Part shown: one piece after another, positions 1-64,000 of the stretch
Numbering within the stretch: position 1 is the stretch's first letter
How the letters are laid out: each line of letters begins with the position of its first letter
Origin: Pelagibacterium sediminicola
GTDB lineage: Bacteria > Pseudomonadota > Alphaproteobacteria > Rhizobiales > Devosiaceae
Reading direction: 5' to 3'
Assembly (NCBI RefSeq): GCF_003390885.1
Contig: NZ_QMEL01000003.1
Location: 186,001-250,000 of the forward strand
DNA: 64,000 nt
Notes under the pieces: generated by a model
Seen by the model: only the letters and a program-made list of their open reading frames with translations
Database searches by the model: none
Told to the model about the DNA's origin: nothing
Position numbers and translations under genes: made by a program

Positions 1-57
1 GCCCATGGACAGCCCCACGGCAACGAGGCCAGCAAGAATGGCGTTTTTTACAGTCAT
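1..57 (-). CDS. N-terminus of a probable exported protein (partial)
   Basis: An ATG at 57 on the minus strand opens a frame that runs off the left edge after 19 codons (begins MTVKNAILAGL, continues VAVGLSMG). A lysine is followed by an uninterrupted hydrophobic run, as in a Sec signal peptide or a first membrane helix. It lies downstream of mfd on the same strand with a gap of about 140 bases, so it may be a separate unit. A weak GGGA lies about 6 bases upstream of the ATG. Too little is visible to name a family. Confidence 0.5.
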   Translation of the reverse strand, partial: MTVKNAILAGLVAVGLSMG

Positions 58-136
58 CGATATTCCCGTATATCTGGGCAGGGTCTAGCGTCCCGCCGGA
101 GTTCGTCGTTTGGCATTTTTCAAGAGCGGCGAAATC

Positions 137-160
137 GGGCAATAGCATGACGGATTGCCC
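137..160 (-). terminator. Possible weak terminator hairpin after mfd
   Basis: GGGCAAT and ATTGCCC form a 7-bp stem around a 10-base loop, 40 bases past the mfd stop codon in the direction of transcription. No clean T-run follows (the next bases read GATTTCG), so a Rho-independent role is uncertain. The rest of 58-199 holds nothing else I recognise. Confidence 0.3.
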
Positions 161-199
161 ATTCCAATCCTTATGGCTCGCGCTTGTGGCCCAAACGCA

Positions 200-3100
200 T
201 CAGGCCTCGCCGGCGAGCCTTGCAAGGCGCGACAGGAGAACCGCGGCCCCCTTGAGCCGTTGTTCGGCGGTCGGCCAGTTGCGCGCGAACATGATCTTCT
301 GGTCGGGACGCAGTTTTGCCGCCTGCGCGGGATCGCCGATATGGCGCACGAGCCCGGCGGGGTTGGGGAAGCTGTTGTGCCGCAATGTTATGAGCGCGCC
401 CTTGGGTCCCGCCTCGACCTTTTCAACATTGGCCGTGCGGCAGAAGGATTTGACCAGAACGACCTTCAGGAGCCCTTCGACCTCGTCGGGGAGCGGGCCG
501 AAGCGGTCGATGAGTTCGGCGCCGAAGGCATCGATCTCACGTGGATCGGAAAGCTCGCCCAGCCGCCGGTAAAGCTGCATGCGGACCTGAAGGTCGGGGA
601 CATAGCCCTCGGGGATCATGACGGGCATGCCGAGCGAAATCTGCGGCGACCACTGGCCGTCCTCTTCGTCGGCCCCCTGCCCGCTCCTGAGCGATGCAAC
701 GGCTTCCTCGAGCATGGACTGATAAAGCTCGAATCCGACCTCGCGGATATGGCCGGACTGTTCCTCGCCCAAAAGGTTGCCCGCGCCGCGGATATCGAGG
801 TCGTGGCTGGCGAGCTGGAAGCCCGCGCCCAGCGATTCGAGCGATTGCAGCACCTGCAGGCGGCGCTGCGCCTGATCGTTGAGCTTGCGGTCGGGCGGAA
901 CCGTGAAGATTGCATAAGCCCGCGTCTTGGAACGTCCGATGCGGCCCCTGATCTGGTACAACTGCGCCAGCCCGAACTTGTCGGCACGGTGCACAATCAG
1001 CGTGTTGGCCGTGGGGACGTCGAGGCCCGATTCCACGATGGTCGTGGCGACCAAGACGTCGAACTTGCCGTCATAAAAGGCGTTCATCGTATCATCGAGC
1101 GCCTGCGGCGGCATCTGGCCGTTGGCAACGACGAAGCTGACTTCTGGCACGTGATCCCTGAGGAACTGGGCGATGTCGGCCTGATCGGAAATGCGCGGGC
1201 AGACATAAAAGGCTTGTCCGCCCCGATATTTCTCGCGCAGCAGCGCCTCTCGTACCACCAGCGGGTCGAAGGGGGAAACGAAGGTGCGGATGGTAAGGCG
1301 GTCGACCGGCGGGGTCGCCAGCAGCGACAGGTCGCGCACCCCGGTCAGGGCCAGTTGCAGCGTGCGCGGAATGGGCGTCGCCGAAAGCGTCAGCACGTGG
1401 ACGTTGTGCTTGATCTCCTTGAGGCGTTCCTTGTGCGCCACGCCGAAGTGCTGCTCCTCGTCGATCACGAGCAGGCCCAGATCGCGGAAGCTGACCGATT
1501 TGGAGAGCAGCGCGTGGGTGCCGATGACAATATCGACGCTGCCATCCTTGAGGCCTTCCTTGACAGCCTTGAGTTCGGCGGCCGGAACGAGGCGCGACGC
1601 CTGCCGCACGCGGACGGGAAGGCCCGCGAAACGCTCTGAAAAGGTCTTGAAGTGCTGGCGCGACAGGAGCGTGGTCGGCACGACGACGGCGACCTGCCGC
1701 CCGCTCATGGCAACGACGAAGGCCGCGCGCAGGGCGATCTCGGTCTTGCCGAAGCCGACGTCCCCGCACACCAGCCGGTCCATGATGCGGCCCGAGGTCA
1801 GGTCATCGAACACCGCATCGATGGCGGTAAGCTGATCCTCGGTTTCCTCATAGGGAAAGCGGGTGCAAAATTCATCGTAGGCACCGGTCTGGACCTCGAC
1901 GGGGGCGGTCGAGGCCATCTCCCGCGCCGCCGCGATGCGGATGAGCTGTTCGGCCATGTCGCGGATGCGCTGCTTGAGCCGCGATTTTTTCGCCTGCCAG
2001 GCAACCCCGCCCAGGCGATCCAGCTCTGCGCCGCCCTCGGACCCGTAGCGCGAGAGCAATTCGATGTTCTCGACCGGCAGATAGAGCTTGTCGCCACGGG
2101 CATATTCGATTTCGACGCAATCGTGCGGCGCCCCGGTGACCTCGATTGCCTTGAGGCCGATGAACCGTCCGATTCCGTGATCGACATGGACGACGAGATC
2201 GCCCGCCGAAAGGCTGGTGGCTTCGGTCAGCGCATCGGACGCCTTGCGGCGGCGGGTCGCGCGGATGATGCGCTCGCCCAGAATGTCCTGCTCGGAGATG
2301 ACGGCGATGTCGTTGGCGAGATAGCCGGTTTCGAGCGGCAGCACGATGAGGCCGAGCTGGCCCACCTTGAGTTTCGTGGTCTGCTGCCAGTTGTCGAGCG
2401 CCCTGACGGCCTTGAGCCCGTGGTCGCGCAGCACCTGCCCCATGCGGTCGCGCGTCCCCTCGGACCAGCAGGTGATGATCGTCTTGCGCCCGGCCCTTGC
2501 CTCGGTCTTGATGCGGGCGATCACCGCCTCGAAAAGATTGGTATCGGCGGCCTGCCGTTCGGCGGCAAAGTTCGGGGCAAGCTTGCCTGCGCAATCGATG
2601 ACCGGCAGGTTCTGGTCGGCGGGCATAAAGGCAGAAAGCTCGCTCACCTCACGCCCCAGCGCCAGGGCGTATGGCGGCTCGTCCATGTGGTAGAGCAATT
2701 CGGGCCGGATGGGCTTATAGGGCGCGCCCGCCGCCCCACCCTGCTCCCGCGCCTGCACGCGCGTATCGTAATAATCGGCGATCTGTTCGCGTCGTTCGAG
2801 AAAGGCTTCGCGTGCCTGCTCGTCGAAATAATAGGGCGCATCGCCGGTGTAATCGGCGAGCGATTCCATCTTTTCGTAAAAGAACGGCAGCCAGTGCTCC
2901 ATGCCCGGATAGCGCTGGCCGGCGCTTATCGCGCCGTAAAGCGGATCGTCCGCCGTGTTGCCGCCAAAGGCCGTCGTATAATTGCGGCGGAAGCGGCGGA
3001 TGGTCTCCTCGTTGAGCAGCGCTTCGCTCATGGGGACCAGCGTTATGGACTTGAGATTGCCGGTTGTGCGCTGGGTTTCGGGGTCGAAAGAGCGGATGGT

Positions 3101-3691
3101 TTCGAGCTGGGCGCCGAAGAAATCGAAGCGCAGCGGCGTTTCCTGCCCGGCGGGGAAAAGATCGACCAGCCCGCCCCGGACGGCAAATTCGCCCGCCTCG
3201 CGGACCGTTGGCACGCGCAGGTAACCATTGTCCGCAGCCCATGCGGCAAGCTTTTCGCTGTCCACCATGGCCCCGGCGGAAGCGGAAAAGGTCATGCGCG
3301 AAACGATATCGCGCGGCACGACGCGCTGGATGAGGGCGTTGACGGCGGTGAGGACGATCACGCCACGCGAGGACGGATCGGCAAGACGGCTCAACGCCGC
3401 CATGCGCGCCGAGATGGTCACCGCGTTGGGCGATACGCGGTCATAGGGGAGCGAATCCCAAGCCGGAACGGTCACCACCGGATGGCCGGGCAGCAGCGTT
3501 TCGAGGATTTCCGCCATGCGCAGCAACCGGCGGCCGTCGCGCGCGACAAAGACAATGGAAACAGGAGACTGTGCGTTTTCTTTAAGGCGCTGCTCTATCT
3601 CGTGAGCGAGCACGAAAGGCTGCATGCCATCCGGGAGGTTGGCAAGAATACGCGAGGGACGGTCGAGCATTGCGGCGGAATCCACAGTCAC
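200..3691 (-). CDS. mfd: Transcription-repair coupling factor Mfd
   Basis: Mfd is a dsDNA translocase that removes stalled RNA polymerase at lesions and recruits UvrA/UvrB. The 1163 residues match the family length. Visible are a UvrB-like N-terminal part, an RNA-polymerase-interaction segment near residue 500 (VHVDHGIGRFIGL), a Walker A motif GDVGFGKTE near residue 645, a DEEQHFGV box near 743, motif III LSATPIPRTL near 770, and a TRCF-type C-terminal domain. The start is GTG at 3691, overlapping the sdhE stop as GTGA with AAAGG upstream; an internal ATG at 3670 is the alternative. The partner UvrA is encoded in the same window at 53.8 kb. Confidence 0.97.
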   Translation of the reverse strand: MTVDSAAMLDRPSRILANLPDGMQPFVLAHEIEQRLKENAQSPVSIVFVARDGRRLLRMAEILETLLPGHPVVTVPAWDSLPYDRVSPNAVTISARMAALSRLADPSSRGVIVLTAVNALIQRVVPRDIVSRMTFSASAGAMVDSEKLAAWAADNGYLRVPTVREAGEFAVRGGLVDLFPAGQETPLRFDFFGAQLETIRSFDPETQRTTGNLKSITLVPMSEALLNEETIRRFRRNYTTAFGGNTADDPLYGAISAGQRYPGMEHWLPFFYEKMESLADYTGDAPYYFDEQAREAFLERREQIADYYDTRVQAREQGGAAGAPYKPIRPELLYHMDEPPYALALGREVSELSAFMPADQNLPVIDCAGKLAPNFAAERQAADTNLFEAVIARIKTEARAGRKTIITCWSEGTRDRMGQVLRDHGLKAVRALDNWQQTTKLKVGQLGLIVLPLETGYLANDIAVISEQDILGERIIRATRRRKASDALTEATSLSAGDLVVHVDHGIGRFIGLKAIEVTGAPHDCVEIEYARGDKLYLPVENIELLSRYGSEGGAELDRLGGVAWQAKKSRLKQRIRDMAEQLIRIAAAREMASTAPVEVQTGAYDEFCTRFPYEETEDQLTAIDAVFDDLTSGRIMDRLVCGDVGFGKTEIALRAAFVVAMSGRQVAVVVPTTLLSRQHFKTFSERFAGLPVRVRQASRLVPAAELKAVKEGLKDGSVDIVIGTHALLSKSVSFRDLGLLVIDEEQHFGVAHKERLKEIKHNVHVLTLSATPIPRTLQLALTGVRDLSLLATPPVDRLTIRTFVSPFDPLVVREALLREKYRGGQAFYVCPRISDQADIAQFLRDHVPEVSFVVANGQMPPQALDDTMNAFYDGKFDVLVATTIVESGLDVPTANTLIVHRADKFGLAQLYQIRGRIGRSKTRAYAIFTVPPDRKLNDQAQRRLQVLQSLESLGAGFQLASHDLDIRGAGNLLGEEQSGHIREVGFELYQSMLEEAVASLRSGQGADEEDGQWSPQISLGMPVMIPEGYVPDLQVRMQLYRRLGELSDPREIDAFGAELIDRFGPLPDEVEGLLKVVLVKSFCRTANVEKVEAGPKGALITLRHNSFPNPAGLVRHIGDPAQAAKLRPDQKIMFARNWPTAEQRLKGAAVLLSRLARLAGEA

Positions 3692-3999
3692 GCGCCGGCC
3701 TTTGCGATCTTGTGATTGCGGATGGCATCGATCAGCGCGCGGTCGACCGTTTCGGGGACGGTCTGCTGGCCCATGATCCAGGCCTGCAGGTCGGTTTCCT
3801 CCTCGTCCATCAGCGCTTCGAGCCGGTCGAGCATGGCGGCATCGAATCCCTTGAGCCCGTCGGCGACGAATCCCCCGATGAGGATGTCCATTTCCTGCGT
3901 GCCGCGATGGTTTGCGCGGTAAAGCACGCGCTTGCGCCGGATTTCGATGCTTTCGCTGTCAGTCATGGGTGAGGAGTCTCTTTGATGGAGGGTCTTCAT
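3688..3999 (-). CDS. sdhE: FAD assembly factor SdhE
   Basis: Small acidic protein of the SdhE/Sdh5 family (DUF339), which promotes covalent FAD attachment to succinate dehydrogenase subunit A. The diagnostic segment RANHRGTQEMDILIG contains the conserved RG-type motif, followed by an acidic EALMDEEETDLQAW stretch typical of the five-helix fold. From the ATG at 3999 it is 103 residues, supported by GAGG 4 bases upstream. An in-frame ATG at 3966 (MTDSESIE) gives 92 residues, closer to the family norm, but lacks a clear ribosome-binding site. It overlaps mfd by 4 bases, so the two are translationally coupled. recG is divergent. Confidence 0.93.
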   Translation of the reverse strand: MKTLHQRDSSPMTDSESIEIRRKRVLYRANHRGTQEMDILIGGFVADGLKGFDAAMLDRLEALMDEEETDLQAWIMGQQTVPETVDRALIDAIRNHKIAKAGA

Positions 4000-4016
4000 A
4001 AGACCTCAAACCGTGT

Positions 4017-4045
4017 TTGTCAGCCTTTTGTGCGCGGGTTAACGT
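4017..4045 (+). promoter_or_regulatory. Candidate recG promoter
   Basis: TTGTCA at 4017-4022 and TAACGT at 4040-4045 are separated by 17 bases, a reasonable housekeeping sigma promoter 30 bases ahead of the recG GTG. It sits in the 76-base divergent region between sdhE and recG. Prediction by eye only. Confidence 0.4.
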
Positions 4046-4075
4046 CGCGACGAGGCAATAGTTGAAGAGCGAATC

Positions 4076-6184
4076 GTGCCGCGTCCCGACACACTCAACC
4101 CGCTATTTCGCACGCTGACATCCCTCAAGGGTGTCGGCCCGCAGCTTGGCGCGCTGTTTTCCAGGTTCTTCGGGGCGCCCGAGGGGCAGGAAGCGGTCGT
4201 ACTCGACGTGCTGATGCACATGCCTTCGGGTGTCATCGATCGCCGCGCCCAGAACGGCATCGCCTTTGCCCCGGTGGGGTCGATCGCAACACTCAAACTC
4301 CATATCGACGAACATATCGTTCCCCCGCGCGGCAACAACCGCGCCCCTCTACGGGTGAGGGCGCATGACGAGACCGGCGAGATAACGCTGATCTTTTTCG
4401 GCGCCAAGGGGGGCTGGGTGGAGCGCTCCCTGCCCATCGGGGAGACGCGCTACGTCTCCGGCGAAATCGGGTTTTTCGGACGCGAAAAGCAGATGACGCA
4501 CCCCGATTACATCGTCGAACCCGAAAAGCTCGATACGCTCCCGCTGGTAGAGCCGGTCTATCCGCTGACGCATGGGCTGTCGTCGAAGGCCCTGCGCAGG
4601 GTCGTTGCAACCGCGCTCGAAGCCATACCCGTCATGCCCGAATGGATCGGCCACGATCGCAGGGCCGTCATGGCCTGGCCCGGATTTGGCGATGCGCTGC
4701 GCCATATCCACGCGCCCAAACGGCCCAGCGAGGGCGATATCGTCTCACCCGCCCGCCTGCGGCTGGCCTATGACGAATATCTGGCCGGGCAACTGGCGCT
4801 CTCGCTGGTGCGCTCGACGCTGGTCAAGGCATCTGGCGTTGCGCGGCACATGACGGGGGACTTGACCAGCCGCGTGGAGGAGGCCCTGCCCTTTGCGCTG
4901 ACGGATGGCCAGCGGTTGGCGATTGCCGACATTAAGGACGATCTGGCCAAACCCACCCGCATGTCGCGGCTGTTGCAGGGCGATGTGGGGTCCGGCAAGA
5001 CGGTGGTGGCGCTGATGGCCATGGCGGCGGTTGCCGAGGATGGGGCGCAATCGGCGCTGATGGCCCCGACCGAACTTCTGGCCGCCCAGCATTTCAGGAC
5101 GCTGCAGCCGATTGCCGAAAAGGCCGGGCTGAACGTCGTGCTGATGACCGGCAAGATGCCCGCCGCCACGCGCCGCAAGGTTCTTGCAGGGCTGGCGAGC
5201 GGAGCGATCCATGTCGCGGTCGGCACCCATGCGCTGTTTCAGGCGGGGGTGGAATTTCATAATCTGGGGCTGACGGTGGTCGATGAGCAGCATCGTTTTG
5301 GCGTCCATCAAAGGCTGGCGCTCTCGGAAAAGGGGCACAAGACCGACCTGCTGGTGATGACGGCCACTCCCATTCCCCGCACGCTTGTCCTTACCCATTT
5401 CGGGGACATGGATGTGTCCGTGCTGCGCGAAAAACCCGCCGGACGCCAGCCGATCGATACCGCCGCCCTGCCGATCTCGGAATATGACCGCGTCATCGCG
5501 CGGCTCAGGGCGCGCTTCGACGAGGGCGTGCAGGCCTATTGGGTGTGCCCGCTGGTCGAGGAAAGCGAGGTGCTCGACGTTGTCGCGGCAGAGGATCGTC
5601 ACGCCGAACTCAGGAAGGTTTTTGGCGACAAGGTGGCGCTTGTCCACGGGCGCATGAGCGCGAGCGAGAAACAGGCCGCCATGGAGCGGTTCCAGAGCGG
5701 GGATGCGCAGATTCTGGTGGCGACCACCGTGATCGAGGTTGGCGTCGACGTACCCGATGCCACCATCATCATCATCGAGCACGCCGAGCGGTTCGGCCTT
5801 GCCCAGTTGCACCAGTTGCGCGGACGAGTGGGCCGCGGCGCGGCGCGTTCGGCGTGCCTTTTGCTCTATACCGAGCCCTTGAGCGAAACGGCAAAGGCGC
5901 GCATCGAGACGATCTGCAAGACCGACGATGGCTTTGTGATCGCGGAAAAGGACCTCGAATTGCGCGGCCATGGCGACCTGCTCGGCACGCGCCAGTCGGG
6001 CATGCCCGGCTATCGCATCGCCGTCCCGGACGTCCATAGCCACCTGCTCGAAATGGCCCACAACGACGCCCGCGCCGCACTGGACCACAACCCCGGCCTA
6101 AAGGGGCCGGAAGGTGAGGCGCTGCGCATGCTGCTCTATGTCTTCCGCAAGGACCTTGCGATCCCGCTGATCAAGGCGGGGTGA
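4076..6184 (+). CDS. recG: ATP-dependent DNA helicase RecG
   Basis: RecG reverses stalled replication forks and branch-migrates Holliday junctions. At 702 residues it has the usual alphaproteobacterial length. The N-terminal wedge/OB domain begins LTSLKGVGPQLGALFSRFFG. The helicase core has GDVGSGKT near residue 301, DEQHRFGV near 401, TATPIPRT near 430 and QLRGRVGRGAARS near 580. It starts at GTG 4076 with a weak GAAG upstream. Its divergent placement from sdhE-mfd groups replication-repair helicases together, and a palindromic repeat follows the stop. Confidence 0.97.
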   Translation: MPRPDTLNPLFRTLTSLKGVGPQLGALFSRFFGAPEGQEAVVLDVLMHMPSGVIDRRAQNGIAFAPVGSIATLKLHIDEHIVPPRGNNRAPLRVRAHDETGEITLIFFGAKGGWVERSLPIGETRYVSGEIGFFGREKQMTHPDYIVEPEKLDTLPLVEPVYPLTHGLSSKALRRVVATALEAIPVMPEWIGHDRRAVMAWPGFGDALRHIHAPKRPSEGDIVSPARLRLAYDEYLAGQLALSLVRSTLVKASGVARHMTGDLTSRVEEALPFALTDGQRLAIADIKDDLAKPTRMSRLLQGDVGSGKTVVALMAMAAVAEDGAQSALMAPTELLAAQHFRTLQPIAEKAGLNVVLMTGKMPAATRRKVLAGLASGAIHVAVGTHALFQAGVEFHNLGLTVVDEQHRFGVHQRLALSEKGHKTDLLVMTATPIPRTLVLTHFGDMDVSVLREKPAGRQPIDTAALPISEYDRVIARLRARFDEGVQAYWVCPLVEESEVLDVVAAEDRHAELRKVFGDKVALVHGRMSASEKQAAMERFQSGDAQILVATTVIEVGVDVPDATIIIIEHAERFGLAQLHQLRGRVGRGAARSACLLLYTEPLSETAKARIETICKTDDGFVIAEKDLELRGHGDLLGTRQSGMPGYRIAVPDVHSHLLEMAHNDARAALDHNPGLKGPEGEALRMLLYVFRKDLAIPLIKAG

Positions 6185-6203
6185 GCATTTCCCCATTCGC
6201 TTC

Positions 6204-6281
6204 CCCGGCCTTGAGCCGGGGACCATATTTCCAGATTCACAGCGGTGGAGGGTTCGCTGTGGGTCCCGGCTCAAGGCCGGG
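6204..6281. repeat. Intergenic palindromic repeat between recG and glmS
   Basis: Two inverted arms, 6204-6224 (CCCGGCCTTGAGCCGGGGACC) and 6262-6281 (GGTCCCGGCTCAAGGCCGGG), match over their length with one indel. Each arm is also a small hairpin by itself (CCGGC/GCCGG). The element fills the gap between the convergent ends of recG and glmS and could act as a bidirectional terminator. It belongs to the general type of GC-rich interspersed palindromes common in rhizobial genomes. Confidence 0.75.
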
Positions 6282-6304
6282 ACAGCGAGAGGAGAGACCG
6301 TGGC

Positions 6305-8131
6305 CTACTCCACCGTCACCGACTTTGCGAGGTTGCGCGGCTGGTCGACATCCGTGCCCATGAACACCGCCGTGTGATAGGCCAGCAACTGGACCGGCAC
6401 GGCGGCGGCGACGGGGGCGACGAAGGGGTTGACCTCGGGCATGGCGATGATGTCCGGCGCGCCATCGCCCGCTTCGGCGATGCCCTTGTCGTCGGTGATG
6501 AGGATGATCCTGCCGCCGCGCGCGGCGACTTCGTGCATGTTGGAGATGGTTTTTTCCATCAACCCGTCGGAAGGGGCGACGACGACGACCGGCATTTCCT
6601 CGTTCACCAGCGCGATCGGGCCGTGCTTGAGCTCGCCGGCGGCATAGCCTTCGGCGTGGATATAGGAAATTTCCTTGAGCTTGAGAGCGCCTTCGAGCGC
6701 CAGCGGGAACATCTGCCCGCGCCCCAGATAAAGCACGTCCTTGGATTTGGAGAGATTGCGCGCGATGTCCTCGATGTGGTTTTCGTGCCGAAGGGCATCA
6801 GCCATCGCACCGGGCAACTCAATCAGCGCGCGCACCAGATCGTGCGCCTCGCTGTCGCCAAGGACGCCACGCGCGACGCCCGCCGCGATGACGAGGCTGG
6901 CAAGGGCCGTCAACTGGGCGGTGAACGCCTTGGTCGAGGCGACGCCGATCTCCGGGCCGCAGAGGGTTGGGAAAACCACGTCGGCCTCGCGGGCGATGGT
7001 GGATTCACGCACATTGACCAATGCGGCGATATGCTGGCCGGATTTGGCCGCATAGCGCAGCGCAGCGAGCGTATCGGCGGTTTCGCCCGACTGGGAGATG
7101 ACCAGCGCCAGTCCCTTTTCGGGCAGGGGCGGCTCGCGGTAGCGGAATTCGGACGCGACATCGACGTCGACGGGAAGGCGCGCGTATTTCTCGAACCAGT
7201 ATTTGGCGACGAGCCCGGCATAATAGGCCGTGCCGCAGGCGGTTATCGTCAAGCGCGGCAACTTGGCGAAATCGAAGGGCAATTCTTCGCGCAGCGTCAC
7301 CTTTTCGGTGGTGAGATCGATATAGTGGGAGAGCGTATGCGAGACCGTTTCGGGTTGCTCGTAAATCTCCTTGGCCATGAAATGGCGGTGATTGCCCTTG
7401 TCGGCCAGCGCCGCAGAGGCGGTCGAAACCTGCCTTTGGCGCTGGACCGGCGTGCCGGAAAAATTGCGGATGGTGACGCTGGAAGGCCGGATGACCGCCC
7501 AGTCTCCTTCCTCGAGATAGGTCACCTGATTGGTGAAAGGGGCGAGCGCGTAGGCGTCCGAGCCCAGATACATTTCCTTTTCGCCATGCCCGATGGCAAG
7601 CGGCGAGCCCTGCCGCGCGGCGATGAGCAGGTCGGGGTGATCGGCAAACAGAAACACCAGCCCGAACATGCCCCGCAACTCGGGCAAAAGCGCCGCAACG
7701 GCCTCTTCGGGCGTTGCGCCCTTGTCGATGGCGCGGGTGAGCCAGAGGGCCACGGATTCGGTATCCGTCTCACTCTGGGGCGCATAGCCATCCAGCGCCA
7801 GGCCATCAAGCAGTTCGCGGAAATTCTCGATGATCCCGTTATGGACGACCGCGACCTTGCCGGTCATGTGCGGGTGGGCGTTGCGCTCGGTCGCCCCGCC
7901 ATGGGTCGCCCAGCGAGTGTGGCCGATGCCGATCAGGCCCTCGACGGGTTCCGACGACAGTTTTTCGGCCAGATTGTTCAGCTTGCCCTCGGCGCGGCGG
8001 CGGTCGAGTCCTTTTGCGGTCAAAGTCGCGATGCCCGCGCTGTCATAGCCGCGATATTCGAGGCGCCTCAGCGCTTCCACCAGCCGTCCGGCCACGGGCT
8101 CGACACCAATGATACCGACAATTCCGCACAT
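6305..8131 (-). CDS. glmS: Glucosamine-fructose-6-phosphate aminotransferase
   Basis: GlmS makes glucosamine-6-phosphate from fructose-6-phosphate and glutamine, the entry to UDP-GlcNAc, peptidoglycan and lipid A. The protein is 608 residues. MCGIVGIIG places the Ntn catalytic Cys2 directly after the initiator Met, which fixes the start at 8131 although the frame stays open further upstream. Two SIS isomerase domains follow and the C-terminus ends AKSVTVE as in the family. AGGGGG lies upstream of the ATG. It is 13 bases downstream of glmU and evidently co-transcribed with it. No glmS ribozyme is seen, as expected in Gram-negatives. Confidence 0.97.
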   Translation of the reverse strand: MCGIVGIIGVEPVAGRLVEALRRLEYRGYDSAGIATLTAKGLDRRRAEGKLNNLAEKLSSEPVEGLIGIGHTRWATHGGATERNAHPHMTGKVAVVHNGIIENFRELLDGLALDGYAPQSETDTESVALWLTRAIDKGATPEEAVAALLPELRGMFGLVFLFADHPDLLIAARQGSPLAIGHGEKEMYLGSDAYALAPFTNQVTYLEEGDWAVIRPSSVTIRNFSGTPVQRQRQVSTASAALADKGNHRHFMAKEIYEQPETVSHTLSHYIDLTTEKVTLREELPFDFAKLPRLTITACGTAYYAGLVAKYWFEKYARLPVDVDVASEFRYREPPLPEKGLALVISQSGETADTLAALRYAAKSGQHIAALVNVRESTIAREADVVFPTLCGPEIGVASTKAFTAQLTALASLVIAAGVARGVLGDSEAHDLVRALIELPGAMADALRHENHIEDIARNLSKSKDVLYLGRGQMFPLALEGALKLKEISYIHAEGYAAGELKHGPIALVNEEMPVVVVAPSDGLMEKTISNMHEVAARGGRIILITDDKGIAEAGDGAPDIIAMPEVNPFVAPVAAAVPVQLLAYHTAVFMGTDVDQPRNLAKSVTVE

Positions 8132-8144
8132 GCCTGATTGCCCC

Positions 8145-9491
8145 CTAGTTCTTTTCCTTTTGCGCCTTGAAGCGCTCATTGAGAATCTTGCCGTAGCCCG
8201 GCTTGTTGATCTGGCGGGAACGGCCGATGCCGAGCGCTGCGTCGGCGACCGGTTCGGTGATGACCGACCCCGAAGCGACATAGGCGCCCGCACCGATTTC
8301 GACCGGCGCGACGAGGGCGGAGTTCGACCCGATGAAGGCCCCCTCTCCCACGATGGTGCGCGCCTTGTTGTAGCCGTCGTAATTGCAGGTGATTGTGCCC
8401 GCCCCGATATTGGCCCGCGCCCCGATCTCGGCGTCACCGATATAGGTCAGATGGCTGACCTTGGCGCCCTCCCCGATACTGGCCTTCTTGATCTCCACGA
8501 AATTGCCGACCTTGGCGCCTGCGGCCAGATCCGCGCCGGGTCGCAGGCGCGCGAACGGCCCCACGGTGGCGCCGGACGCGATATGGGCGCCCTCGATATG
8601 GGAAAAGGCATGGATGGCCGCCCCGGTCTCGACCTTGACACCGGGCCCGAACACGACGTTGGGCTCGACCGCGACATCGGGTGCGAGTTCGGTATCGAAT
8701 GAAAAATAAACGCTTTGCGGGTCGATGAGGGTGACGCCTGCCCGCATCATCTCCTCGCGCCGCCGGTTCTGGAAGATCGCCTCGGCGTGCGCCAGTTGCA
8801 CGCGGTCATTGACGCCCATCACGTCATCTTCTGGGGCAATGGCATAGCCGACCGTATATCCGGCGGCGTTGGCGAGCTCGACCAGATCGGTGGCGTAGAA
8901 CTCTCCCTGCGCGTTCTCGCTCCCGACCCTGCCGATCAGCTCGCGGAATATTTCGGCGCGGAAGGTCAGAATGCAGGCATTGCACAGCCCGATCCGGCGC
9001 TCCTCCTCGCTTGCGTCCTTGTGTTCGCGGATGGCGAGGAGTTTGTCGCCATCGGTGATGAACCGGCCATAACCGGTCGGATCGGCGGGTTCAAAGCCGA
9101 GGATCGCCGCATCGGCTCCCGCTTGCAGCCTTGCCCCTATCGCATCGAAATTTTCCGCCCGCAGCAGGGGGTGGTCGCCATAGACGATGGCGACATAACC
9201 ATCGGCATCGCGAAAGGCCGGTTCGGCCATCGAGGCAGCATGCGCGGTACCGCGCCGCTCGGTCTGCTCGTAAAACTCGACGTCCGGCACCAGCGCGGCC
9301 ATCGCCTTGCGCACCGCGTCATGGCCCGGTCCGGTTACGATTGCGACCCGGTCGGCTCCCGCGCCTTTTGCGGCCTTGAGCACATGTCCGACGATCGGGA
9401 GGCCGCCGACAGCGTGAAGAACCTTTGGCCTTGAGGACTTCATGCGCGTACCTTCGCCGGCGGCGAGCACGATCGTCAGAAACTGGCTCAT
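8145..9491 (-). CDS. glmU: Bifunctional GlcN-1-P acetyltransferase / UDP-GlcNAc pyrophosphorylase
   Basis: GlmU catalyses the last two steps to UDP-GlcNAc. The 448 residues contain an N-terminal nucleotidyltransferase with LAAGEGTRMKSSRPKVLH at residues 8-25 and a C-terminal left-handed beta-helix of hexapeptide repeats, including NYDGYNKARTIVGEGAFIGS near residue 365. The ATG is at 9491. Gene order glmU-glmS puts acetyl transfer, uridylylation and glucosamine supply in one operon that feeds the lpx and mur pathways, including the lpxA cluster at 37-38 kb. Confidence 0.97.
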   Translation of the reverse strand: MSQFLTIVLAAGEGTRMKSSRPKVLHAVGGLPIVGHVLKAAKGAGADRVAIVTGPGHDAVRKAMAALVPDVEFYEQTERRGTAHAASMAEPAFRDADGYVAIVYGDHPLLRAENFDAIGARLQAGADAAILGFEPADPTGYGRFITDGDKLLAIREHKDASEEERRIGLCNACILTFRAEIFRELIGRVGSENAQGEFYATDLVELANAAGYTVGYAIAPEDDVMGVNDRVQLAHAEAIFQNRRREEMMRAGVTLIDPQSVYFSFDTELAPDVAVEPNVVFGPGVKVETGAAIHAFSHIEGAHIASGATVGPFARLRPGADLAAGAKVGNFVEIKKASIGEGAKVSHLTYIGDAEIGARANIGAGTITCNYDGYNKARTIVGEGAFIGSNSALVAPVEIGAGAYVASGSVITEPVADAALGIGRSRQINKPGYGKILNERFKAQKEKN

Positions 9492-9503
9492 TGTTTTCTC
9501 CCC

Positions 9504-9543
9504 TGGCCCTTATACGGCTCGCGTGGCCCTTATACGGCTCGCG
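9504..9543. repeat. Perfect 20-bp tandem duplication upstream of glmU
   Basis: TGGCCCTTATACGGCTCGCG occurs twice head to tail (9504-9523 and 9524-9543) without mismatch, ending 12 bases before the glmU ATG. On the glmU coding strand each copy contains GTATAAG, a -10-like hexamer, so the duplication may double or shift the promoter. Confidence 0.9.
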
Positions 9544-9647
9544 GCATCGCGCAACTTTATGGCAGCAAGGTGTTGGTAAAACCATAACTTCTCTCGGTGA
9601 CAATACCCGGACGATCTGGACTGATTCGCACCCCGGAGGGGAGCCGC

Positions 9648-10409
9648 GTGGCCTTGCCTAACCTTAACACCGATCACTCCGACATTTCGACCTGGGGCAT
9701 TGCCGCAATGGTTTGCGGGGCCATAGCCATCGTTTCGGTCAATCTGGGCGCGCTCGTGCCTGAAAACATCGTCTCGGCCCTGCATGCCAGCCGTCTTGAG
9801 GGTGGCAATGTCAACCAGCTCCGTACGGGAATGGCGGAGGTGCGGGCCGAGAACCTGCGCCTGACGCGCGATACGCGCGCGCTGCTCTCGCGGTTCAACC
9901 TGCTCGACGACGACAGTGGCGAGGTCATCCGCAGGCTTGCCGCGGTCGAGCGCAGCCTTCCGCTGCTGATCGAATCCCTGCCGCTTGACGCCGATATCGA
10001 CCGTTCACTGCTGACCGCCTCCATCGCGGCGACGAGCCCCGAAGTCTACGAGGCCGATGGCGGTATCATCATCGTGCGTCAGAGCGCTCTTTTCGAGGAC
10101 GTTGACGCCAGTGGGCCAGGCGACCAGCCGATGCCGCCCCCGCTGGGTGACGGCTATGGCGTTGCCCTGGGCAACGAGGTGCTGCGCCAGAGCGTTTCCA
10201 TGCGGCGCAGCGAAATCCTTACGCGGTCGGGTCCGATGCTCAACGAGCTTGCATTCGTCATGGGAGAGACCAACGAACTCGACAAGGCTAGGATTATCGC
10301 AGGGCCGCTTGCCGATTACGAAGCCGCGCATATCCTGTGCGAGCCGCTGACCGCGATGGGCATCGCCTGTGAGCCCGTGCCGTTCGTGGGCGAGGACTGG
10401 CCTGACTGA
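9648..10409 (+). CDS. Membrane-anchored protein with possible SPOR-like C-terminus
   Basis: Unknown protein of about 253 residues. GTG at 9648 is chosen because GGAGGGG lies at ideal distance; the frame is open from 9597, but that start lacks such a site. A single transmembrane segment (about residues 15-35: WGIAAMVCGAIAIVSVNLGA) is followed by a helical, likely coiled-coil region rich in RAENLRLTRDTRALLSRF, then an acidic linker. The last 30 residues (GPLADYEAAHILCEPLTAMGIACEPV) resemble the second half of a SPOR peptidoglycan-binding domain. A periplasmic cell-envelope role is inferred only. It is divergent from glmU. Confidence 0.65.
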   Translation: MALPNLNTDHSDISTWGIAAMVCGAIAIVSVNLGALVPENIVSALHASRLEGGNVNQLRTGMAEVRAENLRLTRDTRALLSRFNLLDDDSGEVIRRLAAVERSLPLLIESLPLDADIDRSLLTASIAATSPEVYEADGGIIIVRQSALFEDVDASGPGDQPMPPPLGDGYGVALGNEVLRQSVSMRRSEILTRSGPMLNELAFVMGETNELDKARIIAGPLADYEAAHILCEPLTAMGIACEPVPFVGEDWPD

Positions 10410-10437
10410 ACGGGTGTCTGCAAAACCCAAAAAGCGG

Positions 10438-10465
10438 TTGACACCGCGCCTTCAGATACTATGTT
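10438..10465 (+). promoter_or_regulatory. Promoter of tRNA-Lys
   Basis: A perfect TTGACA (10438-10443) and TATGTT (10460-10465) with a 16-base spacer lie about 40 bases before the tRNA. Strong match to the housekeeping consensus used by alphaproteobacterial tRNA genes. Confidence 0.7.
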
Positions 10466-10505
10466 CCGCGCGTCGTCGGCCAGCACAGGCGACCCCCTGG
10501 TTCAA

Positions 10506-10581
10506 GGGCTCGTAGCTCAGCTGGTAGAGCACTCGACTTTTAATCGAGTTGTCACGGGTTCGAATCCCGTCGAGCCTACCA
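10506..10581 (+). tRNA. tRNA-Lys (anticodon UUU)
   Basis: A full cloverleaf of 76 bases: acceptor GGGCTCG/CGAGCCT (first pair G-U), D stem GCTC/GAGC, anticodon stem CTCGA/TCGAG with loop CTTTTAA (anticodon TTT), T stem ACGGG/CCCGT with TTCGAAT, and an encoded 3' CCA. No integrase or att duplication is seen nearby. The next gene starts 35 bases on without an obvious terminator. Confidence 0.97.
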
Positions 10582-10616
10582 AACTTTTCCAGGAAATTCG
10601 GGGGCGCTGGCATAGG

Positions 10617-11060
10617 ATGAAAACACTTTTTCGGGGCGTGGTCGTTGCAGCCACGGCGATGACCCTGCCCGTCCCGCTTGCCGCGCAGAACGTCCATACG
10701 TCCTTGCTCTATGAGCAGGTGCTCGAAAATATCGACATCGCGCCGCCGGGCTATGTGCTCGACAGTTTCGGCATCGTGCGGCTCACCCCCGGCGCGGCCT
10801 CGCACATATCGCTCGATGTGCCCGCCGGGCGCACCATCGAGATCATGGGCGATTGTGATGACGACTGTTTCGATCTCGACCTCGTGGTCTATTCGCCCGA
10901 CAAGACGGTGCTGGCCGAGGATATCGAGGACGATTATTACCCCATCGTCGATTTCACCGCAGGCGATACCGGGCGCATCGAAATGGAACTCATCATGCAG
11001 GATTGTGAGGCCAACTATTGCTACGCGGCCTATTCGGTCTTCATCGCGCCCGAATCCTGA
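10617..11060 (+). CDS. Secreted four-cysteine protein, PPC-like
   Basis: Unknown 147-residue protein. A signal peptide (MKTLFRGVVVAATAMTLP, then VPLAAQ) suggests export with cleavage after AAQ. The mature part has two closely spaced cysteine pairs (GDCDDDCFD and CEANYC), probably two disulfides in the periplasm. The pattern of alternating strands with DLDLVVYSPDKTVLAED resembles bacterial pre-peptidase C-terminal (PPC) beta-sandwich domains; this is inference. It sits 35 bases after tRNA-Lys and 9 bases before the next gene, so it may be read with both. The start is the first ATG after the tRNA; the ribosome site is weak. Confidence 0.7.
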   Translation: MKTLFRGVVVAATAMTLPVPLAAQNVHTSLLYEQVLENIDIAPPGYVLDSFGIVRLTPGAASHISLDVPAGRTIEIMGDCDDDCFDLDLVVYSPDKTVLAEDIEDDYYPIVDFTAGDTGRIEMELIMQDCEANYCYAAYSVFIAPES

Positions 11061-11069
11061 CAGCACGGC

Positions 11070-11597
11070 ATGAATACGATCGCCTCAAGGCTCAAAGCCA
11101 TCGCCGTCACTGCCCTCGCCTTTGCGGCGGGCGCCTTTGCCATGCTGGGGCTTGTGTGGGTGCTGGGCACCTATCTGCCGGGTGGCTTGGGCAGAGCAGC
11201 CCTTGACAACTATGGCCCGCACGGCTCGATTGCCGCGCTCACCGATCTGCGCGCCCTATCGGCGCTGACAGCGGCCTTTCTCGTCATCACCGGGCTCGTG
11301 CTGGTGATCGATTCCGCCTATTGCGACCGAATGATCGGGGTTTTCTCCGACGTCCTTTTGATGGTGATGGCGGCGATCGCCGGGTTCGTGGCCGGGTACT
11401 GGCTGCTGTTGCGACTGGCCGACTATGCCAATTTCATCGGCATGGGTTTTGTCCGGGCGGCGATCGTTTGTCCCCTGATCGTTTTCGGCGTGAGCCTGCT
11501 TCCGCTTGGCAGGATTCGGGGGAACTGGCCGATGCGGATCGCGCTGATTCTCATCCTCCTTGCAAGCGGTCCTGTCCTTCTGGTCCTGACTGACTAG
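11070..11597 (+). CDS. Five-TM inner membrane protein of unknown function
   Basis: The 175 residues are dominated by five predicted membrane helices, at about 10-32, 62-84, 89-115, 123-146 and 151-172, with only short loops such as GGLGRAALDNYGPHG. I recognise no catalytic motif. It follows the secreted four-cysteine protein by 9 bases, so the two may work together at the envelope. No family assigned. Confidence 0.65.
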   Translation: MNTIASRLKAIAVTALAFAAGAFAMLGLVWVLGTYLPGGLGRAALDNYGPHGSIAALTDLRALSALTAAFLVITGLVLVIDSAYCDRMIGVFSDVLLMVMAAIAGFVAGYWLLLRLADYANFIGMGFVRAAIVCPLIVFGVSLLPLGRIRGNWPMRIALILILLASGPVLLVLTD

Positions 11598-11656
11598 TCC
11601 TGTTTCTCGGAACCGGGGCAATCGCGGCGGCGTTTTACTGGCAAATGAAACGATAA

Positions 11657-11674
11657 GCCTGCCAACAGGCAGGC
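11657..11674. promoter_or_regulatory. Hairpin directly upstream of the barrel gene's ribosome site
   Basis: GCCTGCC-AACA-GGCAGGC forms a perfect 7-bp stem whose 3' arm abuts the GGAGC of the downstream gene at 11687. It could protect the 5' end or modulate translation; function inferred only. Confidence 0.4.
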
Positions 11675-11686
11675 GGAGCTTTTGCC

Positions 11687-12274
11687 ATGAAGATCGCAGC
11701 CTTCGCCCTTGCGGCGAGCGTATTCGCATTGCCTGCACTTGCCCAGGACATCCAGCAATCGGATAGAAACGTTTTCATCCTGAGCGGCCCGATGGGAGCC
11801 GGCGACATGGCCGACATGCTGAACCCCTTTGACGTGCGGTACGAGAACACCATCGTTCTGGGCGCGGGATACCAGCAGTTCTTTGGCGAACCTCTCGACG
11901 ATTTCCGGGTCGGACTTGAAGTGGGCGGCGCCGTCCGGGCCGGGTCCGAGCGCACGACCGGCGAGATCTGGGGCGGCGTGGTGGGCCGCTATGACGGGAT
12001 CGTTGTCGGGGACGGCTTAAGAATTTCGCCAGCGCTGACCTTCGGAGTCAGCGTGGTGGACGATACGATGGGGATCGAGGCGTGGCGGGAAGACCATGAC
12101 GGGCTGCCCGGCAACGTTTTGTTCTATCTCAGCCCCGAGGTCAGTTTTTCGAGCGCGGAAAACCCCGATACCGAGCTGTTCTGGCGCATTCACCATCGGT
12201 CGGGCGCATGGAACAGCTTTGGCGGCGGCGGCAGCGCCAATGCCACGACGATCGGGTTCAGGACGGGGTTTTAG
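11687..12274 (+). CDS. Outer-membrane beta-barrel, possibly PagL-like lipid A deacylase family
   Basis: The 195 residues start with a clear signal peptide (MKIAAFALAASVFALPALAQ), show alternating beta-strand patterns throughout, and end in GFRTGF, with the C-terminal Phe used by the BAM complex. Near the end, HHRS at about residues 169-172 recalls the His-x-Ser pair of PagL/acyloxyacyl-hydrolase-like enzymes, but the expected downstream Glu is not evident. A lipid-A-modifying activity is therefore only a suggestion. GGAGC precedes the ATG. Codon use is like its neighbours. Confidence 0.65.
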   Translation: MKIAAFALAASVFALPALAQDIQQSDRNVFILSGPMGAGDMADMLNPFDVRYENTIVLGAGYQQFFGEPLDDFRVGLEVGGAVRAGSERTTGEIWGGVVGRYDGIVVGDGLRISPALTFGVSVVDDTMGIEAWREDHDGLPGNVLFYLSPEVSFSSAENPDTELFWRIHHRSGAWNSFGGGGSANATTIGFRTGF

Positions 12275-12297
12275 GGCTAACTGATCAGGGCTAACCC

Positions 12298-12473
12298 TCA
12301 GTCGTCCAGCTTGTGGCCGTCGAGCCGCTGGGAAGCCAGCTTGTCCTCGGCCTTGCGCTTTTCGCGCTCGGCTTTCGTCTGGCCGAACTTTGCGCGATTG
12401 GCTTCGGCCTTCTTATCCTCACCGGCCCGCGCCTTGCGCTTTCTCGCCAACCTCAGATTGACGATTTCGGCCA

Positions 12474-12474
<1 letters not shown>
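12298..12474 (-). CDS. DUF4169 family small basic protein
   Basis: A 58-residue protein starting MAEIVNLRLARKRKARAG, then an alternating Lys/Glu/Arg-rich helix, ending LDGHKLDD. This is the DUF4169 pattern, a small alphaproteobacterial family of unknown function. Its ATG overlaps the pyrG stop by one base (TGATG), so it is translationally coupled to CTP synthase. The frame is open further upstream, but only inside pyrG. Confidence 0.85.
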
Positions 12475-14105
<1,631 letters not shown>

Positions 14106-14154
14106 TTACCTTACATATGCCGTATCGATTCGCAGCGCGTTTTTTGAGTGCGCT

Positions 14155-14186
14155 CACACAAAAAAGAAGGGGATGTTTCCATCCCC
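14155..14186 (-). terminator. Rho-independent terminator of secG
   Basis: In the direction of secG transcription, GGGGATG-GAAA-CATCCCC (14186 to 14169) is a 7-bp GC stem with a stable GNRA-like tetraloop, followed by TTCTTTTTTG. It sits 27 bases past the secG stop. Confidence 0.88.
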
Positions 14187-14212
14187 ATTCTCTTGTTCAG
14201 TTATCCGGACCC

Positions 14213-14668
14213 TCAGTTGCCCGGGGTGTCCGTCTGGGCGGGCGCCTCGGGGACCATGAGGTCCGCGTCGCTGCCGGCGGGTGCTGCCGGGGCGGTCAGA
14301 TCGTCCTGTGCGGGCGCCGGCTGGGCCGGAGCGGGCGCGGAAAGATCGTCAGCGCCGCCGCCCATGGCATCGAGCGCGTCGAGAACCGAAGCGGGCGAAC
14401 CGTCGGGGCTCTGCACGGCACGGTCCAGAATGGAGGTGGAAGACCGATCGATCTGGCTCACGATAGTCAGGGCGATCGCGGTCGCCATGAACAGAGTGCC
14501 CAGAATCGCGGTCGTGCGCGTCAAAAGATTGGCCGAGCCGCGCGCCGTCATGAAACCGCCACCACCGCCGCCCATGCCCAGCCCACCGCCTTCGGAGCGC
14601 TGCAGCAGAATGACGACGATCATGGCCAGCACGATCAGCAGATAGGCGACAATCAAAACTGTTGCCAT
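14213..14668 (-). CDS. secG: Preprotein translocase subunit SecG
   Basis: A small subunit of the SecYEG channel. The 151 residues have two membrane helices (about 3-22 and 53-73) separated by the signature LLQRSEGGGLGMGGGGGGF loop, and then an unusually long Ala/Pro/Asp-rich C-terminal tail of about 75 residues, as found in alphaproteobacterial SecG. It lies downstream of tpiA (the tpiA-secG-pyrG order is common in proteobacteria), but an intergenic repeat separates them. Confidence 0.95.
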   Translation of the reverse strand: MATVLIVAYLLIVLAMIVVILLQRSEGGGLGMGGGGGGFMTARGSANLLTRTTAILGTLFMATAIALTIVSQIDRSSTSILDRAVQSPDGSPASVLDALDAMGGGADDLSAPAPAQPAPAQDDLTAPAAPAGSDADLMVPEAPAQTDTPGN

Positions 14669-14835
14669 GGGACAGGTCAGTCCTTGTCAATAGAAAGCCG
14701 ACCCCGATGTCGTCATCGGGATCGTCCGGTTCAAGTCCGTTGTTTGTTGGCGCGGTTCTACACGCAAAGATTGAATATGGCCAGATGGGAGATTGGGTTT
14801 TTTGACTGCTTTGTCGTTCCTGGAGACATCGCTGT

Positions 14836-14962
14836 CCCCCTCACCCCCAACCCCTCTCCCACGAGGGGAGAGGGGGGCTCAAGGGCCGATACATCCACAG
14901 GGTTTCCCTTCTCCCCTCGTGGGAGAAGGTGGATCGCCCGAAGGGCGAGACGGATGAGGGGG
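14836..14962. repeat. 127-bp palindromic repeat element with terminal inverted repeats
   Basis: The element is bounded by CCCCCTCA (14836-14843) and TGAGGGGG (14955-14962). Inside, CTCTCCCACGAGGGGAGAG (left) and TTCTCCCCTCGTGGGAGAA (right) are inverse copies and each folds on itself; a third hairpin is CGCCC-GAAG-GGGCG. This is a non-coding, MITE-like interspersed repeat of a type very common in proteobacterial intergenic DNA. Its right end touches the tpiA stop codon exactly, so it lies in the tpiA 3' untranslated region. Confidence 0.85.
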
Positions 14963-15718
14963 CTACGATGCTGCGACAATCGCGAAAAAATCATCCGCCT
15001 TCAGACTCGCGCCACCCACCAGCGCGCCATCGACGTTCGGAACACTAAGGATTTCCTCGGCATTGGACGGCTTGACCGATCCGCCATAGAGAATGCGTGC
15101 TGCCGCCCCAGCCTCCCCGAAACGCTCAACGAGCAATTGCCGGATATGGGCGTGCATGTCGGCAATGTCGGCGATGGTCGGCGTCTTGCCGGTGCCGATG
15201 GCCCAGACGGGCTCGTAGGCGATGATGATTTCAGTGCCATCGCCATAATCCGGCAAGGACGATGCGAACTGGTCGGCGACCACGCGATTCGCGCTGCCCG
15301 CTTCCCGCTCGGCCTCGGTTTCGCCCACACAGATTACCGGGATCAGCCCTGCCCCCAGCGCCACGTCCGCCTTGGCGCGCACATCGGCGCTGGTTTCGCC
15401 GTGGTCGGTGCGCCGCTCGGAGTGGCCGACAATGACATGGGTCGCGCCGGCGTCGGTCAGCATCTGTGCGCTGATATCGCCGGTGTGGGCCCCCGATGCC
15501 GCCGCGTGGCAATCCTGCCCGCCGACCGCGATGGCGCTGCCGGAGGCGGTTTCGGATGCGCGATGGAGAAGCGTTGCGGGCGGACAGATAAGGATATCGG
15601 CCCTGGCCGCGCCACTATCGGCGACGAGGTTCCGGAGGCGCGAGATCTCCGCGAGCGCGGCACCCGTGCCGTTCATTTTCCAGTTGCCGGCGATCAGTGG
15701 CCGCTTGTCCGTGCTCAT
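14963..15718 (-). CDS. tpiA: Triosephosphate isomerase
   Basis: TpiA interconverts dihydroxyacetone phosphate and glyceraldehyde-3-phosphate. It has 251 residues and the N-terminal motif [11 protein letters not shown] (catalytic Lys). GHSERR carries the catalytic His, [15 protein letters not shown] carries the catalytic Glu and loop 6, and [13 protein letters not shown] binds phosphate. The ATG is at 15718 and the gene is divergent from ppiD. A MITE-like repeat begins at its stop codon. Confidence 0.98.
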
Positions 15719-15764
15719 CGTGTCTCCCTGATTGCGCTTGCGCAGTCCATGTCAATGTCTTAAC

Positions 15765-15793
15765 CCGGCTCGCGAACGTGCCTTGCGAGCCGG
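15765..15793. promoter_or_regulatory. Perfect 9-bp inverted repeat in the tpiA/ppiD divergent region
   Basis: CCGGCTCGC (15765-15773) and GCGAGCCGG (15785-15793) are exact complements with an 11-base loop and no T-run. The right arm overlaps the predicted -35 of ppiD (TTGCGA 15783-15788), so the site could be an operator. Confidence 0.45.
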
Positions 15794-15812
15794 AATGGAC
15801 CTTGTCTATTAT
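15783..15812 (+). promoter_or_regulatory. Candidate promoter of the ppiD-trp-moa operon
   Basis: TTGCGA (15783-15788), an 18-base spacer and TATTAT (15807-15812), about 75 bases before the chosen ppiD start. It would drive the entire collinear block to moeA. No leader peptide with Trp codons or attenuator was seen. Confidence 0.45.
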
Positions 15813-15885
15813 GCGCCCGCCTCAAAAGCCATAGGCCGGCGCTTTGGACGAAAGCATCGGCCACACCTCGATCGAATGGGACAAC

Positions 15886-17757
15886 ATGCTCGACAATATG
15901 CGTAATTTCGGCCGGAGCTGGGTCGCAAAGATTTTTCTTGCCGTGGTCGTCCTGGCCGTCGCGGGGTTCGGCCTGCCGAGCATCTTTCTCGATCTCAACG
16001 CCAATACGGTGGCGCGGGTGGGCGACCAGAACGTCACCGCACGCGAATTCGATCGCATCTATCGCAGCCGGCTGAACCAGTTCGCCGCCCAGACGGGCAT
16101 GTCGCCCACCGCGCAGCAGGCGCTGGCCTTCGGACTGCCCAACGCAACGCTGGCGCAACTGGCCAACGACGCGGCGCTGGAAACGCTGGCCCAGCGGCTT
16201 TCGCTCGGCGCTTCCGAGGACAAGCTCGCCGAACTGGTCCGCCGCGACCCGTCCTTTGCGGGCGCGCTGGGCGCGTTTGACCGCACGGCTTTCATCACGG
16301 TACTGCGGCAGGCGGGGTATACGGAGAGCGAATATCTCAATCTCCAGCGCAAGGCGGCCAAGCGCGAGCAGGTCGGCATGATGCTCGATGGCGTGCGCAT
16401 GCCGCAATTTGCCGCCGATCTCGCCAATTCCTACGAGAACGAGCGCCGGGTGATCGAATATATCGAGCTCAACCCGATGTTTTTCACGAGCGTCGAGGAG
16501 CCTTCCGAGAGCGATCTTTCGCAGTTCTTTGCTGAAAATCAGGAGCGCTTCCGCACCGAGGAAACCCGTGTCGTCCGCCTCCTGCCCCTGACGCCCGAGG
16601 CACTGGCGGCGGGCGTCGAGATCACCGACGCCCAGATCGAAGCCGAATATGAGCGCACGGCGGCCAGCTATACCACGGTCGAGCAGCGCCGCATCAGCCA
16701 GCTTCTGCTCAACGCCCCCGAAACGCTGGCGCTGTTCGAGGCCGGGCTGGCCGAGGGGCGCGACTTTGCCGAACTGACGCTCGAAGCGGGCGTCGAAACC
16801 GATGTCAGCCCGCTGGGGCTGTTCGCCCAAACGCAACTGACCGATGCCGCACTGGCGCAAGCCGCCTTCTCGCTTCCCGAAGGCGGTTTCGCCATTATCC
16901 CCGGCGCGCTGGGGCAGCGGGCCATCTGGGTTTCCGAAATCATCGAAGGCGGGCAGCAGCCGCTCGAAGCGGTGCGCGACCGGATCGAGCAGAATTTGCG
17001 CCTCGCCGCGGGACGCGACGAACTGCTCACGGCATACGATGCGATCGAGGAGGCCCGCGCGGCCTTCCAGCCGATCGACGATGTCGCCGCCGGATACGGG
17101 CTTGAGATCCACGAGATCGGGCTGACCCGTTCGGGTGCCGCGCTCGAGAACATCGAGACCATCCCGCCCACCGCCCGCGAAACGGTCGTCAACCAGATAT
17201 TCTCGGCATCCCAGGACGCGACCTTCACGCCCGCAATCAGCCTGGGCTCGAACCGCGCGGTCTTTTTCGAGCTGCTTTCGGTGGAACCCGAGCGCGACCA
17301 GACGCTGGACGAAGTGCGCGACGAGGTGATCGCCGCCTGGCAGGACCTCCAGACAGACAACGCCATCCTCACCGCCGCCGAGGACATGGTGGCCCAGCTT
17401 GATGCGGGCGGCGACATACTTACCGTTGCCATGGACAGCGGGGGCATTCCACAAGTCTCGCAGCCCTTTGGCCGCACCGGATCGACCGATGGCATCATCG
17501 GCCCCGAAGTTGCGCGCGCCGCCTTTATCGGGGGCGAAGGGACGGCGGGTTATCTCCAGACCCCCGAGGGCGATGTGATCGTCTTCCAGGTGAGTTCGGT
17601 GACTCCCGCGCCAGCGGGCGGGACGTCCGAAGTCGCCGCGATGATGCAGAACACCTTTGCCGACCAGGTGTTTTCCGGGTTCGTTGAAGGACTGCGGCAG
17701 GATATGCCCATCCGGATCAACCAGGAAACGCTCAACCGCCTGATCGGGCTCGAATAG
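15886..17757 (+). CDS. ppiD: Periplasmic chaperone / peptidyl-prolyl isomerase PpiD-like
   Basis: An inner-membrane-anchored SurA/PpiD-type protein of 623 residues that helps newly exported proteins fold at the Sec exit. It starts MLDNMRNFGRSWVAKIF, then one membrane helix (about residues 12-34), a SurA_N-like helical region, a parvulin-like domain at about 220-340 and a large C-terminal chaperone part. A TTG start at 15844 is possible, but MLDNMR is the family-typical N-terminus. The stop is 8 bases before trpE, making this the first gene of the tryptophan operon, an arrangement seen in several alphaproteobacteria. Confidence 0.92.
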   Translation: MLDNMRNFGRSWVAKIFLAVVVLAVAGFGLPSIFLDLNANTVARVGDQNVTAREFDRIYRSRLNQFAAQTGMSPTAQQALAFGLPNATLAQLANDAALETLAQRLSLGASEDKLAELVRRDPSFAGALGAFDRTAFITVLRQAGYTESEYLNLQRKAAKREQVGMMLDGVRMPQFAADLANSYENERRVIEYIELNPMFFTSVEEPSESDLSQFFAENQERFRTEETRVVRLLPLTPEALAAGVEITDAQIEAEYERTAASYTTVEQRRISQLLLNAPETLALFEAGLAEGRDFAELTLEAGVETDVSPLGLFAQTQLTDAALAQAAFSLPEGGFAIIPGALGQRAIWVSEIIEGGQQPLEAVRDRIEQNLRLAAGRDELLTAYDAIEEARAAFQPIDDVAAGYGLEIHEIGLTRSGAALENIETIPPTARETVVNQIFSASQDATFTPAISLGSNRAVFFELLSVEPERDQTLDEVRDEVIAAWQDLQTDNAILTAAEDMVAQLDAGGDILTVAMDSGGIPQVSQPFGRTGSTDGIIGPEVARAAFIGGEGTAGYLQTPEGDVIVFQVSSVTPAPAGGTSEVAAMMQNTFADQVFSGFVEGLRQDMPIRINQETLNRLIGLE

Positions 17758-17765
17758 GACAGAAG

Positions 17766-19271
17766 ATGGATTCGGGGTTCAACGCGTTTGCCGCGGCCTA
17801 TGATGCGGGAAAAGGTCAGGTGATCTATCGGCGCGTCGTCGCCGATCTTGAAACTCCGGTGGGAACCTATCTCAAGCTGGCGGCGGACCGGACCCACACA
17901 TTCCTGCTCGAATCGGTCGAGGGCGGCGCCACCAAGGGGCGCTACTCGATCATCGGGCTCGAACCGGACCTGTTGTGGCGCGTCGTCGACGGGCGCGCGG
18001 AAATCAACCGCAAGGCGGCGCTCGACAGGGATGCCTTCGCTCCCGTTCCGGGCGCGCCGCTCGATACGCTCAAGGCGCTGATCGCGGAAAGCCGGATCGA
18101 CATGCCCCCGGCCCTGCCCGCGAACTCGGCCGGTGTCTTCGGGTATCTCGGTTACGACATGGTGCGGTTCATGGAAGAACTGCCCGACGCCAACCCCGAT
18201 ACCATCGGAGTGCCCGACGCGATCATGATGCGTCCGTCCATGCTGGCGGTGTTCGATTCCCTCAGGGACGAACTTTATCTCTCTGCGCCCGTCTATCCTC
18301 GCGAGGGCGTGAGCGCGCGGCAGGCCCATGAGGCCGCGCAGAGCCGGATCGAGGGCGCCATCGCGCGTCTCGAGCGCCCCCTTCCCCGTTCGGGCGATAT
18401 TCCCGACCTCGAAAAGATCGAGGTGACCAGCAACACCTCGCGCGACGAGTATTCCGCGATGGTCGAGAAGGCACAGGACTATATCGCGGCGGGAGACATC
18501 TTCCAGGTGGTGCTGAGCCAGCGGTTCTCCGCCGATTTCACCCTGCCCCCGACCGCGCTCTACCGGGCGCTGCGGCGCACCAATCCATCGCCATATATGT
18601 ATTTTCTCGATTTCGGCGGCTTCGCGGTTGCCGGGTCGAGCCCGGAAATCCTCGTGCGCGTCGATGAGGGCGAGGTCACCATCCGCCCGATTGCCGGCAC
18701 CCGCAAGCGCGGCGCGACGCCCGAGCGCGACAGGGAACTGGCCGAAGAGCTGCTGGCGGACCCCAAGGAGCTGTCCGAGCATCTGATGCTGCTCGATCTG
18801 GGGCGCAACGATGTGGGGCGGGTCGCCAAGGTGGGGACCGTCAGGGTCACCGACAGGTTCTTCCTCGAATATTATTCCCACGTCATGCACATCGTCTCCA
18901 ACGTCGTGGGTGAACTCGATCCGAAATACGATTTCATCGACGCCCTTTCGGCGGGATTCCCCGCAGGCACCGTGTCCGGTGCCCCCAAGGTACGGGCCAT
19001 GGAGATCATCGACGAACTCGAAAAGGCGCGGCGCGGGGTCTATGCCGGATGCGTCGGCTATTTCGGCGCGGACGGGCGGATGGATACCTGTATCGTGCTG
19101 CGCACCGCCTTGCTCAAGGACGGCAAGCTTTACGTGCAGGCAGGCGCCGGGATCGTCGCGGACTCCAAGCCCGAACTCGAACAGCTCGAATGCGAGAACA
19201 AGGCGCGGGCCCTTTTCAGCGCCGCCGAAGAAGCGCTACGCTACGCGGGCGAAGCGAAAGTTGGGCAGTGA
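17766..19271 (+). CDS. trpE: Anthranilate synthase component I
   Basis: TrpE converts chorismate to anthranilate. It has 501 residues, with the LLES feedback (tryptophan-binding) motif at residues 47-50. The C-terminal chorismate-binding core includes PIAGTRKRGATPERD, ELSEHLMLLDLGRNDVGRV, FPAGTVSGAPKVRAMEI and the ending of the active-site region QAGAGIVADSKPELE. It is a stand-alone protein, not the TrpE-TrpG fusion found in Rhizobium and Brucella. The stop overlaps the trpG ATG by one base. Confidence 0.98.
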   Translation: MDSGFNAFAAAYDAGKGQVIYRRVVADLETPVGTYLKLAADRTHTFLLESVEGGATKGRYSIIGLEPDLLWRVVDGRAEINRKAALDRDAFAPVPGAPLDTLKALIAESRIDMPPALPANSAGVFGYLGYDMVRFMEELPDANPDTIGVPDAIMMRPSMLAVFDSLRDELYLSAPVYPREGVSARQAHEAAQSRIEGAIARLERPLPRSGDIPDLEKIEVTSNTSRDEYSAMVEKAQDYIAAGDIFQVVLSQRFSADFTLPPTALYRALRRTNPSPYMYFLDFGGFAVAGSSPEILVRVDEGEVTIRPIAGTRKRGATPERDRELAEELLADPKELSEHLMLLDLGRNDVGRVAKVGTVRVTDRFFLEYYSHVMHIVSNVVGELDPKYDFIDALSAGFPAGTVSGAPKVRAMEIIDELEKARRGVYAGCVGYFGADGRMDTCIVLRTALLKDGKLYVQAGAGIVADSKPELEQLECENKARALFSAAEEALRYAGEAKVGQ

Positions 19272-19867
19272 TGCGCGTTCTCGTCATCGATAACTACGAC
19301 AGTTTCACCTACAACCTCGTCCACTATATCGGAGAGCTTGGGGCCGACACCGAGGTCGTGCGCAACGACAGGATCACGCTCGACGAGATCGCCGCGAAGG
19401 CGCCCGATGCCATCGTCATTTCGCCCGGTCCGGCAACGCCCGACCAGGCGGGCATCTGCCTTTCGCTGGTCGAGCGTTTTTCGGGCGAAATCCCGCTGTT
19501 CGGCGTTTGCCTGGGGCTACAGGCGATGGGGCAGGCTTTTGGCGGCAAGGTGGTCCGCGCGGCCAGCCCCATGCACGGCAAGGTGTCGGTCATCACCCAC
19601 GACGGGCGCGGCGTGTTCAAGGGCATCAACGGGCAGTTCGAGGCAACGCGCTACCACTCGCTGGTCCTCGATGAAAAGGCGCTGCCCGGCGTTCTCGCGG
19701 TGACGGCCCGGTCCGAGGATGGGCAGATCATGGGAATCGAGCATAGCAAGTTGCCGGTGCATGGCGTGCAGTTCCACCCCGAAAGCATCGCTTCGGAAAA
19801 TGGCCACGCCATCTTGCAGAACTTTTTGAACATCGCAAAAGACTTCAATCGCGACAAAGCCGCCTGA
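19271..19867 (+). CDS. trpG: Anthranilate synthase glutaminase component II
   Basis: A class I glutamine amidotransferase supplying ammonia to TrpE. It has 198 residues from the ATG at 19271 (MRVLVIDNYDSFTYN), with SPGPATPDQAG, the catalytic Cys80 in FGVCLGLQAMGQAFGG and His/Glu in VQFHPESIASENG. It could double as PabA for folate synthesis, as this subunit does in some bacteria. It is coupled to trpE by TGATG and 12 bases from trpD. Confidence 0.97.
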   Translation: MRVLVIDNYDSFTYNLVHYIGELGADTEVVRNDRITLDEIAAKAPDAIVISPGPATPDQAGICLSLVERFSGEIPLFGVCLGLQAMGQAFGGKVVRAASPMHGKVSVITHDGRGVFKGINGQFEATRYHSLVLDEKALPGVLAVTARSEDGQIMGIEHSKLPVHGVQFHPESIASENGHAILQNFLNIAKDFNRDKAA

Positions 19868-19879
19868 GGAGTAGCCCGC

Positions 19880-20896
19880 ATGGACATCAAATCGGCCCTC
19901 AACCGTATCGCGCAGGGCAAGGATCTTACGGGCACCGAAATGCGGGAGGTGATGGAAACCATCATGTCCGGCGAGGCGACGCCTTCCCAGATCGGTGCGT
20001 TCCTGATGGGCATGCGGGTCAAGGGCGAGACGGTGGGCGAGATCGCGGCGGCGGTTTCGATCATGCGGCGCAAGATGGTGCCGGTCGAAGCGCCGGAAGA
20101 TGCCATCGATATCGTGGGGACGGGCGGGGACGGCGCGGGAACGCTCAACATCTCGACCGGCGCGTCGCTGGTCGTCGCGGGGACCGGCGTGCCGGTCGCC
20201 AAGCACGGCAACCGCGCGCTCTCCTCGAAATCCGGGTCGGCGGAAGCATTGCAGGCGCTGGGCATCCGGCTCGATCTTTCGCCCGAGGAAATCTCAAGCT
20301 GTATCGCCCAGGCCGGCATCGGCTTCATGTTCGCGCCCAGCCACCATCCGGCGATGAAGCATGTGGGGCCCACGCGCATGGAAATGGGCACGCGAACGAT
20401 GTTCAATCTGCTCGGCCCGCAGGCCAACCCTGCCGGGGTCCGGCGCTACGTGCTGGGCGTTTTCGACGTTGAATGGGTGGAGCCCGTGGCAGCCGCGCTG
20501 CTGGCCAACCAGGCAAAATCGGCCTGGGTCGTTCATGGCGACAGCGGGCTGGACGAGCTTTCGACCACCGGGCCGTCCTTCGTTTCCCAGATCAAGGACG
20601 GGAACCTGACCGCGTTCGAGGTTACGCCAGAAGAGGCCGGTTTGCCGCGCGCCACGCTCGGCGACATCGTTGGCGGGGACCCCGAGCACAATGCTGGCGA
20701 GTTGCGCAAGCTGCTCGACGGGGTAAAGGGCCCCTATCGCGACATCGTGCTGCTCAATGCCGCCGCCGCGTTCATCGTGGCCGACAAGGTCGAGACGCTG
20801 AAGGAAGGCGTGGCGCTCGGCGCGGAGACGATCGACAGCGGCAAGGCAAAGGCTACGCTCGACAAGCTCGTCAAGGTTTCGGGGGGCGCGGCATGA
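19880..20896 (+). CDS. trpD: Anthranilate phosphoribosyltransferase
   Basis: TrpD joins anthranilate to PRPP. The 338 residues show [14 protein letters not shown] (PRPP loop) near residue 78, [19 protein letters not shown], and the anthranilate-site [22 protein letters not shown] split over residues 155-176. It starts at ATG 19880 after GAGGAG. The stop overlaps the trpC start as ATGA. Confidence 0.98.
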
Positions 20897-21693
20897 CGGA
20901 CATCCTGCGTCGGATCGAAGCCTATAAGCGCGACGAAATCGAGGCGGCAAAAGCTGCCCGGCCATGGGCCGAAGTGGCCGCCGCCGCCCACGACCAGACG
21001 CCGCCGCGCGGGTTCGTCAACGCGCTCAGGGCAAAGCGTGCCGAAGGCAGGTTCGGCCTTATCGCCGAGATCAAGAAGGCCAGTCCCTCCAAGGGCCTGA
21101 TCCGCGAGGATTTCAACCCGCCTCTATTGGCGAAAGCCTATGAGGACGGCGGAGCGGCGTGCCTTTCGGTGCTGACCGATGCGCCGAGCTTTCAGGGACG
21201 CCCGGAGTTTCTGAGGCAGGCGCGCGATGTGGTGAACCTGCCCGCGCTGCGCAAGGATTTCCTGTTCGAGACCTATCAGGTGGCCGAGGCCCGCGCCTGG
21301 GGCGCCGACTGCATCCTCATCATCCTGGCCTCGGTCGATGATGAGGGCGCGCGCTACCTGCTCGATGCCGCCGATGAATGGGGCATGGACGCGCTGGTCG
21401 AGGTGCATGATGCGTCTGAAATGGAGCGGGCGCTGGAACTGGGCGCGCAGTTCATCGGCATCAACAACCGCGACCTGCGCACGTTCGAGGTTTCGCTCGA
21501 TACCACGATCGCGCTGGCGAAAATGGTGCCCGAGGACAGGCTTCTGGTTTCGGAGAGCGGCATCTTCACCCATGACGATCTCACTCATCTCGAACGCACG
21601 GCAGGCGTTGGCACCTTCCTTGTCGGGGAAAGCCTGATGCGGCAGGCGGATGTGGCGGCGGCGACCCGGGCGCTGCTTTTCGGCCATGGCTGA
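20893..21693 (+). CDS. trpC: Indole-3-glycerol phosphate synthase
   Basis: A TIM-barrel enzyme of the fourth tryptophan step. From the ATG at 20893 it is 266 residues ([16 protein letters not shown]). It has [15 protein letters not shown] with the catalytic Lys, [24 protein letters not shown] and [11 protein letters not shown]. It is not fused to TrpF. It overlaps trpD by 4 bases and moaC by 8 bases, so the operon is translationally chained. Confidence 0.97.
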
Positions 21694-22168
21694 CCCGCTC
21701 ACCCATCTCGACGAGAAGGGCGCGGCGCGCATCGTCGATATCTCGGGCAAGCCGGACACCAGACGGGTCGCCATTGCCGGGGCCGAGCTTCACGCGACGG
21801 CTGAAATCGTCGAGGCTATTCTCGGCGGCGATCTCAAGAAGGGCGATGCGGTTGCCGTGGCGCGGGTGGCGGGGATCATGGCCGCCAAGAAAACCGCCGA
21901 ACTCGTTCCGCTCTGCCATCCAATCGCGATCTCAAAGGTCGCCATCGAGATCGAAAAGGGCACGGAAGCGCATGTCATCGCCATCCGCGCACAGGTCGAA
22001 ACCACCGGCCCCACGGGCGTCGAGATGGAAGCGCTGACTGCCGCCTCGGTCACGGCCCTGACCCTTTACGACATGGGCAAGGCGCTGGACAAATCCATGA
22101 CCATCACCAATGTCCGGTTGCTGGAAAAATCAGGCGGCAAGTCCGGCGACTTCCGGCGGGATACGTAA
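21686..22168 (+). CDS. moaC: Cyclic pyranopterin monophosphate synthase MoaC
   Basis: The second step of molybdenum cofactor synthesis. From ATG 21686 it has 160 residues: [16 protein letters not shown] at the N-terminus, [18 protein letters not shown] with the active-site [24 protein letters not shown], and the conserved C-terminal Lys region. The start lies inside the trpC coding end (8-base overlap). Co-transcription with trp genes is the conserved alphaproteobacterial order trpC-moaC-moeA. Confidence 0.97.
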
Positions 22169-23367
22169 TGCTGCTACCGGTCGATGAGGCTCTGGCGCGG
22201 ATCATGGCCGCGATTTCGCCCAAGGGTTGCGAGAGTGTGGCGCTCGACGCCGCCGCTGGCCGTGTGCTGGCCGCACCGGTGCCGGCGAGCACCGACAACC
22301 CTCCCTTCGATGCAAGCGCAATGGACGGCTACGCCGTTCGCGCCGAGGATGTACACGAGGGGGCGGTACTGCGCCAGATTGGGGTATCGCAGGCGGGGGA
22401 AGCCTTTGCCGGTACGGTGAGCAAGGGGGTCTGCGCGCGCATCTTCACCGGTGCGCCGATGCCCGAGGGGGCCGACACCGTCATTATGCAGGAACAGACG
22501 ATGGCGGATGGCGATGCCATCACCTTTCTGGCCGACAGCGTTCCGGGCAAGAATGTGCGCCCGCGCGGGCATGATTTCCGCACCGGCGACATTCTCGTTG
22601 CTGCGGGCGCCCGTCTTTCGCCCAATCACATCGCGCTCATTGCAGCCGCCAACCATGCAAGCGTTACGGTGACACAGGCGCCGCACATCGCCATCATGGC
22701 GACGGGCGATGAACTGGTGCCGCCCGGCTCACCCCTGCCCATGGGCAGGATCGTGGGCTCGAACAGCTTTGGCCTTGGCTCACTGTTTGCCCCTTATGCT
22801 GCGGGTATAGCCGATCTGGGAATCATCCCCGACGACATGGGTATCCTCAACCGGGCCATAGGCGCGGCGCTCGATAATGCGCCCGACGTTCTCGTCACCA
22901 CGGGCGGGGCGAGCGTGGGCGAGCACGATCTGGTGCAGGATGCGCTCAAGGCAAATGGCGTCGAGATCGATTTCTGGCGCATCGCGATGCGGCCGGGCAA
23001 GCCGCTGATGTTCGGGCGCAAAGACAAGACCATCGTCTTCGGGCTGCCAGGCAATCCCGTATCCGCGCTGGTGACAGCCACCGTTTTCGTCCTGCCCGCG
23101 ATCCGCGCCATGCTGGGCGAGACGCCCCCTGCCCGCCTCACGATGCCGCTCGCCTCTCCCCTGCCCGCCAACGGGCCGCGCCGGCATTTCATCCGGGCCT
23201 TCCGCACCCCGGCCGAAAACGGTGTGACCGGGGTTGCGCCTATCGGAGAAACCGACAGCGGGCACCTCTCCTCTCTGGCGAAATCGGACTGCCTCATCGT
23301 TCAGCGCGAACATGACGAGGGCCGGATGGCGGGCGCCCCCGTGGAAGTGATCGAGCTGGCGCGGTAG
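22168..23367 (+). CDS. moeA: Molybdopterin molybdenumtransferase MoeA
   Basis: Inserts molybdate into adenylylated molybdopterin. At 399 residues it has PPFDASAMDGYAVRAED at about residue 50, a MoaB/Mog-like domain with MATGDELVPPGSPLPMGRI and NSFGLGS, and VTTGGASVGEHDLV, followed by VFGLPGNPVSALV and a C-terminal beta-domain. The ATG overlaps the moaC stop (TAATG). In relatives lexA usually follows; here the Mrp operon intervenes. Confidence 0.97.
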   Translation: MLLPVDEALARIMAAISPKGCESVALDAAAGRVLAAPVPASTDNPPFDASAMDGYAVRAEDVHEGAVLRQIGVSQAGEAFAGTVSKGVCARIFTGAPMPEGADTVIMQEQTMADGDAITFLADSVPGKNVRPRGHDFRTGDILVAAGARLSPNHIALIAAANHASVTVTQAPHIAIMATGDELVPPGSPLPMGRIVGSNSFGLGSLFAPYAAGIADLGIIPDDMGILNRAIGAALDNAPDVLVTTGGASVGEHDLVQDALKANGVEIDFWRIAMRPGKPLMFGRKDKTIVFGLPGNPVSALVTATVFVLPAIRAMLGETPPARLTMPLASPLPANGPRRHFIRAFRTPAENGVTGVAPIGETDSGHLSSLAKSDCLIVQREHDEGRMAGAPVEVIELAR

Positions 23368-23403
23368 ACGCCGCAAAATCTGAAAAATCAGCAGGCCGGG
23401 GCG

Positions 23404-23432
23404 TTGACGCACGGTCACGGCCCACTTAACAA
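23404..23432 (+). promoter_or_regulatory. Candidate promoter of the Mrp operon
   Basis: TTGACG (23404-23409) and TAACAA (23427-23432) are separated by 17 bases, 37 bases after the moeA stop. Transcription would begin near 23440, at the first arm of the structured leader. Confidence 0.5.
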
Positions 23433-23436
23433 ATAT

Positions 23437-23644
23437 GGAAGTCTCACTGAGGTTCTGTGCCGCTTCCGCGCGGGTCACGAAGACCGTTGCGATGCTCCGT
23501 CTTTCGGACGGCCATCGGAGATGGCCTGAAGCGACGTTCATCGGTAACCGAGGTTTTGACAAGCCCGCCGCTCTCTACGACGATTTACGGCAGAATCGTG
23601 TGTAGGAACGTCCACCCAGGCCGCCCCGGGTCCGAAATCGGTAC
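23437..23644 (+). promoter_or_regulatory. Hairpin-rich leader of the Mrp operon, candidate cis-regulatory RNA
   Basis: About 205 bases with no coding potential but many stems: GGAAG/CTTCC (23437-23441/23463-23467); GGTC/GACC (near 23473-23485); mutually exclusive CCGTC/GACGG (23497-23511) and GGCCAT/ATGGCC (23510-23526); TCGG/CCGA (23541-23551); and CTAC+ACGATT/AATCGT+GTAG (23575-23605). No classical terminator T-run is present, and the mrpA ATG lacks a good Shine-Dalgarno sequence, so control could act on translation. I could not match it to a known riboswitch class. Confidence 0.5.
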
Positions 23645-26584
23645 ATGGATAAATATTTTGCGCTTGTTCTGATTGTCGCCCTGCCCTTCGCGGCTTCGCT
23701 GATGCTGGCGGTCTTTACACGTATTTCGCGCGATATGTCCGCATGGATCACCATGGGCGTCGCGCTGGTAGGGCTGGTAATGGCCCTTTTTCTTTATCCG
23801 CAGATCACTGAAGGGCAGGTGCTGGCCCGCAAGTTCGAGTGGATTCCCAGCATCGGGCTGGACGTCATCGTCCGAATGGATGGCTTTACCTGGCTGTTCA
23901 CCGTGCTGGTCACCGGGATCGGGGCGCTGGTGGCGCTTTATGCACGCTATTACATGTCGCCAGAGGATCCGGTGCGCCGGTTCTTTTCATTCCTGCTCGC
24001 CTTCATGGGCGCCATGCTGGGAACGATCCTGTCGGGCAACGTCATCCAGCTCGTGATCTTCTGGGAGATCACAGGGCTCTTCTCGTTCCTCCTGATCGGA
24101 TACTGGTATCACAATGCCGCCGCGCGCGATGGCGCGCGCATGGCCCTGACCATCACGGCGGCGGGCGGGCTGGCCCTCATGGCGGGCATGCTGCTGCTGG
24201 GCCATGTCGCGGGAAGTTATGAACTCGACAAGATCGTCGAGGCCGGCACCGCCATCCGCGATAACGGGCTCTACCACGTTGCGCTCGTCCTTATCCTGTT
24301 AGGCGCGTTGACCAAGAGTGCGCAGTTTCCGTTCCAGTTCTGGTTGCCCAACGCCATGGCCGCGCCGACGCCGGTTTCGGCCTATCTGCACTCGGCAACC
24401 ATGGTCAAGCTCGGCGTGTTCCTGCTCGTCCTGCTCTGGCCGGTGATGTCGGGAACCGATATCTGGTTCTGGGTGGTCGGCTCGGCCGGGCTCATCACGT
24501 TCGTGATCGGGGCCTATTCGGCGATCTTTCAGCAAGACCTCAAGGGTCTGCTGGCTTATTCCACGATCAGTCATCTGGGGCTCATCACGCTATTGCTGGG
24601 CATCGGGAGTCCGCTGGCCGCCGTTGCGGCGGTCTTTCACATCGTCAACCACGCGACCTTCAAGGCGTCGCTGTTCATGGCGGCGGGGATCATCGACCAC
24701 GAGACGGGCACCCGCGACCTGAGACGCCTATCGGGCCTGTTCAAATACATGCCCATCACGGCGACCGCTGCCATGGTCGCAAGCGCGGCGATGGCGGGGG
24801 TGCCGCTGCTCAACGGGTTCTTGTCCAAGGAGATGTTTTTCGCCGAAACGGTGGAGACTCATACCGGAAGCCTCCTCGACCAGTCCCTGCCCTATTTCGC
24901 GACGCTGGGCGGGCTGTTCTCGGTCGTCTATTCGATCCGCTTCATTCATGGCGTGTTCTTCGGCCCCGCCCCCGTAGATCTCCCGCACCAGCCGCACGAG
25001 CCTCCACGCTGGATGCGCGTGCCAATAGAACTCCTGGTCCTCATGTGCCTTATCGTGGGGATCATCCCCGGGCTGACCATCGGCCCCTTCCTCCATACCG
25101 CGGTGCTGGCCGTGCTCGGCGAGCAGACTCCCTACTACTCCCTTTCGGTCTGGCACGGCTTCACCCTTCCCCTTCTCATGAGCATCATTGCGCTGGTGGG
25201 CGGCATCGTCGTCTATTTCGCCATCCGTCGGCTCGCCATGACCATGGACGGCCCGCCGGTGGTCAGGCATCTGAAGGGACAACGCATTTTCGAGCGGATC
25301 ATGGTGGCCATATCCTGGAGGCTGGCCAACCGGCTCGAGGGCGTTCTGGGCACGCGACGCCTGCAACCCCAGATCAGCCTCCTGATCCTGACGGTACTGG
25401 CCGCCGGATTCGCCGTCACGACGCGATTCGACCTCCAGGGTTTTGCCCTCCCCTCCATCGAGTTCGACTTGCCATTTACGATCATCTGGATCGTGGGGGC
25501 GGGCTGTGCGGTCGGCGCGGCCCATCAGGCCAAATATCACCGGTTCGTCGCGCTTGTGCTGATGAGCGGCGCAGGACTGGTGACCGTGATGACCTTTGCG
25601 TGGTTCTCAGCGCCGGACCTCGCGATCACGCAGCTTCTGGTCGAGATCGTGACGACCGTCCTGATCCTGCTCGGGCTGCGCTGGATGCCGTTGCGCGTGC
25701 CCGACATCTACAAGGATTTCCATTGGCCGGTCGAGGTCAAGATCAGGCGCTCGCGTGATTTCCTCATCGCCGTGGTCTCGGGCATCTCCATCGCAGTCAT
25801 CGCATTTTTCATATTGACCCGGGACGTGGCCGATACGGTCGGAACCGCATTCCTCGAACTGGCCTATCCCGAGGGTGGCGGCACCAATGTGGTCAACGTG
25901 ATCCTCGTCGACTTTCGCGGATTCGATACGTTCGGCGAGATCGTAGTGCTGGCCATCGTGGCGCTTTCGGTCTTTGCCCTTCTGCGCCGCTTTCGCCCCG
26001 CGCCCGAAAGCATGGAGCGGCCCGAGCAGCAACGCCGGATCATCGAGCGTTACGGCCGCAGTCATGATCTCGACGGCGATGCGACAGGCGGCCGTTACAC
26101 GGCGACAGCCGGGCTCATTATGCACTGGATGTTCCCGGTGATCATCGTGCTCGCAGCCTACCTCTTTTTCAGGGGACACGACCTGCCCGGCGGCGGGTTT
26201 GCCGCAGGGATAGCAATGTCGATCGCCTTTCTCGTGCAGTATATGGCGGGGGGTACGCGGTGGGTGGAAGAGCGCTTGCGGGTGCTGCCTGTGCGCTGGA
26301 TTTCCTTTGGTCTGCTGATTGCGATGTTGACCGGAATGGCGGCATGGACGTTCGACTACCCGTTCCTCACGTCCTATTTCCAGTACACCGAAATCCCCTA
26401 TATCGGCAAAGTGCCAACCGCTTCGGCTCTGTTTTTCGATCTGGGGGTCTTCGTGCTCGTCGTCGGCGCGACGGTGCTGATGCTGGTTGCCATCGCCCAC
26501 CAGTCGATACGCCGCCCCAAGGTTCGCAGGTCCGATGCGGAGGATGAAGAAAACGGCGTCCAAGCCGGGGAGGAAGATGCGTAA
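23645..26584 (+). CDS. phaAB: Mrp/Pha antiporter subunits A and B, fused
   Basis: The largest subunit of a multisubunit cation/proton antiporter, 979 residues. The first 780 or so are MrpA: NuoL-like helices with Glu141 (FWEITGLFSFLLIGYW) and Lys224 (LGALTKSAQFPFQFWLPN), the proton-path residues conserved in Mrp and complex I. The last 150 are an MrpB domain (LPGGGFAAGIAMSIAFLVQYM). Fusion of A and B is typical of rhizobial PhaAB. Without transport data, Na+ or K+ specificity is open. Stop and phaC start overlap (TAATG). Confidence 0.96.
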   Translation: MDKYFALVLIVALPFAASLMLAVFTRISRDMSAWITMGVALVGLVMALFLYPQITEGQVLARKFEWIPSIGLDVIVRMDGFTWLFTVLVTGIGALVALYARYYMSPEDPVRRFFSFLLAFMGAMLGTILSGNVIQLVIFWEITGLFSFLLIGYWYHNAAARDGARMALTITAAGGLALMAGMLLLGHVAGSYELDKIVEAGTAIRDNGLYHVALVLILLGALTKSAQFPFQFWLPNAMAAPTPVSAYLHSATMVKLGVFLLVLLWPVMSGTDIWFWVVGSAGLITFVIGAYSAIFQQDLKGLLAYSTISHLGLITLLLGIGSPLAAVAAVFHIVNHATFKASLFMAAGIIDHETGTRDLRRLSGLFKYMPITATAAMVASAAMAGVPLLNGFLSKEMFFAETVETHTGSLLDQSLPYFATLGGLFSVVYSIRFIHGVFFGPAPVDLPHQPHEPPRWMRVPIELLVLMCLIVGIIPGLTIGPFLHTAVLAVLGEQTPYYSLSVWHGFTLPLLMSIIALVGGIVVYFAIRRLAMTMDGPPVVRHLKGQRIFERIMVAISWRLANRLEGVLGTRRLQPQISLLILTVLAAGFAVTTRFDLQGFALPSIEFDLPFTIIWIVGAGCAVGAAHQAKYHRFVALVLMSGAGLVTVMTFAWFSAPDLAITQLLVEIVTTVLILLGLRWMPLRVPDIYKDFHWPVEVKIRRSRDFLIAVVSGISIAVIAFFILTRDVADTVGTAFLELAYPEGGGTNVVNVILVDFRGFDTFGEIVVLAIVALSVFALLRRFRPAPESMERPEQQRRIIERYGRSHDLDGDATGGRYTATAGLIMHWMFPVIIVLAAYLFFRGHDLPGGGFAAGIAMSIAFLVQYMAGGTRWVEERLRVLPVRWISFGLLIAMLTGMAAWTFDYPFLTSYFQYTEIPYIGKVPTASALFFDLGVFVLVVGATVLMLVAIAHQSIRRPKVRRSDAEDEENGVQAGEEDA

Positions 26585-26928
26585 TGGAACTGGTCCTAGC
26601 CATCGGCATCGGTGTTCTGGCCGGATCGGGCGTCTGGCTGTTGCTGCGCCCCCGCAGTTTTCAGGTCATCATCGGCCTGTCGCTGCTTTCCTATGCCGTC
26701 AACCTCTTCATCTTCGCGATGGGACGGCTGGGGACCGGGCTCCCTCCGGTCGTTGATCCCGCGGCGCCGATTGATCCAACCGCCTTCACCGACCCCTTGC
26801 CACAGGCACTGGTGCTGACCGCCATCGTCATCGGTTTCGGCATGACGGCACTGTTTCTCGTCGTCCTGATCGTCTCACGAGGGTTGACCGGTACCGACCA
26901 TGTGGATGGAAGGGAGCCCGAGCAATGA
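26584..26928 (+). CDS. phaC: Mrp/Pha antiporter subunit C
   Basis: A 114-residue NuoK-like subunit with three membrane helices. It contains the family segment RPRSFQVIIGLSLLSYAVNLFIF and DPLPQALVLTAIVIGFGMTA. It begins at the overlapping ATG 26584 and overlaps phaD by 4 bases (ATGA). Confidence 0.95.
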   Translation: MELVLAIGIGVLAGSGVWLLLRPRSFQVIIGLSLLSYAVNLFIFAMGRLGTGLPPVVDPAAPIDPTAFTDPLPQALVLTAIVIGFGMTALFLVVLIVSRGLTGTDHVDGREPEQ

Positions 26929-28565
26929 ACGGAATCCTGACCCATCTCGTCATTCTCCCGGTCATTGTTCCACTGATCGTCGCCGCATTGCTCCTGCTGT
27001 TCCGCGACCAGCGCAGGGCGGTCAAGGCCTTCGTCACCTTTGCAACGATGCTTGCCCTGCTCGCCATTTCCCTTACGCTGCTCGTGATGACCGCCAACGG
27101 CGCGAGCGATGGATGGGTCGGCGTCTATCTCCTGGGCAACTGGTCGCCGGTTTTCGGGATCGTCCTCGTGGCCGACCGCGCCGCTGCCGTGATGATAACG
27201 CTCACCTCCATGCTGGGCGCGGCCACGATCAGTTTTGCCGCTGCCAAATGGAACGGGGCGGGTCCCCATTTCCACAGCCTGTTCCTGTTTCTCATCACGG
27301 GCGTCAATGGCGCATTCCTGACGGGAGACCTTTTCAACCTCTTCGTCTTTTTCGAGATCATGCTGGCGGCATCCTACGGCCTGTTGCTGCACGGGTCGAG
27401 CATAGCAAAGGTGCGTTCGGGGCTTCAGTATATCGCCATGAACCTCATCGCCTCTTCGGTGTTTCTCATCGGTGTAAGCCTGATCTACGGAGTGACCGGA
27501 ACGCTCAATATGGCCGAACTGGCGTTGCGGGTACCCATGGTTCAGGACGCGGACCGGATGCTGCTCGAAATCGGGGCGGCAACGCTGGGCACCGCGTTTC
27601 TGCTCAAGGCGGGGATGTGGCCCCTATCCTTCTGGCTGGTGCCGGCCTACACGGCGGCGGCATCGCCGGTCGCAGCCGTATTCGCTATTCTCTCGAAAGT
27701 AGGCATCTATATCGTCTGGCGGCTGTCGCTGCTGATCTTCGGTCTCGACACCGGCCCTTCGGGCGGGCTTGCCCAGAACTGGCTGCTGATCGGGGGGCTC
27801 GTGACGCTGGTTTTCGGCTCGGTGGGCGTTCTTGCTTCACAGGGCCTGCCGCGTCTCACGGCTTATTCGGTGCTCGTTTCGACGGGAACCATGCTGGTCG
27901 CCATCGGGATCGGCGGCGTGCCGGTTGCAGCGGGCGCATTTTACTATCTGGTCGGCTCAACCCTGGCGCTCTCGGCGCTCTTCATGCTGGTCGAATTGAT
28001 CGAGCGGGGCAGGATGGCGGGTGCCGACGTGCTCGCCGTCACCATGGAAGCCTTTGGCTTCGAGGACGAAGACGTGTTGCCCGATGAAGACGAGGTGGGT
28101 ATTCCGATCCCCGGTACGCTGGCCCTGCTCGGGGTCAACTTCATCATCTGCGCGCTGTTGATTGCGGGCCAGCCGCCGCTCTCGGGCTTCATTGCCAAAT
28201 TCGCCATTCTGAGCGGCATCATCGGCGTGCAGGCGGGCGGTGCGGGCACGCAGATCGCCGGCGCCGACTGGGCGGCGGTGGCGCTCCTGATCATTTCGGG
28301 GCTAGCGGTGCTGATCGCGATGCTCCGCAGCGGCATCAACATCTTCTGGGCGACGCGAGAGGACATGACCCCAAGGATCGGGCTTGTCGAGATCGTTCCG
28401 ATCACTGTGCTCATCGTTTCATGCGTCGCGCTGACAGTCTTTGCCGGCCCGGCCATGACCTATTTCGAGGCGACCGCGGCCGAACTCCACAATCCGGTCG
28501 GCTATATCCAGAGCGTCATCAACACGGTGCCCGCACCCTATCCGGGACGAGGGGGAGGCCTGTGA
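26925..28565 (+). CDS. phaD: Mrp/Pha antiporter subunit D
   Basis: The second NuoN/NuoM-like proton-translocating subunit, 546 residues with about 14 membrane helices. Glu144 in LFVFFEIMLAASYGLLLHG and Lys228 in FLLKAGMWPLSFWLVPAY correspond to the essential charged pair of MrpD. An acidic insertion (EDEDVLPDEDE) around residue 385 lies in a loop. It overlaps phaC (ATGA) and phaE (GTGA). Confidence 0.96.
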   Translation: MNGILTHLVILPVIVPLIVAALLLLFRDQRRAVKAFVTFATMLALLAISLTLLVMTANGASDGWVGVYLLGNWSPVFGIVLVADRAAAVMITLTSMLGAATISFAAAKWNGAGPHFHSLFLFLITGVNGAFLTGDLFNLFVFFEIMLAASYGLLLHGSSIAKVRSGLQYIAMNLIASSVFLIGVSLIYGVTGTLNMAELALRVPMVQDADRMLLEIGAATLGTAFLLKAGMWPLSFWLVPAYTAAASPVAAVFAILSKVGIYIVWRLSLLIFGLDTGPSGGLAQNWLLIGGLVTLVFGSVGVLASQGLPRLTAYSVLVSTGTMLVAIGIGGVPVAAGAFYYLVGSTLALSALFMLVELIERGRMAGADVLAVTMEAFGFEDEDVLPDEDEVGIPIPGTLALLGVNFIICALLIAGQPPLSGFIAKFAILSGIIGVQAGGAGTQIAGADWAAVALLIISGLAVLIAMLRSGINIFWATREDMTPRIGLVEIVPITVLIVSCVALTVFAGPAMTYFEATAAELHNPVGYIQSVINTVPAPYPGRGGGL

Positions 28566-29050
28566 ACCGCGTATTTCCCCATCCCGTGCTCTCGCTCGGG
28601 CTCCTTGTCATCTGGCTGATCCTTCAGCAGTCGCTGTCGCCCGGCAATATCGTGTTGGGCGCCATCATCGCCATTGGCGCAGGTGCCGCGACCGGGGCGC
28701 TGGCCCTGACGAGGCCGAAACTCAAGAAACCCTGGCTCGTGCCGGTGCTTTTCGTTGTCGTCACAATCGACATCATCCGCTCGAACGTTGCAGTGGCGTG
28801 GCTCATCCTCACCCAGGGCTCGGGGCCCGGGACCGCGCGATTTCTCGAAATTCCCCTCGAGTTGCGCGATCCGAACGGGCTCGTCTTCCTGTCCATGATC
28901 ATCACCTCCACGCCCGGCACGGTCTGGGTGGAACATGATCAGCAAGCCAATACCCTCTTGCTCCACATTCTGGATGTGATCGACGAACAGGAGTGGATAG
29001 ACACCATCAAAGGCCGCTACGAGCGGCTGATTCTGGAGATATTGGCATGA
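28562..29050 (+). CDS. phaE: Mrp/Pha antiporter subunit E
   Basis: From GTG 28562 the protein is 162 residues (MNRVFPHPVLSLGLLVIW). It has N-terminal membrane helices and the MrpE signature IIRSNVAVAWLIL and MIITSTPGTVWVE with a soluble C-terminal half. The longer open frame upstream lies inside phaD and is not used; the GTGA overlap sets the start. E is needed for assembly of the complex in the family. Confidence 0.94.
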   Translation: MNRVFPHPVLSLGLLVIWLILQQSLSPGNIVLGAIIAIGAGAATGALALTRPKLKKPWLVPVLFVVVTIDIIRSNVAVAWLILTQGSGPGTARFLEIPLELRDPNGLVFLSMIITSTPGTVWVEHDQQANTLLLHILDVIDEQEWIDTIKGRYERLILEILA

Positions 29051-29328
29051 GTGTCGCGCTGCTCGAATGGTCGGTGCTGGTCGCCCAGCTCCTGCTCGGC
29101 ATCGCCATGATCTGCACCATGTGGCGCATGATTGTGGGACCCAGGGCCCAGGATCGCGTTCTGGCGCTCGATGCCTTTTACGTCACCGCGATGCTCATGC
29201 TCGTGACGCTCGGCATGCGCACCAATATCACGCTTTATTTCGAGATCGCGCTCATCATCGCCCTGCTCGGCTTTGCCGGCACGGTGGCGCTGGGCAAGTT
29301 CCTCTTGCGCGGGGAGGTCATCGAATGA
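29047..29328 (+). CDS. phaF: Mrp/Pha antiporter subunit F
   Basis: 93 residues from ATG 29047 (MSVALLEWSVLVAQLLLG). Three membrane helices, with MIVGPRAQDRVLALDAF, the most conserved MrpF motif, between helices 1 and 2. It overlaps phaE and phaG by 4 bases each (ATGA). Confidence 0.95.
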   Translation: MSVALLEWSVLVAQLLLGIAMICTMWRMIVGPRAQDRVLALDAFYVTAMLMLVTLGMRTNITLYFEIALIIALLGFAGTVALGKFLLRGEVIE

Positions 29329-29684
29329 GCGAACTTCCCCTCTGGGCGGCAGTACCAGTTGCCATGCTGGTGGTAGCCGGCGGGTTGCTCACCTTGCTAG
29401 GCTGCATCGGGCTCGTGCGTTTTCAGTCGTTTTATGCACGCATCCACGCACCGACCCTGGGCACGAGCTTTGGCATGATCTTCGTCTCGTTGGCATCGAT
29501 CATCTATTTTTCGGTCACCGGGATGCGGTTTGCATCGCACGAACTGCTTCTGATCGTCTTTGTGACGATCACCACCCCGGCAACCCTGATGCTTCTTGCC
29601 CGAGCCGCGCTGCACCGGGACCGCGCCGAAGGCAGGTCCGACGTGCCGCTCCCCCGCTCCATGAGACAGAACGAGGATACCTGA
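29325..29684 (+). CDS. phaG: Mrp/Pha antiporter subunit G
   Basis: 119 residues from ATG 29325 (MSELPLWAAVPVAMLVV). Three membrane helices and the MrpG hallmark LGCIGLVRFQSFYARIHAPT, then ITTPATLMLLARAA. The hydrophilic tail ends RQNEDT. Last gene of the antiporter operon; only 93 bases, with the two-box lexA promoter, separate it from lexA, and no terminator is visible, so read-through into lexA is possible. Confidence 0.95.
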   Translation: MSELPLWAAVPVAMLVVAGGLLTLLGCIGLVRFQSFYARIHAPTLGTSFGMIFVSLASIIYFSVTGMRFASHELLLIVFVTITTPATLMLLARAALHRDRAEGRSDVPLPRSMRQNEDT

Positions 29685-29701
29685 TCCCCGTTTCGACGGG
29701 C

Positions 29702-29746
29702 TTGCGGAACATTTAAAGAACACGTATAAGAGTTCAGCCTTTGTTC
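29702..29746 (+). promoter_or_regulatory. lexA promoter with two SOS boxes
   Basis: Promoter TTGCGG (29702-29707), 17-base spacer, TATAAG (29725-29730). One perfect alphaproteobacterial LexA site GAAC-N7-GAAC (29707-29721) fills the spacer and a second, GTTC-N7-GTTC (29732-29746), lies just downstream of the -10. Both orientations are equivalent as the site reads the same in reverse complement. LexA binding would block polymerase, giving autoregulation. Confidence 0.9.
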
Positions 29747-29777
29747 CGATTCTTGCCGCCTGGAAGGGGACCCGCGC

Positions 29778-30485
29778 ATGCTCACGCGAAAGCAACACGA
29801 TCTGTTGATGTTCATCCATGAGCGGATGAAGGAAAGCGGCATTCCGCCCTCTTTCGATGAAATGAAGGAGGCGCTGGATCTCAAGTCCAAATCGGGCATT
29901 CATCGTCTCATTACCGCGCTCGAGGAGCGTGGCTTCATCCGCCGCCTGCCCAACAGGGCGCGGGCGCTCGAGGTGATCAAGCTTCCCGATTCGATGAACC
30001 CCTCATTGGGCGGGCGCCGGGCGCGGTTCGAGCCCAGCGTCATTGAGGGCAATCTGGGCAAAATACCTCCGCATGCCGCCGGTGCGGACAATGATGCAGG
30101 CCACTCGGTAGCGATTCCCGTCATGGGGCGGATTGCGGCGGGCGTGCCGATCGAGGCGATCCAGACCCATTCGCACACCATTTCGGTCCCCCCCGAAATG
30201 CTGGGCGGCGGCGAGCATTTTGCGCTCGAAGTGCGGGGCGACTCGATGGTCGATGCAGGCATTTTCGATGGTGATACCGTGCTGATCAAGAAGCAGGATA
30301 CCGCCGGAAACGGCGAGATCATCGTCGCGCTGGTCGATGACGAGGAAGCCACCCTCAAGCGCCTGCGCCGCAAGGGTGAGACCATTGCGCTCGAAGCGGC
30401 CAATCCTGCTTATGAGACCCGCATCTTCCGGCCCGACCGGGTAAAGGTTCAAGGCCGGCTCGTGGGGCTGATGCGCCGTTATTGA
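29778..30485 (+). CDS. lexA: SOS repressor LexA
   Basis: 235 residues. The winged helix-turn-helix at 1-70 starts [17 protein letters not shown]. Self-cleavage is expected at Ala121-Gly122 ([11 protein letters not shown]). The catalytic dyad is Ser156 (RGDSMVDAG) and Lys194 ([11 protein letters not shown]). GAAGGGG precedes the ATG. It controls itself through the two upstream boxes, and by the same motif probably ssb, uvrA and the small peptide gene at 52.1 kb. Convergent with comEC, with coding ends overlapping by 7 bases. Confidence 0.98.
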
Positions 30486-32602
30486 TCCTTGACGCTGCGC
30501 CACGGGCGGCCGGCATCGTTTATGGCGGCGCGGATGGTAAAGGTCTCTGTCTCGGGGTGCCAATAGAGCGCCTGAACGCCACCCGAAGACAGATCGGTGC
30601 TGTCGATGACGGTGGTTGCCGCCCGGCACGCCTGCGGAACGGGAAAGCGGGCGATGACCAGATCGGCAAGGCTGCAGTCTTCAGCAAGGACCGCGGGCGA
30701 GAGGGCCAGCGTGACGCTGTAGCCCCTGCTCGATGTGAGGATGCAGCCGGTACTGTCGCAGCCGGTATCCTCGTGGCGGGGCCCCACGGGCTCCATGTAG
30801 CGTTCAGACCAGACATTGGTGGCAAAGGTATTGAGGCGGCCCGCCAACAGCGAAAGTCCATCCTCATGCCGGACGGCAACGGCCTGGGTCGAATCGGCGA
30901 TCAGCACATCGGGCGAAGGTTCGGTGCAGAAAAGAAATATCAACGGCACGGCGAGTACCGGACCGACAAGCCTCATCCGGCTTTGGTAGAAGGCCAGCCA
31001 GGCCAGCGCGCCGAGACAGACGGCGAGCGCGGAGGGCGCCAGCAGCGGGCTGGGATCGAACCCGCCGCTCAAGACACCGACAAGGTGCGCGATCCACAGC
31101 ATCGCCTCGATGCTCCATCCCATGACGATGAGGAGCGGTGCCTCGAGCCCGAAGGGCGCGAGCAGCATGGCAAAGAGCGCCGAGGGCATCATCACGAAAC
31201 TCACGAGCGGGGTGGCGAGCAGGTTGCCCAGAACTCCGAAGGGTGCGGTTTGCTGGAAGTGAAAGGCCGTGAACATCAGCGTGGCACCACCGGCAACGAG
31301 GCTGGTCATGGTCACATCGACGATCATCGCGACGGCGCGGTTGCGCTGTTTCCTGCTGCCTTCGCGCTTGTGCCGCGCAAGCTCGAACGCCGCGATCAGC
31401 GCCACGACTGCGGCAAAGGACAACTGATAACTGGCACGAAAAACACTTGCCGGGTCCATAAGGGCCAGAACGAGACCGGCCAGCGCAACGTTGCGCATGG
31501 TCAGCGCCTGCCGCCCGGCGATCACCGCGCCAAAGACCAGCACCAGCATGATCGTCGAACGTATGGCCGGGATCTGCAGCCCCGAAATCAACATGTAGCC
31601 GATGGCGATGACGATACCGCCCGCCGCCGCGATCTTTTTTTCCGGCAGCCGCTGCCCGATCTCGGGCACGAGGCTGAAAATCACCCTGATGGTGACGTAC
31701 ATGGTTCCCGCCGCAAGGGTCAGATGAAGACCGGACACCGAAAGCACATGAGCAAGCCCCACAAGCGCCATGGTCGCCCAATCCTCTTCGGTGACGCGGC
31801 TCTGGTCGCCATTGATCAGCGCCATCGCAATGCCGCCGATATTGGGCTTGAGCACGGCAAGGATACGATCGGCGATGGCTTTGCGGATATGTTCGATGAG
31901 CCGATAGACTCCACCCTCCTTCGCGGGGATAACAAGGGGCTCACCCAGGATCGAGCCATAGGCGCCGATCCCGGCAAAATAGCCGGTGAACTGCGCATCG
32001 TACCCGCCGGGAAGAACGGGCGCGGGCACAGGATAGAACCGGACGCGGCTCTCTATGACATCGCCGGGCTGAACGGCAACACCACCCGGCGCGGCCAGAC
32101 GCGCGCGGCGTACGCCGGGATCGTCGCGATCATCCGTGGCGCTGATGGAAGACACCAGCCAGCGCTGTGCCTCACCGTCATCGAAAACGACACTGTCGAG
32201 GCGCATCTCATAGTACCCATATTTGGGCGTGTTGAGCATGGCTGTGCCGAACAGCGCGCTGTGAACCGGCAGCGCGGCAAAGCCGATTGCGGCTGCAACG
32301 AGCGGGAGCGCCCATGCGCGTGAACGCATTGCCACGGCCAGCAGCACGGCCAGCAAGGCGCCAACGGCAACATACTGGCTGGCTGGCTCGAACCCGACAA
32401 TGCGGTACACGATGATCCCGGCGACGAGCGCAAACGGCAAAAGAATAAAGGTCCGCCGCTGTTCGATGCAGTCGAGCGTTTCGGAATGCAGCACGTTCCA
32501 GCCCGAGAGAATGGGCGCAAATCCGCGCAGGAGCCAGCGGGCAAGACGGGTCCTCACCTGTCTTGCGCGGACCCTGTACCGCGGTGCCGCCCCCTCGGTC
32601 AT
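30479..32602 (-). CDS. comEC: ComEC/Rec2-type DNA uptake channel protein
   Basis: A polytopic membrane protein of 707 residues from ATG 32602, which has AAGGGCAGGG upstream; a TTG at 32662 is less likely. It has a DUF4131-like N-terminal region, a competence domain with [20 protein letters not shown] near residue 290, and a C-terminal periplasmic domain (about 570-707) that resembles the ComEC metallo-beta-lactamase fold but shows no HxHxDH metal motif. Transport of single-stranded DNA is the family role; other competence genes are not in this window. Divergent from gltX. Confidence 0.9.
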
Positions 32603-32675
32603 GCCGCCCTGCCCTTGCGCTTGACGGGCGCTATGGTACACACGGGGCCACAATTTCTCCAAGCGGTATCATCGT

Positions 32676-34100
32676 ATGTCCAGGCCTGTCGTCACACGCT
32701 TTGCCCCCTCGCCCACCGGTTATCTCCATATCGGCGGCGCCCGCACCGCACTGTTCAACTGGGCCTTCGCCAGAAAGACCGGCGGCACGATGCTGCTCAG
32801 GATCGAGGATACCGACCGCGAGCGCTCGACCGACGCTGCGGTCACGGCGATCCTTGACGGGTTGAGTTGGCTGGGGCTTGGCTGGGACGGCGAGCCGATT
32901 TCCCAGGTCGCACGCGCCGGGCGGCACGCGGAAGTTGCTCGCGAACTGCTCGACAAGGGCCTTGCCTATCGTTGCTATTGCACACCGAACGAGTTGACCC
33001 AGATGCGCGAGAAGGCCCGTGCCGAGGGACGCCCGCCGCGTTATGACGGGCGCTGGCGCGACCGCGACGCCTCGGAAGCCCCCGCCGGCGTCGACCCGGT
33101 CATCCGCATCAAGGCCCCGCAATCTGGCGATATCGTCGTCAGGGATCACGTTCAGGGCGAGGTCGTCTTCAAGGCCGAGAACCTCGACGATTTCATCATC
33201 CTGCGCTCGGACGGCACGCCCACCTACATGCACGCGGTCGTCGTCGACGATCACGATATGGGCGTCACCCACATCATCCGGGGCGATGATCACCTGACAA
33301 ACGCGGCTCGGCAGATCGTGATTTACCGCGCCATGGGCTGGGACGTACCCGAGATGGCCCATATCCCGCTCATCCACGGGCCGGACGGCGCCAAGCTGTC
33401 GAAGCGGCACGGAGCCATGGGCGTCGAAGCCTACCGCCAGCTTGGCTACCTGCCCGAAGCATTGCGCAATTACCTTGCGCGGCTGGGCTGGGCGCATGGC
33501 GACGACGAGATTTTTTCCACCAGCCAGATGGTCGAGTGGTTCTCGCTCGAGGCGCTCAACAAGGGGGCATCGCGTTTCGATTTTGCCAAGCTCGACAACC
33601 TCAACGGCCATTATATCCGCGCTACCGATCCCGCGCGGCTTTATGAAGTGATGGTCAATACCGCGTCCGAGCTTGGGCGCAACGCCGATTATGCGGGGCT
33701 CTTCAACAATCACGATACCGTGCTCGCCGCAATCCCCGAGTTGCAGCCCCGGGCCAAGACCGTGCTCGACCTGATTGACCTCGCTCAGTTCATCTACGCC
33801 GAACGCCCGCTCACAATCGAGGACAAGGCGGCCCAACTTTTGACCCCCGAGGCGCTGGCGCATCTCGAAGCGCTCAGGGCTCGGTTCGAGGCGCTTTCCC
33901 AATGGACAGTGGAAGCGATCGATGCGGATGTGCGCGCTTATGCCGAAAACGTGGGAGCAAAGTTGGGAAAGATCGCCCAGCCCCTGCGTGCCGCGCTGAC
34001 CGGACGCACGGTGAGCCCGGGGATATTCGAGGTCATGGTACTGATCGGCAAGGATGAAAGTCTGGCCCGCATCGGCGATGCAGGCAGAGGAAAGCGCTGA
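32676..34100 (+). CDS. gltX: Glutamyl-tRNA synthetase
   Basis: 474 residues. The class I HIGH-type motif is in [21 protein letters not shown] and the KMSKS-type motif is [10 protein letters not shown], followed by an alpha-helical anticodon-binding domain. Alphaproteobacteria often carry two GltX-type enzymes, one charging tRNA-Gln for later amidation; which one this is cannot be told here. The 73-base divergent space to comEC holds both promoters. The lexA-comEC-gltX-gltA order is conserved in the group. Confidence 0.96.
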
Positions 34101-34151
34101 ACGATCTGCCGCCGGATGGAATCAAGCATAAGGCCCAAGCCTTTGATTTAC

Positions 34152-34197
34152 AGCATTTTTGCATCGAACAAGCGACACTCGCCGGTTCAAAAATGCT
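34152..34197. repeat. Palindrome between gltX and gltA
   Basis: AGCATTTTTG (34152-34161) and CAAAAATGCT (34188-34197) pair perfectly over 10 bp around a 26-base loop. It may end the gltX transcript or be a member of a rhizobial palindrome family. The remaining 34101-34359 intergenic sequence presumably carries the gltA promoter, but I see no convincing consensus pair. Confidence 0.55.
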
Positions 34198-34359
34198 CTA
34201 ATCCATTCGTCTTACCTATACGTCAAGCACGATGACGCAGTTGCGCGGCCATGCTAAATCGGCTACCGAAGTGCGGCATTTTTAAGTATTGGGAAACGTG
34301 CTCATTGCGGGCCGCGCGTCATTGCGCATGCGGCTATGCATAACTCGGGAGAATACTGC

Positions 34360-35649
34360 ATGAGCGAGACAACAGCGAAACTCACCCTGGGCGACCAGAC
34401 CTACGAGTTCCCGGTTCTCAGTGGGACGGTTGGGCCAGATGTCATCGACATTCGCTCGCTCTATGCCAAGACCGGTCTTTTCACCTACGATCCCGGCTTC
34501 ACCTCGACCGCGGCCTGCGACAGCGCCATCACCTATATCGACGGGGACGCGGGCGAACTGCTTTATCGCGGCTATCCCATCGACCAGCTCGCCGCCAAAA
34601 GCTCCTATCTCGAAGTCTGCTATCTGCTGCTTTACGGCGAATTGCCGACCAGGGCGGAACTGGCCGATTTCGACAATCGGGTGACACGCCACACCATGGT
34701 GCACGAGCAGATGCACTATTTCTTCCGCGGCTTCCGGCGCGACGCCCACCCGATGGCGGTGCTGACCGGCGTTGTCGGCGCCATGGCCGCTTTCTATCAC
34801 GACTCCACGGATATCAACGATCCCGTCCAGCGCGAGATCGCCTCCATCCGCATGATCGCCAAGATCCCGACGCTGGCCGCCATGGCCTATAAATATTCGG
34901 TCGGCCAGCCCTTCGTCTATCCGCGCAACGATCTCGATTACGCCTCGAACTTCCTGCACATGTGCTTTGCGGTTCCGGCCGAGGAATACAAGGTCGATCC
35001 CGTCGTCGCCAAGGCGATGGACCGCATCTTCACGCTCCATGCCGACCACGAGCAGAACGCCTCGACCTCGACGGTGCGCCTGTCGGGATCTTCGGACGCC
35101 AATCCGTTTGCCTGCATCGCTGCGGGCGTTGCGTGCCTTTGGGGGCCCGCACATGGCGGGGCGAACGAGGCCGCGCTCAACATGCTGCGCGAGATCGGCA
35201 CGGTGGATCGCATCCCCGAATTCATCGAACGCGCCAAGAACAAGGACGACCCGTTCCGCCTGATGGGCTTCGGGCACCGGGTCTATAAGAATTACGACCC
35301 CCGCGCCGCCGTGATGCAGGAATCGGCGCGCGAGGTGCTCAGCCTCATGGGCGTCGAGAACAACCCCACGCTCCAGGTGGCACAGGCGCTCGAAAAGATC
35401 GCGCTCGAAGACCCCTATTTCGTCGAACGCAAGCTCTATCCCAACGTCGATTTCTATTCGGGCATCATCCTCGATGCCATCGGGTTCCCGACCTCGATGT
35501 TCACGGCGATCTTCGCGCTCAGCCGCACGGTGGGCTGGATCGCCCAGTGGAAGGAAATGATCGGCGATCCGCAGAAAAAGATCGGCCGTCCGCGCCAGCT
35601 CTATAACGGCGCGACCAGCCGCGACTATGTGGAGATCGGCGCGCGCTGA
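34360..35649 (+). CDS. gltA: Citrate synthase
   Basis: A type II hexameric citrate synthase of 429 residues. The start ATG 34360 ([18 protein letters not shown]) is supported by GGGAG 9 bases upstream and by family length. Catalytic residues are in [26 protein letters not shown] and PNVDFYSGI. The 3' end overlaps the convergent lpxB coding sequence by 25 bases. Confidence 0.97.
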
Positions 35650-36761
35650 ACCAGCGCGGCAATCCTTTGAGCAGGATCGTGAAGGGGCGCTTCGGGCGCC
35701 CCTTTTTGCATCAGCGCCCTGATATCGGCAAAAGCCGCAACCTGGGAGTGACGGGTTGCCGGATCGTCGAGCAATTGCCTGAGGGCCGCTTCGGTCTTCG
35801 CGGGATCGGCATGTTTTGCGAACAGCACTTCAGGAACGATCTCGCGCCCGGCGATGATATTGGGGAGGCCGATGTGGCGTGTAGCGGCTTTTTCAAAGAT
35901 GCGCACCTGGGCGGGTTCGGCAATGTAGGTGAGGACGTGCGGCACGCCGGCAAGGGCCAGCTCAAGCGTTACCGTGCCGCTGACCGCAAACCCGGCAACC
36001 GCTTCCCCGAGGGCTGCAATGCGGTTGCTCTCTCCGCTCACCACCTCGACACGGACCGGCCAGTCCGCCGTCTCGCGGACGAGGCGCGCATGCAGCGACG
36101 AGAGCGTGGGGATCACGAAACGGGAAATGGCGGGATGCCCGTCGAGCCGGGCCGCGACGCTGGCCATCAAGGGAAGATGGCGGCGTAATTCACCCGGCCG
36201 GCTTCCCGGAAAAAGCAGCAACGGTCCGCGCGCCGGCTGATGCTCGCGGAATGCGAAGCGCTCCAGCGCGGGGTGGCCGACATAGACGGTCGGCGGGCCG
36301 CCCAGCCGCGTCATGGCCTGCGGCTCGAACGGAAGAACACAGAACACCTCGTCGTAAAGCGGCGCGATTTTTTTTGCCCGCTGGGGGTTCCAGGCCCACA
36401 CGGCAGGCGCTACATAAAGGACGATGCGGCCGCGATAGCCTTTTTTCCTGAGGCGCGTGGCGATCACCTGCGAGAAGACCTGCGCATCGATGAGGATGAC
36501 GATGGCGGGGTTTTCATCAAGGATGTGCCGGACGACCTGCCGGGCGCGCCAGAGCAGCAAAGGCAGGCGCGCGATGACATCGGCATAACCCATCACCGCG
36601 AGATCATCGATAGGGAAAAGCGAGGAGAGCCCCTGCCCCGCCATGGCCTCCCCTCCGACCCCGGTGAAGATGAAACCGGCTTCTTTTTCCAGCCGCTGCA
36701 TCAACGCGCCGCCTATGCGGTCGCCCGATGCTTCCCCGGCCAGGATAAAGGCCCTAGCCAT
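35625..36761 (-). CDS. lpxB: Lipid-A-disaccharide synthase
   Basis: A GT-B glycosyltransferase (378 residues) condensing 2,3-diacyl-GlcN-1-P with UDP-2,3-diacyl-GlcN. It has the N-terminal [20 protein letters not shown], the glycine-rich [27 protein letters not shown] and [21 protein letters not shown]. Last gene of the leftward lpx cluster. The start overlaps lpxI by 8 bases. The 3' end is unusual in overlapping gltA and containing its terminator. Confidence 0.96.
35682..35707 (+). terminator. Rho-independent terminator of gltA inside lpxB
   Basis: AAGGGGCGC-TTCGG-GCGCCCCTTTTT: a 7-bp GC stem (35684-35690 with 35696-35702), two more A-T pairs, and a run of five T, 33 bases past the gltA stop. 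The same bases encode the C-terminal KGAPEAPLH segment of lpxB on the other strand. Confidence 0.85.
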
Positions 36762-37581
36762 TGTCCACCCGGATGCCCATGATCGCGATGCCCGCGCGGT
36801 TGGCGGCGGAGATCAGGTCCTCACGCTCGATCAACAGCGTGTGGCCAGCCTCCACGACGATGCCGGCGATACCGGCGGCGGTTGCGTTGGTTATCGTATC
36901 GGGGCCGATGGCCGGCAGATCGATATGGACGGGCTGGCCGGGCTTGGAGGATTTGGCGAGCACCAGCCGCGCGGCGCCCTCACCGATCAGCCCATTTTTC
37001 CGGAACGCCTCGATCCGCGCGATGAGCGCGTCGGTGCCCGCGATGTCTTCGGTCGCAACGATGCGCGCGCCGGAAACCACGAGGGCCTGCCCCAGATCGA
37101 GCTCACCGGCGCGCCGGACGGCGGCAAAGGCGTGACGCATCGTCGTTTCGAGAAATTCATCGGGCTGGACCGCGCCCAGTACCCCTTCGGGGGCCAGGAG
37201 ATCGGAGACGATTTCGTGCACGCCGATGAAGGGGATGCCGAGCATCTTGAGAAGCTGCCCGCCCAGTTGGGAGAGCTTGCCGTCGCCCTTGTTCTCGCGC
37301 TCGGTATCGCCTGCGAAGGCCGCCAGCGTCTCCCTGTCCCTGTCGCCCAGATGCATGGCCCCGACGGCGCAGACATGGGTTGCCTTGAAGGCGCGGATTT
37401 CCTTCAAGACCTGATCGGGGCGCGACACCTTGATCTGAAACGGCTTTTCCTCGGCCAGATCGTCGCGCGGGATGACCGAAAGAACGCGGACCTGCCATCC
37501 TGCCTCGCGGGCCGCCGCGATGGCGCGGGGCGGCAAGGCCCCTGAACCGGCGACAAGGGCGAGACGCTTTTCGGAGGTCAT
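36754..37581 (-). CDS. lpxI: UDP-2,3-diacylglucosamine pyrophosphatase LpxI
   Basis: The alternative enzyme for the fourth lipid A step, replacing LpxH in alphaproteobacteria (formerly DUF1009). 275 residues, N-terminal LALVAGSGALPPRAIAAARE, middle KGDGKLSQLGGQLLKML and GVHEIVSDLLAPEGVLG, and a C-terminal domain with the catalytic-region aspartates in HIDLPAIGPDTI. Located between lpxA and lpxB with overlapping ends, exactly where LpxI is expected. Confidence 0.96.
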   Translation of the reverse strand: MTSEKRLALVAGSGALPPRAIAAAREAGWQVRVLSVIPRDDLAEEKPFQIKVSRPDQVLKEIRAFKATHVCAVGAMHLGDRDRETLAAFAGDTERENKGDGKLSQLGGQLLKMLGIPFIGVHEIVSDLLAPEGVLGAVQPDEFLETTMRHAFAAVRRAGELDLGQALVVSGARIVATEDIAGTDALIARIEAFRKNGLIGEGAARLVLAKSSKPGQPVHIDLPAIGPDTITNATAAGIAGIVVEAGHTLLIEREDLISAANRAGIAIMGIRVDNG

Positions 37582-38384
37582 TCCTCGGAGCCGACCCCGT
37601 TGCGGGGCATGCAGAGCGCGCGTTCGGAGGGCTTGCGGATGAAGGTTATGATGTCCTCGACGAGCTTTTCGCCCTTGAACATCTCGGCAGCGTCCTCGAT
37701 CCGCTCGCGCAGCGTGCCTTCGTTGGAAAAGATCATGCGGTAGGCGGCGCGCAGATTGTGGATTGATTCCCGGTCGAATTTACGCCGCTTGAGACCGACG
37801 AGGTTGAGCCCGCCGAGATAGGCACGGTTGCCGAGCACCGAGCCATAGGGGATGACGTCGTTTTCCACGAAGCTCATGGCGCCGACAAAGGCATGCGCGC
37901 CGATGCGAACGAACTGGTGCACCCCGCACATGCCACCGAAGCGCACATAATCGTCAACGATGCAATGGCCGGCAAGGCTGGCCTGATTGGCCATCACCAC
38001 ATGGTCGCCCACCAGGCAATCATGGGCGATATGGACGCCGACCATGAGCAGGCAGCTATTGCCCACGCGGGTTTCGAGGCCCCCGCCGGTCGTGCCGGGG
38101 TTGATGGTCACATACTCGCGCAGCACGCAATCCTCGCCGATGGAGATGGTGCTGTCCTCGCCCTCATATTTGAGGTCCTGGGGCTGCTGGCCGATGGAGG
38201 AAAACGGATAGAGTCTGGTGCGTGCGCCGACGGTCGTCCGGCCATCGATGGAGACATGGGAAAGCAGCACAACGCCATCGCCAAGCACGACGTTCTCGCC
38301 CACGACGCAATAAGGACCGATGGTTACGTTTTCACCGATCGTGGCGGCATCGCTGACGACGGCAGTCGGATGGATGGTGGTCAC
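37578..38384 (-). CDS. lpxA: UDP-N-acetylglucosamine acyltransferase
   Basis: The first lipid A enzyme, a left-handed beta-helix trimer. 268 residues with hexapeptide repeats from [20 protein letters not shown], the catalytic His segment [17 protein letters not shown], and a C-terminal helical part ([18 protein letters not shown]). It overlaps fabZ and lpxI by 4 bases each. Confidence 0.97.
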
Positions 38385-38869
38385 GCATTCTCCTTGACGA
38401 TCATGGCGCCAATCTCCGCCTCGGCGTAAACCACGCCATCGACGATGGCCTTGGCCTCGTAACGCCCGACCGTCTTGCGGCGATGGATTTTCCGGATGTG
38501 ATATTCGAGCTTGTCGCCGGGCCGTGCGGGCTTGCGGAACTTCACATTGTCGATGGTGAGCAGGTAGACGATGTGCTTGCCGCCCGACTGGTTCTCGAGA
38601 TTGATGACGATCGCGCCAGCCGTCTGGGCCATGCCCTCGATGATGAGAACGCCGGGGAAGATCGGCTCGCCGGGGAAGTGCCCCTGGAACTGCGGCTCGT
38701 TATAGGTGACGTTCTTTATGCCAACGGCGGAATTATCGCCGTCAATATCGATGATCCGGTCAATCATCAGGAACGGATAGCGATGCGGGAGCGCTGCAAG
38801 GATCGCATCGATTTCCATCGTGGAAAGTTGCGCCAGTCCGGTGCCGCCATCTTCGCTCAACACACTCAC
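38381..38869 (-). CDS. fabZ: 3-hydroxyacyl-ACP dehydratase FabZ
   Basis: A hot-dog-fold dehydratase, 162 residues. The catalytic His is in [13 protein letters not shown], and the Glu is in [20 protein letters not shown]. It competes with LpxA/LpxD for hydroxyacyl-ACP, so clustering ties fatty acid and lipid A synthesis. The start is GTG 38869, overlapping the lpxD stop (GTGA); an internal Met at residue 18 is a less likely start. Confidence 0.97.
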
Positions 38870-39879
38870 GTCTTGTCCCCTTTTGCCAGCCGCCGGATCG
38901 CGGCGATTTCACGCTTCCACACTCTGACATCCTGGGCCGGCGCGCCGCCAACCGTCGCACCGGGCGGGATATCGTGCGTCACACCGGCGCGCGCCAGCAC
39001 AACCGAACCGGCGCCGATTGTCAGGTGCCCCCGCGCTCCCGAATTGGCCCCCATGACCACACCATCCTCGAGCACGGTCGAACCGGCCAAGCCGCTCATG
39101 CCGGAAATCACGCAGTTGCGGCCAATTCGGCAGTTATGACCCACCTGGACGAGATTGTCGATCTTGGAGCCTTCCCCGATCGTCGTGTCGCCCAGCGTGC
39201 CGCGATCGACCGTGCTGTTGGCGCCAATCTCCACGCGATCCTGTATGATCACGCGTCCCAACTGGGGGATTTTCTTGTGGCCCTCGCGGCCCATCTGGAA
39301 ACCGAAACCCTCCGCGCCGATGGTGACGCCGGGCTGGAGCACCACTCCATTACCCAGATGCACGCATTCGACGACGGCGCCGGCGCCGATGACGCAATCG
39401 CGCCCGACCGTGACGCCGGCGCCAATGACGGCATTGGCGCCGATGACGGTGCCCGATCCGATTTCGCACCCGGCGCCGAGCACCGCTCCGGTCCCGATCA
39501 GCGCGCCCTCTTCGATTCTCGGTGCGGGACCTCCGGAGCGCGCACTATTGGCGGCGACGTTGAATGTATCGTTCGGATAAAGGACGTTTAGGATATCGAT
39601 GAAGGCAGCGTAGGGGTCGTCGGCGACAAGCGGAATCGTACTTGCCGGAACCGCCTCGGCGAGTTGCGGGGAAACGATCACCGCAGCGGCGCGGGTCATC
39701 GACAGGCGTTTGCGGTAGGCTTCGCTCGCGGCAAAGGAAATACTGCCTTCCCCCGCATCCTCGAGTTCGCTTGCGCCGATGATCCGGCGGTCGGTATCCG
39801 GCGCGGTCAACCCGGCGCGCTCGCATAGTTGCGACAGCGCCAGCGGCCCTATGCAGTGATGAAAGCGCGTATCGATCAT
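38866..39879 (-). CDS. lpxD: UDP-3-O-acylglucosamine N-acyltransferase
   Basis: The third lipid A step. From ATG 39879 ([15 protein letters not shown]) 337 residues: an N-terminal uridine-binding domain, then hexapeptide repeats with [18 protein letters not shown] and the catalytic His region [14 protein letters not shown], and a C-terminal helix ([15 protein letters not shown]). A GTG at 39918 would add 13 residues but has no ribosome site; the family N-terminus favours 39879. Confidence 0.94.
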
Positions 39880-39951
39880 GAAACCCGGGTGAAAAAGAAA
39901 CCGCGGAGCATCCTGCACCGCGGTTTCAGTAATGTCTATTGCCTCAGGCGC

Positions 39952-42078
39952 CTAGAACAGGGTCGACAGCGTCAACTGGAAGACCTGAGTCTTGTCATGG
40001 GCGTCCTTGTCGATCACGTGGGCGAAGTCGCCACGCAGCGGGCCCATCGGCGAATCCCAGATCAGCGATGCACCGACAGAGGATTTGAGGGGATTGGTCA
40101 GGCCCGTGGTCGCCTCACCCATATGAGCGGGCAAGCCGTCGATCCAACCAACGTCGCCCCAGACTGCGCCGCGAATACCCCAGGATTCGGGGAGCAACGG
40201 CAGCGGGAAATCGACCTCGGCCGAAAGGCCCGCATAGCTCAGGACGCCGAGCGGGTTGGTCCCGGCACGGGCACCCATGCCGCCATAAGAGAAGCCGCGC
40301 ACGAGGTTGGGCCCGAGAAGGAAGGCTTCGGTGGGATGAATGCCCGAGGTACCGAGATCGGTGAGCGCTCCGGCAACGCCGCGGACGCTACCGACCACGT
40401 CCATTTCTTCCCAGATGGGATAGTAGGCGCGGGCGCGGGCTTCACTCTTGATGAAGTCATGGCTCAACCCGGCATATTCTTGCGAGAACATGAGGTGCAC
40501 ACCCTCGCGCGGGCTGCGCGGATTATCAAGCGTGCTGTAGGTGAGCGAATAACCGACCGTGAGTTTGTCCAGTGATGACCCGCCCGGAATATACGCCGGC
40601 GCAGGTGGTGCTTTTGCATCCGTGAAGGTCTTCTGCTCGAAACCGACATGGGTCTGGAACTCGAGATCGCGCATGACGGGCAGGCCGAAGCGCAGGCGTC
40701 CGCCGGTGGTCTCGATGCCATAAGTGAAGTTCGAGCCTTCATCGACAACCCGGCGATAGACATCGACGCCGGCGGACACCTTGAGCCCCATGAAGCGGGG
40801 TTCGGTGAACGAGAAGTCGAAGGTCTGGCCGGTCTCGGAACGTCCCAGCGCAAGGCGGAGATATTGGCCGCGGCCAAGGAAATTGCGCTCGGTGAGTGAA
40901 ATTTCACCGAAAATTCCATCCTGAGACGAATAACCGCCACCGATGCCGTAGTCGCCTGTGCTCTGCTCGACGACCGCGACGTTGATGACGATCTTGTCCG
41001 GCGCGCTGCCGGGCGCCGCTGTCACCTGAACCGATTCAAAAAAGCCCAGCGCTTCAACCGCCGCCCGGCCACGGGTGACCATGGTGCGGTTGAAGGGATC
41101 GCCTTCGGCAAAATCGAACTCGCGGCGGATGACGAAATCGCGCGTGCGGGTGTTGCCCACGATATTGATCCGCTCGACATAGACCCGCGCACCCTCATCG
41201 ACCAGATAGGTGACATTGAAGGTGCGGTTTGTGATGTCGCGATCCATCCGGGCGCGCACTTCGGCAAAGGCGAACCCCTGCTCGGTAGCGCGCACAGCCA
41301 GGTCTTCCGAGGAACGGTTGAGATCGCTCAGAGAATAACGCCCGCCCTGACCGGTGCGGATCGCGCCGCGCAGCGCGTCGGCATTGAGGCCGGAAATGGA
41401 GGTCTCGATCGCGATATTGCCAAAATCATAGCGCTCGCCTTCCTCAATGGTGAAATTGATGAAGTAGGCGTTGCGGGCCGCATCGAACTCGGCAACCGCC
41501 GAAAGCACGCGGGCATCGGGAAAGCCGCGATCGGCGTAATAGAGGCGGATCAGCTCGCGATCGACCGCCAGGCGGTCCTCGTCATAAAGGTCGTCTCGGG
41601 TCAGCCAGCTCAGGAAATGCGATTCCTTGGTCACAATGGCGTTCTTGAGCGCGCTGGCGCCGACCGAATTATTGCCCGTGAAGTTGATCGCGGCGACGCC
41701 GGCACGATCGCCTTCATTGATGACGAACACGACGCGCAGGCGGCCATCGCTCATCGTCTCGGTGCGCGTGGTGACCGACACGTTGAAATATCCAGCCTGA
41801 TCGTAGGCCGCGCGGATGGTCTCGACATCTCCGGCGATGCCGGCCTGCGTATAAGCGCGGCGCGTCGCGAGATCGACCATGGTATTGAGCTGGGCGGTCG
41901 TGAAGCGACGATTCCCCTGGAAAGCAACCGAGCCGACAGCGGTGTTCTCGGCAACGGTAGTGACCGTTTGCGCCTGGGCGATTCCCGCCACCGGCACCCC
42001 GGGAATTGCGAGCGGCGCGACAGCAACCAGCGCCAGTGCGACAAGGATGCTGCGGAAAAGCTGGGCTGATCTGATCAT
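39952..42078 (-). CDS. bamA: Outer membrane protein assembly factor BamA
   Basis: The central BAM barrel. ATG 42078 starts a signal peptide (MIRSAQLFRSILVALALVAV ... AQAQ); the open frame upstream to 42309 is spurious. 708 residues. I see four POTRA domains, beginning VGSVAFQGNRRF, VAAINFTGNNSV, YDFGNIAIETSI and VYVERINIVGNT, matching POTRA2 to POTRA5 of other species. The barrel carries the VRGF loop-6 motif (LGPNLVRGFSYGG) and ends LSTLF with the terminal Phe. POTRA1 seems absent: only about ten residues lie between the signal peptide and the first visible domain. Confidence 0.95.
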   Translation of the reverse strand: MIRSAQLFRSILVALALVAVAPLAIPGVPVAGIAQAQTVTTVAENTAVGSVAFQGNRRFTTAQLNTMVDLATRRAYTQAGIAGDVETIRAAYDQAGYFNVSVTTRTETMSDGRLRVVFVINEGDRAGVAAINFTGNNSVGASALKNAIVTKESHFLSWLTRDDLYDEDRLAVDRELIRLYYADRGFPDARVLSAVAEFDAARNAYFINFTIEEGERYDFGNIAIETSISGLNADALRGAIRTGQGGRYSLSDLNRSSEDLAVRATEQGFAFAEVRARMDRDITNRTFNVTYLVDEGARVYVERINIVGNTRTRDFVIRREFDFAEGDPFNRTMVTRGRAAVEALGFFESVQVTAAPGSAPDKIVINVAVVEQSTGDYGIGGGYSSQDGIFGEISLTERNFLGRGQYLRLALGRSETGQTFDFSFTEPRFMGLKVSAGVDVYRRVVDEGSNFTYGIETTGGRLRFGLPVMRDLEFQTHVGFEQKTFTDAKAPPAPAYIPGGSSLDKLTVGYSLTYSTLDNPRSPREGVHLMFSQEYAGLSHDFIKSEARARAYYPIWEEMDVVGSVRGVAGALTDLGTSGIHPTEAFLLGPNLVRGFSYGGMGARAGTNPLGVLSYAGLSAEVDFPLPLLPESWGIRGAVWGDVGWIDGLPAHMGEATTGLTNPLKSSVGASLIWDSPMGPLRGDFAHVIDKDAHDKTQVFQLTLSTLF

Positions 42079-42112
42079 GTTTATTCTTGCTTTGCCTTGT
42101 GGGTCTGTCCCC

Positions 42113-42139
42113 GGGAATCGCACACAGGCACGGATTCCC
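42113..42139. promoter_or_regulatory. Inverted repeat in the bamA 5' region
   Basis: GGGAATC (42113-42119) and GATTCCC (42133-42139) pair around 13 bases, about 35-60 bases upstream of bamA; the short palindrome ACTCC-GA-GGAGT follows at 42144-42155. The rseP-bamA gap (188 bases) is much longer than others in this operon, so it may carry a bamA promoter or mRNA control element. Confidence 0.35.
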
Positions 42140-42266
42140 CCGATACTCCGAGGAGTTGTTTTACCTTTTTTTGCCGTCAGAGCAAGGTCAACGCCCTGTT
42201 CCGAAGCGGAAAAGATCGATGGGCATGTAATCATGCAACACCGCCAACCCCTTGAGGTCCCTGCCG

Positions 42267-43379
42267 CTAGACGAGATCGTTGACCAGCGTGAAGACCATC
42301 AGCGTACACACCAGCGCAAAGCCGATGCGGAAACCGATCTCCTGAATACGCTGGCTCAGGGGGCGGCCGCGGATGGCTTCGTAGATGTAGTACATCAGAT
42401 GACCACCATCCAACATCGGCACTGGCAACAGGTTAATCAGGCCGATATTTAGCGATAAAAGTGCGGTTAGGTTAACCAATGCTAACAGGCCCAGCGTCGC
42501 CACCTCACCCGAAACCTGCGCCATGCCGACCGGCCCGGCGATCTGGTCGAGATCGCCACGCCCCACGAAGATGTCGGCGATGAAAGCGACTGTGCGGTCG
42601 ACGATGAAGGCGATTTCCTCAAATGTCATCGAGACCGCCTCGAGTGGATCGGGGTGATAGAGGATGATATCGCCCTCCCCCACATCGCGGGAGACGCCGA
42701 TGCGCCCGATCTTGAGCTCGCGCCCGAAGCGCGTGACGCTCGTTTCACTGTCGGGCACGACGTTGATGTCGACCTGCTCGCCGCTCCTCTCGACGACGAC
42801 GCTGACCTGCCGGTCTGGCGCGGTTGCGACGAGCCGCTGGAAATCCTCAAAACCGCGCACCTTGAACCCGTCGACGGAAAGCACCCTGTCGCCCGCCTCG
42901 AATCCGGCAGCCGCAGCCGGGGAATCGGACATCACCCCGGAGATGACCGGATCGAGCGTCATCCGTCCGTAGCCCAGCAGCACGGCGTAGAGGATGAGGA
43001 AGGTGAAGATGACGTTGGCGGCGGGACCGGCCACGACGACCGCCATGCGCTGCCAGACATTTTTGTTGGCAAACAGCGTCGGGGCGGTTTGGGCGTCATA
43101 TTTTTCGGCAAGATCGGGGTCGGGAACGCTCGCTGCGTTCATGTCGCCGGTGAACTTGACATAGCCCCCGAGGGGCACGGCGGAAATCCGCCAGCGGGTG
43201 CCGCGCCGGTCGGTCCAGCCGAAGAGTTCGGGGCCGAACCCGATCGAAAAGGCATCGACCGCGACGCCGTTCCAGCGCGCAACGAGATAGTGCCCCATTT
43301 CGTGGACGAAGACGATGACGGTCAGCACCGCCAGAAAGGGGACGATGTAGTTGAGATAGAATGGAAGGGACCCCATCAT
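42267..43379 (-). CDS. rseP: Site-2 protease RseP (MmpA-like)
   Basis: A membrane zinc metalloprotease for regulated intramembrane proteolysis; the Caulobacter homologue MmpA cleaves PodJ. 370 residues: the first helix has VFVHEMGHYLVAR (HExxH at about residues 26-30), one PDZ domain at about 125-200 (SPAAAAGFEAGDRVLSVDG), and a third helix with LLPVPMLDGGHLMYY (LDG metal ligand). Two ATGs in tandem (43379, 43376) follow AGGACA; the second has better spacing. cdsA is upstream; dxr, usually between them, is missing. Confidence 0.95.
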   Translation of the reverse strand: MMGSLPFYLNYIVPFLAVLTVIVFVHEMGHYLVARWNGVAVDAFSIGFGPELFGWTDRRGTRWRISAVPLGGYVKFTGDMNAASVPDPDLAEKYDAQTAPTLFANKNVWQRMAVVVAGPAANVIFTFLILYAVLLGYGRMTLDPVISGVMSDSPAAAAGFEAGDRVLSVDGFKVRGFEDFQRLVATAPDRQVSVVVERSGEQVDINVVPDSETSVTRFGRELKIGRIGVSRDVGEGDIILYHPDPLEAVSMTFEEIAFIVDRTVAFIADIFVGRGDLDQIAGPVGMAQVSGEVATLGLLALVNLTALLSLNIGLINLLPVPMLDGGHLMYYIYEAIRGRPLSQRIQEIGFRIGFALVCTLMVFTLVNDLV

Positions 43380-43454
43380 TGTCCTGTTCTCAATAGATGC
43401 CGCACAATCGTCATTGCGACGGCAATATGGTGCAATTGGGCCGGACGGCGGCTG

Positions 43455-44327
43455 CTACCAGAACAAAATGCCCTGGGGGACCGCGCCGAGGCCACGATTG
43501 GCCAACCCGATGAGCCACAAGACGATCGCGGCGACCGCCAGGCTGTCGATGCGGTCCATCAGCCCGCCATGGCCGGGAATGATATTGCCGCTGTCCTTGA
43601 TGGCAAAGCGGCGCTTGACGGCGCTTTCACCCAGATCGCCCAATTGACCGGAAATCGAGACGACAACGCTTATGAGCAGCCCTATGGCGGCAGGCGATTG
43701 CGTATGGAGGCTCAAATCGGCCAGCCACCAGACGAGCATGCCCCCGAGCGTGCCCAGCGTCAGCCCGCCCGCCGCCCCCGACCATGTCTTCGAGGGCGAG
43801 ACATCGGGGGACAATTTGGTGCCGCCTACCAGCCGGCCCACAAAATAGGCTCCCGTATCGGTCAGCCAGACGACGGTTGCAAGGAACACGCCCGACCAGA
43901 TACCGGCGGCTGAACTGCCGCGAATGGCCATGAACGCTATGGCAACGGTGCTGAAAAAGACGACCCCGGCGATGCGCCAGTGCCGGTTGGGTGCCTTGAC
44001 GAATATGGCGATGAAAACCGCGACGATGACCACGACCGCGCTGGCCCATGCCCCATTCATCGGATGGGCCAGCGCCACGATGGCGAAAAGCCCCATGAAA
44101 AGAGTACCCGGCCACCCCGATTCCCGCCCGGTGATCATCTTTTCCCATTCGCGATAGGCCCCGGCCATGACAAGGCCGATGAGCAGCGCAAAGGGTATCC
44201 AGCCCGCAACCAGGGCTATGACGGTCAATGGAATGAGCACGATGGCCGAAAGCAGGCGCGGGAGAAGATCCGGACCGAACGGCCAGAGCGACCGCTTGTT
44301 TTGTGATCTGCCTTGCGTGCCGCTCAC
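43455..44327 (-). CDS. cdsA: Phosphatidate cytidylyltransferase
   Basis: Makes CDP-diacylglycerol for phospholipid synthesis in the inner membrane. 290 residues with about eight helices and the C-terminal signature VSPSKTWSGAAGG plus GQLGDLGESAVKRRFAIKDS and IIPGHGGLMDRIDSL, which carries catalytic acidic residues. It overlaps uppS by 4 bases. Separated from rseP by 75 bases. Confidence 0.97.
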   Translation of the reverse strand: MSGTQGRSQNKRSLWPFGPDLLPRLLSAIVLIPLTVIALVAGWIPFALLIGLVMAGAYREWEKMITGRESGWPGTLFMGLFAIVALAHPMNGAWASAVVVIVAVFIAIFVKAPNRHWRIAGVVFFSTVAIAFMAIRGSSAAGIWSGVFLATVVWLTDTGAYFVGRLVGGTKLSPDVSPSKTWSGAAGGLTLGTLGGMLVWWLADLSLHTQSPAAIGLLISVVVSISGQLGDLGESAVKRRFAIKDSGNIIPGHGGLMDRIDSLAVAAIVLWLIGLANRGLGAVPQGILFW

Positions 44328-45076
44328 GTCCCTATACCGCCAAACCTTCGATCCCGCTCGGTGAAGGCCCTGAGCGCCCGGACGAACACCGATTCGTCAA
44401 AATCGGGCCAGTTCTCCTCCACAAAGACCAGTTCGGCATAAGCTGACTGCCAAAGCAAGAAGTTAGAGAGGCGCATTTCGCCACTGGTGCGCACAATCAG
44501 GTCGGGATCGGGAAGCCCGACGGTGGAAAGGTGGGTGGCAAGGGTGTTCTGGTCGATGGCGGCGGGGTCGATTTCTCCCGCTGCCGCCTTGGCCGCGATC
44601 GCTTTTACGGCTGCGACGATCTCGGATTTGGCGCCGTAATTGAAGGCGATGATGAGGTTGAGCCCGGTATTTCCTGCAGTCTTGGCCTCAACATCCTCGA
44701 TGACGGCGCGCAGGCCCGGATCGAGGCTCGCGCGGTCGCCGATGATGCGCACCTGGACGTTCTGGCGCATCAGCCGCGCCAGATCGGACGCAACGAAACG
44801 CCGCAAAAGGCCGAAAAGGAAATTGACCTCGTCGGGCGGGCGGCGCCAGTTCTCGGACGAAAAGGCAAAAAGCGTCAGGCACTCAACGCCATAGCTTATG
44901 CACAATTCGACCGTCCGCCGCACGGCCTCGACGCCGGCTCTATGCCCCTCGGCCCGCCCCAGCCCCCTGGCCTTCGCCCAACGGCCATTGCCATCCATGA
45001 TGATCCCGATGTGACCGGGAATCTTGAGGCTGGACTTCTCGTTCGCGGCCGAAACGATTGCCGGGTTGACTGACAT
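44324..45076 (-). CDS. uppS: Undecaprenyl diphosphate synthase
   Basis: A cis-prenyltransferase making the C55 lipid carrier for peptidoglycan and O-antigen. 250 residues: HIGIIMDGNGRWAKARGL (catalytic Asp), GVECLTLFAFSSENWRRP, and C-terminal LIVRTSGEMRLSNFLLWQ and ELVFVEENWPDF. The motif has GEM where GEQ is commonest. The substrate depends on the isoprenoid pathway whose dxr gene is not found in its usual place here. Confidence 0.97.
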   Translation of the reverse strand: MSVNPAIVSAANEKSSLKIPGHIGIIMDGNGRWAKARGLGRAEGHRAGVEAVRRTVELCISYGVECLTLFAFSSENWRRPPDEVNFLFGLLRRFVASDLARLMRQNVQVRIIGDRASLDPGLRAVIEDVEAKTAGNTGLNLIIAFNYGAKSEIVAAVKAIAAKAAAGEIDPAAIDQNTLATHLSTVGLPDPDLIVRTSGEMRLSNFLLWQSAYAELVFVEENWPDFDESVFVRALRAFTERDRRFGGIGT

Positions 45077-45097
45077 GGCGTCCCCTTGGCAGGCTGG

Positions 45098-45658
45098 TCA
45101 GACCTGCATGATTTCCTGTTCCTTGTGGGCTACCAGCGCATCGATTTCCGCGATTGCCTCGTCGGTTGCCTTCTGAACCTTGTCGGAATTGCCGCGCGAC
45201 TCGTCCTGGCTCATTTCGCCATCCTTTTCGAGCTTGCGCAGCAATTCGATGCCGTCCCGGCGCACATGGCGCACCGCAACGCGGGCCTGCTCGGCATATT
45301 GATGGGCAACTTTGGACAATTCGCGGCGGCGCTCCTCGTTGAGTTCGGGGAGCGGTACGCGGATGACGGCGCCTTCCGACATCGGGTTGAGCCCGAGATG
45401 GGAATCGCGGATGGCCTTTTCGACCGCGGCAGCCATGGAACGGTCCCAGACCTGGACGGAAAGCATGCGCGACTCGGGGACCGAAACGGTCGCGACCTGA
45501 TTGAGCGGGGTCGGCGAGCCATAGGCATCGACCATGATGGGATCGAGCAGGCTGGCGCTGGCGCGGCCGGTCCTCAAGCCTGAGAGGTCCGATTTCATCG
45601 ATTCAATGGACTTCTTCATGCGCGAGCGCAGACTTTCGAGTGAGAACGCTTCGGACAT
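45098..45658 (-). CDS. frr: Ribosome recycling factor
   Basis: Splits post-termination ribosomes with EF-G. From ATG 45658 186 residues ([20 protein letters not shown]), with [14 protein letters not shown] and a C-terminal three-helix bundle ending [15 protein letters not shown] is properly placed. The frame reads further upstream to 45712 without support. Downstream of pyrH, as in most bacteria. Confidence 0.97.
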
Positions 45659-45699
45659 GTGTTTCTCCCTTATTCTGCCAGCAGCCCTCACCGGGGTGC

Positions 45700-45716
45700 T
45701 GCAATGGACCATTGCA
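45700..45716. promoter_or_regulatory. Perfect 17-bp palindrome in the pyrH-frr gap
   Basis: TGCAATGG-A-CCATTGCA is fully symmetric with a one-base centre, too tight for an RNA hairpin but well shaped for a dimeric protein. It is 42 bases upstream of frr in a 133-base gap. No regulator is known to me for this site. Confidence 0.45.
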
Positions 45717-45791
45717 TTAATCTATATGCCGGAATCAACCCAATAGCAGGAAAAACGCCGGTGGCGGCAAATCACGTTGCCGCAAGAGCGG

Positions 45792-46505
45792 TTACCCGAC
45801 GCGCGTGCTCGGCGCGCTTCCGTCGAGCACGCCGGCCAGCCCTTCCCGTGCAGAGAGCGCATAGACGACGATCGGCAGACTGTTGTCGCGCGCCAATGCA
45901 AATGCGGCGGTATCCATCACGCGCAGATCGCGGGCGATGACCTCCTCGTGGGAAATCGTCTCGAACCGCTCGGCGGAGGGATCCTTGGCCGGGTCGGCCG
46001 AATAGACGCCGTCGACCTTGGTGCCCTTGAGCAGCACGTCGCACCGCAATTCGATCGCCTTGAGGGCCGCGGCGGTATCGGTGGTAAAGAACGGATTGCC
46101 GGTGCCACCCGCGCAGATGACGACGGCCCCGCCCTCGAGCGCGGCGATCGCGCCACGCTGGGTGAAGGTATCGGCGATCGAGGGCATGGTGACCGACGAA
46201 AAAACGTGGGACCTACCCCCTGCCCTGCGGATGGCATCACCAAGCGCCAGCGAATTGATGACGGTGCCCAGCATCCCCATATGGTCGCCGATGACCCTGT
46301 CGCCTCCTTTGGCCGCGACCGCCATGCCCCGGAAGATGTTGCCGCCCCCGATGACAATGGCCACCTGGACGCCCATGCGGGCCACATCGACGATCTGCCG
46401 GGCGACGTCATCGAGGAACCGGGGCTCGATTCCATATGACTGGTCTCCGGCGAGGGCTTCGCCGGAGACCTTTAAAAGCACGCGAGTGTAGTCAGGTTTG
46501 GACAT
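45792..46505 (-). CDS. pyrH: UMP kinase
   Basis: Phosphorylates UMP, an essential pyrimidine step. From ATG 46505 237 residues (MSKPDYTRVLLKVSGEALAG), with IGGGNIFRGMAVA, an amino-acid-kinase core and FTTDTAAALKAIE. GGGG precedes the ATG. The frame extends 8 codons upstream without support. Follows tsf, as in the conserved rpsB-tsf-pyrH-frr order. Confidence 0.97.
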   Translation of the reverse strand: MSKPDYTRVLLKVSGEALAGDQSYGIEPRFLDDVARQIVDVARMGVQVAIVIGGGNIFRGMAVAAKGGDRVIGDHMGMLGTVINSLALGDAIRRAGGRSHVFSSVTMPSIADTFTQRGAIAALEGGAVVICAGGTGNPFFTTDTAAALKAIELRCDVLLKGTKVDGVYSADPAKDPSAERFETISHEEVIARDLRVMDTAAFALARDNSLPIVVYALSAREGLAGVLDGSAPSTRVG

Positions 46506-46558
46506 GGACTGCCCCGCAAGAACGGCCAAGAACGAATCCGAGGAAAATCGGGTTTACG

Positions 46559-47485
46559 TTACTGGGAGCCGGCTGCGGCGGCAACCTCGGCGGCAAAGTC
46601 CGCCTCGTTCTTCTCGATGCCCTCACCAAGCGCATAGCGCACGAAACCGGTGACCTTGATCGGCGCGCCAGCGTCCTTTTCAGCGTTGGCAACGGCCTGG
46701 GCCACGGTGTTCTCGCCATCGATGACGAAGACCTGGGCCAGAAGGGTCACTTCCTCGTAATACTTGCGGATGCGGCCTTCGACCATCTTTTCGATGATGT
46801 TGTCGGGCTTGCCCGAGGCCTTGGCCTGTTCGGAGAACACCGCACGCTCACGCTCGACGGCGGCCGGATCGAGATCTTCAGCCGAGAGAGAAAGCGGATT
46901 GGTGGCGGCGATGTGCATGGCGATCTGCTTGCCGAGCGCCGTCAGCACGTCCTTGTTTCCGGTCGATTCCAGTCCCACCAGGATACCGATGCGGCCAAGG
47001 CCCTCGGCGACCGAAGAGTGCACATAGGTGCCCACGACGCCGTTGGCGACCTCGAGGATCGCGGTGCGGCGCAGGGTCATGTTCTCGCCGATCTTGGCGA
47101 TGGCTTCGGTCAGTTCCTCGGAGACCGTGCGGCCGGAACCGGGATAGGCGGCGGCGCCGAGCGCTTCGACATCGCCATTGGTGCCGAGCGCGAGCTTTGC
47201 AGTGTTGGCGACGATCGACTGGAACTGCTCGTTGCGGGCCACGAAGTCGGTTTCCGAGTTGATCTCGACGATGGCGGCGCGGTTACCTTCGGCTGCGATG
47301 CCGACAAGGCCTTCGGCGGCCACGCGGTCGGCCTTCTTGGCGGCCTTGGCAAGACCGCGCGAGCGCAGCCAGTCAACGGCGGCCTCGATGTCGCCATTGG
47401 TTTCGGTAAGCGCCTTCTTACAGTCCATCATGCCTACGCCCGTCATATCGCGGAGCGTTTTTACGTCGGCAGCACTAATTGACAT
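46559..47485 (-). CDS. tsf: Translation elongation factor Ts
   Basis: The nucleotide exchange factor for EF-Tu. 308 residues from ATG 47485 ([18 protein letters not shown]) with [19 protein letters not shown] and [18 protein letters not shown] is at good distance, which rules out the upstream Met at 47509. A hairpin lies between rpsB and tsf. Confidence 0.97.
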
Positions 47486-47513
47486 CTTGATTACCTCTTT
47501 ATCGGCCACAAGG

Positions 47514-47532
47514 CCCGCGTATGGAACGCGGG
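47514..47532 (-). terminator. Possible attenuating hairpin between rpsB and tsf
   Basis: CCCGCGT-TCCAT-ACGCGGG is a perfect 7-bp stem in the 94-base rpsB-tsf gap. No T-run follows, so it is more likely a partial attenuator or mRNA processing/stability element than a full terminator. Confidence 0.4.
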
Positions 47533-47579
47533 ACTTGTGGGGCCATATTCGTCAGTTGCGTCAACCCGGTGACGGGCTG

Positions 47580-48401
47580 TCAGGCCTGAGTGGCCTGCTC
47601 CTGGGCCACCTGATCCTGGGCAGCAGTTTCCTCGGCGGCGGGCTCTTCAGCCGCCAGCGCAGGCTCTTCGAGCACTTCGCTGGATGCGCCCAGATCGTGG
47701 CCCAGCGCCGACGAGGAGCGCGAAATGCCGTCGATGGCGGCACGCGAGACGAGCGAGAGATAAAGCTCGAGCGCACGAGCCGCGTCGTCATTACCCGGAA
47801 TCGGGAAATCGACGACATCGGGATCGCAATTGGTATCGACGATGGCAACCACCGGGATGCCCAGACGGCGGGCTTCCTTGATCGCGTTGGCTTCCTTGTT
47901 CGTGTCGATCACGAACAGCAGGTTGGGCACGTTACCCATGTCCTTGATGCCGCCGAGGTCGCGCTCAAGACGCTCCTGCTCGCGGCTGCGCTGCAGGCGC
48001 TCGCGCTTGGTGAGACCCGAAGCGCCTTCCGCTTCGAGGGCCTCGAGTTCGCGCAGGCGCTGGATCGAGTGGGAAATCGTCTGCCAGTTGGTCAGCATGC
48101 CGCCGAGCCAGCGGGAGTTGACATAATATTGCGCGGACTGGCGGGCCGCCTCGGCGACGAGCGGCGCGGCCTGGCGCTTGGTGCCCACGAACAGCACGCG
48201 GCCACCCTCGGCCACGGTATCGGAAATGAGCTGGAGCGCGCGGTAAAGCGCAGGCACAGTCTGGCTCAGGTCGATGATGTGGATGTCGTTGCGGACGCCG
48301 AAGATGTAGCGTTCCATCTTGGGGTTCCAGCGGTGCTTCTGGTGGCCGAAGTGGACCCCGGCTTCAAGAAGCTGGCGCATGGAAAAATCGGGCAATGCCA
48401 T
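47580..48401 (-). CDS. rpsB: 30S ribosomal protein S2
   Basis: 273 residues from ATG 48401 ([20 protein letters not shown]) with [23 protein letters not shown] and [16 protein letters not shown]. An acidic Ala/Glu/Gln-rich C-terminal tail of about 45 residues extends beyond the E. coli length, common in alphaproteobacteria. AAAGGA precedes the ATG. First gene of the translation-envelope block. Confidence 0.97.
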
Positions 48402-48545
48402 TGGTGTATTCCTTTCCGGTTTTGCCTCTGCAAAGGACGTATGGACGGATTTCCGCCACCGGATCGGTTCCGTTAGGTCACGGAGCCAGCCTTTGCATGT
48501 GGATTTAACGTTGCGCGCTATACAGGAGCCGGGCCTCCGAGGCAA
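48402..48545 (-). promoter_or_regulatory. rpsB promoter and structured leader
   Basis: On the minus strand TTGCCT (48545-48540), a 17-base spacer and TATAGC (48522-48517) form a good promoter just past the dnaE stop. The leader of about 110 bases contains TGCAAAGG (48497-48490) pairing with CCTTTGCA (48436-48429), closing a 53-base internal region. Ribosomal protein S2 represses its own mRNA in other proteobacteria through such a leader; that role here is inference. A CGAGGC/GCCTCG hairpin at 48538-48551 straddles the dnaE end. Confidence 0.55.
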
Positions 48546-48551
48546 GCCTCG

Positions 48552-51995
<3,444 letters not shown>

Positions 51996-52084
51996 ATTGG
52001 CGATTCTCTCTGGGCGGGCCGCTGCTTTCCTTTTGCCACTCCCCGCCCCCAAGGCCAACCATGGGCGCGGCTTTTGCACAAGGG

Positions 52085-52183
52085 TCAGGCGATATAGGCC
52101 AGCATGTCCATGTAAGCGAGCATGACGCCGCCGAAAACGGTAAGCGAAACCAGAGCCATGAAGTCCTTCACAATGGTCAGCAT
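52085..52183 (-). CDS. 32-residue SOS-controlled membrane peptide
   Basis: A very short gene: ATG 52183 to TGA 52085, 32 residues, starting MLTIVKDFMALV and ending MDMLAYIA. After seven residues the rest is one hydrophobic helix (SLTVFGGVMLAY in the middle), so a single-pass inner-membrane peptide. AAAGGAGG lies 5 bases before the ATG, among the best ribosome sites in the window. Its promoter carries two perfect LexA boxes. Size, hydrophobicity and SOS control resemble SidA, the 29-residue SOS cell-division inhibitor of Caulobacter; homology is not claimed. dnaE follows 89 bases downstream with no clear terminator between. Confidence 0.75.
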   Translation of the reverse strand: MLTIVKDFMALVSLTVFGGVMLAYMDMLAYIA

Positions 52184-52203
52184 GTTTGCCTCCTTTTGAT
52201 AAA

Positions 52204-52246
52204 GTTCCATGTTTGTTCTTATAAGTTCGTTATTTGTTCCTGTCCA
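52204..52246 (-). promoter_or_regulatory. SOS promoter of the 32-residue peptide gene with two LexA boxes
   Basis: Minus strand: TGGACA (52246-52241), 17-base spacer, TATAAG (52223-52218). Perfect GTTC-N7-GTTC boxes are at 52225-52239 (filling the spacer) and 52204-52218 (starting at the -10 edge). This arrangement is the same as in the lexA promoter. The remainder of 52247-52424 holds no gene that I recognise. Confidence 0.85.
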
Positions 52247-52424
52247 GATATAAATCCCGGCGGCGCCGGTTTGCCTAACGAAGAGTTAAGCGCGCGCCGG
52301 CTCAACCGGGATGGAAACGGGTTTGAAAAGAGGATCGGGAACGCCGCGGCCCTTGATTTCAGCCGCCGGGCACATCACCTCAAAAAAGACGAACCTGTTC
52401 ATGCCCCGCGAAAGGAGCGCGATG

Positions 52425-52742
52425 ATGAACGACGAGAACAAGGGCGGTCGGACCTTCACCGAGGAATTCGAGATCGCCGGGCACCAGTTGCTTGCGCACA
52501 TCAAGGAGCTGATCGCCGAAGGCAATGTGCGTACGTTGCGCGTCAAGACCAAAAGCGGCGACAGCTTTCTCGAAATCCCCCTGACCACCGGTGCGATCGC
52601 CGGTAGCGTCGTGGTGCTCGCAGCCCCTTGGCTCGCGGCCATCGGCGCCATCGCGGCACTGGCAACGCGCGTCCGGGTCAAAATCGTGCGTAATGCCGAT
52701 GACGCGGACGACCAACCGCCCGGACCCTCCGCCGAGCAGTGA
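52425..52742 (+). CDS. DUF4342 domain protein
   Basis: 105 residues. The segment TFTEEFEIAGHQLLAHIKEL, LIAEGNVRTLRVKTKSG, FLEIPLTTGAIAG and LAAPWLAAIGAIAALATRVRV matches DUF4342, a small family with a helical start, a beta-hairpin and a membrane-like hydrophobic segment; function unknown. ATG 52425 is 7 bases after AAGGAG; another ATG at 52422 is too close, and the frame is open from 52311 without support. The SOS boxes about 190 bases upstream could also affect it. Confidence 0.8.
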   Translation: MNDENKGGRTFTEEFEIAGHQLLAHIKELIAEGNVRTLRVKTKSGDSFLEIPLTTGAIAGSVVVLAAPWLAAIGAIAALATRVRVKIVRNADDADDQPPGPSAEQ

Positions 52743-52827
52743 CCGGAAATTAAAAAGGCGGCTCGAAGAGTGTCTTTTTTGCGCCTATTTTCCAGAACGC
52801 GTCCTACGGCGGTGCGGGAAGATCGCC

Positions 52828-52925
52828 CTGGATTGCCGGAAATGAATCCCGGAATGACAATTGGTGTTTTGGCGCGATCTTTACCTATCTCCAATGTCGC
52901 GCCGGGACTTGGCCCCGGGGTCCAG
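52828..52925. repeat. Degenerate palindromic repeat between the DUF4342 gene and ssb
   Basis: Ends CTGGATTGCCGG (52828-52839) and CCGGGGTCCAG (52915-52925) are imperfect inverse copies; inner hairpins include CCGG...CCCGG and GCCGGG...CCCCGG. The arms resemble those of the better preserved repeat at 59157-59229, so this is probably a decayed member. It fills the gap between convergent genes. Confidence 0.6.
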
Positions 52926-52975
52926 TGCCGTGCAATCGCCGCACCTTGTGCGATTCTATCAAGCGCCGGCGCAGG

Positions 52976-53446
52976 TCAGAACGGAATATCGTCGTCCATG
53001 CCGCCGGACTCGAAGGCGGGGGCACTTTGGGGCCGCCCGCGGTTTTCGACCGGGCGTCCGCCGCCCTGATTGTAGCCGCCGCCATCCCCCTCGCCGCGCC
53101 CGTCGAGCATGGTGAGGGTCGAGTTGAAGCCCTGCAGAACGATCTCGGTGGTATATCTGTCCTGCCCGCTTTGGTCCTGCCATTTGCGGGTCTGGAGCTG
53201 ACCCTCGAGATAAACCTTGGCGCCCTTCTTGAGATATTGCTCGACCACGCGCACCAGACCTTCGGAAAAGATCACGACGCGATGCCATTCGGTCCGCTCG
53301 CGCTGCTCACCGCTGTTGCGGTCGCGCCAGCGCTCGGATGTCGCGATGGAAAGCTGGGCGACCTTGCCGCCATTGTTCAGCGTCCGGATTTCCGGATCGG
53401 CCCCAAGATTGCCCACCAGAATGACCTTGTTGACGCTTCCCGACAT
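52976..53446 (-). CDS. ssb: Single-stranded DNA-binding protein
   Basis: 156 residues: OB fold from [18 protein letters not shown] through [17 protein letters not shown], a flexible Gly/Arg/Pro-rich linker, and the acidic tip MDDDIPF that recruits repair and replication partners. It is divergent from uvrA, a classical SOS pair, and its promoter overlaps a LexA box. Confidence 0.98.
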
Positions 53447-53762
53447 AATCGACCTCTAAAATTTTCTTCGCGCCGGCACTATAGAGCCTAAACAAGCGCG
53501 CCGCGCCCCGCCCGTCGCGCTTATGCACAGTTTGCTCCGCACTTTTTGTTCTCAATATGTTCTTATGGGACAAATGTCAACAAACCCCGTTGACGGAATC
53601 ATACTGTTCTCATTATGTTCTAACTTCGGGTGCCCAAATTGCCGCGCCGCCTTGCGGCGTCACCTCGATGTGCTTATGTGATCCGGACGTGCGCCACGCC
53701 CGTGTCGTTTCCCGCTTCGCCTGTCGCCTCTTGCTGGAGGCTTTTGCTGCCTGGACCGCATC
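53447..53762. promoter_or_regulatory. ssb/uvrA divergent SOS control region
   Basis: 316 bases without a gene. Towards ssb: TTGACA (53580-53575), 17-base spacer, TATTGA (53557-53552), overlapped by GTTC-N7-GTTC at 53548-53562. Towards uvrA: TTGACG (53590-53595), 17-base spacer, TTATGT (53613-53618), overlapped by GTTC-N7-GTTC at 53606-53620. The uvrA leader has a hairpin CGCCGC-CTT-GCGGCG at 53645-53659. Each gene thus has its own promoter and its own LexA box. Confidence 0.88.
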
Positions 53763-56657
<2,895 letters not shown>

Positions 56658-56806
56658 ACCCGCATCGAGTACACATCACTGTGGCAGACGCATGATAATT
56701 TCCATGCGCCTGCCGCATGGGCGCATTGCGTCTTCTCCCGGTCCCGCCGCCTGCGATTCCGGGCTATCCTTCACACTCTCGAACCAGTCCCCATATGGAG
56801 GTTGCG

Positions 56807-56968
56807 ATGTTCGTCAGGATCGTGTGGAGCAGCAAGGCGGTGCAGCCCTATCCCCCGCGCGCATGGCGTGCCATCCGCAGCCAGCCGCGTCTTGCGATCG
56901 ATGACCTGGGCATCCCCGCCCCCGATTTCGCGAAGATGACGAAGGGCCTTTTCGGCCGCCCCGAATAA
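56807..56968 (+). CDS. Small protein, possibly a divergent DUF1127 member
   Basis: 53 residues starting MFVRIVWSSKAVQPYPPRAW and ending KGLFGRPE. GGAGGT is 4 bases before the ATG, which selects this start over one at 56717. The middle WRAIRSQPRLAIDDLGIPA recalls the DUF1127 pattern (Trp, then L-x-D-x-G-I) but is too different to assign firmly. It precedes two clear DUF1127 genes on the same strand. Confidence 0.55.
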   Translation: MFVRIVWSSKAVQPYPPRAWRAIRSQPRLAIDDLGIPAPDFAKMTKGLFGRPE

Positions 56969-57078
56969 AGCGGGACGCAAGCTATGCGGGCAGCGCATAG
57001 CCGGCTTGCCTAAAGACGACTGGTTTAGTCGCGATTACTCCCCTATATACGTATCGTGACAACGAAAGGAGAAAAGCA

Positions 57079-57228
57079 ATGAGCATTCGCAAGACGTTTA
57101 AGAAGTGGGCCGCATACAGCCAGACCGTGCGTGAACTGAACGCGCTGGGCAACCGCGAGTTGACCGACCTCGGGATTACCCGTGGCGACATCGAACGCAT
57201 CGCCCGCGACCATGCCAGCCGCATCTGA
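57079..57228 (+). CDS. DUF1127 small basic protein, copy 1
   Basis: 49 residues: MSIRKTFKKWAAYSQT, then VRELNALGNRELTDLGITRG and DIERIARDHASRI. This is the arginine-rich DUF1127 domain (YjiS-like), whose short members bind RNA or affect phosphate/carbon metabolism in Agrobacterium and Rhodobacter. AAGGAG lies 8 bases before the ATG. It is a separate unit with its own terminator and is 75-80% identical to the next gene by eye. Confidence 0.9.
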   Translation: MSIRKTFKKWAAYSQTVRELNALGNRELTDLGITRGDIERIARDHASRI

Positions 57229-57294
57229 CGGCAAGCATCCGGTCCGCAGGCCGTTCGCTACGGCACCTTCTGCGACCTCCAAAGCCAGAAGCTG

Positions 57295-57327
57295 AAAAGG
57301 CATCCGTTCCGGGTGCCTTTTGTTTTT
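57295..57327 (+). terminator. Terminator after DUF1127 copy 1
   Basis: AAAAGGCATCC-GTTCC-GGGTGCCTTTTGTTTTT: an 8-bp outer stem (57295-57302 with 57314-57321) and a T-rich tail. The 57229-57450 gap otherwise holds the promoter of the second copy. Confidence 0.85.
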
Positions 57328-57450
57328 CAAGCAACCGATTTCTACTCCGGCGAGGCATGCGGTTTCTGCAAACCCGGATTGAACAAACTCCATCTGCAAA
57401 TGGCCGCTGCGCCGAACTATGTATGGCGCGTACAACGAAAGGAAATAAAG

Positions 57451-57600
57451 ATGAACATTCGCAAGACCCTGAGGAAGTGGTCGGCCTATAACCAGACCGT
57501 CCGTGAACTGAACGCGCTCGGCAATCGTGACCTTGGCGATCTCGGCATCAACCGCGCCGATATCCAGCGTATTGCCCGTGAACATGCCAATTCGCTCTAA
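57451..57600 (+). CDS. DUF1127 small basic protein, copy 2
   Basis: 49 residues: MNIRKTLRKWSAYNQT, VRELNALGNRDLGDLGINRA, DIQRIAREHANSL. Near-duplicate of copy 1 and with the same leader sequence ACAACGAAAGGA before the ATG. It has its own strong terminator, so the whole transcription unit, not just the gene, was duplicated. Function as for copy 1. Confidence 0.9.
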   Translation: MNIRKTLRKWSAYNQTVRELNALGNRDLGDLGINRADIQRIAREHANSL

Positions 57601-57630
57601 GCCGGCATTTCTCCCCGCGCGCAGAACCTG

Positions 57631-57659
57631 AAAGGCACCCTTCCAATGGGTGCCTTTTT
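57631..57659 (+). terminator. Terminator after DUF1127 copy 2
   Basis: AAAGGCACCC-TTCCAAT-GGGTGCCTTTTT: a perfect 10-bp stem followed by a T-run. Its stem sequence is closely related to that of the first copy's terminator. Confidence 0.9.
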
Positions 57660-57748
57660 CGTTTCCGGCACCCCTTTCTCGGCGGCGGTTGCCCCTCCGG
57701 CCGCGACCGCGTATAGCCTGGGCCGATACGAACCAGCCAGGAATTTTC

Positions 57749-59128
57749 ATGAGTACAGTGCATGTCATCGGCGGTGGCCTCGCCGGATCCGAAGCCGCAT
57801 GGCAGGCCGCCGAGGCCGGCATAGATGTGGTGCTGCATGAAATGCGCCCCGTCCGCCCCACCGATGCGCACCAGACCGGCGGACTTGCCGAACTGGTCTG
57901 TTCCAACAGTTTCCGGTCCGACGACCACGAGCACAACGCGGTTGGCCTTTTGCACGAGGAAATGCGGCGGGCCAACTCGCTCATCATGCGCAGCGCCGAT
58001 GCCCATGCCCTGCCCGCCGGCGGCGCGCTGGCCGTCGACCGCGACGGATTTTCCCAGGCCGTCACCGATGCGCTCACGGCCCATCCGCGCATCACCATCG
58101 CGCGCGAGGAGATCGCCGGACTGCCGCCGGCCGAGTGGGACAATGTCATCATCGCCACCGGCCCGCTGACCTCGCCTGCGCTGGCCGAAGCGATCCAGGC
58201 GCTGACCGGCGAGGATGCGCTCGCCTTTTTCGACGCCATCGCCCCGATTATCCACGCCGACAGCATCGACATGGATATCGTCTGGGCCCAATCGCGCTAC
58301 GACAAGCCCGGCCCAGCGGGTACGGGTGCTGACTATCTCAACTGCCCGTTCGACGAGCAACAATACAACGATTTCATAGATGCCCTCCTGGCAGCGCCCC
58401 TGCACCAGTTCAAGGAATGGGAGAAGGTTCCCTATTTCGATGGCTGCCTGCCCATCGAGGTCATGGCCGAGCGGGGCCGGGAAACGCTGCGCCACGGCCC
58501 CATGAAGCCCATCGGGCTCACCAACCCCCGCGCCCCCGAAACCAAGCCGCACGCCGTCGTGCAACTGCGCCAGGACAACGCGCTGGGCACGCTCTGGAAC
58601 ATGGTCGGCTTCCAGACCAAGATGCGCTACGGGGTGCAGACCGATATCTTTCGCATGATCCCCGGCCTCGAGAATGCGCAATTCGCCCGGCTTGGCGGAC
58701 TACATCGGAATACGTTCCTCAATTCTCCCAAGGTGCTGGGCGCGGACCTAAAGCTCAAGGCCGCGCCCCGGCTGCGCTTCGCCGGGCAGGTCACCGGCGT
58801 CGAGGGTTATGTCGAGAGCGCGGCCATGGGCCTTGTTGCGGGCCGTTTCGCCGCTGCCGAAGCCAAGGGGCAGCCCATTTCGCAACCACCCGAAACGACC
58901 GCGTTCGGCGCCCTTATCCGGCATATCACCGGCGGACATCTGGAAGCCGAAGCCTATTCGGGGGCCCGGTCCTTCCAGCCCATGAACGTCAATTTCGGCC
59001 TCTTCCCGCCCGTGACGATCAGCAAGCCCGAGGGTCACACGGGACGCTGGCGCGGCCCCGACAAGGCGCTGGTCAAGAAAAAAGCCATCACCTCCCGCGC
59101 GCTCGAGGATCTGGCGGGCTGGGTTTGA
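57749..59128 (+). CDS. trmFO: tRNA (uracil-5-)-methyltransferase TrmFO
   Basis: A folate/FAD-dependent enzyme forming m5U54 in tRNA. From ATG 57749 459 residues ([20 protein letters not shown]), FAD motif [42 protein letters not shown] and [20 protein letters not shown] precedes the ATG. Replaces the SAM-dependent TrmA of gammaproteobacteria. Confidence 0.97.
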
Positions 59129-59156
59129 GCGCTCTGACCTGACCCTCAACACGCCC

Positions 59157-59229
59157 CGTCGTCACCCGGTTTATCCGGGTGACCCAGTGCGGCAAAAGCT
59201 GGATTGCCCGGATAAACCGGGCAACGACG
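59157..59229. repeat. 73-bp palindromic repeat between convergent genes
   Basis: The left arm 59157-59187 (CGTCGTCACCCGGTTTATCC ...) and right arm 59199-59229 (... GGATAAACCGGGCAACGACG) are almost perfect inverse copies of 31 bases around an 11-base loop. Each arm folds too. Same family as the degenerate element at 52.8 kb. It may stop transcription of both trmFO and the gene at 59248. Confidence 0.85.
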
Positions 59230-59247
59230 GATAGGATCGTGGGGAGC

Positions 59248-60096
59248 CTACCCGTTGCGCATCGTCCACCACATCAGGCTGGCAAGACGCCGGAAGGGGC
59301 TGGAGACTGCCGGGGGAGCAAACGGGGTGCCTGTCCTCTGCTCCAGGCGCCTGAGGTCCCCATCCACCAAGGCCAGCGAGGCAAAGGCCGGGCGCAATGG
59401 GGAAGGCAATGCCGCTATCGCGGTCCGCGCTTTTTGCGCGTGATCCTCGGCAATATCGAATAACTGCGCGATGGCTGCACGCAGCGCCGCGCTGTCCGTT
59501 CCCGCATAAATATCGGCTTCGCGCACGCCATGCGCGGTAAAGACCGACAGCGGCAGGAAGAGCTGGCCGCGTGAGGCGTTATAGCCGAAGGCGCGCAGAT
59601 GGCCCGCCAGCGCCAGCGCAACGCCGAGATGGCCCGCCGCATCGGCGGTTGGCGGCGTTTCCTCGCCCGAAAGGATCATCGCCGCGTACTGGAACAGCAC
59701 CGATACGGTTTCGCCGGCATAGCCCTCGAACTGGCCGATGTCGCTCATGGGATCGTGGTAGAGATCGAACCGCCGCGCCGCGAGCAGACGGATCAACGGG
59801 CCGGACGGCAGCGCGCACCGGGCGATGGTATCGAGCAGCGCATCGGCGACCGGATTGCGCCGGACCTCGCCATGCTCCTCGCCTTCCAGCGCATCGATCC
59901 ACCATTGCAGCCGGATTTCGCCCGGGGTGGGTTCGGAAACGCGTTCGCGGATGGCCGCGACATCGGCAGCAAAGGCAAACAGCGCCTGCACATCAGTCCG
60001 CTTGCGGGTGGGGATCACGAGGCTTGCCGCATAGCGGTCCCGGTCCAGCTCACGCAATTGCGCCGCTGCCAGCCCATGGCTGTCCGGCCGGGCCAT
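59248..60096 (-). CDS. NDUFAF6-like protein of the squalene/phytoene synthase superfamily
   Basis: 282 residues. The fold is that of squalene/phytoene synthase, but the Asp-rich DxxxD motifs are missing: the first site reads ALFAFAADVAAIRERVSEPT, closely like human NDUFAF6. Further matches are IRLQWWIDAL, FEGYAGETVSVLFQYAAMIL, HLGVALALAGHLRAFGY and GQLFLPLSVFTAHGV. A non-catalytic role in respiratory complex I assembly is the better guess over prenyl synthesis. One base separates it from the NDUFAF3-like gene. Confidence 0.8.
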   Translation of the reverse strand: MARPDSHGLAAAQLRELDRDRYAASLVIPTRKRTDVQALFAFAADVAAIRERVSEPTPGEIRLQWWIDALEGEEHGEVRRNPVADALLDTIARCALPSGPLIRLLAARRFDLYHDPMSDIGQFEGYAGETVSVLFQYAAMILSGEETPPTADAAGHLGVALALAGHLRAFGYNASRGQLFLPLSVFTAHGVREADIYAGTDSAALRAAIAQLFDIAEDHAQKARTAIAALPSPLRPAFASLALVDGDLRRLEQRTGTPFAPPAVSSPFRRLASLMWWTMRNG

Positions 60097-60097
60097 C

Positions 60098-60490
60098 TCA
60101 GCGCGCCTTTTCGACCGCGATCAGCGCCGCGCCGACTGCCCGCTGTTCATTGAGAAGAACGTTGTAGGTCCGCACCGCGCTCCCCGTCGATACGGCTTCG
60201 ACGATCACGCCCTTGTCCTTGAAGGCGGCGCGGATCGCCGGGTCGATCGCCGCAATGTCCGAACCGAGCCCGATCAGAAGGACATCGATGGCCCCGGCCG
60301 CCGCGTAAACCCGTTCGAGCGCCGAAAGCGAAACGCCTGCCGGTGCCTCGACGTCCCAGGCATACATTCCGCCGGGCAGGCAGATCAGCGAGCCCTTGTG
60401 CGACATCTCCGCGAAACGGAATCCACCATCGCCATAGGCGTCGATGACGGCCTGATAGGGATAGTGCCCCTGCCCCGCTTCCCAATCCAT
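60098..60490 (-). CDS. Mth938/NDUFAF3-like protein (DUF498)
   Basis: 130 residues of the Mth938-like fold: IDAYGDGGFRFAEMSHKGSL, LLIGLGSDIAAIDPAIRAAF and VEAVSTGSAVRTYNVLLNEQ. The mitochondrial relative NDUFAF3 assembles complex I and is known to be linked to membrane-insertion genes in alphaproteobacteria. Here it lies 3 bases after secDF and 1 base before the NDUFAF6-like gene, so the three are co-transcribed. Confidence 0.88.
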   Translation of the reverse strand: MDWEAGQGHYPYQAVIDAYGDGGFRFAEMSHKGSLICLPGGMYAWDVEAPAGVSLSALERVYAAAGAIDVLLIGLGSDIAAIDPAIRAAFKDKGVIVEAVSTGSAVRTYNVLLNEQRAVGAALIAVEKAR

Positions 60491-60493
60491 ATT

Positions 60494-63037
60494 CTAGACC
60501 GAAGCGCCATCGGCGCGCCGCTCCGGCTTTGGCTTGTCGGCAACCGCGTCGCTGCGCGTCTTGACGCCGAGATAGAGCAGGATCGGGGCGGAGATGAAAA
60601 TCGAGGAATAGGTGCCAACGAACACGCCCCACGCCATCGCGATAGTGAAATCGCGGATAACCTCGCCCCCAAAGAAGACGAGCGCAAGCAGGGCCAGCGC
60701 CGAGGTGCCGCCGGTCAGAATCGTGCGCGCCAGCGTCTGGTTGAGCGACATGTTGACAATTTCAGCCAGCGATATCCGTTTGTATTTGACGAGGTTTTCG
60801 CGGATGCGGTCGTAAATCACGACGGTGTCGTTGAGCGAATAACCGATGACGGTGAGGATCGCCGCAATACTCGAGAGATTGAATTCGAGGTTGAACACCG
60901 AAAACAGGCCCAGCGTCATCACTGTGTCGTGCATCAGCGCCACCAACGCGCCCACACCGAACTGCCACTCAAAGCGTGTCCAGACGTAAATCATGATGCA
61001 GATGATGGCAACGAAAACGCCGATGGCCCCGCTCAGGGCAAGTTCGCCCGACACCGTGCCGCTGACTGCCTCGGTACGGCGCACCTCGTAGTCCGCAGAG
61101 ACCTCGTCGGTCACCTGGGCCACGGCCACCTGCTGCTGACTGTCGTCTCCGTCCTGAATGCCCATGCGGACCAGAACGTCCTGCGGATTGCCGAATTCCT
61201 GCACCTGTATCTCGCCGACATTGAGCGCCAAAAGCCTCTCGCGCAGATCGGCGATGTCGGCATTCCCCTCGCGGGCCTGCAACTCGATCGCGGTGCCGCC
61301 GGTAAAATCGATACCCAGATTGAGGCCCACTATAAACGGCGAGGCGATGGCGCCCACCGTCAGGATCCCGCTAATCACCAGTGCCGGAATACGCCATTTC
61401 ATGAACGGGATCGTCGGTTCGAGCGGCAGCAGCTTTTCCATGATGTTGACACGCAACGTCTTGGACCGCGTTATCTTGAACCAGCCCTCGATGAGTGACT
61501 GGGTGACGGTATAGGCCGTGAACATCGTCGTTACGACGCCGATGGCGAGCGTTACCGCAAAGCCCTGCACCGGGCCGGACCCGAGAAAGAAGAGCACGAC
61601 CGCGGCGATAAGCGTTGTGACGTTGGCGTCCACCACTGTCAGCATAGCCCGTTTGAAGCCCAGCGCGATCGACTGCACCGCCGATCGTCCGGCGGCGAAC
61701 TCCTCGCGTATGCGCTCGAAGATGATGACGTTGGAGTCGACGGCAACGCCGATGGTGAGCACGATGCCCGCAATACCTGGCAGCGTCAGCGTCGCTCCCA
61801 GCATCGACAGCACCGCCAGCATCATCATGATGTTGAGCAGCAGCGCGATATTGGCGAAAAGTCCGAATATCCCATAGGCCGCGAACATGAAGATGACGAC
61901 GCCGATGGTGGCGATGACGCCCGCGGTGATACCGGCATTGATCGAGTCCGCGCCAAGGCTTGGCCCCACGGTACGTTCCTCGACCACGTCGAGGGTGGCG
62001 GGCAACGCGCCCGCGCGCAGCAATACGGCCAGATCGCCCGCCGTTTCCGGCGTGAAATTGCCGGAGATCTGCCCCGAACCGCCCGTGATCGGCTGCTGAA
62101 TCACCGGGGCGGTGATGACCTGTCCGTCGAGCATGATGGCAAAGCGCCGCCCCACATTGTGCGAGGTGACGTCCGCGAAGGTGATCGCCCCTTGCGTATT
62201 GAAGCGGAAGGTTACGACCGGTCGCGAGTTCTGGTCGAATGCCGGCTGCGCATCCACCAGTTGCTCGCCGCCCAGCGTCACGTCCTCATAAAGCAACTCG
62301 TCAATCCCATCGGCGCTGGGCACGATCATGGTTCCCGGCGGCAAGCCCTGCGCGCGGGCCTGATCGGCGCTCATCGAGGGGTAGACCATATGGAAGGTCA
62401 GGCGCGCGGTCTGGCTGATCAGGTCCTTGAGCCGCTCGGAATCCCCAAATCCGGGAACCTGCACCAGAACGCGGTCCTGCCCCTGGCGCTGGATGATCGG
62501 CTCGGTCGTCCCCACCTCGTCAATGCGCTTGCGGATGACTTCGAGCGACTGGGCAACGAGCGAGGACATGCGGTCCGTGATGCCCTCGTCGGTCAGCGAA
62601 ACACGGATAATGTCGTTACCCACGGTCTGGATCGAGGTTTCCGCAATGCCGCCGGTGCCGAAAACCGACGTCTCGATCATCGTTTCGAGCGGGGACAGAA
62701 GCTGGCGCGCCTGATCGCGCTGGCCGGCATCGGTGAGCTGGATGTCCAGCACCGTCCCGCGCGTGGTGATGATGTTGCCTATTCCCTCGTTGACGAGGAT
62801 CGAGCGCGCATCGCGCCGCAGATCGCTCAATCGGCCCTCGACGATATCCTCGCGGTTGACCTGCAAGAGCAAGTGCGCCCCGCCCTGGAGATCGAGGCCG
62901 AGAACGATCTTTTCCCTGGGAAGAAAATCGGGCCACCCGTCCAGCGTGTCGTCATCGAGAAAATTGGGCAGCACCATGAACATGCTGACCAGCGTGACGA
63001 GAAGAATAATGGCTGTTCGGAACGGCGAGTTTTTCAT
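60494..63037 (-). CDS. secDF: Protein translocase SecDF fusion
   Basis: 847 residues combining SecD (1 to about 510) and SecF (about 530-847) in one chain, an RND-type motor that pulls exported proteins using the proton gradient. SecD: KIVLGLDLQGGAHLLLQV, a large periplasmic domain, AVDSNVIIFERIREE. SecF: LNLGIDFTGGTAIELQ and YSLNDTVVIYDRIRENL, then LNQTLARTILTGGT. It follows yajC as usual. The C-terminal tail is short and basic/acidic. Confidence 0.97.
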   Translation of the reverse strand: MKNSPFRTAIILLVTLVSMFMVLPNFLDDDTLDGWPDFLPREKIVLGLDLQGGAHLLLQVNREDIVEGRLSDLRRDARSILVNEGIGNIITTRGTVLDIQLTDAGQRDQARQLLSPLETMIETSVFGTGGIAETSIQTVGNDIIRVSLTDEGITDRMSSLVAQSLEVIRKRIDEVGTTEPIIQRQGQDRVLVQVPGFGDSERLKDLISQTARLTFHMVYPSMSADQARAQGLPPGTMIVPSADGIDELLYEDVTLGGEQLVDAQPAFDQNSRPVVTFRFNTQGAITFADVTSHNVGRRFAIMLDGQVITAPVIQQPITGGSGQISGNFTPETAGDLAVLLRAGALPATLDVVEERTVGPSLGADSINAGITAGVIATIGVVIFMFAAYGIFGLFANIALLLNIMMMLAVLSMLGATLTLPGIAGIVLTIGVAVDSNVIIFERIREEFAAGRSAVQSIALGFKRAMLTVVDANVTTLIAAVVLFFLGSGPVQGFAVTLAIGVVTTMFTAYTVTQSLIEGWFKITRSKTLRVNIMEKLLPLEPTIPFMKWRIPALVISGILTVGAIASPFIVGLNLGIDFTGGTAIELQAREGNADIADLRERLLALNVGEIQVQEFGNPQDVLVRMGIQDGDDSQQQVAVAQVTDEVSADYEVRRTEAVSGTVSGELALSGAIGVFVAIICIMIYVWTRFEWQFGVGALVALMHDTVMTLGLFSVFNLEFNLSSIAAILTVIGYSLNDTVVIYDRIRENLVKYKRISLAEIVNMSLNQTLARTILTGGTSALALLALVFFGGEVIRDFTIAMAWGVFVGTYSSIFISAPILLYLGVKTRSDAVADKPKPERRADGASV

Positions 63038-63123
63038 TGTATTGGGGATATCCCTGATGAGCTAAAGCGCCAGCGCATCAAGACGCGCTGGCACGAAAAG
63101 CTGCTGTACCGATAAAGGCGCGG

Positions 63124-63456
63124 TCAGGCGTTGTCGTTGACCGGTTCGGATTTGGTCCGCACGTCCGCGATCATCGTGCGCACGACCTTGACCTTGACGC
63201 CCTGCGCGACTTCGATCTCGATGTCCTCGTTCTCGACCACCTTGGTGACCTTGCCCACGATGCCGCCATTGGTGACGATGGTGTCGCCGCGCTTGACCGC
63301 TTCCAGCATGGCCTTGTGTTCCTTCATCCGCTTTTGCTGCGGACGGAAAATAAGGAACCAGAAAATGGCGATAAGCAGGATGATGGGAACGAAACTGGAA
63401 AAGAGTTCCATTCCTCCCCCAGCGGGTCCCTGGGCATAGGCTGGCGTCACAAACAT
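63124..63456 (-). CDS. yajC: Sec translocase accessory protein YajC
   Basis: 110 residues: one N-terminal membrane helix (SFVPIILLIAIFWFLIFRPQ), then the typical QQKRMKEHKAMLEAVKRGDT and IVTNGGIVGKVTKV. It partners SecDF, 86 bases downstream. Divergent from the DUF815 ATPase. Confidence 0.96.
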   Translation of the reverse strand: MFVTPAYAQGPAGGGMELFSSFVPIILLIAIFWFLIFRPQQKRMKEHKAMLEAVKRGDTIVTNGGIVGKVTKVVENEDIEIEVAQGVKVKVVRTMIADVRTKSEPVNDNA

Positions 63457-63627
63457 ATAGAGACTGCTCCTTGGGTCTGCTTGTCAAAGCATGGCTGATT
63501 GCCCCATATATAGGGGCCGTTTCGCGGCTTTGGGAGGCTTGTGCCGCCCCAAAAATCGCGCGGACTATACAAGCGCCCCTAAAGAAACGCAAAGCCTATC
63601 GGGCGCTCAAAAGGAGCCTTTCCACCA

Positions 63628-64000
63628 GTGGACCAGAACGACCAGCTTGCCTCGATCGCCGGGGCGCTCGACGACATCGCCCGCTCGCTCGGTGTAATGT
63701 CGGGGACCGACCGCCCTGCCCCCGAAATCACCGACAATGCCGACGCCTATCTCTGGGACGGCTCATCGGAGGCGCTTCTGCCGGTGCCCCATGTCAACCG
63801 CGTCCCCCTTGCGCTGCTCAGAGGCGTTGCCCACCAGCGCGACATCCTGCTCGAGAACACGCTGGCCTTCGCGCGCGGACACGGCGCCAATAACGCGCTG
63901 CTCTGGGGCGCGCGCGGCATGGGCAAGAGCTCGATGGTCAAGGCCATCCACGCCCATATCGCAGCCGATCCCGAACCCGGCATGGGCCGCCTCTTGCTCA
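63628..64000 (+). CDS. DUF815 family ATP-binding protein (partial)
   Basis: The frame opens at GTG 63628 (MDQNDQLASIAGALDDIARS) and runs off the right edge after 124 codons. AAAGGAG lies about 12 bases upstream. The P-loop LLWGARGMGKSSMVKAIHAH lies near residue 100 and is preceded by VPLALLRGVAHQRDILLENT, as in DUF815 AAA-type ATPases of unknown function that commonly neighbour yajC in rhizobia. The missing part should contain the Walker B and C-terminal regions. Confidence 0.85.
   Translation, partial: MDQNDQLASIAGALDDIARSLGVMSGTDRPAPEITDNADAYLWDGSSEALLPVPHVNRVPLALLRGVAHQRDILLENTLAFARGHGANNALLWGARGMGKSSMVKAIHAHIAADPEPGMGRLLL

Follow-up and report, generated by a model that had tools for sequence, protein, structure and literature searches.

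The 32-residue membrane peptide encoded directly before dnaE in Pelagibacterium sediminicola is probably a divergent SidA-type cell-division inhibitor, SOS-induced, LexA-repressed and directed at FtsW/FtsI/FtsN. Its frame is conserved as a coding sequence, its promoter is overlapped by LexA boxes, it has a fixed place before dnaE, and this place is the sidA locus of Caulobacteraceae. From these observations we infer LexA binding and induction, translation, membrane insertion, a block of division and the FtsW/I/N target.

Peptide gene and promoter

The first-pass annotation of the window (the whole 64,000-nucleotide stretch of DNA analyzed here) had described a 32-residue frame with a ribosome site in front of its ATG, encoding one hydrophobic helix, and a TGGACA-N17-TATAAG promoter with two exact GTTC-N7-GTTC boxes; each of these elements was found where it had been placed (Table 1). 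By hydropathy only, the peptide consists of one hydrophobic helix and a charged N-terminal collar. The sequence places predicted LexA boxes over the promoter, whose hexamers are separated by 17 nt, and box 2 occurs as GAACN7NAAC in 29 of 30 family loci: two exact boxes are unusual in the host family, and the double-site layout is general.

Table 1 Features of the peptide locus and of other SOS-related regions in the window
Feature	Position	Strand	Remarks
Boxes in front of lexA	29707-29721 and 29732-29746	- and +	LexA-box pattern
lexA	29778..30485	+	TIGR00498, 185 bits (cut-off 110.95)
dnaE (DNA polymerase III alpha, 1147 aa)	51995-48552	-	ATG 51995; conserved downstream neighbour
Peptide-dnaE gap, 89 nt	51996..52084	-	no T-run of 5 or more
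Conserved stretch GGTGGC...TGGCACAAA	52031-52060	-	seen by eye in alignment
TGTG[GC]A[TA] element	52072-52080	-	
SidA-like single-helix membrane peptide MLTIVKDFMALVSLTVFGGVMLAYMDMLAYIA, 32 residues	52183-52085	-	ATG 52183, stop ends 52085; GRAVY 1.58
Ribosome-binding site AAAGGAGG	52196-52189	-	SD-like motif in 30/30 family loci (lenient pattern)
LexA box 2 GAACAAACATGGAAC	52218-52204	-	shares one base with -10; exact in 3/30 family loci
-10 element TATAAG	52223-52218	-	read from sequence; TATAAG in 29/30 family loci
LexA box 1 GAACAAATAACGAAC	52239-52225	-	inside promoter spacer; exact in 19/30 family loci
-35 element TGGACA	52246-52241	-	read from sequence; TNNAC in 30/30 family loci
143-aa frame	52311-52742	+	divergent neighbour of the peptide gene
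ssb	52976-53446	-	NCBIfam scan
Two further exact LexA boxes	53548-53562 and 53606-53620		between ssb and the frame at 53763
Frame at 53763	53763	+	presumably uvrA

Seven exact LexA boxes were counted in the window against 1.72 expected, a number reached by none of 100 shuffles, and a pair of same-strand boxes at most 40 nt apart arose in 5 of 200 resampled windows. Over the whole genome, the pattern by itself is mildly enriched (57+46 matches vs 31+37 for the reversed pattern); because this enrichment is only mild, the boxes taken alone are weak evidence, and the case is carried by conservation. The product of lexA, encoded in the same window, is the presumed repressor of the peptide promoter. 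Together with the two boxes between ssb and the frame that we take to be uvrA, which look like the control region of a divergent SOS pair, the window holds three likely SOS control regions. The 143-aa frame diverging from the peptide gene gave no NCBIfam match at E up to 0.001.

A protein search recovered the peptide in 12 of 12 congeners (all E < 2e-7) and yielded matches in 109 of 136 host-family genomes at E up to 1, four of which (G041, G080, G102, G118) rest there on long unrelated frames; the true locus of G080 was found in the profile search of the order. Across 30 family loci, the first codon was invariably ATG, and the length was 32 aa in 28, the other two encoding 34 and 35 aa. The ratio pN/pS was 0.253 among the 13 genus sequences and 0.462 over the 30 family sequences, and third codon positions varied most (0.88, 0.52 and 1.28 bits per position). 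Residues K6, D7 and D26 are invariant among the host-family sequences. The peptide frame is therefore under purifying selection, as the dN/dS check proposed in the first-pass annotation now bears out. That annotation had also called for a search of relatives for the ATG, the ribosome site and the SOS boxes, and had held that loss of the frame in relatives keeping the boxes would speak against the gene. The relatives show the opposite: since ATG (30/30), SD-like motif (30/30), TNNAC, TATAAG and boxes are all conserved in the 30 family loci, the frame and its box-overlapped promoter are conserved together.

A 41-aa version beginning at an ATG inside box 2 was rejected in favor of the 32-aa start, because relatives keep the later ATG, which has a ribosome site. 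Pfam, NCBIfam and PHROGs contained nothing usable for the window peptide; rows for 4HBT, YmiC, PsaJ, SCO2097 and PHROG, obtained with the peptide or its relatives, were set aside because they fell short of the cut-off or had an E of 0.01 or weaker. Elsewhere in the same genome, a small membrane ORF with a good ribosome site (MARTLIQMSIAGAAGAVMLTMMVTIMTFTGAFA; L005, G000:C2:55988) lies 107 nt behind a LexA-pattern match, with the end of a similar small hydrophobic frame apparent just ahead of it. This ORF is probably unrelated to the window peptide.

Occurrence before dnaE in the host order and beyond

The peptide gene lies directly before dnaE on the same strand, a feature by which we would define a wider group of SidA-type loci. 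The dnaE gene, which we take as such from its DnaE motifs, begins further upstream, at a GTG, in the open-reading-frame list. In the host family, same-strand dnaE followed directly in 49 of 49 loci (L009-L057; 43 distinct places). A profile built from 20 family sequences (A1) and searched against 397 genomes of the host order matched 70 genomes at E up to 0.1, including 21 in the host family. Among the 49 matching genomes outside the family, 29 were examined (L058-L086, of which L085 and L086 were set aside as chance matches), and both an exact LexA box near the ORF and a dnaE within about 0.65 kb downstream were found in 25 of 29 distant candidates each. In L061 (G218) and L069 (G177), which have both peptide and LexA box, the same-strand dnaE is reached only after 1.6 and 2.5 kb, so that the pairing tolerates intervening sequence. 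Three loci from different families (L070, L072, L080) have a common stretch, CAAACTGAGACACTACC, immediately ahead of the peptide promoter.

We also evaluated the arrangement by position only. A dnaE gene was located in 110 of 111 order genomes and the upstream region examined in 69 of them, mainly from the top of the list, with a number of known positives left out and a few remaining (e.g., L302, L303, L304, L322, L326, L314). In 33 of these 69 regions, counting L305, which looks like chance, a hydrophobic ORF of 22-60 aa lay behind a box; with L305 dropped as a chance frame, the arrangement was present in 19 of 36 sampled families of the order. Under strict criteria (exact box, ATG, SD, hydrophobic ORF), 32 of 69 regions were positive, compared with 0 of 69 reverse complements, 54 of 3800 trials on resampled downstream sequence, and 2 of 76 other LexA-pattern places, one of the latter being sidA itself. 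Known members missed by the strict test were L303 and L304, which have no exact box, and L322, misplaced at a contig end. Hydrophobicity is not a result of this test, since it is part of the criterion.

Outside the host order the start criterion was relaxed, and 8 of 26 and 10 of 60 dnaE regions (L160 dropped from the second set as a chance frame), spanning nine families, showed the arrangement; these 86 regions were chosen from 278 better-scoring hits, with small genomes mostly left out. Most dnaE regions outside the order had no exact box. Three further genomes examined alongside this set belong to the host order, and two of them were positive.

The sidA locus and relatedness to SidA

The published accounts describe SidA as a 29-residue, SOS-induced inner-membrane inhibitor that acts on FtsW in C. 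crescentus (PMC4211646), and attribute filamentation of a C. crescentus lexA mutant to sidA expression (PMC4211646, PMC12700426). There, sidA is listed as CCNA_02004 (PMC10769358) and dnaE as CC1926 (PMC1839093). Among named Caulobacterales genomes collected via PopZ, dnaE was found in 9 of 10, and in all nine of these Caulobacteraceae genomes an ORF of 29 codons begins about 118-149 nt before dnaE, once with a GTG start, and reads M(I/V)RIARESLALVSVxxFVWMMCxVAQLVA in type. An exact LexA box accompanies this ORF in 7 of 9 genomes, and the two Caulobacter dnaE-leader ORFs that were scanned match the curated model NF033228 (div_inhib_SidA) at 74 and 72.7 bits (cut-off 35). A MAG of Caulobacter vibrioides (G797, 95% PopZ), the nearest to C. 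crescentus NA1000 among the genomes reached, yielded neither dnaE nor the peptide, probably due to gaps.

A second Caulobacteraceae set gave matches in 29 of 30 genomes at E up to 1, all but G797, from which 27 loci were read after dropping four rows (contig edge, partial match, second copy, internal stop). In 27 of 27 loci the ORF was followed by dnaE, and 26 ORFs read as 29 aa, the remaining one (L277) being misread at a contig edge. Exact boxes lay within 90 nt in 13 of these 26 loci, with near-matches in the rest. Twenty of the 26 ORFs start with ATG and one with GTG, and five have no start codon at that position: in L291, L293, L296, L297 and L299, the first aligned codon is GTT, GTC or GCT, and the start must lie elsewhere, perhaps at the second codon. 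Given that the ORF there has 29 codons, matches NF033228 in the two cases scanned and is followed by dnaE, sidA of Caulobacteraceae is the gene before dnaE, which is also the position of the window peptide.

Sequence comparison provides moderate support for common descent of the window peptide with SidA. Aligned with 11 SidA rows by hhalign, profile A1 reached E 4.7e-5, probability 68 and 39% identity over 18 ungapped columns from residue 1, and only these first 18 align. A family HMM scored 5 of 7 SidA rows higher than any of the 146 control membrane segments and two within the control range, the absolute scores of the five being low (5.6-14.7 bits vs 4.4 for the best control). With the same HMM, 7 of 13 peptides from other families (f42 being in the host order) beat all controls, namely those of f154, f118 and f156, two of f60, and one each of f104 and f42, and six did not. 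The SidA model gave one f104 peptide 20.5 bits, short of the cut-off. A shared pattern, [DE]xx[small][hydrophobic]x5F, was present in 23 of 31 order ORFs (shuffled mean 0.8, maximum 4), in 5 of 5 SidA rows and in the window peptide, but in only 3 of the 19 ORFs from the set outside the order, with the caveat that it was defined once the sequences had been seen, on related rows and partly hand-trimmed ORFs.

Even at E up to 10, NF033228 itself did not match the window peptide. It exceeded its cut-off of 35 bits in 0 of 136 host-family genomes, and none of the matches listed there corresponded to the window dnaE locus; among 14 control genomes, one was over the cut-off, and Caulobacter vibrioides was among nine with any signal. 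Because this model finds no family genome over its cut-off, we regard the peptide as a SidA-type variant at the sidA locus and not as an NF033228 member. The analogy with SidA first drawn from size, topology and control hence extends to the locus and, moderately, to homology, and stops short of the curated model. Specifically, both peptides are single helices of about 30 residues with a [K/R][D/E] collar at residues 6-7, and both are encoded directly before dnaE (for SidA, in Caulobacteraceae), behind LexA boxes or near-boxes. They differ in length, the window peptide having 32 residues and not the strict 29 of SidA, in recognition by NF033228, and in the C-terminal half, where SidA has W-M-M-C and the window peptide family Y/W-x-D.

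Proposed action, alternatives and significance

In an undamaged cell, LexA would occupy the two promoter-overlapping boxes and keep the promoter silent; after DNA damage, LexA would be cleaved, the promoter would fire and the 32-residue peptide would be made. With its one transmembrane helix and short N-terminal [K/R][D/E] collar, the latter presumably cytoplasmic by the positive-inside rule, the peptide would enter the inner membrane and hold the late divisome (FtsW/FtsI/FtsN) inactive until the damage has been repaired. A membrane peptide that holds FtsW/I/N inactive upon LexA cleavage is the model published for SidA (PMC4211646), and we would carry it over to the window peptide by analogy. 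The N-terminal half is common with SidA; the C-terminal half diverges, and we speculate that it may have co-evolved with the local FtsW.

Other small inhibitors offer partial parallels. The window peptide gave no match to SulA (PF03846) in Pfam at E up to 10, and the one PF03846 match in the same genome (23.9 bits vs a cut-off of 23.1) lies in a 253-aa ORF (L400, G000:C44:110407) that resembles ImuA. SulA was accordingly rejected as the inhibitor of this genome, the match being barely over the cut-off and inside this ImuA-like ORF, and the case calls for caution when SulA is annotated automatically in alphaproteobacteria. SulA is a soluble inhibitor of FtsZ. It resembles the proposed peptide in being an SOS-induced division inhibitor (PMC4211646). 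DidA of C. crescentus is likewise a small membrane inhibitor at the FtsW/I/N step, differing in its 71 residues and in its induction by DriD, not through LexA, as that source describes it (PMC4211646). YneA, SosA and ChiZ, the Gram-positive and mycobacterial damage-induced division inhibitors, are also described as small membrane proteins acting on septal wall synthesis (PMC13396833); yneA and chiZ are stated to be unrelated to sidA (PMC4211646), and we set them apart by this description only.

An unlikely alternative is that the frame is a leader peptide or upstream ORF tuning translation or transcription of dnaE, with residues that matter little beyond being translated. The ORF does precede dnaE wherever it was recognised, and T-runs in the gap reach five or more in 0 of 30 family loci and four in two, so that read-through into dnaE stays possible. 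The consensus fold of the gap, matched by only 1 of 200 column shuffles, is weak (-4.1 kcal/mol), and a strong RNA attenuator was rejected on this ground even though the fold stands above the shuffles. Moreover, the amino acids are conserved and not the frame alone, the spacing between the ORF and dnaE ranges from 26 to 288 nt and amounts to kilobases in L061 and L069, and the ORF at the same spot in Caulobacter is the division inhibitor SidA.

The gap contains conserved sequence of its own. Just behind the peptide stop, the TGTG[GC]A[TA] element was present in 23 of 30 family loci (L009-L038) against a shuffled mean of 0.39, reading TGTGCATAA, which resembles a DnaA box, in part of the genus and TGTGGATTG in other genera. 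In L033, L034 and L037 it forms TGTGGA-N17-TATGAT, and dnaE therefore possibly has its own promoter too; the element may serve as that promoter or as a site linked to replication. The second conserved stretch in Table 1 is common to the window and its genus relatives.

It is similarly improbable that the peptide is a small membrane toxin comparable to TisB or DinQ, induced in the SOS response, depolarising the membrane and favoring dormancy. Small size, hydrophobicity and LexA boxes are features of that class, and the window peptide has all three; the invariant K6, D7 and D26, the sidA locus and the moderately supported homology to SidA argue against it. DinQ is a described example (PMC3567139). 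We consider very unlikely a third possibility, in which this membrane peptide at the sidA locus shares its ancestor with SidA and has come to act on another divisome, envelope or repair-coupling target. It would fit the restriction of the SidA alignment to the first 18 columns and the low confidence of the model that places SidA itself on FtsW TM7, as reported for that model (PMC13396833), and is countered by a place, box layout, near-identical length and N-terminal half that are all as in SidA. Finally, an accidental ORF beside genuine LexA boxes whose only target is dnaE, conceivable where short frames are common (85 frames of at least 25 aa over 8 kb), is rejected as next to impossible by the purifying selection, the 12 of 12 congener matches, the ATG in 30 of 30 loci and a position-only test with a chance rate of 54/3800.

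A SidA-type division inhibitor thus stays the preferred reading. Known SOS division inhibitors are described as unrelated genes, with sulA homologues in gammaproteobacteria, sidA in Caulobacter and others elsewhere (PMC4211646). In the accessible portions of the open literature searched, no SOS division inhibitor is described for alphaproteobacteria outside Caulobacter, nor any SidA relative outside that genus or a sidA-dnaE arrangement. The locus provides a concrete candidate inhibitor gene in 19 of 36 sampled families of the host order and nine sampled families outside it, at a fixed address before dnaE where short-gene cut-offs could hide it. More tentatively, as a serious possibility that we would stop short of calling probable, the SOS promoter may drive a two-gene unit of a SidA-type division brake and dnaE, a pairing that would be an ancient alphaproteobacterial device with Caulobacter sidA as one branch. 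This raises the question of whether the replicative polymerase is co-induced with a division brake; if so, dnaE itself would be part of the SOS regulon, and one switch would both stop septation and raise the replicase after damage.
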